A stretch of 64,000 nt of DNA from Oceanicola sp. 502str15 (GTDB lineage Bacteria > Pseudomonadota > Alphaproteobacteria > Rhodobacterales > Rhodobacteraceae): contig NZ_WYDQ01000001.1 of assembly GCF_024105635.1 (NCBI RefSeq), positions 2,976,501 to 3,040,500 on the forward strand, written 5' to 3'. Both the position numbers and the translations under genes were made by a program. Positions 1 to 64,000 of the stretch are shown here, in pieces (the stretch's first letter is position 1; the number at the start of each line of letters is the position of its first letter). The notes under the pieces were generated by a model. It did no database searches. It saw nothing but the letters and a program-made list of their open reading frames with translations, and was not told the origin of the DNA.

Positions 1-1757
1 CGCCCGAAGAGCAGGTTACGCCCGACGCCCCCGCCGCCGAGCAGACCGCCGACGGCACCCCGGCCACCGCGGACGGAAGCACCGCCCCCGGCGCCGCCGA
101 TGGCTCTGCCCCCGCGGCGAGCACCAACAGCGATGCGCCCGAGGCCGTGGCCGACGCCCCGCGCCTGACCATCGACACCCCCAACCTCGCCGGCTCGATC
201 AACCTGATCGGCGGCCGCGTCGATGACCTGAGCCTCAAGCGCTACACGGTGGATGTCGACAGCGAGGAGATCGTGCGCCTGCTCTCCCCGGTGGGCGAGA
301 CCAACCCCTACTACGCGCTCTACGGCTGGGCCCCCGGCGCGGGCCTCACCGCCACCGACGTGCCCGGCGACAACACCGAATGGACCGTGGAAGAGGGCGA
401 AACCCTGACGCCTACCACCCCCGTGACCCTGCGCTGGGACAGCCCCTCGGGCCTGATCTTCCGCCGGGTGATGAACGTGGACGAGGAGTTTCTGGTCAGC
501 GTCGAGCAATCGGTCGAGAACCCGACAGAGCAGGCGATGCGCGCCCAGCCCTATGCCCTCATCAACCGCCACGGCCTGCCCGAGCTGACCAACTTCTTCG
601 TCATCCATGAAGGCGTGATCGGCCAGCACGACGGCGAGCTGGTGATCGAGGATTACGACAACGTCACCGACTTCACAGCCCAGGGCGAAACCTTCGCCGA
701 CATCACCGATGGCTGGATCGGCTTTACCGACCACTACTGGATGACCAACCTGATCCCCGAACCGGGCCAGCCGGCCACGCTTTCGGTCAACTACATGCCG
801 CGCGGCGACATCTACCAGACGCTGACCAAGCAGCCGACCCAGGACATCGCCCCCGGCGCCACCGTCACCGCCCGCTCGCATCTCTTTGCCGGCGCGAAGG
901 AATGGGAAGTCATCAAGCACTACCAGGACGATCTCGGCTTCGTCGATTTCGTCAACACGGTCGATTGGGGCTGGTTCTGGATGCTGACCAAGCCGATCTT
1001 CCGCGCGCTGCACTGGCTCTACGGGCTGATCGGCAACATGGGCATCGCGATCATCGCGCTGACCTTCCTGATCAAGGCGATCCTCTTCCCGCTGGCCTAC
1101 AAGAGCTACGTCTCGATGGCCAAGATGAAGGAGCTTCAGCCCGAGATGGAGAAGCTCAAGGAAAAGGCCGGCGACGACCGCCAGAAGCTGCAGAAGGAGA
1201 TGATGCAGCTCTACAAGAAGGAAAAGGTGAACCCGGCTTCGGGCTGCCTGCCGATCCTGCTTCAGATCCCGATCTTCTTCAGCCTCTACAAGGTGATCTT
1301 CGTCACGCTCGAATTGCGGCAGGCGTCGTTCTTCGGCCCGTTCCGCGACCTCTCGCAGCCTGATCCGACCTCGCTCTACAACCTCTACGGCCTGCTGCCC
1401 TGGGCCAACCCCGAGCCCGGCTCGATCCTGGCGCTGGTCTTCATCGGCATCCTGCCGCTGCTCCTCGGCATCTCGATGTGGCTGCAGCAAAAGCTGAACC
1501 CGGCCCCCACCGACCCGACCCAGCAAATGATCTTTGCCTGGATGCCCTGGGTGTTCATGTTCATGCTCGGCGGCTTCGCCTCCGGCCTCGTGGTCTACTG
1601 GATCGCGAACAACACGATCACCTTCATCCAGCAGTACACGATCATGCGGACCCACGGGCACAAGCCCGACGTGTTCGGCAACATCAAGAAGAGCTTCAAG
1701 AAGAAGGCCAAGCCCGAGGCGGCGAACTCGGGCAGCAAGCCGGGCGGCAAGAAGTGA
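1..1757 (+). CDS. yidC: Membrane protein insertase YidC (5' end outside window)
   Basis: YidC inserts and folds inner-membrane proteins, alone or with SecYEG. The frame is open from position 3, so the true start lies upstream and only the C-terminal 584 codons are seen. The first ~48 residues are a low-complexity Ala/Pro/Thr/Asp linker, then the periplasmic beta-domain, then the conserved 60KD-IMP core. The core starts near the WGWFW segment with several membrane helices, including GNMGIAIIALTFLIKAILFP, a cytoplasmic Lys-rich hairpin (KMKELQPEMEKLKEK) and the signature NPASGCLPILLQIPIFF. The tail is Lys-rich, as expected for ribosome contact. The stop overlaps the GTG of the next gene, so the two are probably translationally coupled. 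Confidence 0.97.
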   Translation, partial: PEEQVTPDAPAAEQTADGTPATADGSTAPGAADGSAPAASTNSDAPEAVADAPRLTIDTPNLAGSINLIGGRVDDLSLKRYTVDVDSEEIVRLLSPVGETNPYYALYGWAPGAGLTATDVPGDNTEWTVEEGETLTPTTPVTLRWDSPSGLIFRRVMNVDEEFLVSVEQSVENPTEQAMRAQPYALINRHGLPELTNFFVIHEGVIGQHDGELVIEDYDNVTDFTAQGETFADITDGWIGFTDHYWMTNLIPEPGQPATLSVNYMPRGDIYQTLTKQPTQDIAPGATVTARSHLFAGAKEWEVIKHYQDDLGFVDFVNTVDWGWFWMLTKPIFRALHWLYGLIGNMGIAIIALTFLIKAILFPLAYKSYVSMAKMKELQPEMEKLKEKAGDDRQKLQKEMMQLYKKEKVNPASGCLPILLQIPIFFSLYKVIFVTLELRQASFFGPFRDLSQPDPTSLYNLYGLLPWANPEPGSILALVFIGILPLLLGISMWLQQKLNPAPTDPTQQMIFAWMPWVFMFMLGGFASGLVVYWIANNTITFIQQYTIMRTHGHKPDVFGNIKKSFKKKAKPEAANSGSKPGGKK

Positions 1758-2500
1758 GCGCAACGCTCGCCCAGATTTGGCGACACCCGATCAAGAGCCA
1801 CGGGCGCGAGCGCGTGGACGAGGTGACGCTGACGTCGGGCGAGTCGATGCCCTTCGACCGCCGCTGGGCGGTGGCGCATGAAGACAGCGCCTTCGAGGGC
1901 GACTGGGAGCGGTGCAGCAACTTTGCCATCACCACCCACCGCCCCCGGCTCTGCCCCTTTAACGTGGAGCTTGACGAGGCGGGGCCAGAGATTGCAGCCA
2001 CCCACCCCGAGCTGGGCGAGCTGCGCTTCAATCCCGATGACGCGGCCGATGCGGCCCGCTTCGTGGAATGGACCCAGCCGCTTGCCCCCGAGGGCCTGCC
2101 CCGGCCGGCGCGGCTGGTGTCGCTCCCGGGGCGCGGCTTTACCGACAGCGACTTCGCCTCCGTCACCCTGTTTTCCATGGCCAGCCACCGCGCGGTGGAA
2201 GAGGCGCTGGGCCAAGAGATCACCCCGCTGCGCTGGCGCGGCAACCTCTGGGTCGAGGGGCTGGAGGCCTGGGAAGAGTTCGACTGGGTCGGGCGCGAAT
2301 TCAGCGTCGGCGACGCGGTGCTGCGCGGCGTCGAGCGCACCCAACGCTGCCCGATGACCATGACCAACCCCGAGACCGGCGCGCGCGATGTGCCGACGGT
2401 GAAAACGCTGGCAAGCCACTTCGGGCACAAGGATTTTTCGATCCGCTGCGAGGTGGTGAAGGGCGGACGTATCGCCGAGGGCGCGGAGGTGCGGCCATGA
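1754..2500 (+). CDS. MOSC domain-containing protein
   Basis: A 248-residue protein of the MOSC (MOCO sulfurase C-terminal) type with an N-terminal MOSC_N-like beta-barrel (IWRHPIKSHGRERVDEV, then MPFDRRWAVA). The C-terminal MOSC part contains the single likely catalytic Cys in RTQRCPMTMTNPETG. Members of this superfamily handle sulfur carried on a conserved Cys or bind molybdenum cofactor; the substrate here is unknown. The GTG start at 1754 overlaps the yidC stop as GTGA, and its own stop overlaps the engB ATG as ATGA. This places it in the yidC-engB-argB operon. I recall this neighbour order from Rhodobacterales genomes. Confidence 0.88.
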   Translation: MSATLAQIWRHPIKSHGRERVDEVTLTSGESMPFDRRWAVAHEDSAFEGDWERCSNFAITTHRPRLCPFNVELDEAGPEIAATHPELGELRFNPDDAADAARFVEWTQPLAPEGLPRPARLVSLPGRGFTDSDFASVTLFSMASHRAVEEALGQEITPLRWRGNLWVEGLEAWEEFDWVGREFSVGDAVLRGVERTQRCPMTMTNPETGARDVPTVKTLASHFGHKDFSIRCEVVKGGRIAEGAEVRP

Positions 2501-3162
2501 GCGCGCCCCTGCCCTTCCCGCTGGCCGAAATGCCGGATGCCCCCACCGAAGAGGCGGCGCGCAAGCTGTTTGCCGGCGAGATCACCTTTGTCAAAGGCGT
2601 GGTCGCGATGGACGGCCTGCCCCCCGCAGACCGCCCCGAGGTGTGCTTTGCCGGGCGCTCCAACGTGGGCAAATCCAGCCTCATCAACGCCCTCACCGGC
2701 CGCCGCGCCCTCGCCCGCGCCTCCAACACACCGGGCCGGACGCAGGAGATCAACTACTTCGACCTCGCAGAGCAGGCCTTTCTTGTCGACCTGCCCGGCT
2801 ACGGCTTTGCCAAGGCCCCCATCCCGGTGGTCGAAAAATGGCAGCGCCTGCTCAAGAGCTACCTTCAGGGCCGCGTGACCCTGCGCCGCGCCTTCGTGCT
2901 CATCGACTGCCGCCATGGCGTGAAGGCGGTGGATGACGAGATCATGAGCCTGCTCGACAGCGCCGCCGTCACCTTTCAGGTCGTCATGACCAAATCCGAC
3001 AAGGTGAAGGAGAAGGACCGCGAGAAGGTGCTGTCCCAGACCCGCGCGGCGCTGCAAAAGCACCCCGCCGCCTTTCCCGAGATCGTGCTGACCAGCTCCG
3101 AAAAGGGCGATGGCATCGCGACCCTACGCGCCATCGTCCGCCGGATCACGCTGGAAGGTTAG
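2497..3162 (+). CDS. engB: Ribosome biogenesis GTP-binding protein YihA/YsxC/EngB
   Basis: A 221-residue GTPase of the EngB family, involved in large ribosomal subunit assembly. Visible G motifs are G1 GRSNVGKSS (about residue 53), G2 region with NTPGRTQ, G3 DLPGYGFA, G4 TKSDK and G5 near TSSEKGDG. Length matches the family. The ATG at 2497 is fixed by the 4-base overlap with the preceding MOSC gene. The protein ends before a 132-base gap that holds a GC-rich hairpin. Confidence 0.96.
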   Translation: MSAPLPFPLAEMPDAPTEEAARKLFAGEITFVKGVVAMDGLPPADRPEVCFAGRSNVGKSSLINALTGRRALARASNTPGRTQEINYFDLAEQAFLVDLPGYGFAKAPIPVVEKWQRLLKSYLQGRVTLRRAFVLIDCRHGVKAVDDEIMSLLDSAAVTFQVVMTKSDKVKEKDREKVLSQTRAALQKHPAAFPEIVLTSSEKGDGIATLRAIVRRITLEG

Positions 3163-3206
3163 GCGCCGCGCCTGTTCATTTTCTTGCTGCAAATATCTCC
3201 GGGGGT

Positions 3207-3225
3207 GTGGGGGCAGCGCCCCCAC
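3207..3225. repeat. Intergenic GC hairpin following an AT-rich segment
   Basis: A perfect 8-bp inverted repeat (GTGGGGGC, loop AGC, GCCCCCAC) lies between engB and argB, just after the segment TGCTGCAAATATCTCCGGGG. No T-run follows on either strand, so it is not a standard intrinsic terminator. From memory, this combination of AAATATC plus a G-run hairpin is a dispersed intergenic element in Rhodobacterales, but that needs a genome-wide count. Confidence 0.5.
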
Positions 3226-3294
3226 TCCGACTCCGAGGCTTGGCACGCCCGTCGGGGCGGAATAGGAAGGGGAAACCCTTCGAGGCCGCCAGAG

Positions 3295-4167
3295 ATGAAG
3301 AAGCAGAACGCCATGAACCGCGACTGGATCGCCACCGCCCGCACCCTTTCCGAAGCCCTGCCCTACCTCAAGCGCTATGTCGGCGCGACGGTGGTCATCA
3401 AGCTCGGCGGCCACGCCATGGGCTCCGACGAGGGCATGGCCAGCTTTGCCCGCGACGTGGTGCTGATGAACCTCGTCGGCGTGCACCCGGTGATCGTCCA
3501 TGGCGGCGGGCCGATGATCAACGACATGCTCAAGCGCCTTGGCGTGGAGAGCCAGTTCATCAAGGGCAAGCGCGTGACCGACGAGGCCACGATGGAAGTG
3601 GTGGAAATGGTGCTCTCGGGTACGGTCAACAAGCGGATCGTGCAGGCGATCAACGCGCAGGGCGGCCGGGCCGTGGGGCTTTCGGGCAAGGATGCGAACA
3701 TGATGGTTTGCGATCCGACAGACCCGGCGCTCGGGCTGGTCGGCACGCCGGTTGAGGTGGTGCCCGATGTGATCCGTCAGTTGCACGAGGATGGCTACAT
3801 TCCCGTAGTCGCCCCGCTTGGCGCAGGCCGCGATGGCGAGACCTTCAACATCAACGGCGACACCGCCGCCGGGGCCATTGCCGGGGCGCTCAAGGCTGAC
3901 CGGCTGCTGCTGCTCACCGATGTGAGCGGGGTGAAGAACGCCGAGGGCGAGGTGATGACCCAGCTCACCCCGGAGAACGTGAAGACACTGACCGAAGAGG
4001 GCGTGATTGCCGGTGGCATGATCCCCAAGACCCAGACCGCGCTGGACGCGATCAAGGGCGGGGTTCGGGCCGTGGTAATCCTCGATGGCCGTGCCCCCAA
4101 TGCCGCGCTGCTGGAGCTGTTCACCGACCATGGCGCCGGTTCGCTGATCCGCAGCGAGGTGAAGTGA
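3295..4167 (+). CDS. argB: Acetylglutamate kinase
   Basis: ArgB phosphorylates N-acetyl-L-glutamate, the second step of arginine biosynthesis, in the cytosol. The 290-residue protein has the amino-acid kinase fold: KLGGHAMG near residue 34, the VHGGGP loop, GKRVT, and the nucleotide-binding [21 protein letters not shown] region. The [11 protein letters not shown] motif near the C terminus contributes to substrate and effector binding. I start at ATG 3295 ([11 protein letters not shown]); the ATG at 3313 is an alternative, and neither has a strong ribosome-binding site. The stop overlaps the next gene's GTG. Confidence 0.95.
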
Positions 4168-4799
4168 GCTATCAAGACACGGCGCGGCTGGCGGCGGAGC
4201 ACCACCTGGACATCTACGGCGGCTTCCACCCCGAGGCGGGCGGCACGCTGCTGATGCTCGGCCCCGGGGCCGGGGTCTGGGAGCACGTGAGCGCCGCGCC
4301 GGAGTTCGGCCATGGAGACGACCCGCTGGACCGTTGGTCGCGCCGGGTGATCGGCGCCATGGCCGAGACGCTTGGGGCGGAGGCGGTGTTTCCCTTCGAC
4401 GGGCCGCCGTGGCATCCGTTTCAGAGCTGGGCGCAGGCGACGGGGCGCTGCTGGGAAAGCCCGGTGCGGCTGCTGGTCCATGACCGGGCCGGGCTCTGGG
4501 CCAGCTTTCGCGGCGCGCTTGCCTTCGAGGCGCGGCTCGACCTGCCCGCAGCCGAGGCCCCGCGCCCCTGCGAGGCCTGCGCCGCGCCCTGCCTCGGGGC
4601 CTGCCCGGTGGGGGCGCTCGGCCCCGAGGGCTACGACACCGGTGCCTGCCACGCCTATCTCGATACCCCCGCCGGGGCCGATTGCCTGAGCCGGGGCTGC
4701 AAGGTCAGAAGGGCTTGCCCTGTCTCCGCCAGCTTTCCTAGGGTAGAGGCGCAATCGGCATTTCACATGGCACATTTTCACAAACCCGGGACGAATTGA
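4164..4799 (+). CDS. Ferredoxin-like protein with two cysteine clusters
   Basis: A 211-residue soluble protein starting at GTG 4164, overlapping the argB stop as GTGA. The N-terminal 130 residues contain no motif I can name ([15 protein letters not shown] is notable). The C-terminal part has [17 protein letters not shown] (C136, C139, C143, C147), a classical 4Fe-4S pattern, followed by C162, C174, C179 and C185 in a looser second group ending RRACPVS. Eight cysteines could hold two 4Fe-4S clusters, resembling the cluster part of epoxyqueuosine reductase QueG, although this protein is much shorter. It probably transfers electrons; partner unknown. Its stop overlaps the sixA start. Confidence 0.75.
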
Positions 4800-5305
4800 T
4801 GCGTCAGCTCATGCTTCTCCGCCACGCCAAATCCAGCTGGGACGACCCCCTGGCCGATGATTTCGACCGCCCCCTGAACGAGCGCGGCCAGCGCGGCGCG
4901 ACATCCATGGGCGACTGGATCCGCAGCAAGGATCTGGCGCCCGACCTCGTGCTCTGTTCTGCCGCCGCCCGCACCGTGGAGACATGGGAGCGGCTGACGC
5001 TGGAGGCGGAGGTGAAGTTTTCTCCCGGGCTCTACCACGCCGGACCCGACAGGATGCTGACGGCGCTGCAGAAGGCGCAGGGCGAACGGGTGATGATGGT
5101 GGGCCACAACCCCGGCATGGGCGCGCTGGCGGCGATGATGGTGCGCAATGCGCCGGTGCACAGCCGCTTTGGCGACTACCCCACCTGCGCCCTCACCGTG
5201 GCCGAGTTCGACATCGACGATTGGGCCGACCTTGCCCCGCGCAGGGGCCGGGTGCTGCATTTTCTCACCCCCCATGACATCGAGAACGCCAGCCCGCACG
5301 CCTGA
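4799..5305 (+). CDS. sixA: Histidine phosphatase family protein, SixA-like
   Basis: A 168-residue protein of the histidine phosphatase (phosphoglycerate-mutase-like) superfamily. The catalytic RHAKSSW motif is near the N terminus with DRPLNERG following, and the second conserved His is in MMVGHNPGM. Size and RHAKSSW match SixA-type phosphohistidine phosphatases, which dephosphorylate HPt or phosphocarrier proteins. The ATG at 4799 overlaps the upstream stop (TGATG), so it ends the plus-strand yidC-argB run. It is convergent with the next gene, 30 bases away. The exact substrate is not deducible. Confidence 0.85.
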   Translation: MRQLMLLRHAKSSWDDPLADDFDRPLNERGQRGATSMGDWIRSKDLAPDLVLCSAAARTVETWERLTLEAEVKFSPGLYHAGPDRMLTALQKAQGERVMMVGHNPGMGALAAMMVRNAPVHSRFGDYPTCALTVAEFDIDDWADLAPRRGRVLHFLTPHDIENASPHA

Positions 5306-5335
5306 GGCGCGGTGCTGCGCCGGGGCCGTCTCGGC

Positions 5336-6481
5336 TCAGGCCTCCAGCGTCTCGACCGAAAGGATCGTGGGCAGGTGGCGGGCGATCTCGGCCCATGTGT
5401 TGCCCTCGTCGGTACTGGCGAAGACCGAGCCGGAGTTGGTGCCGAAGTAGACGCCGGCCGGATCTTGCGCATCGCCCGCCATGGCCTGCCGGAGCACGGT
5501 GAAGAACACGTTCTGCTGCGGCAGCCCCTCGCGCATCGCCTGCCAGCTCTCGCCGCCATCGCGCGAGCGCCAGACGGCGCAGGCGGCATCGGGCGGAAAG
5601 CGGCCCTGGCTGTCGCCGTTGAGCGGCAGGGTCCAGAGGGTATGCGGGTCGCGCGGATGCACACGGATCGGGAAGCCGAAGGTGGAGGGGAGGCCCGGGG
5701 TGATGTCTTCCCACGAGCGCCCGCCGTCGGGGGAGCGCCAGACGCCGTGGTGGTTCTGCTGGTAGAGCAGGTCGCCGCCGCCCGGGGCGCGCATCATGTT
5801 GTGGACGCAATGGCCGGTTTCGCCATTGGCCGGGGCGGCCGGGTGGCTGTGGCCCTCGCAGGCCTCGACGTTGGAGAGGCGGTTGCGACGCTCCCAAGAG
5901 GCGCCGCCGTCCTCGGTGGCGAAGACCCCGGCGGCGGAGATGCCGACCCAGGCCTTCTGTGGATCGCCCGGATGGGTGACGATGGTGTGCAGCACCAGCC
6001 CCGCGGCACCGCCCTGCCAGCTTTCGGCGGAGGGATGGTCGGTAAGCCCCTCGACCTTGTTAAAGGTCGCGCCGCCATCGGTGCTGGCCAAAAGCTGCGC
6101 CGGTTTGGTGCCGGCATGAAGCGTGCCGTGGGCGTGGTTGAGGCTCCAGATCTGCTGGAAGTCCTTGTCGAAAGGCAGCGGCGCGCCGGTGATGCCGAAG
6201 AAGGCGGCGGTGTCGGGGTCGTTCTCGGCCCAGTCGTCCATGTCGCCGCGGGTCAGGCGGGAGAGGGTCCAGCTCGCGCCGCCATCCTGCGAGCGCCAGA
6301 CGCCCGCACCGGTGAAGGCACCCCCACCCCCGGCCCAGATGGTGCCCGTCTCGGGATCACCGATCGCGTGGTTGATGCACCAGCCGTCGCAATGCGGCCC
6401 GCTGACGGCCCAGCCCGAGCGGCCTGCGCCGCCGTCGAGGATGAAGGCCCCCTTGGTGGTGCCCAGCAGAATCTTGACCAT
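5336..6481 (-). CDS. BNR/Asp-box repeat beta-propeller protein (glycosidase/sortilin-like)
   Basis: A 381-residue protein with six recognisable Asp-box repeats of the form S/T-x-D-x-G-x-S/T-W/F: WRSQDGGASW, ASTDGGATF, ATEDGGASW, WRSPDGGRSW, WRSRDGGESW and ASTDEGNTW. This spacing predicts a six- or seven-bladed propeller as in sialidases, plant HCF136 and sortilins. I see no signal peptide, and catalytic sialidase residues cannot be assigned, so enzymatic function is uncertain. The start is the ATG at 6481, preceded by a GGGGAGGG ribosome-binding site. The glycosyltransferase gene lies 72 bases upstream on the same strand. Confidence 0.8.
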   Translation of the reverse strand: MVKILLGTTKGAFILDGGAGRSGWAVSGPHCDGWCINHAIGDPETGTIWAGGGGAFTGAGVWRSQDGGASWTLSRLTRGDMDDWAENDPDTAAFFGITGAPLPFDKDFQQIWSLNHAHGTLHAGTKPAQLLASTDGGATFNKVEGLTDHPSAESWQGGAAGLVLHTIVTHPGDPQKAWVGISAAGVFATEDGGASWERRNRLSNVEACEGHSHPAAPANGETGHCVHNMMRAPGGGDLLYQQNHHGVWRSPDGGRSWEDITPGLPSTFGFPIRVHPRDPHTLWTLPLNGDSQGRFPPDAACAVWRSRDGGESWQAMREGLPQQNVFFTVLRQAMAGDAQDPAGVYFGTNSGSVFASTDEGNTWAEIARHLPTILSVETLEA

Positions 6482-6553
6482 GGAATCGCCCTCCCCTGTT
6501 CGGGAGAAGCGTAACACCGGGCGGCCATTTCGCCAAGTTAAGTTGATATGCGC

Positions 6554-7396
6554 CTAAATATCGGCTGAGGGAGACAGGGGCCCGCAGTCAGGCAGATCCA
6601 GATGCTGCCAGCAGCGCCCGGTGAGGAGGTTGGCGACCTCCCGGCGCAGGTTGTCCAGCGCGTTCGCGGGCGTTTTGACCTCGGAACAAGGGGGCATTGT
6701 GGACCCGAGGAACGAGAAGGCCATGTGGTTCTGCCATGCTGGTGGCACCTTGCGGCGTTGGCGGAGCTGGTCGTACTGGATCACCGGGCAGGGATTGAGC
6801 GTGGCGATGCGCAGGGTCGGGTCTGGCATGTGGCAGCGGTAGAAGAGCCAGAGATCGAGCGCCTCCAGCGTCTCGGCCTGTCGGGCGAGGGCAATGAGCC
6901 GCTCGGCGGCACTGCGGGTCAGGAGATAGGCAGCCGCTCCGATCGAGGCATCATGGTAGCGGTGCAGGTCGTATCCGGAAGCGAGGGGCCGGCCGCGCCG
7001 GGACTGGATCGACCGCAGGCGGGTCGCTTCGAAGCGGATGATGTCGAAGCCCTGCGCCGACTCCATCGCCTCCAGCGGCGTGGCGGCATCGGCGGCAAAG
7101 ATCGCATCGTCCTCGTAGATGAAACCGCGCGGTGCGCCGCTCTCGACGAGCATTGTCCAGGCCCGGGCATGGGCCAGAAAGCAACCGCGGGCGCCGATGG
7201 GCAGAGGGCTGCCAGAGAAACTGATTCCGAGGTGCGCTTGGTCGGCTTCTTCGGGGGACAGGTAGAAGGCCGGAACCAAGCGGGCCTCGCGCCCGAGCGC
7301 TGCGAGGCTCGAGGCCATGTGGCGGAAACGCGTGGTCTGAGCGTTTCGTGAAATGACAAAGGAGGGGCACTTCTGCCCCTCCTTCCAATCCTGCAT
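6554..7396 (-). CDS. Glycosyltransferase family 25 (LPS-type) protein
   Basis: A 280-residue family-25 glycosyltransferase (LOS/LPS type). It has the N-terminal strand CPSFVISRN, the CFLAHARAW motif near residue 73, the acidic IYEDDAIF motif (DxD-like metal and sugar-nucleotide site), and a region ending SIGAAAYLLTRSAA. Probable role: adding a sugar to surface polysaccharide. The only in-frame ATG before the FVIS strand is 7396, six bases after the aapP stop. A strong hairpin that looks like the aap operon terminator lies inside the first 14 codons, so expression may be limited by read-through or driven from within aapP. Confidence 0.82.
   Translation of the reverse strand: MQDWKEGQKCPSFVISRNAQTTRFRHMASSLAALGREARLVPAFYLSPEEADQAHLGISFSGSPLPIGARGCFLAHARAWTMLVESGAPRGFIYEDDAIFAADAATPLEAMESAQGFDIIRFEATRLRSIQSRRGRPLASGYDLHRYHDASIGAAAYLLTRSAAERLIALARQAETLEALDLWLFYRCHMPDPTLRIATLNPCPVIQYDQLRQRRKVPPAWQNHMAFSFLGSTMPPCSEVKTPANALDNLRREVANLLTGRCWQHLDLPDCGPLSPSADI
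7359..7384 (-). terminator. Intrinsic terminator-like hairpin after aapP, inside the GT25 5' end
   Basis: A perfect 11-bp stem (AAGGAGGGGCA / TGCCCCTCCTT) with a 4-base loop. On the minus strand it is followed by TGTCATTT, a weak U-rich tract. It starts about 18 bases after the aapP stop codon, as expected for a terminator of the aap operon, but it overlaps the coding start of the downstream glycosyltransferase. Confidence 0.7.
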
Positions 7397-7401
7397 CGCC
7401 C

Positions 7402-8193
<792 letters not shown>

Positions 8194-8205
8194 TGTGCGG
8201 TCTCC

Positions 8206-9534
8206 TTAGCGGTGGCCAGTCTGAAGCTTGCGCTCCAGATACATGGAATAGCGGGACATGCCGAAGCAGAAGAGGAAGAACAGCGCGGCGATGAACATGT
8301 AGAGTTCCCACACGATGCCGTTCCAGGCCTGGTCGGCGCGGATCGAGTTGGACAGGCCGAGCGGGTCGAGAAGGCCGATGACCGAGACCAGCGTGGTGTC
8401 CTTGAACAGCCCGATGAAGGTGGACACGATGCCCGGGATCGAGATCTTCAGTGCCTGGGGCATGATGATGAGGCGTTGCGCCTGCCAGTAGTCGAGGCCC
8501 AGCGAGTCGGCCCCCTCGTACTGGCCCTTCGGCAGCGCCGCGAGGCCACCCCGGATCACCTCGGCCATGTAGGCGGCCGAGAACAGCGTGGCCATGATGA
8601 TGACCCGCAGGATGATGTCGAAGTTGGTGCCCGGCGGCAGGAAGATGTTCAGCAGGGTCGAGGCCACGAAGAGCAGCGTGATCAGCGGCACGCCGCGGAT
8701 GAACTCGATGAAGCCCACGCAGAGCGATTTGACGATCAGCAGGTCGGACTGCCGGCCCAGCGCCAGGATGATGCCCAGCGGCAGCGAACAGGCGATGGCG
8801 ACGACGCCGATGGTGATCGACAGCAGCATACCGCCGAAGTCCCGCGAGGCGACGCTCTCGAGTGCCAGCGGCATGATCGAGGCCAGCGCATCCTGCACGT
8901 AGCCGGAGATCACCAGCCACCAGAGCGCCGCAGCGACCACAGCGGCGATCAGCGCAGCGAGCTGGCCGATGACCGGGGCGGCGAATTTGACCACCGCCCA
9001 GAGCACTACGAAGCCCAGCGCCGCGCAGATCGGAGCCCAGATCGTTCCGCCCCAGAGAAGCCAGGGGAAGAGGAAGGGGTAGACCGCGGAGAACCAGAGC
9101 AGCTTGGTGGGCACCTTGTCGGCGAACAGCACCGGGGCAAGCGCCACGAAGAGCAGCAGGAAGGCCAGGATCGGGCGCCAGTAGAGCTCTGCGGGATAGA
9201 ACCCGAACAGCAGTTGCACCCAGCGTTCGCGGATCACGCCCCAGCAGGCGCCGGAGGTGCCGTGCTCGCCCACCTTGCCGGCGGCAAGGAGAATCTCGCG
9301 GCATTCGCTGAGTGAGGTGGCCGACCACGTGGGCGAAAAGAACCACGGGATCAGCATCCACAACACGTAGGCCACGAAGAGCGAACAGACGATGGTGACG
9401 ATGGTGTTGAACGGACCGGTGAAGAGGTTTTTCTTGCCCCAGCCCATGATGCCCACGGTCGAAAGCGGCGGCTCCTTCTGGGGGAGCATCGTTTCGCGGA
9501 CGAAGGCGACGGTATCGGCGTGCAGATTGCTCAT
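8206..9534 (-). CDS. aapM: Amino acid ABC transporter permease (AapM/BztC)
   Basis: A 442-residue inner-membrane permease, long for the HisM family because of an N-terminal extension with several extra helices, typical of AapM/BztC. The coupling (EAA) loop is visible as EGADSLGLDYWQAQRLIIMP. The start at 9534 lies one base downstream of the aapQ stop, so translation is coupled. It pairs with AapQ to form the transmembrane pore. Confidence 0.95.
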   Translation of the reverse strand: MSNLHADTVAFVRETMLPQKEPPLSTVGIMGWGKKNLFTGPFNTIVTIVCSLFVAYVLWMLIPWFFSPTWSATSLSECREILLAAGKVGEHGTSGACWGVIRERWVQLLFGFYPAELYWRPILAFLLLFVALAPVLFADKVPTKLLWFSAVYPFLFPWLLWGGTIWAPICAALGFVVLWAVVKFAAPVIGQLAALIAAVVAAALWWLVISGYVQDALASIMPLALESVASRDFGGMLLSITIGVVAIACSLPLGIILALGRQSDLLIVKSLCVGFIEFIRGVPLITLLFVASTLLNIFLPPGTNFDIILRVIIMATLFSAAYMAEVIRGGLAALPKGQYEGADSLGLDYWQAQRLIIMPQALKISIPGIVSTFIGLFKDTTLVSVIGLLDPLGLSNSIRADQAWNGIVWELYMFIAALFFLFCFGMSRYSMYLERKLQTGHR

Positions 9535-9535
9535 C

Positions 9536-10804
9536 TTACCTCTCCACCAGTTTGACGCGGTTGTTGTACCAGTTCATCAGGCTGGAAATCGCAAGCGAGA
9601 TGATTAGGTAGATCAGCATGCCCAGCAGGAGCGTTTCCAGCTCCTTGCCGGTCTGGTTGAGGGTGATGCCCATCAACGTGCCGGTCAGGTCCATGTAGCC
9701 CACGGCGATGGCCAGAGAGCTGTTCTTGGTCAGGTTGAGGTACTGCGAGATCAGCGGCGGGATGATGACCCGCAGCGCCTGGGGCAGGACCACGAGGCTC
9801 ATGATCCGCTTGGGCCGCAGCCCGAGCGCCCCGGCGGCCTCGGTCTGGCCGGAGGAGATGGCGAGGATGCCTGCGCGCACGTTCTCGGCGATGAAGGCCG
9901 CCGTGTAGAGCGAAAGCGCCAGCCAGAGGGCGATGAGCGAGTTCCGCAGGTAGGTGCCGCCCTGGAAGTTGAAGCCCTTCAGCTCGGGGTAGCCAAGGTG
10001 GAAGCCCAGCGCCACGAGCACCACGATCAGCGGCACCACGATAACGCCGATCCGCAGATACCACGTGGTCGGCCGGACCCCGGTTGCCTCCTGGGTCACA
10101 TCGGCGCGGCGCTTGATGATGCCCGCCCCGACGATGCCCGCGATCAGCACCGCGACGATCAGGAGCAGGTCGATGCTCACCGAGAAGTTCATCGAGCTGG
10201 TGCCGAAGAAGTGGATGTCGCCCAGCGTGCGCGAAAACAGCGGCTCGGGCAGGTAGACGCCCCGGTTGGTGATGGCGACGGTGTCGAAGACCTTCATCGT
10301 CGCTTCCGGGTCATCGCCCCGGAAGGCGCTTGGCGCGGGGAGGGTCTCGATCAGGATTGCCATGGCGAAGACGATCCAGAGCAGCACCGGCACGTTGCGG
10401 AACATCTCGACGTAGATCGTCATCAGGCGGCCGATGAGCCAGTTGGGCGAAAGCCGCAGCACACCGACGATCACCCCGATCACCGTGGCGGTGATACAGC
10501 CGAGCACTGCGACAAGCAGGGTGTTCAGCAGGCCGATGAAGGCGGCGCGCAGGTGCGAATCCTGGTTGGAGTACTCCAGCAGTGTCTGGTTGATGTCGTA
10601 GCCCGCGGGCTCGCCAAGAAAGCCGAAGCTCACCGTCTTGCCGCTGGTCGCAAGGTTCTGCGCCGTGTTGCTGACAAGGAACCCGATGAGAAGAAGAAAT
10701 CCGATCAGAGCCACCACCTGAATCGTCATCGACCGGTAGCGGGTGTCGTATATGAGCATGGAAAGCCTGAAGTCGGCCTTCGGCGGCTCCGTGACAGTTG
10801 CCAT
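9536..10804 (-). CDS. aapQ: Amino acid ABC transporter permease (AapQ/BztB)
   Basis: A 422-residue permease of the HisM family with the EAA loop EAAGALGLRPKRIMSLVVLP in its C-terminal half. The N-terminal half carries a large periplasmic insertion between membrane helices, as in AapQ/BztB. It follows aapJ after a 145-base gap containing a strong stem-loop. It partners AapM in the pore. Confidence 0.95.
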   Translation of the reverse strand: MATVTEPPKADFRLSMLIYDTRYRSMTIQVVALIGFLLLIGFLVSNTAQNLATSGKTVSFGFLGEPAGYDINQTLLEYSNQDSHLRAAFIGLLNTLLVAVLGCITATVIGVIVGVLRLSPNWLIGRLMTIYVEMFRNVPVLLWIVFAMAILIETLPAPSAFRGDDPEATMKVFDTVAITNRGVYLPEPLFSRTLGDIHFFGTSSMNFSVSIDLLLIVAVLIAGIVGAGIIKRRADVTQEATGVRPTTWYLRIGVIVVPLIVVLVALGFHLGYPELKGFNFQGGTYLRNSLIALWLALSLYTAAFIAENVRAGILAISSGQTEAAGALGLRPKRIMSLVVLPQALRVIIPPLISQYLNLTKNSSLAIAVGYMDLTGTLMGITLNQTGKELETLLLGMLIYLIISLAISSLMNWYNNRVKLVER

Positions 10805-10910
10805 TGTGGCGCTCCCCCGAGCTATGTGCAGCTACACCTTCTCCGTCTGCAGGCAGATGCCCGCGAGCCTTTGGGTATAGCTTTTATGAGTTTTCATTGT
10901 CCCCGATGCG

Positions 10911-10940
10911 AAGGGGCGCGGCCTTGCGGTCGCGCCCCTT
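10911..10940 (-). other. Stem-loop between aapJ and aapQ (mRNA stabiliser or partial terminator)
   Basis: Ten perfect base pairs (AAGGGGCGCG / CGCGCCCCTT), extendable by CC/GG and a wobble pair. It starts 10 bases after the aapJ stop. There is no U-tract, so full termination is unlikely. Hairpins at this position commonly protect binding-protein mRNA so that the soluble component is made in excess over the membrane components. Confidence 0.65.
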
Positions 10941-10949
10941 GCAAATGTC

Positions 10950-11969
10950 TTAGCGGAAGGGCGGCGAGTAGAGCAGGCCGCCGTCGGTCCACTGGGCGTT
11001 GAGCCCGCGGCTCAGGCCGATCGGCGTGGCTGCGCCGATGTTGCTTTCGAAGACTTCGCCGTAGTTGCCGACGCTTTCGATGATCGCTTTGGCCCAGCCG
11101 GCCTCGAGGCCGAGCATCTCGCCGAGGTTGCCCTCGGTGCCGAGCAGACGGTTCACTTCGGGGTTGTCACCGGCTTCCATCGACATCTCGCCGACGTTGG
11201 CCGAGGTCACGCCGTACTCTTCGGCGGCAACCATCGCGTTGAGCGACCAGCGGACGATATCGCCCCACTCGTCGTCACCGTGGCGCACCAGCGGGCCGAG
11301 CGGCTCTTTCGAGATGATTTCCGGCAGGATCACGTGATCTGCGGCGTTCTCGAAGGTGGAGCGCGTGGCGGCGAGGCCGGAGGCGTCGGTGGTGTACACG
11401 TCGCAGGCGCCAGCGAGGTACTGCTGCTGGGCTTCGGCGTTGGTTTCGATCGGCACCGGCTCGTAGCTGATGTTGTTCACGCGGAAGAAGTCCGCGAGGT
11501 TCAGCTCGGTGGTGGTGCCGGTCTGGATGCAGACGGTGGCGCCATCAAGCTCCTTGGCCGAGCTCACGCCCAGCGCCTTGGGCACCATGAAGCCTTGGCC
11601 GTCGTAGTAGTTCACGCCGACGAAGGTGAACTTGAGGTCCACGTCGCGCGAGAAGGTCCAGGTGGTGTTCCGGGCCAGCATGTCGATCTCGCCGGAGGCG
11701 AGAGCGGTGAAGCGGGTCTTGCCGGTGGTGGGGACGAATTCGACGGCAGTTGCGTCACCGAGAACGGCAGCAGCAACGGCACGGCACACGGCCACGTCGA
11801 AACCTTCCCACTCGCCCGAAGCGTTGGGCGCAGCAAAGCCGGGCACGCCGGTTGCGACGCCGCAGTTCAGCTTGCCGCGCGCTTTCACGTCGTCAAGCGT
11901 CGCCGCAGCACCGGCGGTGGCGGCAAGGCCAGCGACGGTCAGTGCGCCGAGAAATAGGGATGTTTTCAT
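10950..11969 (-). CDS. aapJ: Amino acid ABC transporter substrate-binding protein (AapJ/BztA)
   Basis: A periplasmic binding protein (339 aa) with a Sec signal peptide (MKTSLFLGALTVAGLAATA, cleavage probably after AGA-A), followed by the family-3 solute-binding fold: LDDVKARGKLNCGV, GFDVAVCRAVAAAVLGD, TGKTRFTALASGEIDMLARNTTWTFSRD. The tail SRGLNAQWTDGGLLYSPPFR is typical of AapJ. First gene of the operon. Upstream lie 248 bases to the next gene with an imperfect promoter and a TTTGCCC/GGGCAAA inverted repeat. Confidence 0.95.
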   Translation of the reverse strand: MKTSLFLGALTVAGLAATAGAAATLDDVKARGKLNCGVATGVPGFAAPNASGEWEGFDVAVCRAVAAAVLGDATAVEFVPTTGKTRFTALASGEIDMLARNTTWTFSRDVDLKFTFVGVNYYDGQGFMVPKALGVSSAKELDGATVCIQTGTTTELNLADFFRVNNISYEPVPIETNAEAQQQYLAGACDVYTTDASGLAATRSTFENAADHVILPEIISKEPLGPLVRHGDDEWGDIVRWSLNAMVAAEEYGVTSANVGEMSMEAGDNPEVNRLLGTEGNLGEMLGLEAGWAKAIIESVGNYGEVFESNIGAATPIGLSRGLNAQWTDGGLLYSPPFR

Positions 11970-12157
11970 GTTTACCTCTTCCTGATCGTCCGGTGCCGTT
12001 TTGATACGGCTTTCCGGAATGGATACCGGCAGGGTGTGCCGATTGCGTTAGTGCGATGCCCGAAGCCTCGGAGCGCCGCAGAAGTGGGTCAAGTTGGCCG
12101 AATTCGCCACGGGACGTCAAGGGCAGGGTAGCGCGGTTCCTTGGCGTTAGGGAGATT

Positions 12158-12178
12158 TTTGCCCGGATTTTGGGCAAA
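12158..12178. other. Short perfect inverted repeat upstream of aapJ
   Basis: TTTGCCC, seven-base loop, GGGCAAA. It sits about 190 bases upstream of aapJ and 40 bases downstream of the ATP12-type gene, both on the minus strand. No T-run follows on the relevant strand, so a terminator is doubtful; it could be an operator for aap control. The rest of the 11970-12217 gap shows two TTGAC hexamers but no convincing -10 partner. Confidence 0.3.
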
Positions 12179-12217
12179 GGCTCACGATGAGGCACCGCTC
12201 GAAGCGTGTGGAAAGAA

Positions 12218-12934
12218 TCAGCGAGTCGCCCGGGAGAGCCGATAAAGCGCCGCCGCATGGAGGAAGTCGGCGCGTTTGCGGGCGGCCAGTTCGCTGGCCT
12301 CTTCGTCTTCGCCCCACTGCGAGATCTGCCAGTCCTCGTCCACCCGGCTCAGGGTCCAGAGCGTTTCGGGCGATGCGTGGCCGTCGAGCGCGGCCAGCCC
12401 CATGACGAGCGAGCCGGAGAGGGAGGTGAGGTCGTGCAGCGCGGTCAGGGCAAAGGGGTCCAGCCGGTGCACCAGCGCCCGCAGCGACTCGACCGTGGTG
12501 GCGGGCTGGGGCACGTGCATGACCCCGGTGGTCACGATGAGCGGCGCCTCGAGCACGTCGCGGGCCCAGTCGATCAGCGGGTCCCAGGCCTCGGCCTGAA
12601 GCCGGGAGAGGGCGCGGGGGCTGTCGGCGCGGTAGCAGATCAGGTCACTCTCGCCATAGGCGGCCACGATCTCGGCGACCTCGGCATGCTGCGGGGCAAC
12701 CCGGTCGAGCGCGGAATTGGCCGAGCGGGTGAAGGGCATGGTCGAGGGGTCGATCTTTTCGCCCTGCGCGGCCCATTCATCGGCCACCGCCCGGGCCAGC
12801 GCCTCGCTGGGCAGGGTGAGCGCCGCCTTGGCCGGGGTCTTCACCGGGCGGCCGTCGAGATGCACGGCAAAACCCTCGCCCTCGGGCACGGCCTCTGCCG
12901 CCTTCCAGAATCGCTTTGCTGCCCATTCGGCCAT
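12218..12934 (-). CDS. ATP12-family F1-ATPase assembly chaperone
   Basis: A 238-residue protein of the ATP12 family, conserved in alphaproteobacteria and mitochondria, where it chaperones the F1 alpha subunit. Recognisable parts are KRFWKAAEAVPEGEGFAVHL and DGRPVKTPAKAALTLPSEALA, then ADEWAAQGEKIDPSTMPFTR. A WDP motif and the LGS-like GSLVMGLAALDG segment follow towards the C terminus. It is three bases from the HAD gene upstream, within an rluC-type / HAD / ATP12 operon. I recall this trio as common in Rhodobacterales. Confidence 0.93.
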   Translation of the reverse strand: MAEWAAKRFWKAAEAVPEGEGFAVHLDGRPVKTPAKAALTLPSEALARAVADEWAAQGEKIDPSTMPFTRSANSALDRVAPQHAEVAEIVAAYGESDLICYRADSPRALSRLQAEAWDPLIDWARDVLEAPLIVTTGVMHVPQPATTVESLRALVHRLDPFALTALHDLTSLSGSLVMGLAALDGHASPETLWTLSRVDEDWQISQWGEDEEASELAARKRADFLHAAALYRLSRATR

Positions 12935-12937
12935 GCG

Positions 12938-13609
12938 TCAGCCTCCTGTTGCCCGGAAGATCGCATCGGGCAGCGCGGCTGCCGAGGTCACCACCTCGGC
13001 CGCCCCTGCCGCGTGCAGTGCCTCCACCGGGTGATAGCCCCAACTCACGCCGATGCCGGTGAGGCCGGCGTTGCAGGCCATTTCGATGTCAAAGCTGGTG
13101 TCGCCGATCATCACCGCCTGCCCGGCCTCGCAGCCGGTGTCGCGCAGCACCGCCTCCAGCATCGCCGGGTGCGGCTTGGAGGGGTGGTGGTCGGAGACCT
13201 GCTCGGAGGTGAAGAGCCCCGCGAGCCCGGCGGACTTGAACAGCGCATCGAGCCCGCGCCGCGACTTGCCGGTGGCCACGCAGAGCAGGTTCTCGGGCGT
13301 TTGCGACAGGGTGTCGAGCAGCTCGCGCATGCCGGGGTAGAAGGTGGCGCCGTCGGAGGTCTTGCGGATCTCGACGAAGCTGTCCTTGTAGGCGGCCACC
13401 ATCTGGTCAAGCTCGGACCCGGCCGCATCGGGGCACAGGCGGGCGATGCCGATGTCGAGCGAGAGGCCGACGATCGAGAGCACCTCGGCGCGCGCCGGCG
13501 CGGCGCGGCCCACGGCGGCGAAGCCTGCGGTCATGGCGGCGGCGATATCATTCTGGCTGTCGATCAGCGTGCCGTCGACATCGAAGATGATGCAGCGCAG
13601 GTCGGTCAA
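12938..13609 (-). CDS. HAD-IA family hydrolase (phosphoglycolate-phosphatase-like)
   Basis: A 223-residue HAD hydrolase. Motif I is IIFDVDGTLIDS with the nucleophilic Asp, motif II is VATGKS, the motif III Lys is in HHPSKPHPAML, and motif IV is MIGDTSFDIEMA. The helical cap between motifs I and II resembles phosphoglycolate phosphatases and PpaX, but the substrate cannot be set. The start overlaps the preceding pseudouridine synthase stop by four bases. Confidence 0.9.
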   Translation of the reverse strand: MTDLRCIIFDVDGTLIDSQNDIAAAMTAGFAAVGRAAPARAEVLSIVGLSLDIGIARLCPDAAGSELDQMVAAYKDSFVEIRKTSDGATFYPGMRELLDTLSQTPENLLCVATGKSRRGLDALFKSAGLAGLFTSEQVSDHHPSKPHPAMLEAVLRDTGCEAGQAVMIGDTSFDIEMACNAGLTGIGVSWGYHPVEALHAAGAAEVVTSAAALPDAIFRATGG

Positions 13610-14643
13610 TGATAGTCCTCGAAGGGGTCATCTTCGGCGAGGTCTTCCGTCCAACCGAAGGTGTTGAAGGTGTCTTTCATGTGCTCCGGCAGGGGCGCGG
13701 TCACGGTGACCGGCTTGCGGGTGACCGGGTGCAGGAAGGTCATCGAGCGGGCGTGCAGGTGCAGCTTGCCCGAGATGATGCCGCCCAGTTTGGCACCCCA
13801 GCCATCGCCCATGTTCTCCTGCGCGGAGCCGCCATATTTGCCGTCGCCCGCAACCGGATGACCGATCTCGGCCATATGGGCGCGCAGCTGGTGGGTGCGC
13901 CCCGTGATCGGCTCCAGCGCGACCCAGGTGGCGCGCCCCGCCACGCGGTAGAGTGCGGAATAGAGCGTGTGAGCGCGCTTGGCACCCTCGGTGGCCTCCA
14001 CCTCGCGGGGATGCACGCAGAGCATCTTTTCGCCCGCGCCACGGCCGCCCGGGGCCTTCACCAGACCGTATTTGATTTCGCCGTTGTAGGGGTGGGGCAC
14101 CCCGGCGACGACGGCCCAGTAGATCTTGCGGGTTTCCTTGTGGCGGATCGCGGCGGTGAGGTCGGCGGCGATGCGGCGGGAGCGGGCCAGCAGCAGAACG
14201 CCGGAGGTGTCCTTGTCGAGCCGGTGGACGAGGCGGGGCTTGTCCTCGGCATCGAATTGCAGCGCCTCGGCCAGCCCGTCGACATGCTTGGTCTGCCCGG
14301 AGCCGCCCTGTGTGGGCAGTCCGGGAGGCTTGTTGAGGGCGATGATGTGATCGTCCTTCCAGATCACCGCGTCGCGGATCATCTGCGCGTCGGCATCGAC
14401 GATGCGCGTGACCTTGGCGGGCGTCGGCGCGGCGCCCTCGGGCAGCGGCGGAATGCGCACCTCCTGCCCTTCCTCCAGACGGGTCGAGGCCTTCACCCGC
14501 CCCCCGTCCACCCGGATCTCGCCCTTGCGGCACATCTTCTCGATGCGGCCCTGCGGCACGTGCGGAAAGATCCGGCGGAACCAGCGGTCGAGCCGCTGGC
14601 CGGCGTCATCGGGGCCCACGGGAAGGCTCTGCACCCGGCTCAT
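13606..14643 (-). CDS. RluC/RluD-family 23S rRNA pseudouridine synthase
   Basis: A 345-residue protein with an N-terminal S4 RNA-binding domain (QRLDRWFRRIFPHVPQGRIEKMCRKGEIRVDG) and a pseudouridine synthase catalytic domain with the HRLDKDTSGVLLLA motif holding the nucleophilic Asp. The later GRTHQLRAHMAEIGHPVAGDGKYGG motif is also intact. Domain order matches RluC, which modifies 23S rRNA U955/U2504/U2580 in E. coli; site specificity here is not proven. Overlaps crcB and the HAD gene by four bases each. Confidence 0.9.
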   Translation of the reverse strand: MSRVQSLPVGPDDAGQRLDRWFRRIFPHVPQGRIEKMCRKGEIRVDGGRVKASTRLEEGQEVRIPPLPEGAAPTPAKVTRIVDADAQMIRDAVIWKDDHIIALNKPPGLPTQGGSGQTKHVDGLAEALQFDAEDKPRLVHRLDKDTSGVLLLARSRRIAADLTAAIRHKETRKIYWAVVAGVPHPYNGEIKYGLVKAPGGRGAGEKMLCVHPREVEATEGAKRAHTLYSALYRVAGRATWVALEPITGRTHQLRAHMAEIGHPVAGDGKYGGSAQENMGDGWGAKLGGIISGKLHLHARSMTFLHPVTRKPVTVTAPLPEHMKDTFNTFGWTEDLAEDDPFEDYH

Positions 14644-15017
14644 GCGAACACTCCCCGGCCAAGGGCCAGCCCGACGAAGAGGGCGAGGATCGAGAAGGTG
14701 ACGGAGACCACCACGTAAAGCGCCGCCGTGCCGACCTGTCCGCGCTCGAACAGCGTGACCGCATCGAGCGAGAAGGCCGAGAAGGTGGTGAAGCCGCCGA
14801 GCAGCCCGGTCATCACCAGCGGCGAGAAGGCATGGCCGCCCCGGAGCCCGACGAGGGCGGCGAAAAGCCCCATGAGGAGCGAGCCGACCACATTGACCGT
14901 GAGCGTGCCCCAGGGAAAGCCGGGGCCCATCAGTCGGATGGCCGCAACCCCGGTGAGGTAGCGGGCCGAAGCGCCGAGCGCGCCGCCGAGGGCGACCTGT
15001 GCAAGTGTTGAAATCAT
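14640..15017 (-). CDS. crcB: Fluoride exporter CrcB/Fluc
   Basis: A small (125 aa) four-helix membrane protein with the Fluc signature motifs GTLTVNVVGSLLMG and GGFTTFSAFSLDAV (the fluoride-lining Phe and Thr/Ser track). Fluc proteins are dual-topology dimers that export fluoride. The start is ATG 15017 (MISTLAQVA); the upstream in-frame extension is a translated intergenic repeat and not protein. No fluoride riboswitch is recognisable in the short upstream region. Confidence 0.93.
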   Translation of the reverse strand: MISTLAQVALGGALGASARYLTGVAAIRLMGPGFPWGTLTVNVVGSLLMGLFAALVGLRGGHAFSPLVMTGLLGGFTTFSAFSLDAVTLFERGQVGTAALYVVVSVTFSILALFVGLALGRGVFA

Positions 15018-15062
15018 GGGCGGCGTGTTGCGCCGGGGGCGGGGGAGAGTCAAGCGGGACGG

Positions 15063-15135
15063 GGTGTCATCCTCGGGCCTGACCCGAGGATCTCGGGGGG
15101 CGAGAGACCCTCGGGTCAGGCCCGAGGGTGACACC
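15063..15135. repeat. Long imperfect inverted repeat (palindromic intergenic element)
   Basis: Two ~33-base arms, GGTGTCATCCTCGGGCC... and its near-complement ending ...GGGTGACACC, are separated by a G-run. Each arm also contains a small hairpin (CCTCGGG CCTGA CCCGAGG). The element fills the space between rarA and crcB. It looks like a REP/ERIC-type dispersed palindrome; I recall closely similar CCTCGGGTCAGGCCCGAGG elements across Rhodobacterales genomes. Confidence 0.75.
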
Positions 15136-15137
15136 CG

Positions 15138-16460
15138 CTACCCCTTGTTCCGCTTTGCCCGGAGCGAGGCGAACCAGTCGACCCGTTTCTTCAGCTCACG
15201 CTCGAAGCCGCGCTCGACCGGCTGATACCAGACCGGGCGTTTCATGGTGTCGGGGAAGTAGTTCTGCCCCGAAAAGCCGTCTTCGGCGTCATGGTCATAC
15301 TGGTAGCCGTCGCCATAGCCCTGCTCGCTCATCAGCTTGGTGGGCGCGTTGAGGATGTGCTTGGGCGGGGGCTCGGAGCCGGTCTGCTTGGCTGACGCGC
15401 GGGCGGCCTTGTAGGCGACGTAGACCGCGTTGGATTTGGGCGCGAGCGCGATGTAGGTGAGCGCCTGGGCCAGCGCCAGCTCGCCCTCCGGCGAGCCGAG
15501 GCGCTCGTAAACTTCCCAGGCGTGAAGGCAGTGGGTCTGCGCCGAGGGGTCGGCAAGGCCGATGTCTTCCACCGCCATGCGGGTGATGCGGCGGGCCAGA
15601 AAGCGCGGGTCTTCGCCGCCTTCCAGCATTCGGGCGAACCAGTAGAGCGCGGCGTCGGGGTCGGAGCCGCGCACCGATTTGTGGAGGGCGGAGATGAGGT
15701 TGTAATGGCCGTCGCCCGACTTGTCGTATTGCGCGGCGCGGCGCTGCAGGCGGGCGGCGAGCGCCTTGGGGTCGAGCTTGGTGTCGGCCTTCCAGCCTGC
15801 CACCTGCTCCACGAGGTTGAGCAGCGCCCGCCCGTCGCCATCGGCCATGCCGAGCAGGCTCTCGCGCGCCTCGCCGGTCAGCGGCAGGGCGTGGCCCACC
15901 TCCTTTTCGGCGCGCAGCAGGAGCTTTTCGAGCGCCTTGCCGTCGAGCCGCTTCAGCACCAGCACCTGCGCGCGGGAGAGGATAGCGGCGTTCAGCTCGA
16001 AGCTGGGGTTTTCGGTGGTGGCGCCGACCAGCACGATGGTGCCGTCTTCCATGTGGGGCAGGAAGCCGTCCTGCTGGGCCTTGTTGAAGCGGTGGATCTC
16101 GTCGACGAAGAGCAGCGTGCCCTGCCCGTTGGAGCGCCGATGCTTGGCGGCCTCGAAGACCCTTCGCAGCTCGGGGACGCCGGTGAAGATGGCGGAGATC
16201 TGGACGAAGGCGAGATCGGTCTCATGGGCCAGCAGGCGGGCGATGGTGGTTTTGCCCACGCCGGGCGGGCCCCAGAGAATGAGCGACGACAGGCTGCCGG
16301 AGGCGAGCATGGCGCCGAGCGGCGCGTCAGGCGCGAGCAGGTGCTCCTGCCCGATCACCTCGTCGAGCCGCGCCGGGCGCAGGCGGTCGGCCAGCGGGCG
16401 CGGGGCGCTCGCGGCGGCGGCGGCGGAGGTTTCGGCTGAGGTATCGAAGAGATCGGCCAT
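15138..16460 (-). CDS. rarA: Replication-associated recombination protein RarA (MgsA)
   Basis: An AAA+ ATPase of 440 residues related to clamp loaders and RuvB, acting at stalled replication forks. Visible motifs: RPLADRLRPARLDEVIGQEHLL, Walker A GPPGVGKTT, Walker B LLFVDEIHRFNKAQQD, sensor 1 GATTENPSF, and the C-terminal MgsA region with YNLISALHKSVRGSDPDAAL and FARMLEGGEDPRFLARR. Full length. A single gene followed by the long palindrome. Confidence 0.96.
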   Translation of the reverse strand: MADLFDTSAETSAAAAASAPRPLADRLRPARLDEVIGQEHLLAPDAPLGAMLASGSLSSLILWGPPGVGKTTIARLLAHETDLAFVQISAIFTGVPELRRVFEAAKHRRSNGQGTLLFVDEIHRFNKAQQDGFLPHMEDGTIVLVGATTENPSFELNAAILSRAQVLVLKRLDGKALEKLLLRAEKEVGHALPLTGEARESLLGMADGDGRALLNLVEQVAGWKADTKLDPKALAARLQRRAAQYDKSGDGHYNLISALHKSVRGSDPDAALYWFARMLEGGEDPRFLARRITRMAVEDIGLADPSAQTHCLHAWEVYERLGSPEGELALAQALTYIALAPKSNAVYVAYKAARASAKQTGSEPPPKHILNAPTKLMSEQGYGDGYQYDHDAEDGFSGQNYFPDTMKRPVWYQPVERGFERELKKRVDWFASLRAKRNKG

Positions 16461-16544
16461 GGGGCAGATGTAGGGCCTCGGCGGGCCAAGGGGAAGCGTT
16501 TCGCCCGGGGCAGCATGGCGCTGCGCCGCCCCGGGCCGGGCACA

Positions 16545-17132
16545 TCAGTGCATGTTGTCGCGCAGGTCGATCGAGACGACCTGGTTGAGATGCCCGTCAA
16601 AGTCCATCACGCGCCCGGCGGCCTTGGCCTTGAGCCCGCAGCGCCCGGCCCAGCGGGGCCAGTTGGCGGGAATCAGGCCAAGCACCTCGGCGGCCCCAAG
16701 TTCGCGCGCGGCGCGGGTCATTTCCATGATCAGGTAGGCATGGACCCGGCGACGCACGTTCATCGGGGTGGTGTGGCTCACGAAGACGCGGCTCGATTCC
16801 CAGATGTTGTCGGCAATCGGCGCCTCGTAATCGAGCAGATCGGCCGGGATGGTATCGAGCAGATGCCTTTGCGCATCGCGGATCATGTAGCTGTAGATGC
16901 CGCAGCGTGCCGTGGTGGGGGTGAGTCGGATACCGGCGAGGATCTCGTCGCCATCATGCACCGCAACCCAGCGCGAGGCCGGGGTGTCGTACTGGTCGTA
17001 CTCCATGCCCATGGCCTCGGGCAGATCCCAGTTGTTCTGGACGATGAAGCTCTGTCGCCGGGCGCGAAAGAGGTTGGCAAAAAGCTCGCCGTGGTTGTGA
17101 AGGTTGGCGAAAGAGAGGGTGGTGGTTTGCAT
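16545..17132 (-). CDS. Acyl-homoserine-lactone synthase (LuxI family)
   Basis: A 195-residue autoinducer synthase that makes an N-acyl-homoserine lactone from S-adenosylmethionine and an acyl-ACP. The invariant LuxI residues are recognisable: RARRQSF (Arg, Phe), the W of NNWDLP, the Glu/Asp triad in MEYDQYDTP, Arg in AGIRLTPT, and Glu/Arg in WESSRVFV. It lies 68 bases downstream of luxR on the same strand. Its ribosome-binding site AGGAGA, six bases before the ATG, is one arm of a perfect 11-bp inverted repeat. Acyl-chain specificity cannot be read from sequence. Confidence 0.95.
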   Translation of the reverse strand: MQTTTLSFANLHNHGELFANLFRARRQSFIVQNNWDLPEAMGMEYDQYDTPASRWVAVHDGDEILAGIRLTPTTARCGIYSYMIRDAQRHLLDTIPADLLDYEAPIADNIWESSRVFVSHTTPMNVRRRVHAYLIMEMTRAARELGAAEVLGLIPANWPRWAGRCGLKAKAAGRVMDFDGHLNQVVSIDLRDNMH

Positions 17133-17138
17133 CGCATT

Positions 17139-17190
17139 TCTCCTGCTTGCTTGGGTGGTTGGTAAAGCAAGCCCTGCGCCAAGCAGGAGA
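17139..17190 (-). promoter_or_regulatory. Inverted repeat sequestering the luxI ribosome-binding site
   Basis: On the minus strand TCTCCTGCTTG begins 10 bases after the luxR stop, and its exact complement CAAGCAGGAGA ends six bases before the luxI ATG. The second arm contains the Shine-Dalgarno AGGAGA. In RNA this would be an 11-bp stem closing a 30-base loop. The loop has a GCTTGCTT stretch that could compete for the CAAGC part of the second arm. Expected effect: low luxI translation unless a ribosome finishing luxR, or another factor, opens the first arm. Confidence 0.7.
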
Positions 17191-17200
17191 GATCGGCACG

Positions 17201-17812
17201 CTAGAGCAGTCTGTATTCCTTGGCCCGCTGGAGCGCCTCGGCCGTGGTTCGGGCTCGGAGCCTTTCCCGTGCGGCGGTGAGGCGCGCCTTGAGTGCGCTT
17301 TCGGAAATCTTGAGTTTGGCAGCTGCAGCAGTGTGACGATCCCCTGCTGCAATCAGGCGCAGAGCATCTATCTGTGCCTGGGTCAGACTCTCCGGAGGCT
17401 CTGTCAGGTCGTGCAGCCTGCGGATGATATCGCCAATCGCGGCGATCTCATCTGCTTCAAATTCGCGGTCTGCTCGCGCTGCCCCTGCAATCGTGCGTGA
17501 AGAGATGGGACCACAAGACACCTGCACCCCATACTTCAGGCCAAACTCCGCGGCTTCATCGAGAATGCCGAACGGGTCCGGCAGTTCCAATTCGCTCCAC
17601 CGCGTTTCCCCTTCTGTGGAAAACCCCCAGGCGATCATCGGGTCGCGCATGGCATAGGCCTGCGCTGTGTAATGATCCGTCCATGCCTGATTGTAGGTTT
17701 GAAAGGTCACCAGCGGTGAGGCAAAACGGATGTGCAACCCGGCGTGAAATCCCGCCGGGGCCAGCTTGCCGAGGGCCGCGAGCTCCCTGTCTATCCTTTG
17801 TTTTTCAGACAT
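17201..17812 (-). CDS. LuxR-family autoinducer-binding transcriptional regulator
   Basis: A 203-residue quorum-sensing regulator. The N-terminal autoinducer-binding domain has the usual aromatic and acidic residues in YNQAWTDHYTAQAYAMRDPMIAWG and a conserved Gly in YGVQVSCGP. The C-terminal HTH (SLTQAQIDALRLIAAGDRHT, then LKISESALKARLTAARERLRAR) is divergent but aligns with LuxR DNA-binding domains. It precedes luxI on the same strand and presumably responds to the LuxI product. No good Shine-Dalgarno precedes the ATG at 17812, and a promoter-like pair sits directly upstream. Confidence 0.92.
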   Translation of the reverse strand: MSEKQRIDRELAALGKLAPAGFHAGLHIRFASPLVTFQTYNQAWTDHYTAQAYAMRDPMIAWGFSTEGETRWSELELPDPFGILDEAAEFGLKYGVQVSCGPISSRTIAGAARADREFEADEIAAIGDIIRRLHDLTEPPESLTQAQIDALRLIAAGDRHTAAAAKLKISESALKARLTAARERLRARTTAEALQRAKEYRLL

Positions 17813-17817
17813 GTCTT

Positions 17818-17846
17818 TTTAGACAAGTTGCCAGAAACCCAGTCAA
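17818..17846 (-). promoter_or_regulatory. Putative sigma70 promoter of luxR
   Basis: On the minus strand: TTGACT, 17-base spacer, TCTAAA. The -10 ends only five bases before the luxR ATG, so transcription would begin at or near the start codon (leaderless mRNA). A 10-bp palindrome AGACATGTCT spans the start codon. Confidence 0.4.
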
Positions 17847-17900
17847 CCTTAAATTGAGCGCCACCAAACACACCGACTGGAGTGTATATTCGTGCAACAA

Positions 17901-18062
17901 ATGAAGCCGGAAACCTTTGCGCAGCTGATGCGGCTGCCGGTAACGCTTCGGGCCGATCTGCTGGAATTCGTCGGGTCCACCCCGGTGGCAGACGGGGAGA
18001 TTCTCTCCCTCATCCAGAGACTGGCTGGAGGGGAAACACCCGGATTGGGCCGCGCCGCCTGA
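17901..18062 (+). CDS. Small ORF (53 aa) divergent from luxR
   Basis: An open frame of 53 codons from ATG 17901 (an in-frame GTG at 17892 with GGAG upstream is an alternative). The predicted product begins MKPETFAQLMRLPVTLRADL and is acidic to neutral with a short amphipathic helix-rich look; no Cys and no membrane segment. It resembles no family I know. It is transcribed away from luxR and ends before the shared terminator at 18123-18155. A TATATT at 17885 could be its -10. Its position beside a quorum-sensing operon makes it worth checking, but it may be spurious. Confidence 0.4.
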   Translation: MKPETFAQLMRLPVTLRADLLEFVGSTPVADGEILSLIQRLAGGETPGLGRAA

Positions 18063-18122
18063 GGCGAAGCCGGGGCTCGGAGAATCCGGCTCTACCGCGC
18101 CCGTAACGGCGCGACACAAAGA

Positions 18123-18155
18123 AAAAGGCCCGCATGACATCCATGCGGGCCTTTT
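18123..18155 (-). terminator. Terminator of the alpha operon (after rplQ), possibly bidirectional
   Basis: A perfect 14-bp stem (AAAAGGCCCGCATG / CATGCGGGCCTTTT) with a five-base loop. On the minus strand it ends in a run of Ts and lies ~35 bases after the rplQ stop. On the plus strand it also ends in TTTTCTGTTT and could terminate the small ORF. Confidence 0.9.
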
Positions 18156-18188
18156 CTGTTTCCGGTGGCGTGCCAAGCGGCGAGCGCC

Positions 18189-18611
18189 TTACTCGGCAGC
18201 GGCTTCCTCGGCCTCGAGGCGGGCCTTGTCGGCGGCACCCTTGGCGGCGGGGTCGCGGTCGACCAGCTCGATGATGGCCATGGGGGCCATGTCACCGTAG
18301 CGGAAGCCGGCTTTCAGCACGCGGGTGTAGCCACCGTTGCGCTCGGCGTAGCGCGGGCCGAGCACTTCGAACAGCTTGGCGACGTAGGCATCCTGCTTCA
18401 GGCGCGAAGCGGCCTGACGGCGGGCATGCAGATCGCCCTGGCGTTTGCCGAGGGTGATGAGCTTCTCCATGATGCGCTTGAGTTCCTTGGCCTTGGGCAG
18501 GGTCGTCTTGATCTGCTCATGCTCGATCAGCGAGCCGGCCATGTTGGCAAAGAGCGCCTTGCGGTGCTCATGGGTGCGATTCAGGCGGCGGTATCCGCGG
18601 GCGTGACGCAT
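18189..18611 (-). CDS. rplQ: 50S ribosomal protein L17
   Basis: L17 (140 aa) with the family start [20 protein letters not shown] and the conserved [24 protein letters not shown] segment. It has an acidic Ala/Glu tail ([12 protein letters not shown]). Last gene of the alpha operon, separated from rpoA by 186 bases holding palindromic repeats, and followed by a strong terminator. Confidence 0.97.
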
Positions 18612-18763
18612 GTTTCTTCTCCTAAAAGGTGCCCTCTACGGGCGGTTTTGCTTTGTCTGGCCGGCGTGCGTAGCGACGGCTCTCCTTGGGGAGGGTAATC
18701 CCCGCGAAAGCAGGGACCTCCCGGGTCTTGGTCTTCGGCCCGAGGTTGCGCCCGGATCGAAGA

Positions 18764-18786
18764 GATCCCGGATCAGGTCCGGGATC
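18764..18786. repeat. Palindromic repeat downstream of rpoA
   Basis: GATCCCGGA, five-base loop TCAGG, TCCGGGATC: a perfect 9-bp inverted repeat. Just below it (18690-18760) is a second imperfect element containing CCCCGCGAAAGCAGGGA. Both look like dispersed intergenic palindromes inserted between rpoA and rplQ. Confidence 0.65.
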
Positions 18787-18813
18787 GAGGATCAATCCTA
18801 GAATTGATCCTCG
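18786..18813 (-). other. Perfect palindrome with the rpoA stop codon in its loop
   Basis: CGAGGATCAAT / ATTGATCCTCG, 11 perfect base pairs around a six-base loop (TCTAGG on the minus strand) that contains the TAG stop of rpoA. The coding arm encodes the last residues EDQF. It joins directly to the GATCCCGGA palindrome. Possible effects: slowing of terminating ribosomes, or a processing or stability signal. Confidence 0.75.
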
Positions 18814-19814
18814 AACTTCTTGGCCAGGTCTTCGATGTTCTCCGGCGGCCACTCTTCGACATCCATGCCGAGGTGCAGGCCCATGCCCGAAAGCACTTCC
18901 TTGATCTCGTTCAGCGACTTGCGGCCGAAGTTCGGGGTGCGGAGCATCTCGGCTTCGGTCTTCTGGATCAGGTCGCCGATGTAGACGATGTTGTCGTTCT
19001 TCAGGCAGTTGGCCGAACGCACCGACAGTTCCAGCTCGTCCACCTTCTTCAGCAGAAGCGGGTTGAACTCGAGGCCGTCGTCCTCGTCCTGACGGGTGGC
19101 CGACTCCGGCTCGTCGAAGTTCACGAAGATCGAGAGCTGGTCCTGCAGGATGCGGGCGGCATAGGCCACGGCATCATCCGGCGTGACCGAACCGTCGGTT
19201 TCGAGCTTGAGGGTCAGCTTGTCGTAGTCGAGCACCTGGCCCTCGCGGGTCGGCTGCACGTCGTAGGAGACCTTCTTGACCGGCGAGTAGATCGCGTCGA
19301 TCGGGATCAGGCCGATGGGGGCATCTTCGGGGCGGTTCTTGTCGGCCGCCACGTAGCCCTTGCCGGTGTTGACCGTCAGCTCGACGTAGAGATCGGCGCC
19401 CTCGTCGAGGTGGCAGATCACGTGATCCTTGTTCAGCACCTCGATGCCGGCGCTTTCCGAGATGTCACCCGCGGTGACGACGCCCGGGCCCTTGGCCGAG
19501 ATCGAAACGCGCTTGGGACCGTCGACATCCATGCGGATGGCCACGCCCTTGAGGTTGAGCACCACGTCGGTCACGTCTTCGCGGACGCCTGCGATCGAGG
19601 AGAACTCGTGCAGCACGTTGTCAATCTGGACGCTGGTGATGGCCGCGCCCTGCAGAGAGCTGAGAAGCACCCGGCGCAGCGCGTTGCCGAGGGTGAGGCC
19701 AAAGCCCCGCTCCAGCGGCTCCGCAACAACGGTCGCCTGACGCGCCGGGTCATTGCCCGGCTTCACGTCAAGCTGCGTCGGTTTGATCAGTTCCTGCCAG
19801 TTTTTGTGGATCAT
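18798..19814 (-). CDS. rpoA: DNA-directed RNA polymerase subunit alpha
   Basis: RpoA (338 aa). The N-terminal dimerisation domain ([27 protein letters not shown]) and the C-terminal helix-hairpin-helix domain ([23 protein letters not shown], then [19 protein letters not shown]) that contacts UP elements and activators are both intact. The start is ATG 19814 ([17 protein letters not shown]), preceded by GGAGG; the longer frame upstream is not coding. It follows rpsK in the alpha operon. Confidence 0.98.
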
Positions 19815-19923
19815 GTGTATGTCGCCTCCATACCTGTTCGCAGCCCATGTCCATGCCTGCAAACGCCCGAGGATAAAATGACGGACCGGAGGGCTGGGCG
19901 GCCCTCCGGACAATAATTGCAGA

Positions 19924-20313
19924 TCAGACCCGGCGACGCTTCGGAGGGCGGCAGCCGTTGTGGGCGATCGGGGTCACATCACGGATCGAGGTGATGTTGA
20001 AACCCACGGCGGCCAGCGCACGCAGCGCCGACTCGCGGCCCGAGCCAGGGCCCTGCACTTCGACTTCGAGCGTTTTCACGCCGTGGTCCTGTGCTTTCTT
20101 GCCCGCATCCTCTGCAGCCATCTGGGCGGCGTAGGGTGTGGACTTCCGGGAGCCCTTGAAGCCCATCGTGCCGGCGGACGACCATGCGATCGCATTGCCC
20201 TGCACGTCGGAGATCAGGATCTTGGTGTTGTTGAACGAAGAGTTCACGTGAGCAACGCCGGCGGCGATGTTCTTGGAGACCTTCTTCTTGGTGCGCTTGG
20301 TGTCGCGTGCCAT
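19924..20313 (-). CDS. rpsK: 30S ribosomal protein S11
   Basis: S11 (129 aa) with [44 protein letters not shown] and the conserved tail [22 protein letters not shown]. It forms part of the 30S platform near the E site. It sits between rpsM and rpoA in the usual alpha-operon order. Confidence 0.98.
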
Positions 20314-20328
20314 GTTGTCAGCCCTCCC

Positions 20329-20697
20329 TTATTTCTTCTTGCCGGCAATGGCCTTTGCGGGGCCTTTGCGGGTGCGAGCGTTGGTGTGGGTGCGCTGGCC
20401 GCGAACCGGCAGGTTGCGACGGTGGCGCAGGCCACGGTAGCAGCCCAGGTCCATCAGGCGCTTGATGTTCATCTGCACGTCGCGGCGCAGGTCGCCCTCG
20501 ACGGTGTAGTTGGCGTCGATGTGCTCACGGACGGCGAGCACTTCGGCGTCGGAGAGTTCGTTGACGCGGCGGGTCAGGTCGATGCCGACGGCTTCGCAGA
20601 TCTTGCGGGCGCTGTCGTCGCCGATGCCGTGGATATAGGTGAGCGCGATCGGAACGCGCTTTGCGGTCGGGATGTTCACCCCAGCGATACGGGCCAA
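20329..20697 (-). CDS. rpsM: 30S ribosomal protein S13
   Basis: S13 (122 aa), located in the 30S head contacting tRNA and L5. Family motifs [26 protein letters not shown] and [24 protein letters not shown] are present, with a basic tail ending AIAGKKK. It is the first gene after a 287-base gap, which holds a probable promoter. Confidence 0.98.
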
Positions 20698-20829
20698 AAT
20701 GGTCTTCCTTCGGTTGCGGTTCCGTGCTGCCAGAACCTTTTTTCACAACAGAGGCCCGAAGGGTTTTGCCCCCGGGCCGATGCATTCTCAGCCCGAGTCG
20801 CAAAAGGCGATTCCCGGATGAGAAGCGCC

Positions 20830-20858
20830 CAAGTAAGGGGAATTGAGCGGCGCGTCAA
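20830..20858 (-). promoter_or_regulatory. Probable promoter upstream of rpsM
   Basis: Minus strand: TTGACG, 17 bases, TACTTG. Transcription would start about 125 bases before rpsM. A second TTGACA occurs 17 bases further upstream. The leader also contains a GGCCCG...CGGGCC imperfect hairpin near 20753-20778. Confidence 0.45.
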
Positions 20859-20984
20859 GGGCACGTTCAGGATTTGTCAATCCCGACGTGTCTCAGGGCC
20901 GTTTGCATGGCAGGATGCCGCAAATCCGGCGCGGCTGGAAGCCTGTTGTTTCGGCTTCTTCGTGCCGCCTGCTCAGAACGCGCT

Positions 20985-21263
20985 TCAGGCACAGGAAGGC
21001 TGGGCCGCAGCGCCGCAGATCGGGCAGGCCTCATCCACGGATTGCAGCACGAAAATGAGATCGCCCTGCAAGGAGTCCGGGTTGCCGTCGAAGCCGGAGG
21101 CTTGCACCGCAGAGGCAAATGCAACCCAGGCTCTTTGCTCCCGCTCCGCTGCCACCTCGTCGGGCACCCAGAGCGTAAGCCGCTGGTCGGGGTGATCGGG
21201 GCACCGGCCGAAACAGCCCGCCTCCTCGGCGGCGCGTTCGGCCAAATCGCCCCAGTCGGTCAC
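20985..21263 (-). CDS. Conserved-looking hypothetical protein with C-terminal CxxC
   Basis: A 92-residue protein starting at GTG 21263, overlapping the adk stop as GTGA, which argues that it is real and cotranslated with adk. It contains [19 protein letters not shown] near the N terminus and [16 protein letters not shown] at the C terminus. The CPIC and trailing Cys suggest a small zinc-binding knuckle. No family name comes to mind. It lies between adk and rpsM, where the alpha operon begins. Confidence 0.7.
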
Positions 21264-21837
21264 GCCAGCCCGAGCTTCTCGCGCACGCCCTTCGACACCT
21301 CTTCGATCGGCGCGAGGCCGTCGGTGCGGGCGTAGAGTTCCTTGGCGTAGTAGTAGCCCACCAGCGGCGAGGTCATCTTGTAGTAGGCGAGCAGGCGGGT
21401 CTTCAGGCTTTCCTCGTTGTCGTCGGCGCGGGCTTCGCCGCCGGCGGCGACCGCTTCCCTGGCGCGGTTGAGGATGCGCTCGACGAGCGCCTCGTCGTTC
21501 ACCCGCAGCTCGAGCGCCATGTCGAGCTTCTGGCCCATCTCGGCGAGCAGTTCGCCCAGCGCGTCGGCCTGCTTCAGGGTGCGCGGGAAACCGTCGAAGA
21601 TATAGCCGCGGGTCGGGTCTGCTTCGAGTTGCTCGCGGATCAGGCCGATCACGATCTCATCGGTGACGAGGTCACCGCGGTCCATCACCTCGGCCACGCG
21701 CTTGCCCATTTCGGTGCCCGATGTCCGGGCAGCACGGAGCATGTCGCCCGTGGAAAGCTGCACCATGCCCTCGCTCTCGACGAGAATCTTGGCCTGTGTG
21801 CCCTTACCCGCGCCTGGCGGTCCGAGAAGTATGATGT

Positions 21838-21841
<4 letters not shown>
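21260..21841 (-). CDS. adk: Adenylate kinase
   Basis: Adk interconverts AMP + ATP and 2 ADP. The 193-residue protein has the P-loop [19 protein letters not shown], the [14 protein letters not shown] motif, and a short LID (no zinc-type insertion), making it the short alphaproteobacterial form. The start overlaps the secY stop as ATGA, the classic secY-adk coupling. Confidence 0.97.
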
Positions 21842-23217
<1,376 letters not shown>

Positions 23218-23326
23218 TGGGTTGTGCTCTTCTCGTTATGCCGATGCGCCGCCGGGCCCTGTCAGGACCGGCGGCGCATGTATGTCATTTAGCCATGTAG
23301 GAGGCCATACCGCCCGGGGCAACCGT

Positions 23327-23800
23327 TTACTCGGCAGCCTGTGCGGAAGTGACCGAAAGCGAGCCGCCTGCTTTTTCGACGGCCTCGATGGCCGACTTGG
23401 AGGCGCCGGTCACGGTGAGCGACAGCTTGGCGGTCACATCACCCTTGGCCAGAACGCGCACGCCATCGAGCTTGCGGCGCACCAGACCGGACGCGATCAG
23501 CGCATCCTCGTCGATGGTGCCCTTGGCGTCGAGCTTGCCTTCGTCCACGAATTTCTGGATCAGGCCGAGGTTGACCACGGCGAACTTCTTGCGGTTCGGC
23601 TTGTTGAAGCCGCGCTTGGGAAGACGCTGGTAGATCGGCATCTGGCCGCCCTCGTAGCCATTGATGGCCACACCCGAGCGAGACTTCTGGCCCTTGATAC
23701 CACGGCCGGCGGTTTTACCCTTGCCGGAACCGGGGCCACGGCCCACGCGCTTTTTGGAATGGGTGGAGCCGTCGGCGGGACGGAGTTCATTGAGTTTCAT
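23327..23800 (-). CDS. rplO: 50S ribosomal protein L15
   Basis: L15 (157 aa), starting [20 protein letters not shown] with the conserved [22 protein letters not shown] and GFEGGQ-like [18 protein letters not shown]. The start is ATG 23800, preceded by GGAGA; the upstream open frame is not coding. Normally rplO directly follows rpmD; here 5.4 kb of unrelated genes lie between them. Confidence 0.98.
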
Positions 23801-23962
23801 GTCGCTTCTCCTTGCCGGACACACCCCCGAAGCGAGATGGGCGGACGCGGCTTTTCTTGGTTTGTGAATCGGGCCCTCATGGGCCACCGGGGGCGTATAG
23901 TGCCTTGGGGCGCACCGATCAAGGCCCGCTTTTGCCTGCCCGGTGCGCCCCGAGGGTGCGGC

Positions 23963-24349
23963 TCAGGGACGGGCCACGTGCCACACGCCGCCCACGCCAT
24001 CGCCGGTCATGTCGCCGGGCTCGCTGTCGCCGGCCCAGAAGTAGAGCGGCTCGCCGTTCCACGTGACCTGCACCGCGCCGTCCTTGCGCTCGGACAGGGC
24101 ATAGCCCTCGGGCAGCGCCATGCCGGCATCGACCACCAGCGGCGGCCAGCTGTCGGCGCAGGCGTCGTAGCAGACGGAGGGGCCGGAGGCGTCCTTGTCG
24201 AAGGTGTAGAGGGTCATGCCGTTGGCGTCGGTCAGGTAGGCCGCGCCGTCGAGGGTGGCCTCCTGCACGGGTGCGCCGCCGTGGGCGTCGGCCATGGCGA
24301 AGGTGGCGGTGGATGCGAAAAGCGCGGCGATGAGGAAGGTTCTGGTCAT
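23963..24349 (-). CDS. Exported COG4315-type repeat protein
   Basis: A 128-residue secreted protein with an N-terminal signal peptide (MTRTFLIAALFASTATFAMA). It has repeats of the COG4315 / secreted-repeat family: AAYLTDANGMTLYTFDKDASGPSVCYDACADSWPPL and a second YFWAGD motif following VQVTWNGEPL. Two cysteines in CYDAC may form a disulfide. Function is unknown; such proteins are periplasmic or surface-attached. The start is ATG 24349. It is divergent from amt across 246 bases. Confidence 0.85.
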   Translation of the reverse strand: MTRTFLIAALFASTATFAMADAHGGAPVQEATLDGAAYLTDANGMTLYTFDKDASGPSVCYDACADSWPPLVVDAGMALPEGYALSERKDGAVQVTWNGEPLYFWAGDSEPGDMTGDGVGGVWHVARP

Positions 24350-24595
24350 TTCAATCTGTCTCCATGTCTGGCCTGCATCGTGCAGACAGGAGGGATACGC
24401 CCGGCCCCGTCGGATTATTCGCGGGGCGCGCGAATTTTCTTTCCGTCTATTTATTGGGCGCTCTTGCAGGAAACTGCGCATATGGCAGTCATTTCTCAAT
24501 CTGCCCCCATTTTCATCGGCTTCACAGGCAATCGCTGCTTTTCTTTGCGCCCGCCAGACCGTCTTTCAGCCGCGACCAAACGAGGAGGGGACAAC

Positions 24596-25774
24596 ATGAA
24601 CGGCGCAGATACCGCCTGGATCATCGTGGCCACGGCCCTGGTGCTGATGATGACATTGCCGGGGCTTGCCCTGTTTTACGGCGGCCTCGTGCGCGCCCGC
24701 AACGTGCTCAGCGTCTTCATGCAATGCTACGCCATCGCCTGCCTGATGAGCGTGCTCTGGCTGGTGGCGGGCTACTCCATCGCCTTCGGCGACGCCGCAA
24801 GCTGGTGGGGCGGGCTTGGCAAGATGTTCCTGAATGGCGTCACCACCGACAGCCTCACGGGCACCCTGCCCGAGATCCTGTTCTTCGCCTTCCAGATGAC
24901 CTTCGCCATCATCACCCCTGCCCTCATCGTCGGCGCCTATGTCGAGCGGATCGGCTTCGGCTTCGTGCTGCTCTTTTCCGGCCTCTGGATGCTGCTCTGC
25001 TACGCGCCGGTGGTGCACTGGATCTGGGGCGGCGGCTTTTTGGCCGATGGCGGGATCTTCGGCGAAACGGGCGTGAAGGACTTTGCCGGCGGCATCGTGG
25101 TGCACGAGACGGCGGGCATCGCCGCGCTGATCCTTGCCGCCGTTCTGGGCCGTCGGAAGGATGACAACAAGCCGCCGCACAACCCCGGCTACGTGGTGAT
25201 CGGGGCCTCGCTGCTCTGGGTCGGCTGGTTCGGCTTCAACGGCGGCTCGCAGCTTGCGGCCGATGGGGGCGCGGCCATGGCGCTGACCGTCACCCATATT
25301 TCCGCCGCAACGGCCACGCTCACATGGGCACTCTGGGAAAAGATCAAATACGGCAAGGCCTCGGTTGTCGGCGCTGTGACCGGCACCATCGCGGGCCTCG
25401 CCTCGATCACCCCGGCCTCGGGGTTCGTCGGGCCGATCGAGGCGCTGGTGATCGGCGCGGTGGCGGGCATCCTCTGCCAGGAGGCCGTGGGGCTGATCCG
25501 CAACAAGGTGCGCATCGACGACACGCTCGACGTGATGGCGGTGCATGGCGTGGGCGGCATCTTCGGCACGATCATGATCGCGGCCTTCGGCGCGGGCAGC
25601 TGGGCGGCGCAGCTTGGCTCCCTCGCCATCGTCGGGGTCTTCACCACCGTCGTCACCTTCGCGCTGATCTATCTCTGCCGACTCGTCGCCCCGCTGCGGG
25701 TGGACGAGGAGATCGAGCACACCGGGCTCGATCTCGCCCTGCATGGCGAAAGCGCCTACGACCACAACTCGTAA
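24596..25774 (+). CDS. amt: Ammonium transporter (Amt family)
   Basis: An ammonium channel of 392 residues and about 11 membrane helices. It contains DTAWIIVATALVLMMTLPGL, LVRARNVLSVFMQC, and the twin pore histidines H170 (in GGIVVHETAG) and H317 (in MAVHGVGGIFG). The residues after the first His are ETAG rather than the usual INA/G. The start ATG 24596 follows GAGGAGGGG. No glnK precedes it, so P-II control must come from a distant gene. No convincing sigma54 or NtrC site is visible in the 246-base upstream gap. Confidence 0.95.
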   Translation: MNGADTAWIIVATALVLMMTLPGLALFYGGLVRARNVLSVFMQCYAIACLMSVLWLVAGYSIAFGDAASWWGGLGKMFLNGVTTDSLTGTLPEILFFAFQMTFAIITPALIVGAYVERIGFGFVLLFSGLWMLLCYAPVVHWIWGGGFLADGGIFGETGVKDFAGGIVVHETAGIAALILAAVLGRRKDDNKPPHNPGYVVIGASLLWVGWFGFNGGSQLAADGGAAMALTVTHISAATATLTWALWEKIKYGKASVVGAVTGTIAGLASITPASGFVGPIEALVIGAVAGILCQEAVGLIRNKVRIDDTLDVMAVHGVGGIFGTIMIAAFGAGSWAAQLGSLAIVGVFTTVVTFALIYLCRLVAPLRVDEEIEHTGLDLALHGESAYDHNS

Positions 25775-26107
25775 GGCGGGCAGAATGGCAACGCCCCGAC
25801 GTTTGCGCGTCGGGGCCGACGCCATTCATTGACTTTCAACACATTACCCCTCATATGCCCCTCATGCCGCACCCGCCGCGTGAGCGGGGCAGCGTGGCGA
25901 TACCAGTTACTGAACGGCCCGCACGGCATTCTTTCACCACATATGGTTCCCAGATCACGCGGGGGGTCAGACGCCAAGGCAAGCACAGGGGCAATCCGGC
26001 CCACGTGTGGTGCGTTGCGCGCAACCCAACTGTGACGTGCTGCCCGCGATGGGCCGCGCCCGCCATTTGCGGGTGGCCGATGCCGCCCGCCTGAAAAGGA
26101 CAATCCT
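25775..26107 (+). promoter_or_regulatory. Gap between amt and helicase gene: stem-loop and probable leader
   Basis: This 333-base stretch has no gene I can support. At 25783-25827 there is a large two-part stem (GAATGGC/GCCATTC outside, GCCCCGACG/CGTCGGGGC inside) just after the amt stop, without a clear U-tract. TTGACT (25829) with CATATG 17 bases later is a weak promoter candidate. The remaining ~240 bases would be an unusually long 5' leader for the DEAD-box gene, a feature seen in cold-regulated helicases elsewhere. Confidence 0.4.
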
Positions 26108-27427
26108 TTGGATTTCGACATGCTGGGCCTTCCGCCCAAACTCCTGGCCAACCTGGCCGAAATGAACATCACCAAGCCGACCCCGATCCAGACCAAGGCC
26201 ATCCCCCACGCCATGAACGGGCGTGACGTGATGGGCCTTGCCCAGACCGGCACCGGCAAGACCGCCGCCTTCGGCCTGCCCATCGTGTCCGCCCTGCTGC
26301 GGATCGAGGGCAAGCCCGATCCGAAATCGGTGCGCGGCCTCATCCTCGCCCCCACCCGCGAACTCGCCAAGCAGATCGTCGAGAACCTGCAAGGCTACGC
26401 CAAGGGCACCCAACTGCGCACCAACCTCGTGGTCGGCGGCGTTTCGATCAACCCGCAGATCCAGAAGCTGGGCCGCGGCACCGACCTGCTCGTTGCCACG
26501 CCGGGCCGCCTGATCGACCTGCTGGAGCGCAAGGCCGTGCGGCTCGACGCCGCCCGCTTCCTGGTGCTCGACGAGGCCGACCAGATGCTCGACATGGGCT
26601 TTATCCACGCGCTGCGCCAGATCGCCCCGCTGCTGCCCAAGGACCGGCAGACCATGCTGTTCTCGGCCACCATGCCCAAGCTGATGGAAGAGCTCTCGAC
26701 CGCCTACCTCAACGACCCGGTGAAGATCGAAACCGCCCCCGCCGGCAAACCCGCCGACAAGATCGACCAGTGCCTGCACTTCGTCGACCAGGGCGACAAG
26801 CAGTCGATGCTCATCAAGCACCTCGGCAAGCACCCCAACGAGGCGGCGCTGGTGTTTTCGCGCACCAAGCACGGTGCGGAGCGGATCAAGAAGCACCTAG
26901 AGAAGGCCGGCTTTGCCGCCGGGTCGATCCACGGCAACAAGAGCCAGGGTCAGCGCGACCGGGCGCTTTCGGGCTTCCGTGAAGGCGAGCTGATGGTGCT
27001 GGTGGCCACCGACGTGGCGGCGCGGGGCATCGACATTCCCGAGGTGCGCTACGTCTACAACTACGACATGCCCAACGTGCCCGACAACTACGTGCACCGG
27101 ATTGGCCGCACCGCGCGGGCGGGCCGGGACGGCACCGCCATCGCCTATGTCTCCGCCGAGGAGATGGGCGAGCTGAAGGACGTGCAGAAGGTCATGGGCA
27201 AGAGCATTCCGGTTGCCTCCGGCGAGGCCTGGGAGCCGATGAAGCGCCCTGCCCGTGGTGGCGGCGGTGGCCGTGGCAAGCCCGGTGGCGGCGGCGGTGG
27301 CCGGCGTCGCGGGGGCGGGGGTGGCGAAGGCCAGAAGCCCGCACGCGCCGCAGCGCCCAAGCCCGGCGGCCAGAAGCGCCGCAGGCCGCGCCGCTCCAAG
27401 GGCGGCGGCAACCGCGCCGCATCCTGA
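26108..27427 (+). CDS. DEAD-box ATP-dependent RNA helicase (RhlE/CsdA-like)
   Basis: A 439-residue DEAD-box helicase. Motifs: Q motif KPTPIQTKAIP, I AQTGTGKT, Ia PTRELA, II VLDEADQML, III SAT, IV VFSRTKHGAERI, V ATDVAARGIDIP, VI HRIGRTARAG (usually GRTGRAG). A Gly/Arg/Lys-rich disordered tail (~60 residues) probably binds RNA. The start is TTG 26108, because AAAAGGA lies eight bases upstream; the ATG at 26120 is too far from it. Role: RNA remodelling in ribosome assembly or RNA decay. Located inside the break in the spc operon. Confidence 0.95.
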   Translation: MDFDMLGLPPKLLANLAEMNITKPTPIQTKAIPHAMNGRDVMGLAQTGTGKTAAFGLPIVSALLRIEGKPDPKSVRGLILAPTRELAKQIVENLQGYAKGTQLRTNLVVGGVSINPQIQKLGRGTDLLVATPGRLIDLLERKAVRLDAARFLVLDEADQMLDMGFIHALRQIAPLLPKDRQTMLFSATMPKLMEELSTAYLNDPVKIETAPAGKPADKIDQCLHFVDQGDKQSMLIKHLGKHPNEAALVFSRTKHGAERIKKHLEKAGFAAGSIHGNKSQGQRDRALSGFREGELMVLVATDVAARGIDIPEVRYVYNYDMPNVPDNYVHRIGRTARAGRDGTAIAYVSAEEMGELKDVQKVMGKSIPVASGEAWEPMKRPARGGGGGRGKPGGGGGGRRRGGGGGEGQKPARAAAPKPGGQKRRRPRRSKGGGNRAAS

Positions 27428-27433
27428 AAACAC

Positions 27434-27463
27434 GAAGGCCCCGGAGCGAACTCCGGGGCCTTC
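27434..27463 (+). terminator. Intrinsic terminator after the DEAD-box gene
   Basis: A perfect 13-bp stem (GAAGGCCCCGGAG / CTCCGGGGCCTTC) with a CGAA tetraloop, followed by TGATTTT. It may also serve the convergent metallo-hydrolase gene, which ends at 27487. Confidence 0.9.
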
Positions 27464-27486
27464 TGATTTTCAGGCCGTCCTGCGGC

Positions 27487-28263
27487 TCAGGTTTCCATTT
27501 CCTTGTACCAGCCACCGAACTTGACCTCGGAGGTGTCGGCCACCAGCGCGGCAAAGGCCTCGGGGTCCTGGGTGCCGTCGTCGCGGCCCCGATAGTGGTA
27601 GGGATACACGTAGCTCGGCGCGAACTCCTTCACCGCCGAAGCCGCCTGCTCGGCGGTCATGGTGAAGGGCAGGTTCATGCAGACGAAGGCGAGGTCGATG
27701 TTTTCGAGCGCGCGCATCTCGGGGATGTCCTCGGTGTCGCCCGAAACATAGGTGCGGAAGCCGTCGAGGGTGAGCACATAGCCGTTGTCACGGCCCTGCG
27801 GGTGAAAGTTCAGCCGGTCCTCGGTGGTGTTGTAGGCCGGGATCGCATCAATCGCGACGCCGTTCCACTCGGTGCTCTCGCCATTGGCCAGCACCTCGTC
27901 GGGCGCGGCATCGCCCAGCTTCTCGGCCACCGCAGGGTTGGTGATGAGGTGGGCCTCGCCGCGCAGCGCCGCGAGGGTCTCGGCGTTGAAGTGGTCGCCG
28001 TGCTCGTGGGTGATGAGGATGAGATCGGCGGCGGGGAAGTCGGCATAGGCGGCCGCGTCCCCCACCGGGTCGACGTAGATCGTGCCCGCCGGGGTCTCCA
28101 TCACGAAGCTGGCGTGGTCGACGGGGTGAATGGTGATCTCGCCGTTCTCTGTGGCGAAGCTATCGGCCCCGTGCGCTGCGGCAGTTGCGGCATAGGGCAG
28201 GATGGTGATGGCCCCGGCGCTGGCAGCGGCGGTGGCCAGGAAGGTGCGTCTGGTCTGGGTCAT
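27487..28263 (-). CDS. Tat-exported metallo-beta-lactamase-fold hydrolase
   Basis: A 258-residue protein with a twin-arginine signal (TRRTFLATAAASAGAITIL). Its metallo-beta-lactamase-fold domain is of the UlaG/YycJ-like type: DHASFVMETPAGTIYVDPVGD, metal motif THEHGDHF, later VSGDTEDIPEM and the C-terminal PYHYRG His. It is likely a periplasmic two-metal hydrolase of unknown substrate. The start ATG 28263 is preceded by GGAGAGGA. Confidence 0.88.
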   Translation of the reverse strand: MTQTRRTFLATAAASAGAITILPYAATAAAHGADSFATENGEITIHPVDHASFVMETPAGTIYVDPVGDAAAYADFPAADLILITHEHGDHFNAETLAALRGEAHLITNPAVAEKLGDAAPDEVLANGESTEWNGVAIDAIPAYNTTEDRLNFHPQGRDNGYVLTLDGFRTYVSGDTEDIPEMRALENIDLAFVCMNLPFTMTAEQAASAVKEFAPSYVYPYHYRGRDDGTQDPEAFAALVADTSEVKFGGWYKEMET

Positions 28264-28365
28264 GGCTGTCCTCTCCTGTTGATGGAAAGGAAGATAGTGC
28301 AGATGACCCTGCGGCAAATGACATTTTCGTAGGCGTCAGGCCGCTTCTGTGCGCACCGGCAGGTT

Positions 28366-28464
28366 TCAGCCGCGAGTCTGGCGCAGGTAGTCGGACCAGT
28401 GCGGGCACGGGGTGGCGGCGGTCTTGCGGGTCATCAGGGCGACGAGGGCGAACAGGCGGGTCAT
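28366..28464 (-). CDS. Possible 32-residue small protein
   Basis: A 33-codon open frame beginning MTRLFALVALMTRKTAATPC, with the C-terminal part CPHWSDYLRQTRG. GGAAAG lies upstream of the ATG. It is too short to call from composition alone. It is listed because the PCPHW...YLRQ ending looks more protein-like than random, and because it lies in a 318-base gap that otherwise holds only the presumed promoter of the metallo-hydrolase gene. Low certainty. Confidence 0.3.
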   Translation of the reverse strand: MTRLFALVALMTRKTAATPCPHWSDYLRQTRG

Positions 28465-28581
28465 GCAACTTTCCAATGTGGCTAGATTTCAGACGCTCCA
28501 ATACGCGCTTTGCCTATCGAGTGACCACATCTGTTATCGCATTGCCGCAATGCAGAAACCGCAAGCCTCCCCGGCCCGGGT

Positions 28582-28809
28582 TCACCGGAACAGCGGCGAG
28601 TCGGTCTTGATCGTGCCGCGGTAACACTCCAGCCCCCGCCGCGCGATCTCGCCCTCCACGGCGCGGCGCTCATAGTCGTTCTCGATCTTCTCCTGCCCGC
28701 CTTCGAGCTGGCAGAGATAGAGGTCGGGATAGGCCGCCACCGCATCGGGGCCGCGATCCTTGGAACAGGCGGCGAGGGCGAGGGGCAGAATCAGGAGAAG
28801 GCGGGTCAT
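28582..28809 (-). CDS. Small lipoprotein, unknown function
   Basis: A 75-residue predicted lipoprotein: signal MTRLLLILPLALAACSKDRG with lipobox LAAC. The mature part is short and charged (DLYLCQLEGGQEKIENDYERRAVEGEIARRGLECY) with two cysteines that may pair. No known domain. A GTGGGT hairpin repeat (28829-28850) lies just upstream of its start. Confidence 0.7.
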   Translation of the reverse strand: MTRLLLILPLALAACSKDRGPDAVAAYPDLYLCQLEGGQEKIENDYERRAVEGEIARRGLECYRGTIKTDSPLFR

Positions 28810-28828
28810 AGGGCTGCTCGTTTTTATT

Positions 28829-28850
28829 GGTGGGTTTTCACCCACCCTAC
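28829..28850. repeat. GTGGGT hairpin repeat, copy 1
   Basis: GGTGGGTTTTCACCCACCCTAC: GGTGGGT/ACCCACC arms around a short loop with a CTAC tail. The same unit recurs at 30118, 34107, 38238 and 38291. Confidence 0.8.
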
Positions 28851-28970
28851 ACGCCCCGGGCGACCACACAAATGCCCCATCGAAACCAGATGCTTGACGC
28901 ACGCATAGAGTCTGCTGATGATCCGGATCACATAGATCTTAAGATTTCGTTAATAGGAAAGGGTCATACG

Positions 28971-29150
28971 TTGAAACTTCTTGCGACCGCACTCTCGATT
29001 TCGCTCCTCACATTCCCGGCTATCGGGGCGCCCATCGTTCTTGGCGGGCTCAGCCAGAACGGCGAGGTCTCCCATGGGGGAGGCTGCCGAAAGAGCTCTC
29101 CTGCCGGACAATGTTGCCATGCCGGGTCTCAGCCCCTGCATTGCCACTGA
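28971..29150 (+). CDS. Possible small secreted Cys/His-rich protein
   Basis: A 59-residue frame from TTG 28971, preceded by GGAAAGGG at suitable spacing. The N terminus (LKLLATALSISLLTFPAIGA) is a good Sec signal peptide with cleavage after IGA. The mature peptide has four cysteines, including one CC pair (CRKSSPAGQCCHAGSQPLHC), and several His. No family is recognised. Its end is 17 bases from the terminator-like hairpin at 29168. It could be a chance frame. Confidence 0.4.
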   Translation: MKLLATALSISLLTFPAIGAPIVLGGLSQNGEVSHGGGCRKSSPAGQCCHAGSQPLHCH

Positions 29151-29167
29151 TCTCCCCCAAACGAAAA

Positions 29168-29193
29168 CACCCCGGCTCTTTCGAACCGGGGTG
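29168..29193 (-). terminator. Terminator after rpmD
   Basis: Minus strand: an 8-bp GC stem CACCCCGG / CCGGGGTG, extended inward to about 11 pairs with a GAAA loop, followed by TTTTCGTTT. It lies ~36 bases after the rpmD stop and so ends the interrupted spc transcript. Confidence 0.85.
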
Positions 29194-29228
29194 CTCCAAA
29201 CTCTTCGGCGGAAATCCCGCCGTTCGCC

Positions 29229-29417
29229 TTAGCCGCGCTCTTCGATGATCTCGACGAGGTGCGGGATCTTGGCGACCATGCCGCGGATGCTCGGGGAATC
29301 CTCGAGTTCGCGGGTCTTGTGCATCTTGTTCAGCCCGAGGCCGATCAGCGTCTTGCGCTGGATCTCGGGGCGGCGGATCGGGGAGCCGATCTGCTTGACG
29401 ACGATTGTCTTGGCCAT
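29229..29417 (-). CDS. rpmD: 50S ribosomal protein L30
   Basis: L30 (62 aa): [30 protein letters not shown] with the conserved [19 protein letters not shown] segment. It follows rpsE with a 12-base gap. In most bacteria rplO follows directly; here a terminator follows instead. Confidence 0.97.
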
Positions 29418-29429
29418 GGATCGGTTTCC

Positions 29430-30002
29430 TTACGCTTCAGCGGTTTCTTCGGCCGGCGCATCTTCCGGCTTCTTGAGGATGTCGGCCACCTTCTTGCCGC
29501 GACGCTGCGCGACCATGCGGGGGCTGGCTTCCTTGGTCAGGCCGTCGAGCGTGGCGCGGATCATGTTGTAGGGGTTCTGCGAACCGATCGACTTGGCAAC
29601 AACGTCATGGACGCCGAGCATTTCGAAGACGGCACGCATCGGACCACCGGCGATGATACCAGTACCGTGCGGGGCGGTGCGCATCACGACGCGGCCAGCA
29701 CCGTGGCGGCCTTCGATGTCGTGGTGCAGGGTGCGGCCCTCACGGAGCGGCACGCGGATCATCTGGCGCTTGGCCTGCTCGGTGGCCTTGCGGATGGCCT
29801 CGGGGACCTCCTTGGCCTTGCCCTTGCCGAAGCCCACGCGGCCCTTCTGGTCGCCGACGACGACGAGCGCGGCGAAGCCGAAGTTCTTGCCGCCCTTGGT
29901 GGTTTTCGACACCCGGTTGATCGCCACGAGGCGATCGGCAAACTCCGGAGTTTCGTCACGGTCGCGGCGCTGGCCACGGCGGTTGTTGTCACGTTCAGCC
30001 AT
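29430..30002 (-). CDS. rpsE: 30S ribosomal protein S5
   Basis: S5 (190 aa). It has an N-terminal basic extension ([17 protein letters not shown]) and the RNA-binding segment [47 protein letters not shown] and [14 protein letters not shown] follow, and the tail is acidic. S5 contributes to decoding accuracy. It is separated from rplR by an unusual 135 bases containing two hairpins. Confidence 0.98.
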
Positions 30003-30082
30003 TCATGGCGTCCTTTTCATGGTCGGCGCGAGGGCCGGTTGTTTCCAACCCAGGTGGCCACTCTTGCGGCCCCGGATCATCG

Positions 30083-30105
30083 GAGGGGCAAACGCGCTGC
30101 CCCTC
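30083..30105. other. Hairpin between rplR and rpsE
   Basis: GAGGGGCA, seven-base loop, TGCCCCTC: a perfect 8-bp stem with no T-run on the minus strand. Together with the GTGGGT hairpin at 30118 it fills the rplR-rpsE gap. Confidence 0.6.
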
Positions 30106-30117
30106 GCAGGTTCTTCA

Positions 30118-30135
30118 GGGTGGGTGAAACCCACC
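30118..30135. repeat. GTGGGT hairpin repeat, copy 2 (reverse orientation)
   Basis: GGGTGGGTGAAACCCACC, three bases from the rplR stop codon. It is the reverse orientation of the unit at 28829. Confidence 0.8.
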
Positions 30136-30137
30136 GC

Positions 30138-30497
30138 TTAGATCTTCAGACCACCCTCACGGGCAGCATCGGCGAGTGCCTTCACCTTGCCGTGGAACAG
30201 GAAGCCGCCACGGTCGAAGTAGGCCTCTTCCACGCCGGCCTTCTTGGCCCGCTCGGCAATCGCGGCGCCCACCTTCACGGCGGCCTCCACGTTGTTCTTG
30301 CCGACCACGCCCAGATCCTTCTCCAGGGTGGAGGCGGAGGCGAGGGTGATGCCCTGCACGTCGTCGATCAGCTGCACGCTGATGTTCTTGTTGCTGCGGT
30401 GGACGGAGAGCCGCACGCGGCCCGCGTTCACCTTGCGAAGCTTGCTCCTCACGCGCATGCGGCGCTTGAGGAACAGTTGGCGTTTGGTGTTTGCCAT
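30138..30497 (-). CDS. rplR: 50S ribosomal protein L18
   Basis: L18 (119 aa), a 5S rRNA-binding protein: [28 protein letters not shown] and the conserved C-terminal [25 protein letters not shown]. The start is ATG 30497 (MANTKRQ), 11 bases after rplF. Confidence 0.98.
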
Positions 30498-30508
30498 GTG
30501 TCCGTTCC

Positions 30509-31039
30509 TTACCTCTTGCCTTCCTTGCGGAAGATATACTCGTCTTTGTATTTGATGCCCTTGCCCTTGTAGGGCTCCGGCTTGCGCCATTCGCGGATGT
30601 TTGCCGCGACCTGGCCGACGAGCTGCTGGTCTGCGCCTTCAACGATGATCTCGGTCTGCTTGGGGCAGGTTACGGTCACACCCTGGGGCACGTCGAAGTT
30701 GACTTCGTGCGAGTAGCCCAGCGACAGCTTCAGGGTGTTGCCCTGGATCTGCGCGCGGTAGCCCACGCCGTTGATCTCGAGTTCTTTCTTGAACCCGTCG
30801 GACACGCCCTGCACGAGGTTGGCAACCATGGTGCGGCTCATGCCCCACTGTTGCTTGGCCCGCTTCGAGGAACCGCGCGGCTTGACCGAAACGGCATTGT
30901 CCTCGACCGCAAGGGTCACGTCGTCAGTGGCGGTGAAGCTGCGCGACCCCTTGGGGCCCTTCACTTCGATGGTCTGGCCGGAGACCGCAGCAGAAACTCC
31001 GCTGGGCAGATCGACCGGCTTTTTACCAATACGAGACAT
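30509..31039 (-). CDS. rplF: 50S ribosomal protein L6
   Basis: L6 (176 aa): [22 protein letters not shown], and the C-terminal motif [21 protein letters not shown], near the sarcin-ricin loop. Ordered spc operon position between rpsH and rplR. Confidence 0.98.
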
Positions 31040-31051
31040 TGCATGGCCTCC

Positions 31052-31441
31052 TTAGAACACGGTGCAAAGCACCTCTCCGCCAACATTGGCAGAGCGGGCA
31101 TTTGCATCGGACATGACGCCGCGCGAGGTCGAGACGATGGAAACGCCAAGGCCCTGACGGACCGAGGGGATGTCGCCAACGCCCATGTAAACCCGACGGC
31201 CGGGTTTGGACACGCGCTTGAGGTCGCGGATAACCGGGGTGCCTTCGTAGTACTTCAGGCTGATCTCGATTTCCGGGTGGGCAGTGCCTTCCACGGGCTC
31301 ATAGCCGCGGATGTAGCCTTCGTCGGCCAGCACATCGAGAACCCAGGCACGCAGCTTGGAAGCCGGCGTCCGGACGGTGGACTTGCCACGCATCTGCGCA
31401 TTGCGGATGCGGGTCAGCATATCTCCGAGAGGATCGTTCAT
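31052..31441 (-). CDS. rpsH: 30S ribosomal protein S8
   Basis: S8 (129 aa): [20 protein letters not shown] and the RNA-binding C-terminal [20 protein letters not shown]. Residue ends match the family (GGEVLCTVF). In E. coli S8 is the translational repressor of the spc operon; its leader target is not discernible here. Confidence 0.98.
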
Positions 31442-31453
31442 CTCATACCCTCC

Positions 31454-31759
31454 TTACCAGGACGACTTGACCATGCCGGGGATCTGACCGTTGGAGGCCA
31501 GCTCGCGCAGCATGATACGAGACATCTTGAGTTTGCGGTAATACGCCTTCGGGCGGCCAGTGAGCTGGCAGCGGTTGTGAAGGCGCGTGGCCGAAGAGTT
31601 GCGGGGCAGTTTGGCCAGCTTCAGCCGGGCCTTGAACCGCTCTTCCATCGGTTTGCTCTCGTCATTCGCGATCTCTTTCAGCGCTGCCCGCTTGGCGGCA
31701 TACTGATCCACCAGCTTCTGACGCTTCTTCTCGCGTTCGATCATTGCTTTCTTTGCCAT
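31454..31759 (-). CDS. rpsN: 30S ribosomal protein S14
   Basis: S14 (101 aa), long form without the CxxC zinc motif: [43 protein letters not shown], tail [11 protein letters not shown]. The start is ATG 31759; the upstream extension is not coding. Confidence 0.98.
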
Positions 31760-31770
31760 GGTCGGTTTCC

Positions 31771-32334
31771 TCAGCTGGTGAAGGGCATGTTGAACTGGGT
31801 CAACAGTGCCTTGGCTTCCGCGTCGGTCGCCGCGGTGGTGCAAATGATGATGTCCATGCCCCAGACTTCGTCGACCTTGTCGAACTCGATCTCGGGGAAG
31901 ACGATGTGCTCTTTCAGGCCGAGGGCATAGTTGCCGCGGCCGTCGAAGCTCTTGCCCGAGATGCCGCGGAAGTCGCGGACGCGGGGCATGGCGACGGTGA
32001 CGAGACGATCGAGGAATTCATACATCCGCTCGCCGCGCAGGGTCACTTTCGCGCCCAGCGGCATCTCTTCACGCACCCGGAAGCCGGCGATGGATTTCTT
32101 GGCCTTGGTCACCATGGCCTGCTGGCCTGCGATCTTGGTCAGGTCTTCCTGGGCCGACTTGGCCTTCTTGCTGTCGCGCACGGCTTCGGCACCACAGCCG
32201 ATGTTGAGCACGATCTTGTCCAGACGCGGGATCTGCATGTCGTTCTTGTAGCCGAACTCTTCTTTCAGAGCGGGGCGAACGGTCTCGTTGTAGTGCGTCC
32301 GGAGACGGGGGGTGTAGCTGGCTGCATCAAGCAT
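31771..32334 (-). CDS. rplE: 50S ribosomal protein L5
   Basis: L5 (187 aa), which binds 5S rRNA and contacts P-site t[67 protein letters not shown]. Its start overlaps the rplX stop by eight bases. Confidence 0.98.
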
Positions 32335-32638
32335 CGATCACGTCTCCCGTGGTCTTGGCGAAGCGCACCTTCTTGCCGTCCTGATCCTTGAACCCGACGC
32401 GGGTGGCTTTGCCGTTGGCATCCACATAGGCGAGGTTCGAGAGGTCGATCGGCATCGAGGTCGGCACGCGGCCGCCCTGGCTGTTCTGGCTCTGGCGCTG
32501 GTGACGGATGGCCATGTTCAGCCCTTCCACCACGGCCTTGCCGGCCTTCGGGTCGACCGAGACGATATCGCCGGTCTTGCCCTTGTCCTTGCCGGTGAGC
32601 ACGACAACCGTGTCACCCTTCTTCAGTTTCGCGGCCAT
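32327..32638 (-). CDS. rplX: 50S ribosomal protein L24
   Basis: L24 (103 aa), an early assembly initiator, with a KOW motif [22 protein letters not shown] and [19 protein letters not shown]. It is one base from the rplN stop on the same strand and overlaps rplE. Confidence 0.98.
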
Positions 32639-32639
32639 C

Positions 32640-33008
32640 TTACAGCACCTCCGGGGCGAGCGAGATGATCTTCATGAAGTTCTTCGAGCGAAGCTCGCGA
32701 ACGACTGGGCCGAAGATACGGGTCCCGACAGGCTCGTTGTTGTTGTTGAGAATGACGGCGGCGTTGCGATCGAAGCGGATCGCGGTGCCGTCTTCGCGGC
32801 GAACTTCCTTGGCGGTGCGAACGACGACGGCCTTGCGGACGTCCCCTTTCTTCACGCGGCCGCGCGGGATGGCTTCCTTGACGGAGACGACAATGATGTC
32901 GCCGACCGAAGCGTACTTACGCTTGGAACCACCCAGGACCTTGATGCACTGAACCCGGCGAGCGCCGGAGTTGTCAGCTACATCCAGATTGGTCTGCATC
33001 TGGATCAT
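32640..33008 (-). CDS. rplN: 50S ribosomal protein L14
   Basis: L14 (122 aa): [49 protein letters not shown], and the tail [16 protein letters not shown]. It has full family length and the expected place after rpsQ. Confidence 0.98.
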
Positions 33009-33087
33009 TTAGGTTTCTCCCGACCTATGGGGGCTGTTCTCGTTAGCTCCCCCAGGGTTTCGATCAAACCGGAAAGGTCTGTTGGCC

Positions 33088-33318
33088 TCAGGCCGTCAGA
33101 ACCTCCCAGCGTTTCGTCTTCGATTTCGGCGCGCATTCCTGAATGCGAACCTGATCGCCCACCTTGAAGGTGTTGGCCTCATCGTGGGCGCGATACTTTT
33201 TCGACTTCCGCACGGTCTTGTGCAGAAGCGGGTGCTTGAAGCGGCGCTCGACCTGAACGGTAACGGTCTGCTCGTTCTGGTCGCTGGTGACGACACCGGT
33301 AAGGATACGTTTGGGCAT
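33088..33318 (-). CDS. rpsQ: 30S ribosomal protein S17
   Basis: S17 (76 aa): [32 protein letters not shown], followed by [18 protein letters not shown]. The start is ATG 33318, four bases from rpmC. Confidence 0.97.
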
Positions 33319-33322
33319 ATTC

Positions 33323-33532
33323 TTACGCCTCCGCATTTGCGGCTGCGGCCGCTTTTTCGTTGAGGATCGTCTTCACACGGGCCACGTCACGGCGCACGAT
33401 GCGCATGCGGGCGGTGTTTTCGATCTGGCCGCCGGCCTGCTGGAAACGCAGGTTGAAGGCTTCTTTCTTGAGGTCGACAAGCGCGTCGCGGAGTTGATCC
33501 GGCGTCTTGTCACGCAGTTCCTGGGCGTTCAT
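33323..33532 (-). CDS. rpmC: 50S ribosomal protein L29
   Basis: L29 (69 aa): [30 protein letters not shown] with [18 protein letters not shown]. It sits at the polypeptide exit site. In the standard S10 operon rplP lies directly upstream; here ~2 kb of other genes separate the two. Confidence 0.97.
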
Positions 33533-33658
33533 CGCCTATTTCCTTTTTCAACAATCACCGGCGGGCCCCTTTTGGGTGACCCCAGTTCCGGTGGAGTTCA
33601 CATGGTGAAGGCCCGCCCTATAGGGGGGAATCAGCGGCGTGGCAAGGGCTTTTGGCCG

Positions 33659-34033
33659 CTATTGCCCCCGCCCGGTCAGCAGCGCCAGCACCGCGGGCGC
33701 GCGCAGGGCAATGCCCAGCCACATGAAGAGGCCGAGATAGACCCCGAAAAGGGTGTGCGAGGCAAGCGGCATCTCGGCCCGGAGCTGGCTGGCGATGGCC
33801 CCGCCGAGCAGGCCGGTCATCAGGATGCCGCCCAGCAGACTGGTGCGCGGGTAGAGCACCAGCAGGGTGAAGAACAGCTCCATCAGGCCAATCAGCACGA
33901 GGTATTTCACCGGATAGGCGATCTGCTCCAGAGGCGCGCGGGCCACATCGAGCTTCAGCAGCTTGGGTGCCACGGAGGCCCCCAGCATGAAGAGGGCGAA
34001 AAGCGCGAGAATGATCCAGCCGGCGAGTTTCAT
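33659..34033 (-). CDS. DoxX-like integral membrane protein
   Basis: A 124-residue protein with four predicted membrane helices: AGWIILALFALFMLGASVAP, YPVKYLVLIGLMELFFTLLVLYP, LLGGILMTGLLGGAIASQLR and GVYLGLFMWLGIALRAPAVL. This matches the DoxX/DoxX-like family, whose role is mostly unknown. The start is ATG 34033. It is on the same strand as the ribosomal genes but is separated from rpmC by 126 bases and is divergent from the next gene. Confidence 0.8.
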   Translation of the reverse strand: MKLAGWIILALFALFMLGASVAPKLLKLDVARAPLEQIAYPVKYLVLIGLMELFFTLLVLYPRTSLLGGILMTGLLGGAIASQLRAEMPLASHTLFGVYLGLFMWLGIALRAPAVLALLTGRGQ

Positions 34034-34106
34034 GTCAGGGCCTCCGATTTCGGGAGAATCGGTAGCACTGTGGTCAGTTGATATCAACTCTAAATGGCGT
34101 TCGATT

Positions 34107-34128
34107 GGTGGGTTGCCACCCACCCTAC
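34107..34128. repeat. GTGGGT hairpin repeat, copy 3
   Basis: GGTGGGTTGCCACCCACCCTAC, in the divergent region between the DoxX-like gene and the TIGR02466-type gene. It has the same arms and CTAC tail as copy 1. Confidence 0.8.
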
Positions 34129-34189
34129 AGCCTTCCCCCGACGTGGAGCGGGTGCTACCCCGGCATCACCCCAACCACCGGAGGCCCCC

Positions 34190-34810
34190 ATGCCCGATAT
34201 CTCCTCCCTCTTCGTCACCCGCCTCTACCGCGCCGCCCTCTCCGAGCATGGCCCCGCCGTGGACCCGGACGAGCTGGAAACCTCCTGCTTCACCATCGCC
34301 GAAGACGACGAGGCCGGGCAGGAATGGTGCGAGGAAAACGGCTATCCGGGCTACACCTCCTACGCTTCGCTCTCCGACCTCCCCTGGCGTTTCCCGATCT
34401 TCAAGGCGCTGGCCAAATCGCTCGACGCCCACGTCGCCGCCTTCACCGAAGACCTCCAGTTCGACCTCGACGGTCGCGCCCTGGTGCTCGAAGACCTCTG
34501 GATCAACATCCTCCCCGAGGGCGGCACCCACGGCTCCCACATCCACCCCCACGCGGTGATCTCCGGCACCACCTACGTGTCGATGCCCGAAGGCACCTCG
34601 GCCCTGAAACTGGAAGACCCGCGCTCCGCCCGCATGATGGCCGCCCCGATGCGCCGGAAGGGCTGCCGCGAAGAGCTGAAACGCTTCGTCTCGGTCGCCC
34701 CCGCGGTGGGAGACGTGCTGCTTTGGGAAAGCTGGCTCCGCCACGAGGTGCCGATGAACATGGCCGAGGAGGAGCGGGTGTCGGTGAGTTTCAACTATCG
34801 GTGGGAGTGA
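34190..34810 (+). CDS. TIGR02466-family putative 2OG-Fe(II) oxygenase
   Basis: A 206-residue cytosolic protein resembling the TIGR02466 family: LEDLWINILPEGGTHGSHIHPHAVISGTTYV, then GDVLLWESWLRHEVPMN and a VSVSFNYRW ending. The H-x-H and later R-H are compatible with the 2-His facial triad of a 2-oxoglutarate/iron double-stranded beta-helix enzyme. The substrate is unknown. The start ATG 34190 is chosen by family alignment. Confidence 0.82.
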   Translation: MPDISSLFVTRLYRAALSEHGPAVDPDELETSCFTIAEDDEAGQEWCEENGYPGYTSYASLSDLPWRFPIFKALAKSLDAHVAAFTEDLQFDLDGRALVLEDLWINILPEGGTHGSHIHPHAVISGTTYVSMPEGTSALKLEDPRSARMMAAPMRRKGCREELKRFVSVAPAVGDVLLWESWLRHEVPMNMAEEERVSVSFNYRWE

Positions 34811-34851
34811 CCCTGCTTGATTTTGTACGCACAACCGTGCACATATGATCA

Positions 34852-35160
34852 ATGAAGATCATCGGGATCGACTGGGATGCCGGGAACTGGCCGAAGTGCG
34901 GCAAACATGGCGTGTCTCAAGCCGAGATCGAGCATGTGCTCCGCACCATTACCCTCCGCATCCCAGACCCTTTCCCCGGTGAACCACGTTTTCGCACCGC
35001 CGGGGCCACGTCAGACGGCCGGCATGTGTTCCTGGTCTACATGCACCGGGAGAAGGACGGCGCTCTTTGGCTCCGCCCGATCAGCGCGCGCTACATGCAC
35101 GCCAAGGAGATTGAACGCTATGAAGACGCAAGAGAAGCCATGGCCAAGCCTCCCGAGTGA
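34852..35160 (+). CDS. brnT: BrnT family type II toxin
   Basis: A 102-residue RelE-fold ribonuclease toxin: KIIGIDWDAGNWPKCGKHGVSQAEIE at the N terminus, then DGRHVFLVY and the catalytic-core WLRPISARYMHAKEIERYE near the C terminus. The antitoxin start lies inside its 3' end, as in brnTA operons. The plus-strand orientation opposes the surrounding ribosomal genes. A promoter-like CACATATGAT sits just upstream of the ATG. Confidence 0.92.
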   Translation: MKIIGIDWDAGNWPKCGKHGVSQAEIEHVLRTITLRIPDPFPGEPRFRTAGATSDGRHVFLVYMHREKDGALWLRPISARYMHAKEIERYEDAREAMAKPPE

Positions 35161-35383
35161 CGCGGCGGCGGAGACCTTCGTGGAGGAGGCCGACCTGTCG
35201 GAGTTCGACTGGAGCGCCGCCGAGCCTGCCCGCTACGAGTATGAGGACAAATCCGCCCGCGTCACCATGCGCCTGCCGGAAAGCCAACTCGCCGCGATCC
35301 GCGCCGAGGCGGAGAAGCGCGGTGTAAAATACCAGCGCTTCATGCGCGAGCTGATGGAGCGGGGGATGCGGACTCTGGGGTGA
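35120..35383 (+). CDS. brnA: BrnA family antitoxin
   Basis: An 87-residue antitoxin with an N-terminal toxin-wrapping region (ADLSEFDWSAAEPARYEYE) and a C-terminal ribbon-helix-helix ARVTMRLPESQLAAIRAEAEKRG, then QRFMRELMERGM. The ATG 35120 overlaps brnT by 41 bases. BrnA binds its own promoter and represses the operon in characterised systems. Confidence 0.9.
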   Translation: MKTQEKPWPSLPSDAAAETFVEEADLSEFDWSAAEPARYEYEDKSARVTMRLPESQLAAIRAEAEKRGVKYQRFMRELMERGMRTLG

Positions 35384-35414
35384 TCGCCCACACCGCTCCC
35401 CGCCAACACGGAAA

Positions 35415-35444
35415 AACCCCCGCCGGATCACTCCAGCGGGGGTT
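35415..35444. terminator. Terminator between brnA and rplP (both strands)
   Basis: AACCCCCGC / GCGGGGGTT with a 12-base loop that can pair further. On the plus strand TCTTTTCTT follows (end of brnTA); on the minus strand TTTTT follows. The rplP stop is at 35522, so it probably also stops rplB-rplP transcripts from entering the inserted block. Confidence 0.85.
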
Positions 35445-35521
35445 CTCTTTTCTTCACCGGTGTGCGGCCCGCAATTGGCTTTGCCAATCGCTACACCGCA
35501 CTGGTCGCGGCAAGCGCGACC

Positions 35522-35935
35522 TTACCAATCTTCGCGAACGATCGTCCGGGTCTTGATCGGCAGCTTCATCGCGGCCAGGCGCAGGGCCTCGCGGGCGACG
35601 TCCTCGGACACGCCGTCGATCTCGAACATCACGCGGCCGGGCTTCACCTTGGCGGCCCAGAAGTCCACCGAGCCCTTACCTTTACCCATCCGGACTTCGA
35701 CCGGCTTGGAGGTGACGGGCAAATCGGGGAAGATCCGGATCCAGACGCGGCCCTGACGCTTCATGTGGCGCGTCATGGCACGGCGGGCAGCCTCGATCTG
35801 GCGGGCGGTGATGCGCTCGGGCTCCACTGCCTTCAGGCCGAAGGTGCCGAAGTTCAGGTCAGACCCGCCCTTCGCCTGGCCGCGGATGCGGCCCTTGTGC
35901 ATCTTGCGGAATTTCGTGCGTTTTGGTTGCAGCAT
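35522..35935 (-). CDS. rplP: 50S ribosomal protein L16
   Basis: L16 (137 aa): [63 protein letters not shown] and [21 protein letters not shown]. It binds near the A-site tRNA elbow. It follows rpsC by 12 bases and is the last ribosomal gene before the inserted block. Confidence 0.98.
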
Positions 35936-35947
35936 TCTTCCGTCTCC

Positions 35948-36652
35948 TTACCGGTCGCGGCGGGGGCGCGGGCCGCCGCCTTCCTGGAGTTCCTGGGCCT
36001 TGCGATCACGGGCAGCAGGGTCGTGCTCCATGATCTCGCCTTTGAAGATCCAGACCTTGATGCCGATGATGCCGTAGGCGGTGGAGCCTTCGGCGTGGGC
36101 ATAGTCGATGTCGGCACGCAGGGTGTGAAGCGGCACGCGGCCCTCACGATACCACTCGGTCCGGGCGATCTCGGCGCCGCCGAGGCGGCCCGCGACGTTG
36201 ACCCGGATGCCGAGGGCACCCATGCGCATGGCGTTCTGGACCGAGCGCTTCATGGCACGGCGGAACGACACCCGGCGCTCGAGCTGCTGCGCGATGCTTT
36301 CGGCCACCAGGGCGGCGTCCAGCTCGGGCTTGCGCACCTCGACGATGTTCAGGTGCAGCTCGCTGTCGGTCATGTTCGCCAGCTTCTTGCGCAGACCTTC
36401 GATGTCAGCGCCTTTCTTGCCGATGATCACGCCGGGGCGCGCGGTGTGAACGGTCACCCGGCACTTGCGGTGCGGGCGCTCGATGATCACACGGCTGACG
36501 CCGGCCTGCTTGCACTCTTCCTCGATGAACTCGCGGATCGCGATGTCTTCGAGCAGAAGGTTGCCGTAGTCCTTGGTATCGGCATACCAGCGGCTGTCCC
36601 AGGTGCGGTTCACCTGCAGACGCATACCGATCGGATTGACCTTGTTACCCAT
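35948..36652 (-). CDS. rpsC: 30S ribosomal protein S3
   Basis: S3 (234 aa) with a KH domain containing [18 protein letters not shown] and the C-terminal [17 protein letters not shown], part of the mRNA entry helicase. The basic tail ends [11 protein letters not shown]. It overlaps the rplV stop by one base. Confidence 0.98.
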
Positions 36653-37032
36653 CAGGCTTGCTCCTCGATCTGGCGGACCTTGATGGTCAGCTCGGCGAAC
36701 GGTTTGACGATCTTGCCGAAACGGCCACGGGCCCGGGGGCGACCGCGTTTCATCGTCATGTTCTTGCCGACCCAGGCCTCAGCGACGATCAGCTCGTCGA
36801 CGTCCAGGTTGTGGTTGTTCTCGGCGTTGGCGATGGCGGACTGAAGGCACTTCTTCACATCCGCAGCGATCCGCTTCTTGGAGAAGGTGAGATCGGCCAG
36901 GGCCTTCTCGACCTTCTTGCCACGGATCATCGCAGCGACGAGGTTCAGCTTCTGCGGCGAGGTACGAAGCATGCGCGACTTGGCGAGCGCCTCGTTGTCT
37001 TCCACGCGGCGGGGATTCTTATCCTTACCCAT
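36652..37032 (-). CDS. rplV: 50S ribosomal protein L22
   Basis: L22 (126 aa): [32 protein letters not shown] and the exit-tunnel hairpin [14 protein letters not shown]. No lesion typical of macrolide resistance can be judged without alignment. It has its normal position between rpsS and rpsC. Confidence 0.98.
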
Positions 37033-37034
37033 GG

Positions 37035-37313
37035 TTACTTCCTCTTCGCTTTCTTGTCGGCGGCGTGGCCGTAGTAGGTGCGAGTCGGAGAATATTCACC
37101 GAACTTCTGGCCAATCATGTCCTCGGAAACGTTCACCGGGATATGCTTCTTGCCGTTGTAGACGCCGAAGGTGAGCCCCACGAACTGGGGCAGGATGGTG
37201 GAGCGACGCGACCAGATCTTGATGACCTCGTTGCGACCCGACTCGCGGGATTTTTCGGCCTTCTTGAGGACATAGCTGTCAACAAAGGGGCCCTTCCATA
37301 CAGAACGAGACAT
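37035..37313 (-). CDS. rpsS: 30S ribosomal protein S19
   Basis: S19 (92 aa): [47 protein letters not shown] and [15 protein letters not shown] [20 protein letters not shown]. It is three bases from rplB. Confidence 0.98.
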
Positions 37314-37316
37314 GTC

Positions 37317-38159
37317 TTAGCGACCCTTCTTCCTGGCGTGACGCGAGCGGATGATCAGCTTCTGCGACGCCTTGTTCTTGTCACGGGTGCGGCGACCCTT
37401 GGTGTCCTTGCCCCACGGGGTAACCGGGGTCCGGCCACCGGAGGTGCGGCCTTCACCACCACCATGGGGGTGGTCGATCGGGTTCATCGCAACACCGCGA
37501 ACAGACGGACGCTTGCCCATGTGGCGCACGCGGCCGGCCTTGCCGAGGTTCTGGTTGGAGTTGTCGGGGTTGCTGACGGCACCGACGGTGGCCATGCATT
37601 CCTGACGCACGAGACGAAGCTCGCCCGAGCTGAGACGGATCTGGGCGTAGCCACCGTCACGGCCGACGAACTGGGCGTAGGTGCCCGCGGCGCGTGCGAT
37701 CTGGCCACCCTTGCCGGGCTTCAGCTCGATGTTGTGAATGATCGTACCGATCGGCATGCCGATGAACTGCATCGCGTTGCCCGGCTTCACGTCGGCCTTC
37801 GCGGCCGAAACCACGGAGTCGCCAACGGCGAGACGCTGAGGGGCAAGGATGTAGGCCTGCTCGCCATCTTCATACTTGATGAGGGCGATGAAAGCGGTGC
37901 GGTTGGGATCGTATTCAATCCGCTCGACGGTCGCGGTCACGTCCATCTTGGTGCGTTTGAAATCGACGATGCGGTAGAGACGCTTTGCGCCACCACCACG
38001 ACGACGCGCGGTAATCCGTCCGGTGTTGTTCCGGCCGCCCTTCTTGGTCAAACCCTCGGTGAGAGATTTGACAGGACGTCCTTTCCACAGCTCCGAACGG
38101 TCGATCAGAACCAGCCCACGCTGGCCCGGCGTCGTCGGCTTATACGACTTGAGTGCCAT
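37317..38159 (-). CDS. rplB: 50S ribosomal protein L2
   Basis: L2 (280 aa), needed for peptidyl-transferase activity: [20 protein letters not shown], the SH3/KOW parts with [23 protein letters not shown], and [19 protein letters not shown] with the functionally essential His. The start is ATG 38159; the long upstream open frame is a translated repeat region. It is separated from rplW by an unknown gene and two terminators. Confidence 0.98.
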
Positions 38160-38237
38160 GTTAACTGTCTTCCGTTTTCTGTGCGGGCGGCGCTGGCGCT
38201 GCCCTGATGTTCTAGGCCCCCGTAGGTGCCCGCTTGG

Positions 38238-38313
38238 GGTGGTGGGTTTGCACCCACCCGACCCGCCGTTCCGCCCGTCCGATCCTGCTGTAGGGTGGGT
38301 GAAACCCACCACC
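38238..38313. repeat. Paired GTGGGT hairpins in inverted orientation (copies 4 and 5)
   Basis: GGTGGTGGGTTTGCACCCACCC at the left and GGGTGGGTGAAACCCACCACC at the right are inverted copies separated by ~33 bases. Together they can form either two small hairpins or one long stem. This arrangement resembles REPIN-type elements. It sits directly upstream of rplB. Confidence 0.8.
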
Positions 38314-38339
38314 TGAGGCGTAGAGACGACCAAAACCAA

Positions 38340-38361
38340 AGCCCCGGACGAATCCGGGGCT
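38340..38361 (-). terminator. Terminator after the unknown gene upstream of rplB
   Basis: AGCCCCGGA / TCCGGGGCT, 9 perfect pairs with a four-base loop. On the minus strand TTTGGTTTT follows. It lies ~70 bases after the stop at 38430. Confidence 0.8.
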
Positions 38362-38429
38362 CTTGCGGATGTGCTCTGTTATGAGAGGCAGGGCTTCAGG
38401 TCAAGCACCCGCGTCGGGTTTTACGGCCA

Positions 38430-38783
38430 TCAGCCGCCGAAAAGGCGCTTGAGCAACGAGGGTTTGCCCTGAACGGCGGCCTCGGCCTCCAGCGCCTGTG
38501 CTGCGGCACGCGCTGCCGCGACCTCCCGCTCGGCCCGGATCCGCGCGATCTCCTCGGCCTCGGCCCGCTCGGCCTCCAGCCTGGCAGCGCGCTCGGCATC
38601 CGCCTTCTCGCGCCGTTCGTCCTCGAGCAGCTCCTCGATGGTCTTGTTCACCACCGCCGTCGTCATCCCCGGCGACTTGGCCTTCATGTCCTCGGCCAGC
38701 AGCTCGGCAATGGTCTTGTTGGTCACGGCCGTCGGCCGCAAGCTGGGCTTGCCCCGGATCGGCTCTCTGCGGTCGTATTCCAT
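38430..38783 (-). CDS. Unknown protein with duplicated NKTIxELL motif and coiled coil
   Basis: A 117-residue protein; the start is ATG 38783, preceded by GGAGACGAGAGG. Two copies of the motif TAVxNKTIxELLxE are present (residues ~18-32 and ~42-56), and the motif GKPSL occurs near both ends (residues 11-15 and ~107-111). Between them is a long Glu/Ala/Arg helix (about residues 56-105) that should form a coiled coil. The tail is LLKRLFGG. No known family. It lies between rplW and rplB, with terminators on both sides, so it is probably its own transcription unit. Confidence 0.75.
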   Translation of the reverse strand: MEYDRREPIRGKPSLRPTAVTNKTIAELLAEDMKAKSPGMTTAVVNKTIEELLEDERREKADAERAARLEAERAEAEEIARIRAEREVAAARAAAQALEAEAAVQGKPSLLKRLFGG

Positions 38784-38975
38784 CCTCTCGTCTCCACGCT
38801 TGCTACCTTGCAGATCGGCCCCCAAGCGACATCGGGAGGATTCCCGCAAATTCGGGCATCAATTTGGCAATCCGAGCGCCTCGCGCGCACTTCCCGGGCC
38901 GATGTTGCCGCTGCGTCACCGTGGCCCCCCGCACCAACAGCATCCGCCACGCTCTTCCCCTGGCCCCAAACGCGA

Positions 38976-39000
38976 AAGGCCCCGCGAACCGCGAGGCCTT
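38976..39000 (-). terminator. Terminator after rplW
   Basis: AAGGCCTCGCG / CGCGGGGCCTT on the minus strand (one G-T pair) with a GTT loop, followed by TCGCGTTT. It is ~40 bases after the rplW stop and divides the S10 operon. Confidence 0.8.
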
Positions 39001-39040
39001 CCAGCTATCTATCTTGGTGGGGGCGACCCCACCGCCCGGA

Positions 39041-39337
39041 TCAGAGCCCGGTGGACACGTCGATCGTGTTGCCCTCTTCGAGGGTCACATAGGCCTTCTT
39101 GACGTCCTTGCGCTTGCCGGGCTGGCCCCGGAAACGCTTGGTCTTGCCCTTGGTGATGGTCGTATTCACGGCCTTCACCTTCACACCGAAGAGGCTTTCG
39201 ACGGCCTCCTTGATCTGCGGCTTGTTGGCGTCGATGGCGACCTCGAAAACCACACCATTCGCCTCGGAGGCCATGGTGGCCTTCTCGGTGATGATCGGCT
39301 TCACGATCACGTCGTAATGTTCTGCCTTGGCACTCAT
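39041..39337 (-). CDS. rplW: 50S ribosomal protein L23
   Basis: L23 (98 aa), at the tunnel exit where SRP and trigger factor dock: [48 protein letters not shown] and [17 protein letters not shown]. Its start overlaps the rplD stop by four bases. Confidence 0.98.
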
Positions 39338-39954
39338 TTCAGTCGAGCCTCCAGAGCTTCGACGCCCGCCTTCGTGAGAACGAGGGTGTCACGCTTCAGA
39401 ATGTCGTAGACGTTGGCGCCCATCGAGGGCAGCACATCCAGACCGTCGATGTTGGCGGAGGCGCGGAGGAAGTTTTCGTTCACTTCGGCTCCGTCGATCA
39501 CCAGCGCCTTCTTCCAGCCCAGCTCCTTGAACTGCTTGGCGAGCTGACCGGTCCGGGCTTCGGCCATGTTGGCGTCTTCCAGGATCACCAGCTTGCCCTC
39601 TGCGGCCTTGGCCGAGAGTGCGTGCTTGAGGCCGAGGGCACGGATCTTCTTGGGAAGATCGTGGCCGTGGCTGCGCGGGGTCGGACCCTTGTAGATACCA
39701 CCCTTGCGGAAGATCGGCGCGTTGCGGTCACCGTGGCGTGCGCCGCCGGTGCCCTTCTGGCGATAAATCTTCTTGGTCGAGTAGCTCGTCTCGCGACGGG
39801 TCTTCACCTTGTGGGTGCCGGCCTGCGCCTTGTTGCGCTGCCAACGGACGACACGGTGCAGGATATCGGCGCGGGGCTCGAGGCCAAAGACCTCGTCGCC
39901 CAGATCGACCGACCCGGCCTTGCCGCCGTCCAGTTTGATCACGTCGAGTTTCAT
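39334..39954 (-). CDS. rplD: 50S ribosomal protein L4
   Basis: L4 (206 aa): [42 protein letters not shown] (tunnel loop) and a C-terminal Rossmann-like part. In E. coli L4 represses the S10 operon; here no matching leader is evident. It overlaps rplC by four bases. Confidence 0.98.
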
Positions 39955-40832
39955 TCGTCACCGTCCTTCTTTTCGTCGGCTGCGGGGGCGGCGTCACCGT
40001 CCTCGGCCTTGTCGGCTTCGATCGAAGCTTCGGCTTGCTGAAGGGCTGCGGCCTCGGCGGCAGCGGCTTCTTCGGCCAGGCGCTTCTCTTCGGCTTCGGC
40101 CTCGGCGGCAGCGGCGGCGGCGGCTTCTTCAGCGGCCTTCGCAGCGGCTTCACCGGCAGACTTCAGCGCGGCGGGGAGAATGGCGTTCTCGGGGAACGGC
40201 TTCTTCACCGCATCCTTGATCGTCACCCAGCCACCCTTGGAGCCCGGAACCGCGCCCTTGACCATGATGAGGCCACGGCCGCTGTCGGTGCGGACAACCT
40301 GAAGGTTCTGCGTGGTCACGCGGGCAGCGCCCATGTGGCCAGCCATCTTCTTGCCTTTGAACACGCGGCCCGGGTCCTGACACTGGCCGGTGGAGCCGTG
40401 CGAACGGTGAGAGATCGACACACCGTGGGAGGCCCGAAGGCCACCGAAGTTGTGCCGCTTCATCGCACCGGCAAAGCCCTTACCGATCGAGGTGCCGGAG
40501 ACGTCCACGAACTGACCTTCAAAGTAGTGGTCGGCGGTGATCTCCTCGCCCACTTCGATGAGGTTCTCGGGGTCGACGCGGAACTCGGCCAGCTTGCGCT
40601 TGGGCGCAACCTTGGAGGCCGCGAACACACCGCGCATCGGCGCGGAGGTGCGCTTGGCCTTGGCCGTGCCGGCGCCGAGCTGAACGGCAGAGTAGCCATC
40701 CTTCTCGGCGGTGCGCTTGGCCACCACCTGCAGGGCATCGAGTTGCAGGACCGTCACCGGAATCTGCTTTCCGTCTTCCATGAACAGCCGGGTCATGCCG
40801 ACTTTCTTTGCGATCACTCCAGAGCGCAACAT
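39951..40832 (-). CDS. rplC: 50S ribosomal protein L3 with long Ala/Glu C-terminal extension
   Basis: L3 (293 aa, against ~210 in E. coli). The canonical part has [73 protein letters not shown] and ends near [10 protein letters not shown]. It is followed by ~70 residues almost wholly of Ala, Glu, Lys and Asp, predicted to be a solvent-exposed helix or coiled coil. I recall similar extensions in Rhodobacterales L3. The extension is in frame with no break. Confidence 0.97.
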
Positions 40833-40847
40833 ATCCGTAGCCCTCCC

Positions 40848-41162
40848 TTAGACCGAGATCTGAACGTCCACGCCGGCGGCGAGGTCGAGCTTCATGAGCG
40901 CGTCCACGGTCTGCGGAGTGGGGTCGATGATGTCGAGAAGGCGCTTGTGGGTGCGGATCTCCCACTGGTCGCGCGACTTCTTGTCGATGTGCGGGCCGCG
41001 CAGAACGGTGAACTTCTCGATCTTGTTCGGCAGCGGGATGGGCCCGCGCACCTGCGCGCCGGTCCGCTTGGCGGTGTTCACGATCTCCTGGGTGCTGGCG
41101 TCCAGCACGCGGTAATCGAACGCCTTGAGGCGGATGCGGATATTCTGGCTTTGAATGGCCAT
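40848..41162 (-). CDS. rpsJ: 30S ribosomal protein S10 (NusE)
   Basis: S10 (104 aa), also the antitermination factor Nus[74 protein letters not shown]. It is separated from tuf by 125 bases with two hairpins. Confidence 0.98.
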
Positions 41163-41188
41163 TTTTTGCGTTCCTTTACGATTGAGAG

Positions 41189-41212
41189 GAGGGGCGATTG
41201 CAGCCGCCCCTC
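41189..41212. other. Hairpin upstream of rpsJ
   Basis: GAGGGGCG / CGCCCCTC, 8 perfect pairs, eight-base loop. It is ~27 bases before the rpsJ start on the minus strand. No T-run. It could attenuate or regulate S10 expression. Confidence 0.5.
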
Positions 41213-41256
41213 TTCGAACCGGTTTCAGTCAACCCGGCGGACCGGGCATCTCGGAA

Positions 41257-41276
41257 GGTGCGCCCGGAGGCGCACC
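41257..41276. repeat. GGTGCGCC hairpin repeat downstream of tuf
   Basis: GGTGCGCC, loop CGGA, GGCGCACC, with a CTAC tail as in the GTGGGT family. It begins ~12 bases after the tuf stop on the minus strand. Confidence 0.6.
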
Positions 41277-41287
41277 CTACAAATCGA

Positions 41288-42463
41288 TCACTCGATGATC
41301 TTCGACACGACGCCGGCGCCGACGGTACGGCCGCCTTCGCGGATGGCGAAGCGCAGGCCGTCTTCCATGGCGATCGGGGCGATCAGCTCAACGGTGAACG
41401 ACACGTTGTCGCCGGGCATGACCATCTCGGTGCCTTCCTTCAGCGTCACCGTCCCGGTCACGTCCGTGGTGCGGAAGTAGAACTGCGGGCGGTAGTTCGC
41501 GAAGAACGGCGTGTGACGGCCACCTTCCTCTTTGGTGAGGATGTAGGCTTCGGCCTCGAACTTGGTGTGCGGGGTCACCGAACCCGGCTTGCAGAGCACC
41601 TGGCCCCGCTCAACGGCTTCACGGTCGATACCACGCAGCAGCGCGCCGATGTTGTCGCCGGCCTCACCACGATCCAGCAGCTTGCGGAACATTTCCACAC
41701 CGGTGCAGGTCGTCTTGGTGGTGTCCTTGATGCCGACGATCTCAAGCTCGTCGCCCACGTTCACAACGCCACGCTCGATGCGGCCCGTAACCACGGTGCC
41801 ACGACCGGAGATCGAGAACACGTCCTCGATCGGCATCAGGAACGGCTGGTCGACAGCGCGCTCGGGGGTGTCGATGTAGTCGTCGACGGCCTTCATCAGC
41901 TCGGCGATCTTCTCGGCGCCGATGTTGTCGTCACGGCCTTCGAGGGCGGCCAGGGCCGAACCGGCGATGATCGGAATGTCGTCGCCCGGGTAGTCGTAGG
42001 ACGACAGCAGCTCGCGGATCTCCATTTCGACCAGCTCGAGCAGCTCTTCGTCGTCGACCTGGTCGACCTTGTTCATGAAGACAACCATCTTCGGGATGCC
42101 AACCTGACGGCCGAGCAGGATGTGCTCGCGGGTCTGGGGCATCGGGCCGTCGGCGGCGTTCACGACCAGGATCGCGCCGTCCATCTGGGCGGCACCGGTG
42201 ATCATGTTCTTCACGTAGTCGGCGTGGCCGGGGCAGTCGACGTGGGCGTAGTGACGCGCGTCGGTCTCGTACTCCACGTGGGCGGTCGAGATGGTGATGC
42301 CGCGGGCCTTCTCTTCGGGCGCGCCGTCGATCTCGTCATAGGCCTTGAAGTCGCCAAACTGCTTGGTGATCGCAGCCGTCAGCGTCGTCTTGCCGTGGTC
42401 AACGTGACCGATCGTGCCGATGTTCACATGCGGCTTGTTACGTTCAAACTTTTCCTTAGCCAT
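41288..42463 (-). CDS. tuf: Elongation factor Tu
   Basis: EF-Tu (391 aa) delivers aminoacyl-tRNA to the ribosome. G motifs [10 protein letters not shown], the [14 protein letters not shown] effector region, [19 protein letters not shown] and SAL are present. Domains 2 and 3 are complete, ending GVVSKIIE. It follows fusA in the str operon. A second tuf copy is likely elsewhere in the genome but is not in this window. Confidence 0.98.
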
Positions 42464-42493
42464 GATGGCCTCCTTGTCTCTGCGGGCGGACGC

Positions 42494-44611
42494 TTACGCG
42501 TATTTCGCCTGGATTTCTTCGCTGATGTTCTGCGGCACCGGCTCGTAGTGGTCGAACTGCATGGTGAAGTTCGCCCGGCCCGAGGACATGGAGCGCAGGT
42601 TGTTGATGTAGCCGAACATGTTGGCCAGCGGCACGAAGGCGTCGATGGCAATCGCGTTGCCGCGATTTTCCTGGCCCTGAACCTGCCCGCGACGGGAGGT
42701 CAGGTCACCGATGATACCACCGGTATACTCTTCGGGCGTCACCACCTCCACGGCCATGATCGGCTCGAGCAGTTTGGCGCCGGCCTTCTTGAGACCTTCA
42801 CGCATGCACATCCGGGAGGCGATCTCGAAGGCGAGAACGCTGGAGTCCACGTCGTGGAACTTGCCGTCGAGCAGCGCGACCTTGAAGTCGATCACGGGGA
42901 AGCCGGCAAGCGGACCGGAGTCCATGACCGATTTCACGCCCTTCTCGACGCCGGGGATGTATTCCTTCGGAACAGCACCACCAACGATCTTGGACTCGAA
43001 GGAGTAGCCTTCGCCGGGCTCTGTCGGCGAGATGACCATTTTGACTTCGGCGAACTGACCCGAACCACCCGACTGTTTCTTGTGGGTGTAGGTGTGCTCG
43101 ATCTCGTGGCCGATGGTCTCGCGGTAGGCCACCTGAGGCGCACCGATGTTGGCTTCGACCTTGAACTCGCGCTTCAGGCGGTCGACGAGAATGTCGAGGT
43201 GAAGTTCGCCCATGCCCTTCATGATGGTCTGGCCCGACTCGAGGTCGGTTTCGACGCGGAAGGACGGGTCTTCGGCGGCAAGCCGCGCGAGGCCCTGGGA
43301 CATCTTCTCCTGGTCGGCCTTGGTTTTCGGCTCGACGGCGATCTCGATGACCGGATCGGGGAAGGTCATGGTCTCGAGGACGACCGGCGCGTTCTGGGCG
43401 CAGAGCGTGTCACCGGTGGTGGTGTCCTTCAGACCGGCCAGCGCGATGATGTCGCCGGCAAATGCCTCTTCGATCTCTTCGCGGTTGTTCGAGTGCATCA
43501 TCATCATCCGACCGATGCGCTCTTTCTTGCCCTTGGTCGAGTTCAGGATGTTGTCGCCCTTGTTCATCTTGCCCGAGTAGATCCGGGTGAAGGTGAGCGA
43601 GCCGACGAAGGGGTCGTTCATGATCTTGAAGGCGAGGCCGGCGAAGGGCATGTCGTCGTCCGCACGGCGGGCGATGTTGCGCTCTTCGGTCTCGTCATCG
43701 GGGGCAAAGCCCATGTAGTCGACCACGTCGAGCGGGCTCGGCAGGTAGTCGATCACGGCGTTGAGCAGCGGCTGAACACCCTTGTTCTTGAAGGCGGAGC
43801 CACCAAGCACGGGCACGAAGTGCAGCGCGAGGGTGCCCTTGCGCAGCAGGGCGCGCAGGGTTTTCACGTCGGGCTCGTTGCCTTCGAGGTATTCCATCAT
43901 GGCGTCGTCGTCTTCTTCGACGGCGGCCTCGATCATCTTGCCGCGCCATTCGTCGGCCATGTCCTTGAGGCTGTCGCGGATCGGGGCCTTCACCCACGAT
44001 GCGCCAAGGTCTTCACCCTGCCACAGCCACTCTTCCATGGTCACGAGGTCGATCAGACCTTCAAGCTCGGTCTCGGCACCGATCGGAATGCCGACCGGCA
44101 CGGCGCGGGCGCCGGTGCGGTCTTCGATCATGCGGACGCAGTTGAAGAAGTCGGCGCCGATCTTGTCCATCTTGTTGACGAACACCATCCGCGGAACCTT
44201 GTAGCGGTCGGCCTGGCGCCAGACGGTCTCGGTCTGGGGCTCCACGCCGGCGTTGGCGTCGAGCACGCAGACGGCACCGTCGAGCACGGCCAGCGAACGC
44301 TCGACTTCGATGGTGAAGTCAACGTGGCCGGGGGTGTCGATGATGTTCAGGCGGTGCTTCGGGCTGTCGGGCTCGGTGCCGTTCTCGGTGCGCTCCCAGA
44401 AGGTGGTGGTCGCAGCCGAGGTGATGGTGATCCCGCGTTCCTGCTCCTGCTCCATCCAGTCCATCGTTGCGGCGCCGTCATGCACCTCACCGATGTTGTG
44501 GCTCTTGCCGGTGTAAAACAGGATCCGCTCGGAGCAAGTGGTCTTGCCGGCGTCGATGTGCGCCATGATGCCGAAGTTGCGGTATCGGTCGAGGGGGTAG
44601 TCGCGGGCCAT
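42494..44611 (-). CDS. fusA: Elongation factor G
   Basis: EF-G (705 aa), the translocase GTPase: [39 protein letters not shown], and the C-terminal domain IV with [14 protein letters not shown]. Start ATG 44611 ([12 protein letters not shown]); the longer frame upstream belongs to the rpsG 3' region in another frame. Standard str operon position. Confidence 0.98.
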
Positions 44612-44639
44612 TGGATGCGTCCTCAGGAGTGTGCTTGGT

Positions 44640-45122
<483 letters not shown>

Positions 45123-45494
45123 TTACTTCGGACGCTTGGCGCCGTACTTCGAACGGCGCTGCTTACGGTCTTTGACGCCTTGCGTGTCGAGCACGCCGCG
45201 CAGGATGTGGTAACGAACGCCGGGAAGGTCTTTCACACGGCCGCCACGGATCAGAACCACGGAGTGCTCCTGAAGGTTGTGGCTTTCACCGGGAATGTAG
45301 CTGATGACCTCGTAACCATTGGTCAGGCGCACCTTGGCAACCTTCCGCATGGCCGAGTTCGGCTTCTTCGGTGTGGTGGTGTAGACGCGGGTGCAAACAC
45401 CACGCTTCTGCGGGCAGCCTTCAAGGTGCTGCGACTTGGATCGTTTGACTTTGGGCTGCCGCGGCTTGCGGATCAGCTGTTGGATCGTCGGCAT
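45123..45494 (-). CDS. rpsL: 30S ribosomal protein S12
   Basis: S12 (123 aa), central to decoding: [39 protein letters not shown] and [16 protein letters not shown]. The lysines that are classical streptomycin-resistance sites (in PKKPNS and RVKDLPG) appear wild type. First gene of the str operon, behind a near-consensus promoter and a ~235-base leader. Confidence 0.98.
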
Positions 45495-45735
45495 TCCGGT
45501 TTTCCCCGTCTCGCTCGTTCGTTCATCTAAGGCGCGGGCTGTGCACCGCCCGGCGCCGGTTCAGGTCTTGCGCGAAAGGCGGAATGCCAAACGCAAATAC
45601 CGCTCCCGTTTCCTCTGCCGGAAACGACGCGGTGGAATCTCAGAGGATCGAGGCACGTGCTGCCTGGATCGTGGCCACTTCGATTTTGATACGGAATGTC
45701 GCGCAGGTTTGCCCGCACGTGTCCCGTGAGCGCGG
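45495..45735 (-). promoter_or_regulatory. Long 5' leader of the str operon
   Basis: About 235 bases between the predicted transcription start and rpsL. No credible coding frame. It contains several GC-rich imperfect stems. Its length suggests room for autogenous control, but I cannot assign a known ribosomal-protein binding motif. Upstream of the promoter, 45765-45969 holds no gene except the uncertain 5' end of the plus-strand glycosyltransferase. Confidence 0.45.
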
Positions 45736-45764
45736 CGTATAGGGGGAGTCGGGGAGGCTGTCAA
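45736..45764 (-). promoter_or_regulatory. Near-consensus sigma70 promoter of the str operon
   Basis: Minus strand: TTGACA, exactly 17 bases, TATACG, then a GC-rich discriminator (CCGCGC). It is the best promoter in the window and fits growth-rate-controlled expression of rpsL-rpsG-fusA-tuf. Confidence 0.85.
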
Positions 45765-45969
45765 CACCTGCGGGCCCTTGTGGGGCAGGCTTGTGCGTGT
45801 ATCGGCTGTTTGCCCACAGGGAATCAAGCCAAACCTGTCCGCACCGGCAAAATCCCGGGATTTAGAAGGCCCCGGCAGGGGGCGCCGCACGGGCCCTGCC
45901 CCTTGCCACGTCTCCTCCGCCCCCCTACCCTGCCGCGGGGGCAGTGCACAGACGTCAAGGACCAGTCAC

Positions 45970-46806
45970 ATCGTACAGATTCTCGGTATTTGCAGGTTTT
46001 CCTATCCCTGTTTCGGTGGCTTCCGGCGCGAGCACGCCACCATCCAGGACCGGATCGACTTTCTCTATGGCGAAGAGCGCCTCGAGGAGCGGTTTCGCTA
46101 CTTCGAAACCTTCACCCTGCCCGGCTTGCGGCTCCAGACCGACGAGGACTTCAAGTTCATCGTGCTCACCGGCAACCAGCTCCCCAAGGCCTATGACGAA
46201 CGCCTGAAGGATCTGCTCGCCACCCTGCCCCAGGCCCGGCTCTGCCAGTACGAGCCGCTCAACCACCGCGAGGCCTGCCTCAAGGCGATGCAGGAGCACA
46301 TCGACCCCGAGGGCGGCGTCACCGGCCAGTTCCGGCTCGATGACGACGACGGGGTGAGCTACCGCTTCGTCGAGCGCTTCCGCGAGGCCTTCGACGATGG
46401 CCACGAGGTGATGAAGCGCGAGCACCGCTTCGCCGTCGACTTCAACCAGGGCTACACCGTCTGCATCGACGAGCAGGGCATCCGCGCCTGCGCCCAACAG
46501 CGGCAGTACTGGACGCCGGCGCTCGGCGTCTACATCCGCCCCCATGTCGACAAGACCGTGGTGCACTTCCGGCACGACACGATCTGGCGCCAGATGACCA
46601 CGCTCACCTACACAGGCGAAGACATGTTCGTGCGCGGGCTGAACTCGACCAACGGCACCCCCTTCAAGAAGAAGGACTTCGAGGAGATGGTGCCGATCGA
46701 GGGCGATGTGGCGCGGGCGCTGTCGAAGAGCTTCGGGATCACCGAGGAGGCGCTTGAGAAATTTCACGCCGCCGAATCGCAAGCCGCCTCTCGCGCAGGT
46801 AGGTAA
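45970..46806 (+). CDS. Rhamnosyltransferase-like glycosyltransferase, start uncertain
   Basis: A protein resembling the putative rhamnosyl-transferase family (PF11316): QILGICRFSYPCFGGFRREH, then RFRYFETFTLPGLRLQTDEDFKFIVLTGNQLP, and TGQFRLDDDDGVSYRFVERF with a DDDD metal and sugar-nucleotide motif. Homologues as I recall them begin just before QILGICRFSY, yet no ATG, GTG or TTG exists there. The codons are ATC GTA CAG ATT, with AAGGA eight bases before the ATC (45970). Otherwise translation would start ~64 codons upstream at TTG 45778, through sequence that does not look coding. The 3' end overlaps the convergent EamA gene by 68 bases. Confidence 0.78.
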   Translation: MVQILGICRFSYPCFGGFRREHATIQDRIDFLYGEERLEERFRYFETFTLPGLRLQTDEDFKFIVLTGNQLPKAYDERLKDLLATLPQARLCQYEPLNHREACLKAMQEHIDPEGGVTGQFRLDDDDGVSYRFVERFREAFDDGHEVMKREHRFAVDFNQGYTVCIDEQGIRACAQQRQYWTPALGVYIRPHVDKTVVHFRHDTIWRQMTTLTYTGEDMFVRGLNSTNGTPFKKKDFEEMVPIEGDVARALSKSFGITEEALEKFHAAESQAASRAGR

Positions 46807-47644
46807 AGAGCCCGGCGGCGATCACCACCGCGGAGCCGAACAGGGTCAGCGGGCCGGGGAAGTCGCCGAAGGCCACGAAGCCCAGCACCAGCGCCCAGAC
46901 CAGCCCGGTGTAACGGAACGGGGCGACAAACCCCATGTCCCCCATCCGCACCGCCGTGACCGAGAACATGTAGGCGAACAGGATCGACACCACCGACCCG
47001 GCAAGCGCCAGCGCCGAGGTGCCGCTGACCGGCACCCATGGCTCGAACAGCGCCGCCAGTCCGGCCGCCGCCCCCACGCTGAAGCCGGTAACCGTGGCCA
47101 CGGTGAGCGAGGGCAGCGCGCCCGACATCATCCGCGTCAGCACGTCCCGCGCCACCACGGCCACCACCGCCGCCAGCGCCCAGATCGAATAGCCGGTAAA
47201 GCCCTCGCCGCCCGGCTGCACGATCAGCAGCACCCCGACGAAGCCGACCAGAATGGCCGACATCCGCCAGATCCCGATCGCCTCCGCAAAGAACAGCGCG
47301 CCGGCCAGCGTCACCATCAGCGGCGCGGCCTGGAGGATGGCCGTCGCGTTGGCCAGGGGCATGTTGTAGAGCGCGGTCAGAAAGAACAGCGCGGCCAGAA
47401 CCTCCGACAGGCTGCGAAACGCCAGCAACACCGCATCGCGCCGCGACATCCGAAGCCGCAGCGCCCCGCGCGACCAGGCCAGCAGCACCAGCAGAGGCGT
47501 TACCGCGAGGCCGCGCAGGAACACGGTCTGAAACAGCGGCAGCTCGCCGGCGAGCGATTTGACGAAGGTGTCGTTGATGGTGAACGCGGCCATCGAGGCC
47601 GTCATCAGCATCGCACCCCGGAGGTTTTCGTTGAGGTCGGCCAT
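46739..47644 (-). CDS. EamA/DMT superfamily transporter
   Basis: A 301-residue inner-membrane protein with ten helices in two EamA halves: NENLRGAMLMTASMAAFTINDTFVKS at the start; FFLTALYNMPLANATAILQAAPL closes the first half and AVRMGDMGFVAPFRYTGLVWALVLG the second. Typical of metabolite exporters such as RhtA/YdcZ types; substrate unknown. The start is ATG 47644. The 3' 68 bases are shared antiparallel with the glycosyltransferase gene. Confidence 0.9.
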   Translation of the reverse strand: MADLNENLRGAMLMTASMAAFTINDTFVKSLAGELPLFQTVFLRGLAVTPLLVLLAWSRGALRLRMSRRDAVLLAFRSLSEVLAALFFLTALYNMPLANATAILQAAPLMVTLAGALFFAEAIGIWRMSAILVGFVGVLLIVQPGGEGFTGYSIWALAAVVAVVARDVLTRMMSGALPSLTVATVTGFSVGAAAGLAALFEPWVPVSGTSALALAGSVVSILFAYMFSVTAVRMGDMGFVAPFRYTGLVWALVLGFVAFGDFPGPLTLFGSAVVIAAGLFTYLRERRLAIRRREISQAPPR

Positions 47645-47716
47645 GGCCGCAGCGGTAGGGGGATTATGTGACAGGCGCAAGTGTCTCTCTGCACCCGCCG
47701 ACCGCCCCGGGCGGCG

Positions 47717-47986
47717 TCACTTCAGCTGGCTGTCCTTCGAGCCGCGCCGGTTGATCCCGGCCCGCGCCTCGAACCGCCCGTCGCGCTCCTGCTGGCAGTC
47801 GATGCAGAGCTTCACGCCGGGGATCGCCTCGCGGCGCTTTTCGGGGATCTCCTCCTCGCATTCCGCGCAATGGGTCAGGCTCTCGCCCCGCGGCCCGGCC
47901 TTGGCCCGCATCCGCTGAAGCTCGTCGCTGATCGACGCTTCGATCTGCTCGTTGACCGCCCCATCCTTCGACCATCCACCAGCCAT
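47717..47986 (-). CDS. DksA/TraR-type C4 zinc-finger protein
   Basis: An 89-residue protein with a helical N terminus (VNEQIEASISDELQRMRAKAG) and a C4 zinc finger: HCAECEEEIPEKRREAIPGVKLCIDCQ. It resembles TraR, a short DksA relative that binds the RNA polymerase secondary channel and mimics DksA/ppGpp. The acidic tip residues of DksA cannot be confirmed. Start ATG 47986 after an AAGGGG site. Confidence 0.87.
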   Translation of the reverse strand: MAGGWSKDGAVNEQIEASISDELQRMRAKAGPRGESLTHCAECEEEIPEKRREAIPGVKLCIDCQQERDGRFEARAGINRRGSKDSQLK

Positions 47987-48166
47987 TTTCTGCCCCTTTT
48001 CTCCCCGAAGTTGAGCAAAACTTACCATAACGTCATGCAAGCTGTATTTTTCACGTTAATTCCCGCGAGTCCAAGGGGTTTCACTGGTGTTCCCGGCGGA
48101 AACCCGCCAGTTTCCCAAGCGTAACTAGTGAGGAATTTCAACGCCATATTCTGTGAGAGAAGTCAC

Positions 48167-48514
48167 TTGCCTGACCCTTTCGACCACGTCGGCGACCAGC
48201 CCAGAAGGCGCGCCTGGTGGAAGCTCCACCGCATGCCCGCAAGCTGGAAGGCCATTCTGGCCCTCGCCATGCTCGCCGCCGCCTGCCTCTACCTGATGGC
48301 CCCCGGCAGCCCCGATGTCGCCAAGCACGAGAGCCAGGCGATGATCGCGCTGCTGGCCTCCCTCGCGGTCAGCGGCCTGCTGGCCCTGCTGGCCGGCATG
48401 ATCCACCACGGGCGCAAGGTCATCGCCGGCCTGCTGCTGCTGGTCGTGGCGCTGCTGAGCGATGCCCTGCTCTTTGCCGCCTACGCCGCCACCTTCGGCC
48501 TCTTCGGCTTCTGA
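48167..48514 (+). CDS. Small predicted membrane protein, unknown
   Basis: A 115-residue protein if started at TTG 48167; ATG 48233 and GTG 48128 are alternatives. TTG is preferred because codon third positions become GC-rich from there and AGAGAAG precedes it. Three predicted helices: AILALAMLAAACLYLMAP, AMIALLASLAVSGLLALLAGMI and VIAGLLLLVVALLSDALLFA, with a basic cytoplasmic start (RRRAWWKLHR). No family recognised. Confidence 0.6.
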   Translation: MPDPFDHVGDQPRRRAWWKLHRMPASWKAILALAMLAAACLYLMAPGSPDVAKHESQAMIALLASLAVSGLLALLAGMIHHGRKVIAGLLLLVVALLSDALLFAAYAATFGLFGF

Positions 48515-48537
48515 CCCGACACTGCCGCTGAAATGCC

Positions 48538-48571
48538 AAAGGGGCCCCGCATCGCTGCGAGGCCCCCTTGC
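48538..48571 (-). terminator. Terminator after rpoC
   Basis: Minus strand AAGGGGGCCTCGCA / TGCGGGGCCCCTT with a short loop (one mismatch), followed by TGGCATTTC. It lies ~22 bases after the rpoC stop. Confidence 0.7.
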
Positions 48572-48592
48572 GTGTCTGTCGATGGCCGGCGC

Positions 48593-52831
<4,239 letters not shown>

Positions 52832-52906
52832 ATCATATTCCTTTGGCGCCCTGGGTGCCCTGCGCAGGGGCTGCATATCTGGAAAGGGTATTCGGTGTGG
52901 CTCGGG

Positions 52907-53770
52907 TCAATGGCCTATCCTCTTCTTCAGAGAAGAAAGTCTCCGTTTTTCCTTCCAGAGGCCGATTTCTCTTCGGATGTCCCACAATATTCGTGAGCTG
53001 GAGCTCAGTTCTTTCTGCACTTGTGTCAGCAGTGGCGAAGGTCCGAACGCGTGGGGTTTCTTGATGGCTGCCGAGATCGCTCCCCTTTTCAGAACACCGC
53101 TCTGAAAGGTCGGCCACATCGGCTTAGTGTGATAGTGATCTTCATTCAGACCAAGAGCCGGAAACTCGAACCGCCACGGGTCCGTCTCGCCTGCGGTCAA
53201 CTTGTACGAGAGGACATCGCGAAGATGTCCGATCTCCCAATAGCAAACCACAAGCGAGTTGAACGCACGGTAATCGGCGTTGATGGTTCTGAGAGAAAGC
53301 GCCTCGGCGTCCTCCCCCAGGTCATCGGCCGGCTCCGAAAAGTCGCAGCCCTCAATCGCGTCATCCGTATTCCAGAGGACAAAGAAGTACTTCTTGTTCT
53401 GGGTGCGAATGAGGTCCCTCACCTTGGTCAGGTAGTCATCGTCTACGGGAGCCAAAGGCGCCAGATCCTCGAGCATCAGAAAAACATGCCCGCATTCCGG
53501 CATGTGCTGTTCAAGCTCGTCCAGCGCATGAGAGAGCAATTCCACAAAATTGCTGCCGGGTTTGCGAAATACCCTTTCGCCTTCAATCGCCCCATCGGTG
53601 ACGACATAGGCAGGGGGGTGCTCAGGCCAGAACTCATCGAGGTTCTGAAGTGATGCATTCAGGTAGCGCTCGTACTTTTGGCAGGTCATCACAAACAACG
53701 CCTCTTCCGCCGCACCGGAGTGTCCGGCCGACTTGCTGGCGATGTCTGCTGTCTGATGAACTGTGGTCAT
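52907..53770 (-). CDS. Unknown, glycosyltransferase-like gene between rpoB and rpoC
   Basis: A 287-residue protein (start ATG 53770) with no signal peptide or membrane helix. Segments such as ALFVMTCQKYERYLNASLQN, PAYVVTDGAIEGER, HVFLMLEDLAPLAPVDDDYL and KYFFVLWNTDDAIEGCDF have the strand-loop-acid look of a GT-A glycosyltransferase, with EDL as a possible metal motif. This is inference; I recognise no family. Its G+C is clearly lower (about 45-52% in the lines I counted, against ~62% in rpoC). It lies in the rpoB-to-rpoC direction, 105 bases after rpoB and 75 bases before rpoC, so it must be read through to make beta'. Confidence 0.8.
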   Translation of the reverse strand: MTTVHQTADIASKSAGHSGAAEEALFVMTCQKYERYLNASLQNLDEFWPEHPPAYVVTDGAIEGERVFRKPGSNFVELLSHALDELEQHMPECGHVFLMLEDLAPLAPVDDDYLTKVRDLIRTQNKKYFFVLWNTDDAIEGCDFSEPADDLGEDAEALSLRTINADYRAFNSLVVCYWEIGHLRDVLSYKLTAGETDPWRFEFPALGLNEDHYHTKPMWPTFQSGVLKRGAISAAIKKPHAFGPSPLLTQVQKELSSSSRILWDIRREIGLWKEKRRLSSLKKRIGH

Positions 53771-53875
53771 TTCACTACCTGCTTCGATACCTATCAACAA
53801 GTTTGCCGTCCGCGTGTCACAACTCGTCCGGTTCTTGTGCCGACCCCATGGCAAGCACGGGGTCGGCTGAATGAT

Positions 53876-58012
<4,137 letters not shown>

Positions 58013-58195
58013 AGCGGTGTGTCACCTTTCGTCTGTCGCCGCACGCATTCCCGTCGGGGCACCGGGAGGGCGCGGCTCACGAATGAAGGAGCGTCCGGGA
58101 TCAATACCAGCCCACCGTCCCACCGGCAGGCACCCGATCCAGTCGAACGCGCCTTGGAAAGAACCTCTTGCAGAGGCGCTTGCCGAGACGCATTC

Positions 58196-58227
58196 GGCTG
58201 GACCCGGATTTTTGCCCGGATCCAGCC
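58196..58227 (-). other. Hairpin between rplL and rpoB
   Basis: GGCTGGATCCGG / CCGGGTCCAGCC on the minus strand (11 of 12 paired). It lies 39 bases after the rplL stop. No U-tract. The position matches the attenuator and processing region between rplL and rpoB known in other bacteria. Confidence 0.6.
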
Positions 58228-58265
58228 AATTCTCTATCGGGCCACCCGTGACGGGCGGCAGCCGA

Positions 58266-58646
<381 letters not shown>

Positions 58647-58719
58647 TTTTCGCTTTCCGTCTGTCTAGATGTGTTCCAACGCGAGGTAATCAACCCCTAC
58701 GCGGCTCTCATTCGTTGCC

Positions 58720-59232
58720 TTACGCGGCCTTCTCTTCGATAGTCGAAAGGATGGACGCGATATTCGAGGCAGGTGCGCCAATGGCGCCGGCGATGTTCGA
58801 GGCGGGGGCACCGATGCAGCCCACGATGGAAGCAATGAGCTCCTCGCGAGACGGCATGGCGGCCACGGCTTTGACACCAGCGACGTCCAGAGCGCTCTCA
58901 CCCATGGCACCACCGAGGATCTCGAGCTTCGAGTTGTCCTTGGAAAACGCCTGAACAACCTTGGCCGCAGCCACAGGATCTTCAGAGTAGGCGAGAACGG
59001 TCATACCCGTCAGAAGATCGGCAATGCTGGCGCAAGGCTTTCCTTCCAGGGCGATCTTGGCGAGCCTGTTCTTGGCGACACGTACGGACCCGCCAACTTC
59101 GCGCATTTGCGCGCGCAGGTCCTGCATCTCGGCAACCGTGAGACCCTCGTAGTGGGAGACCACAACGACGCCAGAGCTTTCGAAAATCTGGCCGAGTTCC
59201 TCGACCACTTTCTCTTTCTGGGCTCTATCCAC
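58720..59232 (-). CDS. rplJ: 50S ribosomal protein L10
   Basis: L10 (170 aa), the stalk base that holds L7/L12 dimers: [34 protein letters not shown], and a C-terminal Ala/Gly-rich helix. The start is GTG 59232 with GGAG seven bases upstream. In this window rplK and rplA do not precede it; a GST gene does, 336 bases away. Confidence 0.97.
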
Positions 59233-59567
59233 AGTTTCACTCCAATTTGGGCAGGATCATCCCCGCCCGGCTCTTTTTTGCTGGCCGAAGCCAACACTCA
59301 GGTCCGTACTACGGGGCTGAAGCCAAGTTCGCCCGAGAGAAGCCTCGCGGGAAAACATGTTCTGACCCGTCTCAGGCAGGAAATTAAGGGGTTCGGACGA
59401 ACGCCACCCACCGTCTTGGACGAAACGCAAAACAGCGCACGACGAATCGCACGCTGGGTTGCAGGGGGCGGTTTAGTGGCATGGGCCGCCAAGGGCAAGT
59501 CCCCGGAGCCACAAACCGGCGCGGGGCGATCAACTTTGTTCGATCCCGCCGCGAGCGGCGCGGGCGC
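59233..59567 (-). promoter_or_regulatory. Leader and promoter region of rplJL-rpoBC
   Basis: 335 bases without a gene. On the minus strand a hairpin GTTGGC-TTCG-GCCAGC (plus 59280-59295, UUCG tetraloop) lies ~50 bases before rplJ, and a related CTTGGCTTCAGCC lies ~40 bases further upstream. This is a plausible L10-binding leader, but I cannot place the kink-turn with confidence. A GC stem follows the GST stop (GCCGCTCGCGGC). No near-consensus promoter is obvious; TTGATC near 59548 is the best -35 candidate. Confidence 0.5.
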
Positions 59568-60224
59568 TCAATCCGGGCTGCCATTGTCCTTCAGCGGAAA
59601 CATCCAGCGCATCGGGCGGGCCTCGTCGACCACGCGGGCAATCGAGGGATGCGCCATCAGCCGGGCGCGATAGGCCAGCAGCGCGGTGTGGCGGGCGGCA
59701 ATCGGGTGGCCCCAGTGGGCATAGTGCAGCGCCGGTCCGGCGGCGACATCCGCAAGGGTGAAACGCCCGCAGGCCGCCCAGTCGCGCTCCGCCATCCAGA
59801 GATCGAGCCAGGCATAGGCCTTGTCGAGCACGGCCTGCGCCTCCTCGTCGGCCAGCGGGTCGTGCGCCGCGCCCCGGATCCGGTTCAGCACCATGCGGGT
59901 GAGCGGCGCCATCACGTAATCGTCGAAGACGCCATCCATCTGCCGGGCCTCGATCGCCGCGCGCGGATCTGCGGGCACCAGCGGTGCGGCCGCGCCATGG
60001 TGCAGGTCGAGATACTCGATGATCGGCGCACTCTCGATCACCACCCGCGCCCCGTCCACCAGCACCGGAAACTGCCCGGTCGGCGCGGCCTGCGCCACAA
60101 AGGCGGCATTATCCGGATGCTCCGGGTCTACCATCAGGAAGTCGAAGGGCACCTCGCGCTCGTAAAGCGCAATCAGCGCCTTCCAGCAGAAGGAGGCAAA
60201 GGGGTGGCCATAGAGCTTCAGCAT
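59568..60224 (-). CDS. Glutathione S-transferase family protein
   Basis: A 218-residue GST: N-terminal thioredoxin-like domain (MLKLYGHPFASFCWKALIAL, with PTGQFPVLVDGARVVIESAPIIEYLD, the cis-Pro and glutathione-binding ESxxI), and an all-helical C-terminal domain with GRFTLADVAAGPALHY (capping box). A catalytic Ser/Cys near FASFCW is likely. Start ATG 60224 by alignment. Confidence 0.9.
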   Translation of the reverse strand: MLKLYGHPFASFCWKALIALYEREVPFDFLMVDPEHPDNAAFVAQAAPTGQFPVLVDGARVVIESAPIIEYLDLHHGAAAPLVPADPRAAIEARQMDGVFDDYVMAPLTRMVLNRIRGAAHDPLADEEAQAVLDKAYAWLDLWMAERDWAACGRFTLADVAAGPALHYAHWGHPIAARHTALLAYRARLMAHPSIARVVDEARPMRWMFPLKDNGSPD

Positions 60225-60298
60225 CGGCGTGCGCCCGGCAGACAAGGTGGATGAATCCTATCTGCCGGGCGCGGGGCCAGCAAGCTGCGGCGCGCGCG

Positions 60299-61390
60299 TC
60301 AGGCCGTCAGTTCGCGCGCGGTGATGGTGTAGACAAACTCGTCCGGCGCCAGCTCGTCCCGCCGCGTGCCGTCGATCTCGGCCTGCGGATACATCAGGAA
60401 CGGCAGCGGCGTGTCGTCCTGCGCGCCGGGCAGCACCACGTCGTGGGCATCGCCGAAGGCAATCCAGTTGCCCTCCGAGGCCCCGAACAGCGCCGCGCGC
60501 ACGTCCTGCACCTTCTCGTCGCCCAGCGTCAGCGTCTTCGGCGGCTCTTCGAGCACCACCTTGCGCACATCCGCCGGGTCGACCGGCACCCAGCCGATCC
60601 CGTCGATGAACACCTCGGCGCGGCAGTGCTGCGCCTTCGTCACCACCTCCGAGCCCGCACCGAGGCTCTTGTAACCAAAGGCCGAGGGCGCAACGCGGAT
60701 GCCATAGAGGTCGCGCGCCGGCAAACCGGCCGCCCGGGCCAGCCCGACGTAGAGCGAATTCAGATCGGCGCATTTGCCGGTGAGGTCGCCCATGTGCAGC
60801 ATCGAGGCCACATCGCCAAGGCCACAGCCCCGAGTCTCGGGGTTGCGCTCGGTCTGCTCGACCACCCAGTCATAGATCGCACGGGCCTTCTCCAGCTCGC
60901 CGTCCAGCCCGGCAACGATGCCCTGCGCGGTTTCCAGCACGATCCCATTGGTCGGAATGAGCGCGGTCGGCGCGGTGAAATGGGCGCGATCCTCCGCACT
61001 CAGCACTGCCTCGCTGCCCTCAGTCAGCGACACCGCACGGTCCCGCGTGGCGACAACCGAGATCACCTCGATCTCGGCATTGCCCTCGCCCTCGGGCCAG
61101 CTTGCATGAACAAAGCTCGCGCCCTGCTCCGTGTCTTCCACCAGCTCCGCCTCGGGCGCATTGGTCATCCACAGCGTCTCGCCGGGCCGCGACCAGCCCT
61201 CCGCCGCCAGTGCCGGCACCGGCACCCAGGCCTGCGCCGCCTTGCCACCGCGCGGCAAAACCACCTTCGTGGTGATCTCGAAGCTGCGCCAGCCCGCGGG
61301 CTTGGGGGCATAATTCGCCAGAGACACCCGGGGCGCCGCCGCCATCAGAGCCAGCGCGCTCCCGCCCAACATTACCGTCCTTCTGTCCAT
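60299..61390 (-). CDS. Tat-exported transglutaminase-like protein
   Basis: A 363-residue protein with a twin-arginine signal (MDRRTVMLGGSALALMAAAP) and a transglutaminase-like core. The catalytic Cys is in GKCADLNSLYVGLARAAGLPAR, His in AQHCRAEVFIDGIGW and Asp in VPVDPADV. A beta-rich N-terminal domain (residues ~40-150) precedes it. Probably a periplasmic protease or amidase acting on proteins or peptidoglycan. The start is ATG 61390. Confidence 0.88.
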   Translation of the reverse strand: MDRRTVMLGGSALALMAAAPRVSLANYAPKPAGWRSFEITTKVVLPRGGKAAQAWVPVPALAAEGWSRPGETLWMTNAPEAELVEDTEQGASFVHASWPEGEGNAEIEVISVVATRDRAVSLTEGSEAVLSAEDRAHFTAPTALIPTNGIVLETAQGIVAGLDGELEKARAIYDWVVEQTERNPETRGCGLGDVASMLHMGDLTGKCADLNSLYVGLARAAGLPARDLYGIRVAPSAFGYKSLGAGSEVVTKAQHCRAEVFIDGIGWVPVDPADVRKVVLEEPPKTLTLGDEKVQDVRAALFGASEGNWIAFGDAHDVVLPGAQDDTPLPFLMYPQAEIDGTRRDELAPDEFVYTITARELTA

Positions 61391-61601
61391 GCTCTCGCTT
61401 TCTCCAATGCATCCGCCCCGCACCGGGACACGTCGCGCGCAGCTATACGCCATCCGATCCCGGTCACAAGTGCCCCGGCCATTTGCCGCCGCAGCGCAGG
61501 CGCGGGCCGCCGCGCCCCGTCGGTAAGTGCACAAATGCAGAAACATCGTGCTTTCCCTTGGGTCATCGTGCATTCTTGTCGGATTAACGGAGGATTACAT
61601 A

Positions 61602-61976
61602 ATGCCCATTGCCCGCAGCATTCCATTTTTTGCCCTCGCAGCCCTCACTGCCTGTCTCAGCCTGCCACAGGTCGCCCGCACCCCCGGCGCGACCGTCCAG
61701 CAAATGCTTTCCGGCGCCAGCGTCGTCGGCGCGCTCGCCGATGGCACCTCCTACTGCGAGTTCCACGACCCCGGCGGGCTTGTGGTGGGCCGCGACACAG
61801 AGGTCTACGCCGGCACCTGGCGCATGAACGGCGACTCGATCTGCTACACCTACACAGGCGAGGCGACAGACTGCCAATTCGTCCAGATCAACGGCACCCG
61901 CGCCGTCTTCGTCGACATGCTCGGCGGCGCCACCCTGAGCCAGGGCAACATCGTGCCCGGCAACGTCTGCAGCTAG
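61602..61976 (+). CDS. Small predicted lipoprotein
   Basis: A 124-residue protein with signal MPIARSIPFFALAALTAC, lipobox LTAC. The mature part YCEFHDPGGLVVGRDTEVYAGTWRMNGDSICYTY resembles small exported proteins with a W-x-M-x-G-D-x-I/L-C-Y/W motif common in alphaproteobacteria. Three further cysteines could make disulfides. The start ATG 61602 follows GGAGG at eight bases. Function unknown. Confidence 0.8.
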   Translation: MPIARSIPFFALAALTACLSLPQVARTPGATVQQMLSGASVVGALADGTSYCEFHDPGGLVVGRDTEVYAGTWRMNGDSICYTYTGEATDCQFVQINGTRAVFVDMLGGATLSQGNIVPGNVCS

Positions 61977-62022
61977 CAGCCCCATCGCGGAAGGAGCGGA
62001 CCCCCGCCCCTTCCGCCAGGGC

Positions 62023-62622
62023 TCACTTCTCCAGCACCCGCCGGATCTTGCCCATCGCGCTCTCCAGCTCCTCCTGGTAGCGGATCGGCTCGAAGAAATT
62101 GCCGCGATCGTCGAACAGCAGCACGAAGGCCGAGTGGTCCATCGTGTAGCCCCCGCCCTCCAGCGGCACCTTCGAGGCATAGACCCGGAACGCCGCAATC
62201 GCCTTGTCGATCTCTTCGCGCGCCCCCGAGACGCCCACCACGCCCGGCACCCAGGACACGTAGTCCCCGATCACCTCCACCGTGTCCCGCTCCGGGTCGA
62301 CCGTCACGAAATAGGTGCGCAACGGGTCGCGCCCCTCCTCGGCCAGCTCTGCCTGCCAGAGGTCGATATCCCCCAGCGTCGTCGGGCAGACCTCGGGGCA
62401 ATGGGCAAAGCCGAAGAACACCGCCGTCGGCGCGCCCCGCAGGCTGGCCTCGGTGAAGGCCGCGCCGTCGGTCCCCTCCAGCACGTAATCCCCGTGCCCG
62501 AGATCAATCGAAGCCTCCGCGTTCATCCGTGGCGAGAGCCAGGCAAACCAGCCCACCGACGCCAGCGCCAGCAGCCCCAGCCCCGCGGTGAGCGACAAGG
62601 CCAACTTCTGCGCCCCGCCCAT
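62023..62622 (-). CDS. SCO1/SenC family copper chaperone
   Basis: A 199-residue, membrane-anchored, thioredoxin-like protein (N-terminal helix LALSLTAGLGLLALASVGWFAW). The copper ligands CPEVCP are present, with the distal His in YTMDHSAFVLLFD. SCO proteins mature the CuA site of cytochrome c oxidase. The start overlaps the stop of the PCuAC fusion gene (TGATG), linking the two functions. Confidence 0.95.
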   Translation of the reverse strand: MGGAQKLALSLTAGLGLLALASVGWFAWLSPRMNAEASIDLGHGDYVLEGTDGAAFTEASLRGAPTAVFFGFAHCPEVCPTTLGDIDLWQAELAEEGRDPLRTYFVTVDPERDTVEVIGDYVSWVPGVVGVSGAREEIDKAIAAFRVYASKVPLEGGGYTMDHSAFVLLFDDRGNFFEPIRYQEELESAMGKIRRVLEK

Positions 62623-63599
62623 CAGTTGCCACCATGCCCGGCATGGGCACCACGCCCGCCGTGCCCACCACCGCCAATCTCACCCCGCGGCTTCACCGGA
62701 AACCGCAAGCGCAGCTCACCTGCCGTCTCGAAGACCAGCGTCACCTCGGCCACCTCCCCGGCGACCAACGGCCCCGAAAGCTCCGTGAACATCAGATGAA
62801 AGCCCCCCGGCTCCAGCACCACCGTCTCCCCGGCAGGGATCGGCAGGCCACCGGGCAGCGCGCGCATCTTCATCACGTCGCGCTCCATCGCCATCTCGTG
62901 GACCTCCACGCGCCCGGCCATGGAGCTGCGCGCGCCGATCAGCACATCGCCCTGCGTCCCGGTGTTGGTGATGGTCATGAAGCCCCCGGCCACCGGCTGG
63001 TTTGGCAGGGTCGCCGCCGCCGCAGGCGCGGTGATCTCCAGCGCCCCCAGCACCGCCTTCTCCGACGCACGACCATGCCCGCCATCGCCGGCCACGAGCC
63101 TTACGCCCGGCGCAGGCCCGGCCACGCCCTCCGCCCCGCTGGTGTCGGTCCACTCCACCGTGCCATTGGCACAGGTTTGAACTGCCGGAAAGAACATCAC
63201 CGCGCCCGCCTCCATCTGCGGGCCAACCGCGCCGCGCAGGGTGAACTCGTCATAGAAGGCATCCGGCAGATCGCCCCCGCGCCACGTCACCGCCCGAACC
63301 CCCTCGGCCATCTCGGTGCCGTGGTTGTCATAGGGGGTGGCATAGGGGCCGGTCTCGGTTTCCAGCACCCAGCCCGCCTTGGGCATCGGCTTCACCGCGT
63401 AGAACCCCTCGGGGATCTCGATCCGCACCGCCTCGGTCGCCTCCCCCTCGCAACCGTGGGGCACCCGCAGGGTGATCTTGGTGGTCGCGCCAATGGCGGC
63501 TTCGCTCTGTTCAAGGGTGGCATGGGCCTGCGCCGCACCGGCAAGCAGGCCGAGGGCAAGCAGGGCCCCGGTCGATCTGGTCAACATCTTCGTCTCCAT
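62622..63599 (-). CDS. YcnI-PCu(A)C fusion copper protein
   Basis: A 325-residue exported protein: signal MLTRSTGALLALGLLAGAAQA, then mature N-terminal His (HATLEQSEAAIGATTKITLRVPHGC), which is the copper-binding site of the YcnI (DUF1775) domain (to ~residue 160). A PCu(A)C (DUF461) domain follows with EVHEMAMERDVMKMRALPGG and FHLMFTELSGPL carrying the H/M copper ligands. The tail is His/Gly-rich (GGHGGRGAHAGHGG). Both domains handle Cu(I)/Cu(II) for oxidase CuA assembly. METK at 63599 or ATG 63587 may be the start. Confidence 0.92.
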   Translation of the reverse strand: METKMLTRSTGALLALGLLAGAAQAHATLEQSEAAIGATTKITLRVPHGCEGEATEAVRIEIPEGFYAVKPMPKAGWVLETETGPYATPYDNHGTEMAEGVRAVTWRGGDLPDAFYDEFTLRGAVGPQMEAGAVMFFPAVQTCANGTVEWTDTSGAEGVAGPAPGVRLVAGDGGHGRASEKAVLGALEITAPAAAATLPNQPVAGGFMTITNTGTQGDVLIGARSSMAGRVEVHEMAMERDVMKMRALPGGLPIPAGETVVLEPGGFHLMFTELSGPLVAGEVAEVTLVFETAGELRLRFPVKPRGEIGGGGHGGRGAHAGHGGN

Positions 63600-63653
63600 G
63601 AGAATCCGGGCGCAGGTCCGCCCCGCGCCAATAAGGTCAGTCGTTCGGAAAGC

Positions 63654-64000
63654 TCAGGAGAGGCGCGGCGGCGCCCGCGTGGTCACGTGATCGGCAATGT
63701 GCTGCGGCCCGCGCAGCAGGTCGGTGCCGCGCTGCTCGAGGATCACCCGCGCCAGACGGTCCACCGCATCGGGCGCGGCAAGGCGCGGCGGCTCGGGCAG
63801 CTTGTGGCAGAACGGGCAGTGATAGGCCCCGCCGAGGGCCATCTCGCCGCAAAGGTCATCCACCTCGAACCCGAGCGCCGAAATCTCCGCCGCTTCAATT
63901 GCGGCCTCCGAAGGCGGCCCCATGTGATGCGCCGAAACCGCCCCCATCACCGCCAACATCAAGGCGGCGGCATAGGCAATCAGGGTCTGGCGAAACGCGC
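63654..64000 (-). CDS. DUF2946-like exported Cys/His protein (start outside window)
   Basis: The minus-strand frame is open to the window end. Residues before MLAVMGAVSAHHMG are hydrophobic (TLIAYAAAL), a signal peptide or anchor, so the gene probably begins past 64000. The mature part has GGAYHCPFCHKLPEPPRL, a CxxC flanked by His as in DUF2946 proteins, which occur with copper genes. It lies first in the direction of the YcnI-PCuAC and SCO genes, 54 bases upstream of them. Confidence 0.65.
   Translation of the reverse strand, partial: AFRQTLIAYAAALMLAVMGAVSAHHMGPPSEAAIEAAEISALGFEVDDLCGEMALGGAYHCPFCHKLPEPPRLAAPDAVDRLARVILEQRGTDLLRGPQHIADHVTTRAPPRLS

Follow-up and report, generated by a model that had tools for sequence, protein, structure and literature searches.

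Organization of the rpoB-rpoC junction

The DNA analyzed here is a 64,000-nucleotide stretch of the Oceanicola sp. 502str15 genome (the window), in which the RNA polymerase genes rpoB (53876..58012) and rpoC (48593..52831) are encoded on the minus strand. Both were recognized from their ORFs and translations, rpoB also by tblastn with relatives, and the rpoC start at 52831 was set via comparison with relatives. The interval between them (52832-53875) measures 1044 bases and contains a single gene on the same strand, a 287-codon ORF (52907..53770, minus strand) whose product, P0001, is a probable GT-A-fold glycosyltransferase. The gene is separated from the rpoB stop by a spacer of 105 bp, with no overlap, that includes a hairpin with 12-nt arms and a 5-nt loop (53839..53867, minus strand). 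A 75-bp spacer (52832..52906, minus strand), with a Shine-Dalgarno-like AAAGGA read by eye, precedes rpoC. The G+C content of the ORF is 54.7%, vs 63.2% for each of rpoB and rpoC, and its GC3 is 65.6%, vs 87.1% and 88.0%, respectively. These measurements confirm the preliminary description of this DNA, which reported a complete gene of lower G+C between rpoB and rpoC on their strand. The ORF is real, given that nine members of its family have 30 invariant residues in common. No second copy was found in the genome. Misassembly, which had been named as a possible source of the arrangement, is excluded because three other genera have relatives in this gap too; the contig carrying the gene is 4.24 Mb long.

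Between 52400 and 54300, a scan of both strands for sigma-70-like promoters, the only promoter type covered, found none (0.3 expected by chance). Two terminator-like sites were found in the same region, vs 1.5 expected, and there were no Rfam matches. The hairpin is not a classical terminator because no T-run follows it. Judging only from the layout, the P0001 gene would be cotranscribed with rpoC or read through to reach it.

The insert itself holds no recombinase gene. An integron cassette, a transposon or a tRNA-targeted element seems unlikely, as we found no repeat pair bracketing 52832-53875, no tRNA in 48000-60000 and, as noted, no Rfam match. A phage or defence gene was rejected, since the three members searched, P0001, P0003 and P0006, have no PHROGs or PADLOC match.

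A probable new family of glycosyltransferases

No known sequence family was found for P0001. None of the nine members matched NCBIfam at E≤1, and the three Pfam matches, to unrelated families, came from one member each (best E 0.013). By sequence, no credible relative of solved structure emerged from the PDB in a profile search (E≤10). The predicted structure of P0001 (pLDDT 80.7) has a GT-A-like (Rossmann-like) fold, which bears out the “GT-A-like” motifs noted earlier, and glycosyltransferases occupy the top rows in both structure comparisons of this model. GT-A enzymes have an acidic motif after a strand. In P0001, a possible parallel is L-E-D-L at positions 100-103, which follows a strand at 95-100 and in which E101 and D102 are invariant among members; it is not a plain DxD, and its register against known GT-A motifs is tentative.

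A relative in another genome of the family Rhodobacteraceae (G319) lies outside the rpoB-rpoC gap, in a surface-polysaccharide cluster. It adjoins genes for a GDP-mannose 4,6-dehydratase and an acyltransferase, and beyond those two genes the assignment of the surrounding ORFs to such a cluster is our own reading. The rpoB-rpoC gap of this genome is short (70 bp). Based on the structural model, P0001 is likely a glycosyltransferase and probably represents a new, predicted sequence family of GT-A enzymes. It would depend on a nucleotide sugar and act on a surface glycan, most likely a surface polysaccharide. A protein with a GT-A-like Rossmann fold could instead be a nucleotidyltransferase, or a sugar-nucleotide binder without transfer activity. 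We consider this unlikely, because the best structural rows are glycosyltransferases, E101-D102 come after a strand, like the GT-A acidic motif, and the off-site relative sits among polysaccharide genes.

The family is rare. A single-sequence search against ~5.8 billion proteins recovered four relatives, and a profile search, which scored the 8000 candidates sharing most words, brought the total to ten proteins, including P0001 itself and one that looks chimeric. The nine members are 32-44% identical to P0001. Genes of the family occur in 2/61 genomes of a kinship sample and in 5/394 family genomes (own genome included in both counts), and in none of six congeners searched, one of which is 87% complete. 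Thus, the possibility raised at the outset, that the same gene occupies this place in many Rhodobacterales, did not hold, yet four of the five carriers, which belong to four genera (the window's genome, G026, G237 and G407), have it precisely between rpoB and rpoC; G319 is the fifth. The G237 form (P0006) represents 91 contigs in the protein collection.

Two related sequences are irregular. P0010, a metagenome protein of 368 aa, consists of the ~206 first residues of a G237-type protein followed by the start of RpoC at its Met, reflecting either a real deletion or an assembly chimera. In the G237 metagenome-assembled genome (MAG), the match to rpoB (L020 3082-6767) is split into three segments with sequence absent in between, due to either assembly gaps or a damaged gene.

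Recurrent insertion between rpoB and rpoC

We compared the rpoB-rpoC gap across the family. From among the places listed, 140 junctions were taken using an rpoC-start pattern that matched in 234/388 genomes; since sampling relied on this pattern, the sample does not include genomes whose rpoC start has diverged. G026, G407, the window's genus, G210, G175, G179, G345, G096 and G134 were left out. One MAG (G181) has two junctions on two contigs, one of 49 bp (L054) and one with a 298-bp insert in a second rpoBC copy (L055); the latter is probably on a contaminant contig and was dropped, leaving 139. The gap measures 43-120 bp in 125/139 genomes and 205-877 bp in the other 14, with none at 121-199 bp. 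The 1044 bp in the window are thus far beyond the ordinary range. The junction comparison proposed in the preliminary description was run on five congeners: three gaps are short (51, 75 and 75 bp), and two, in G002 and G005, contain other ORFs (286 and 310 bp).

Counting the four P0001 carriers, there are 20 occupied junctions. The principal ORF, by our assignment, is on the rpo strand in all 20, and in 13 its start overlaps the rpoB stop by four bases; the window gene is not among these 13. Genes in the gap would presumably be read from the rpoB transcript. By Pfam, the cargo includes two sulfotransferases and one hexapeptide transferase; the remainder comprises the P0001 family and small proteins of two kinds, one coiled-coil-like and the other exported in appearance when judged by eye. 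One reading of these orientations and overlaps is that the position serves a function, in that RNA polymerase synthesis (the RpoB:RpoC ratio) would be tuned by the product or by its translation, and that the gap is used on this account. We regard it as very improbable: the cargo is heterogeneous and unrelated to RNA polymerase, 125/139 genomes have no insert, the window gene starts 105 bp past the rpoB stop, and any gene that has to leave rpoC unobstructed would be expected to be co-directional. Nor does the cargo hint at a role in RNA polymerase that would favor the earlier suggestion of a product level tied to RNA polymerase synthesis.

Across genera, several cassette families are found repeatedly in the gap. 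Three small cassette families, each searched in 248 genomes, gave strong matches only in the gap (in two, one and one genomes), a test that rests on few carriers, since the families were first found there. Five further matches, with E from 1e-4 to 6e-4, lie outside the gap, within long frames, and resemble coiled-coil matches that arise by chance. Overall, it is well supported that the gap is a real slot within the RNA polymerase operon that single genes have used repeatedly, and the P0001 gene is one of its users.

Six junctions (L022, L025, L052, L080, L129 and the first ORF of L100) carry small, mostly unrelated ORFs that start in the rpoB stop, with a hydrophobic or lipobox-like beginning and a Cys near the C-terminus. 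All except that of L100 reach the rpoC start. They may constitute one fast-evolving group of exported proteins.

In G026, three cassettes are arranged in tandem, with a ~45-50 bp copy of the rpoC 5' end after the first and another after the second. One degenerate copy occurs in L115, and the other junctions among the 149 scanned have none (≤8 mismatches in 27 bases). We infer that these copies are the residue of an incoming cassette that joined, together with its rpoC start, ahead of an older one. Cassettes would at times stack in tandem, with the rpoC 5' end duplicated between them.

Comparison with the rplL-rpoB gap and with other Alphaproteobacteria

Insertions are also found elsewhere in the cluster. 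We searched 80 genomes for rplJ, which in 77 lies on the contig and strand of rpoC. The rplJ-rpoC distance minus the rpoB-rpoC gap exceeds the median by 249-3150 bp in 14/77, and in all 14 (L166-L179) the excess is located between rplL and rpoB. By comparison, rpoB-rpoC inserts of at least 200 bp are present in 7 of the same 77 genomes. Thus, the rpoB-rpoC gap is neither the sole nor the commonest entry point of the cluster, and a special status for it within the operon was rejected, insertions into the rplL-rpoB gap being no less frequent. Group-1 glycosyltransferases are present in two of the rplL-rpoB inserts, a peptidyl-prolyl isomerase domain in another and an oppositely oriented dehydrogenase in a fourth; of the other inserts, some have their longest ORF in the reverse orientation and some lack a convincing ORF. 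By eye, the rplL-rpoB insert of L174 apparently encodes a shortened relative.

Outside the family, the gap is at least 200 bp long in 4/122 genomes of the class, vs 14/139 inside (Fisher p 0.048), a modest difference between two samples that were drawn differently. The 122 genomes have rpoB and rpoC on one contig and strand; G527 was dropped from this count, with the two genes on different contigs. A small genome outside the family (G516, ~0.8 Mb) has a gap of ~600 bp with a 182-aa ORF (L162 669-1217).

Origin of the inserted genes

The first description suggested that the P0001 gene may be a recent acquisition tolerated by the operon. This is supported at the level of the genus, given the absence from all six congeners and the atypical composition. 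It needs amendment in that the gene is not an isolated case, nor does it mark an old lineage, as its few carriers mostly have it in the gap and are separate on the rpoB tree. In that tree (FastTree, 146 rpoB stretches with the last 300 bases left out), the four P0001 gap carriers stand apart from one another. The insert label requires 16 changes, and the P0001 label four changes for four carriers, counts compatible with gain as well as with loss. The G407 gap copy groups with the off-site G319 copy in the protein tree (100/100) and not with the remaining three gap copies; as long branches meet there, this grouping may be unsafe. The genes found in the gap have more than one origin.

Traces of exchange in the flanks were sought with a gapped alignment at the rpoB end. 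Over 16 cassette-sharing pairs, identity on either side of the gap is not raised relative to the rest of rpoB (mean z 0.16). The rpoC starts of the window and G026 are unusually alike (96%, z 2.6), which alone proves nothing.

These flanks, without sign of recent exchange, would suit a history with no transfer, in which the gap genes of the family's ancestor were lost in nearly all lineages and survive as scattered, fast-evolving vertical relics. The divergence of the gap copies, at 32-44% identity to P0001 vs 83-89% for rpoB/rpoC in the same genomes, and the ambiguity of the tree counts also agree with it. We nevertheless think this improbable: five carriers among 394 genomes would demand very many losses, the four gap carriers are separate on the rpoB tree, the G407 copy groups with an off-site gene, long branches notwithstanding, and a resident gene is hard to reconcile with six congeners that lack it and with its atypical composition.

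The reading we favor, with somewhat better than even confidence, is that P0001 is a surface-glycan GT-A glycosyltransferase, acquired within the history of the genus, in a gap that recurrently accepts single genes. On this proposal, it is because the gap accepts single genes that the P0001 gene would have come to lie between rpoB and rpoC. The route of entry is hypothetical; cassettes may enter by recombination involving the conserved rpoB and rpoC flanks.

Going further, the gap could be a site-restricted pool of non-mobile genes carried solely by homology arms in rpoB and rpoC, which rank with the most conserved sequences of the genome; its cassettes would replace one another across genera, sometimes stack and leave rpoC-start scars. 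A good part of the cargo concerns surface chemistry or looks exported, so an essential operon would then serve as an exchange slot for surface traits. This extension is tentative and, in our judgment, rather doubtful. Gene transfer agents, which are common in Rhodobacterales, are a possible vehicle for the cassettes. The packets of such agents in general hold ~5-15 kb (PMC9632790).

Significance and relation to known systems

The rpoB-rpoC pair counts among the most rigid in bacteria. With extra DNA in the gap of about one in ten sampled family genomes, in many cases a gene that overlaps the rpoB stop, even this pair joins the traffic of single genes, and it offers a defined place for studying how non-mobile genes move between genera. 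The analysis also adds a probable glycosyltransferase family that has no name in any library. Among the publications listed, we found none on recurrent insertions between rpoB and rpoC.

PDB 2qgi (majastridin) is the sixth gene product of the Rhodobacter blasticus F1-ATPase operon, an operon other than that of P0001. It is of the same fold class by structure; the profile search of the PDB (E≤10) did not list it among its matches, and it ranks 44th in the structure comparison with the P0001 model, below other glycosyltransferases. The eukaryotic GT-A enzymes B4GALNT1, POMGnT1 and N-acetylglucosaminyltransferase I are 8-12% identical to P0001 and have another acidic motif and no common sequence family with it.

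In the rpoBC operon of Lactobacillaceae, nrdHEF is reported to be inserted between rplL and rsmC (PMC8046335). Like the window gene, this is a case of foreign genes inside that operon; it differs in being one event, upstream of rpoB and with several genes, rather than a repeatedly used site for single genes between rpoB and rpoC. The rpoB-rpoC gap resembles integration hot spots and integron cassette arrays in that one site receives varied cargo, occasionally in tandem. Such hot spots and arrays are known for many cargo genes at one site and for occasional tandem arrays. Unlike them, the gap lies inside an essential operon, with no tRNA nearby and no repeats bracketing the window insert, and the element between the tandem cassettes of G026 is a copy of the rpoC 5' end.
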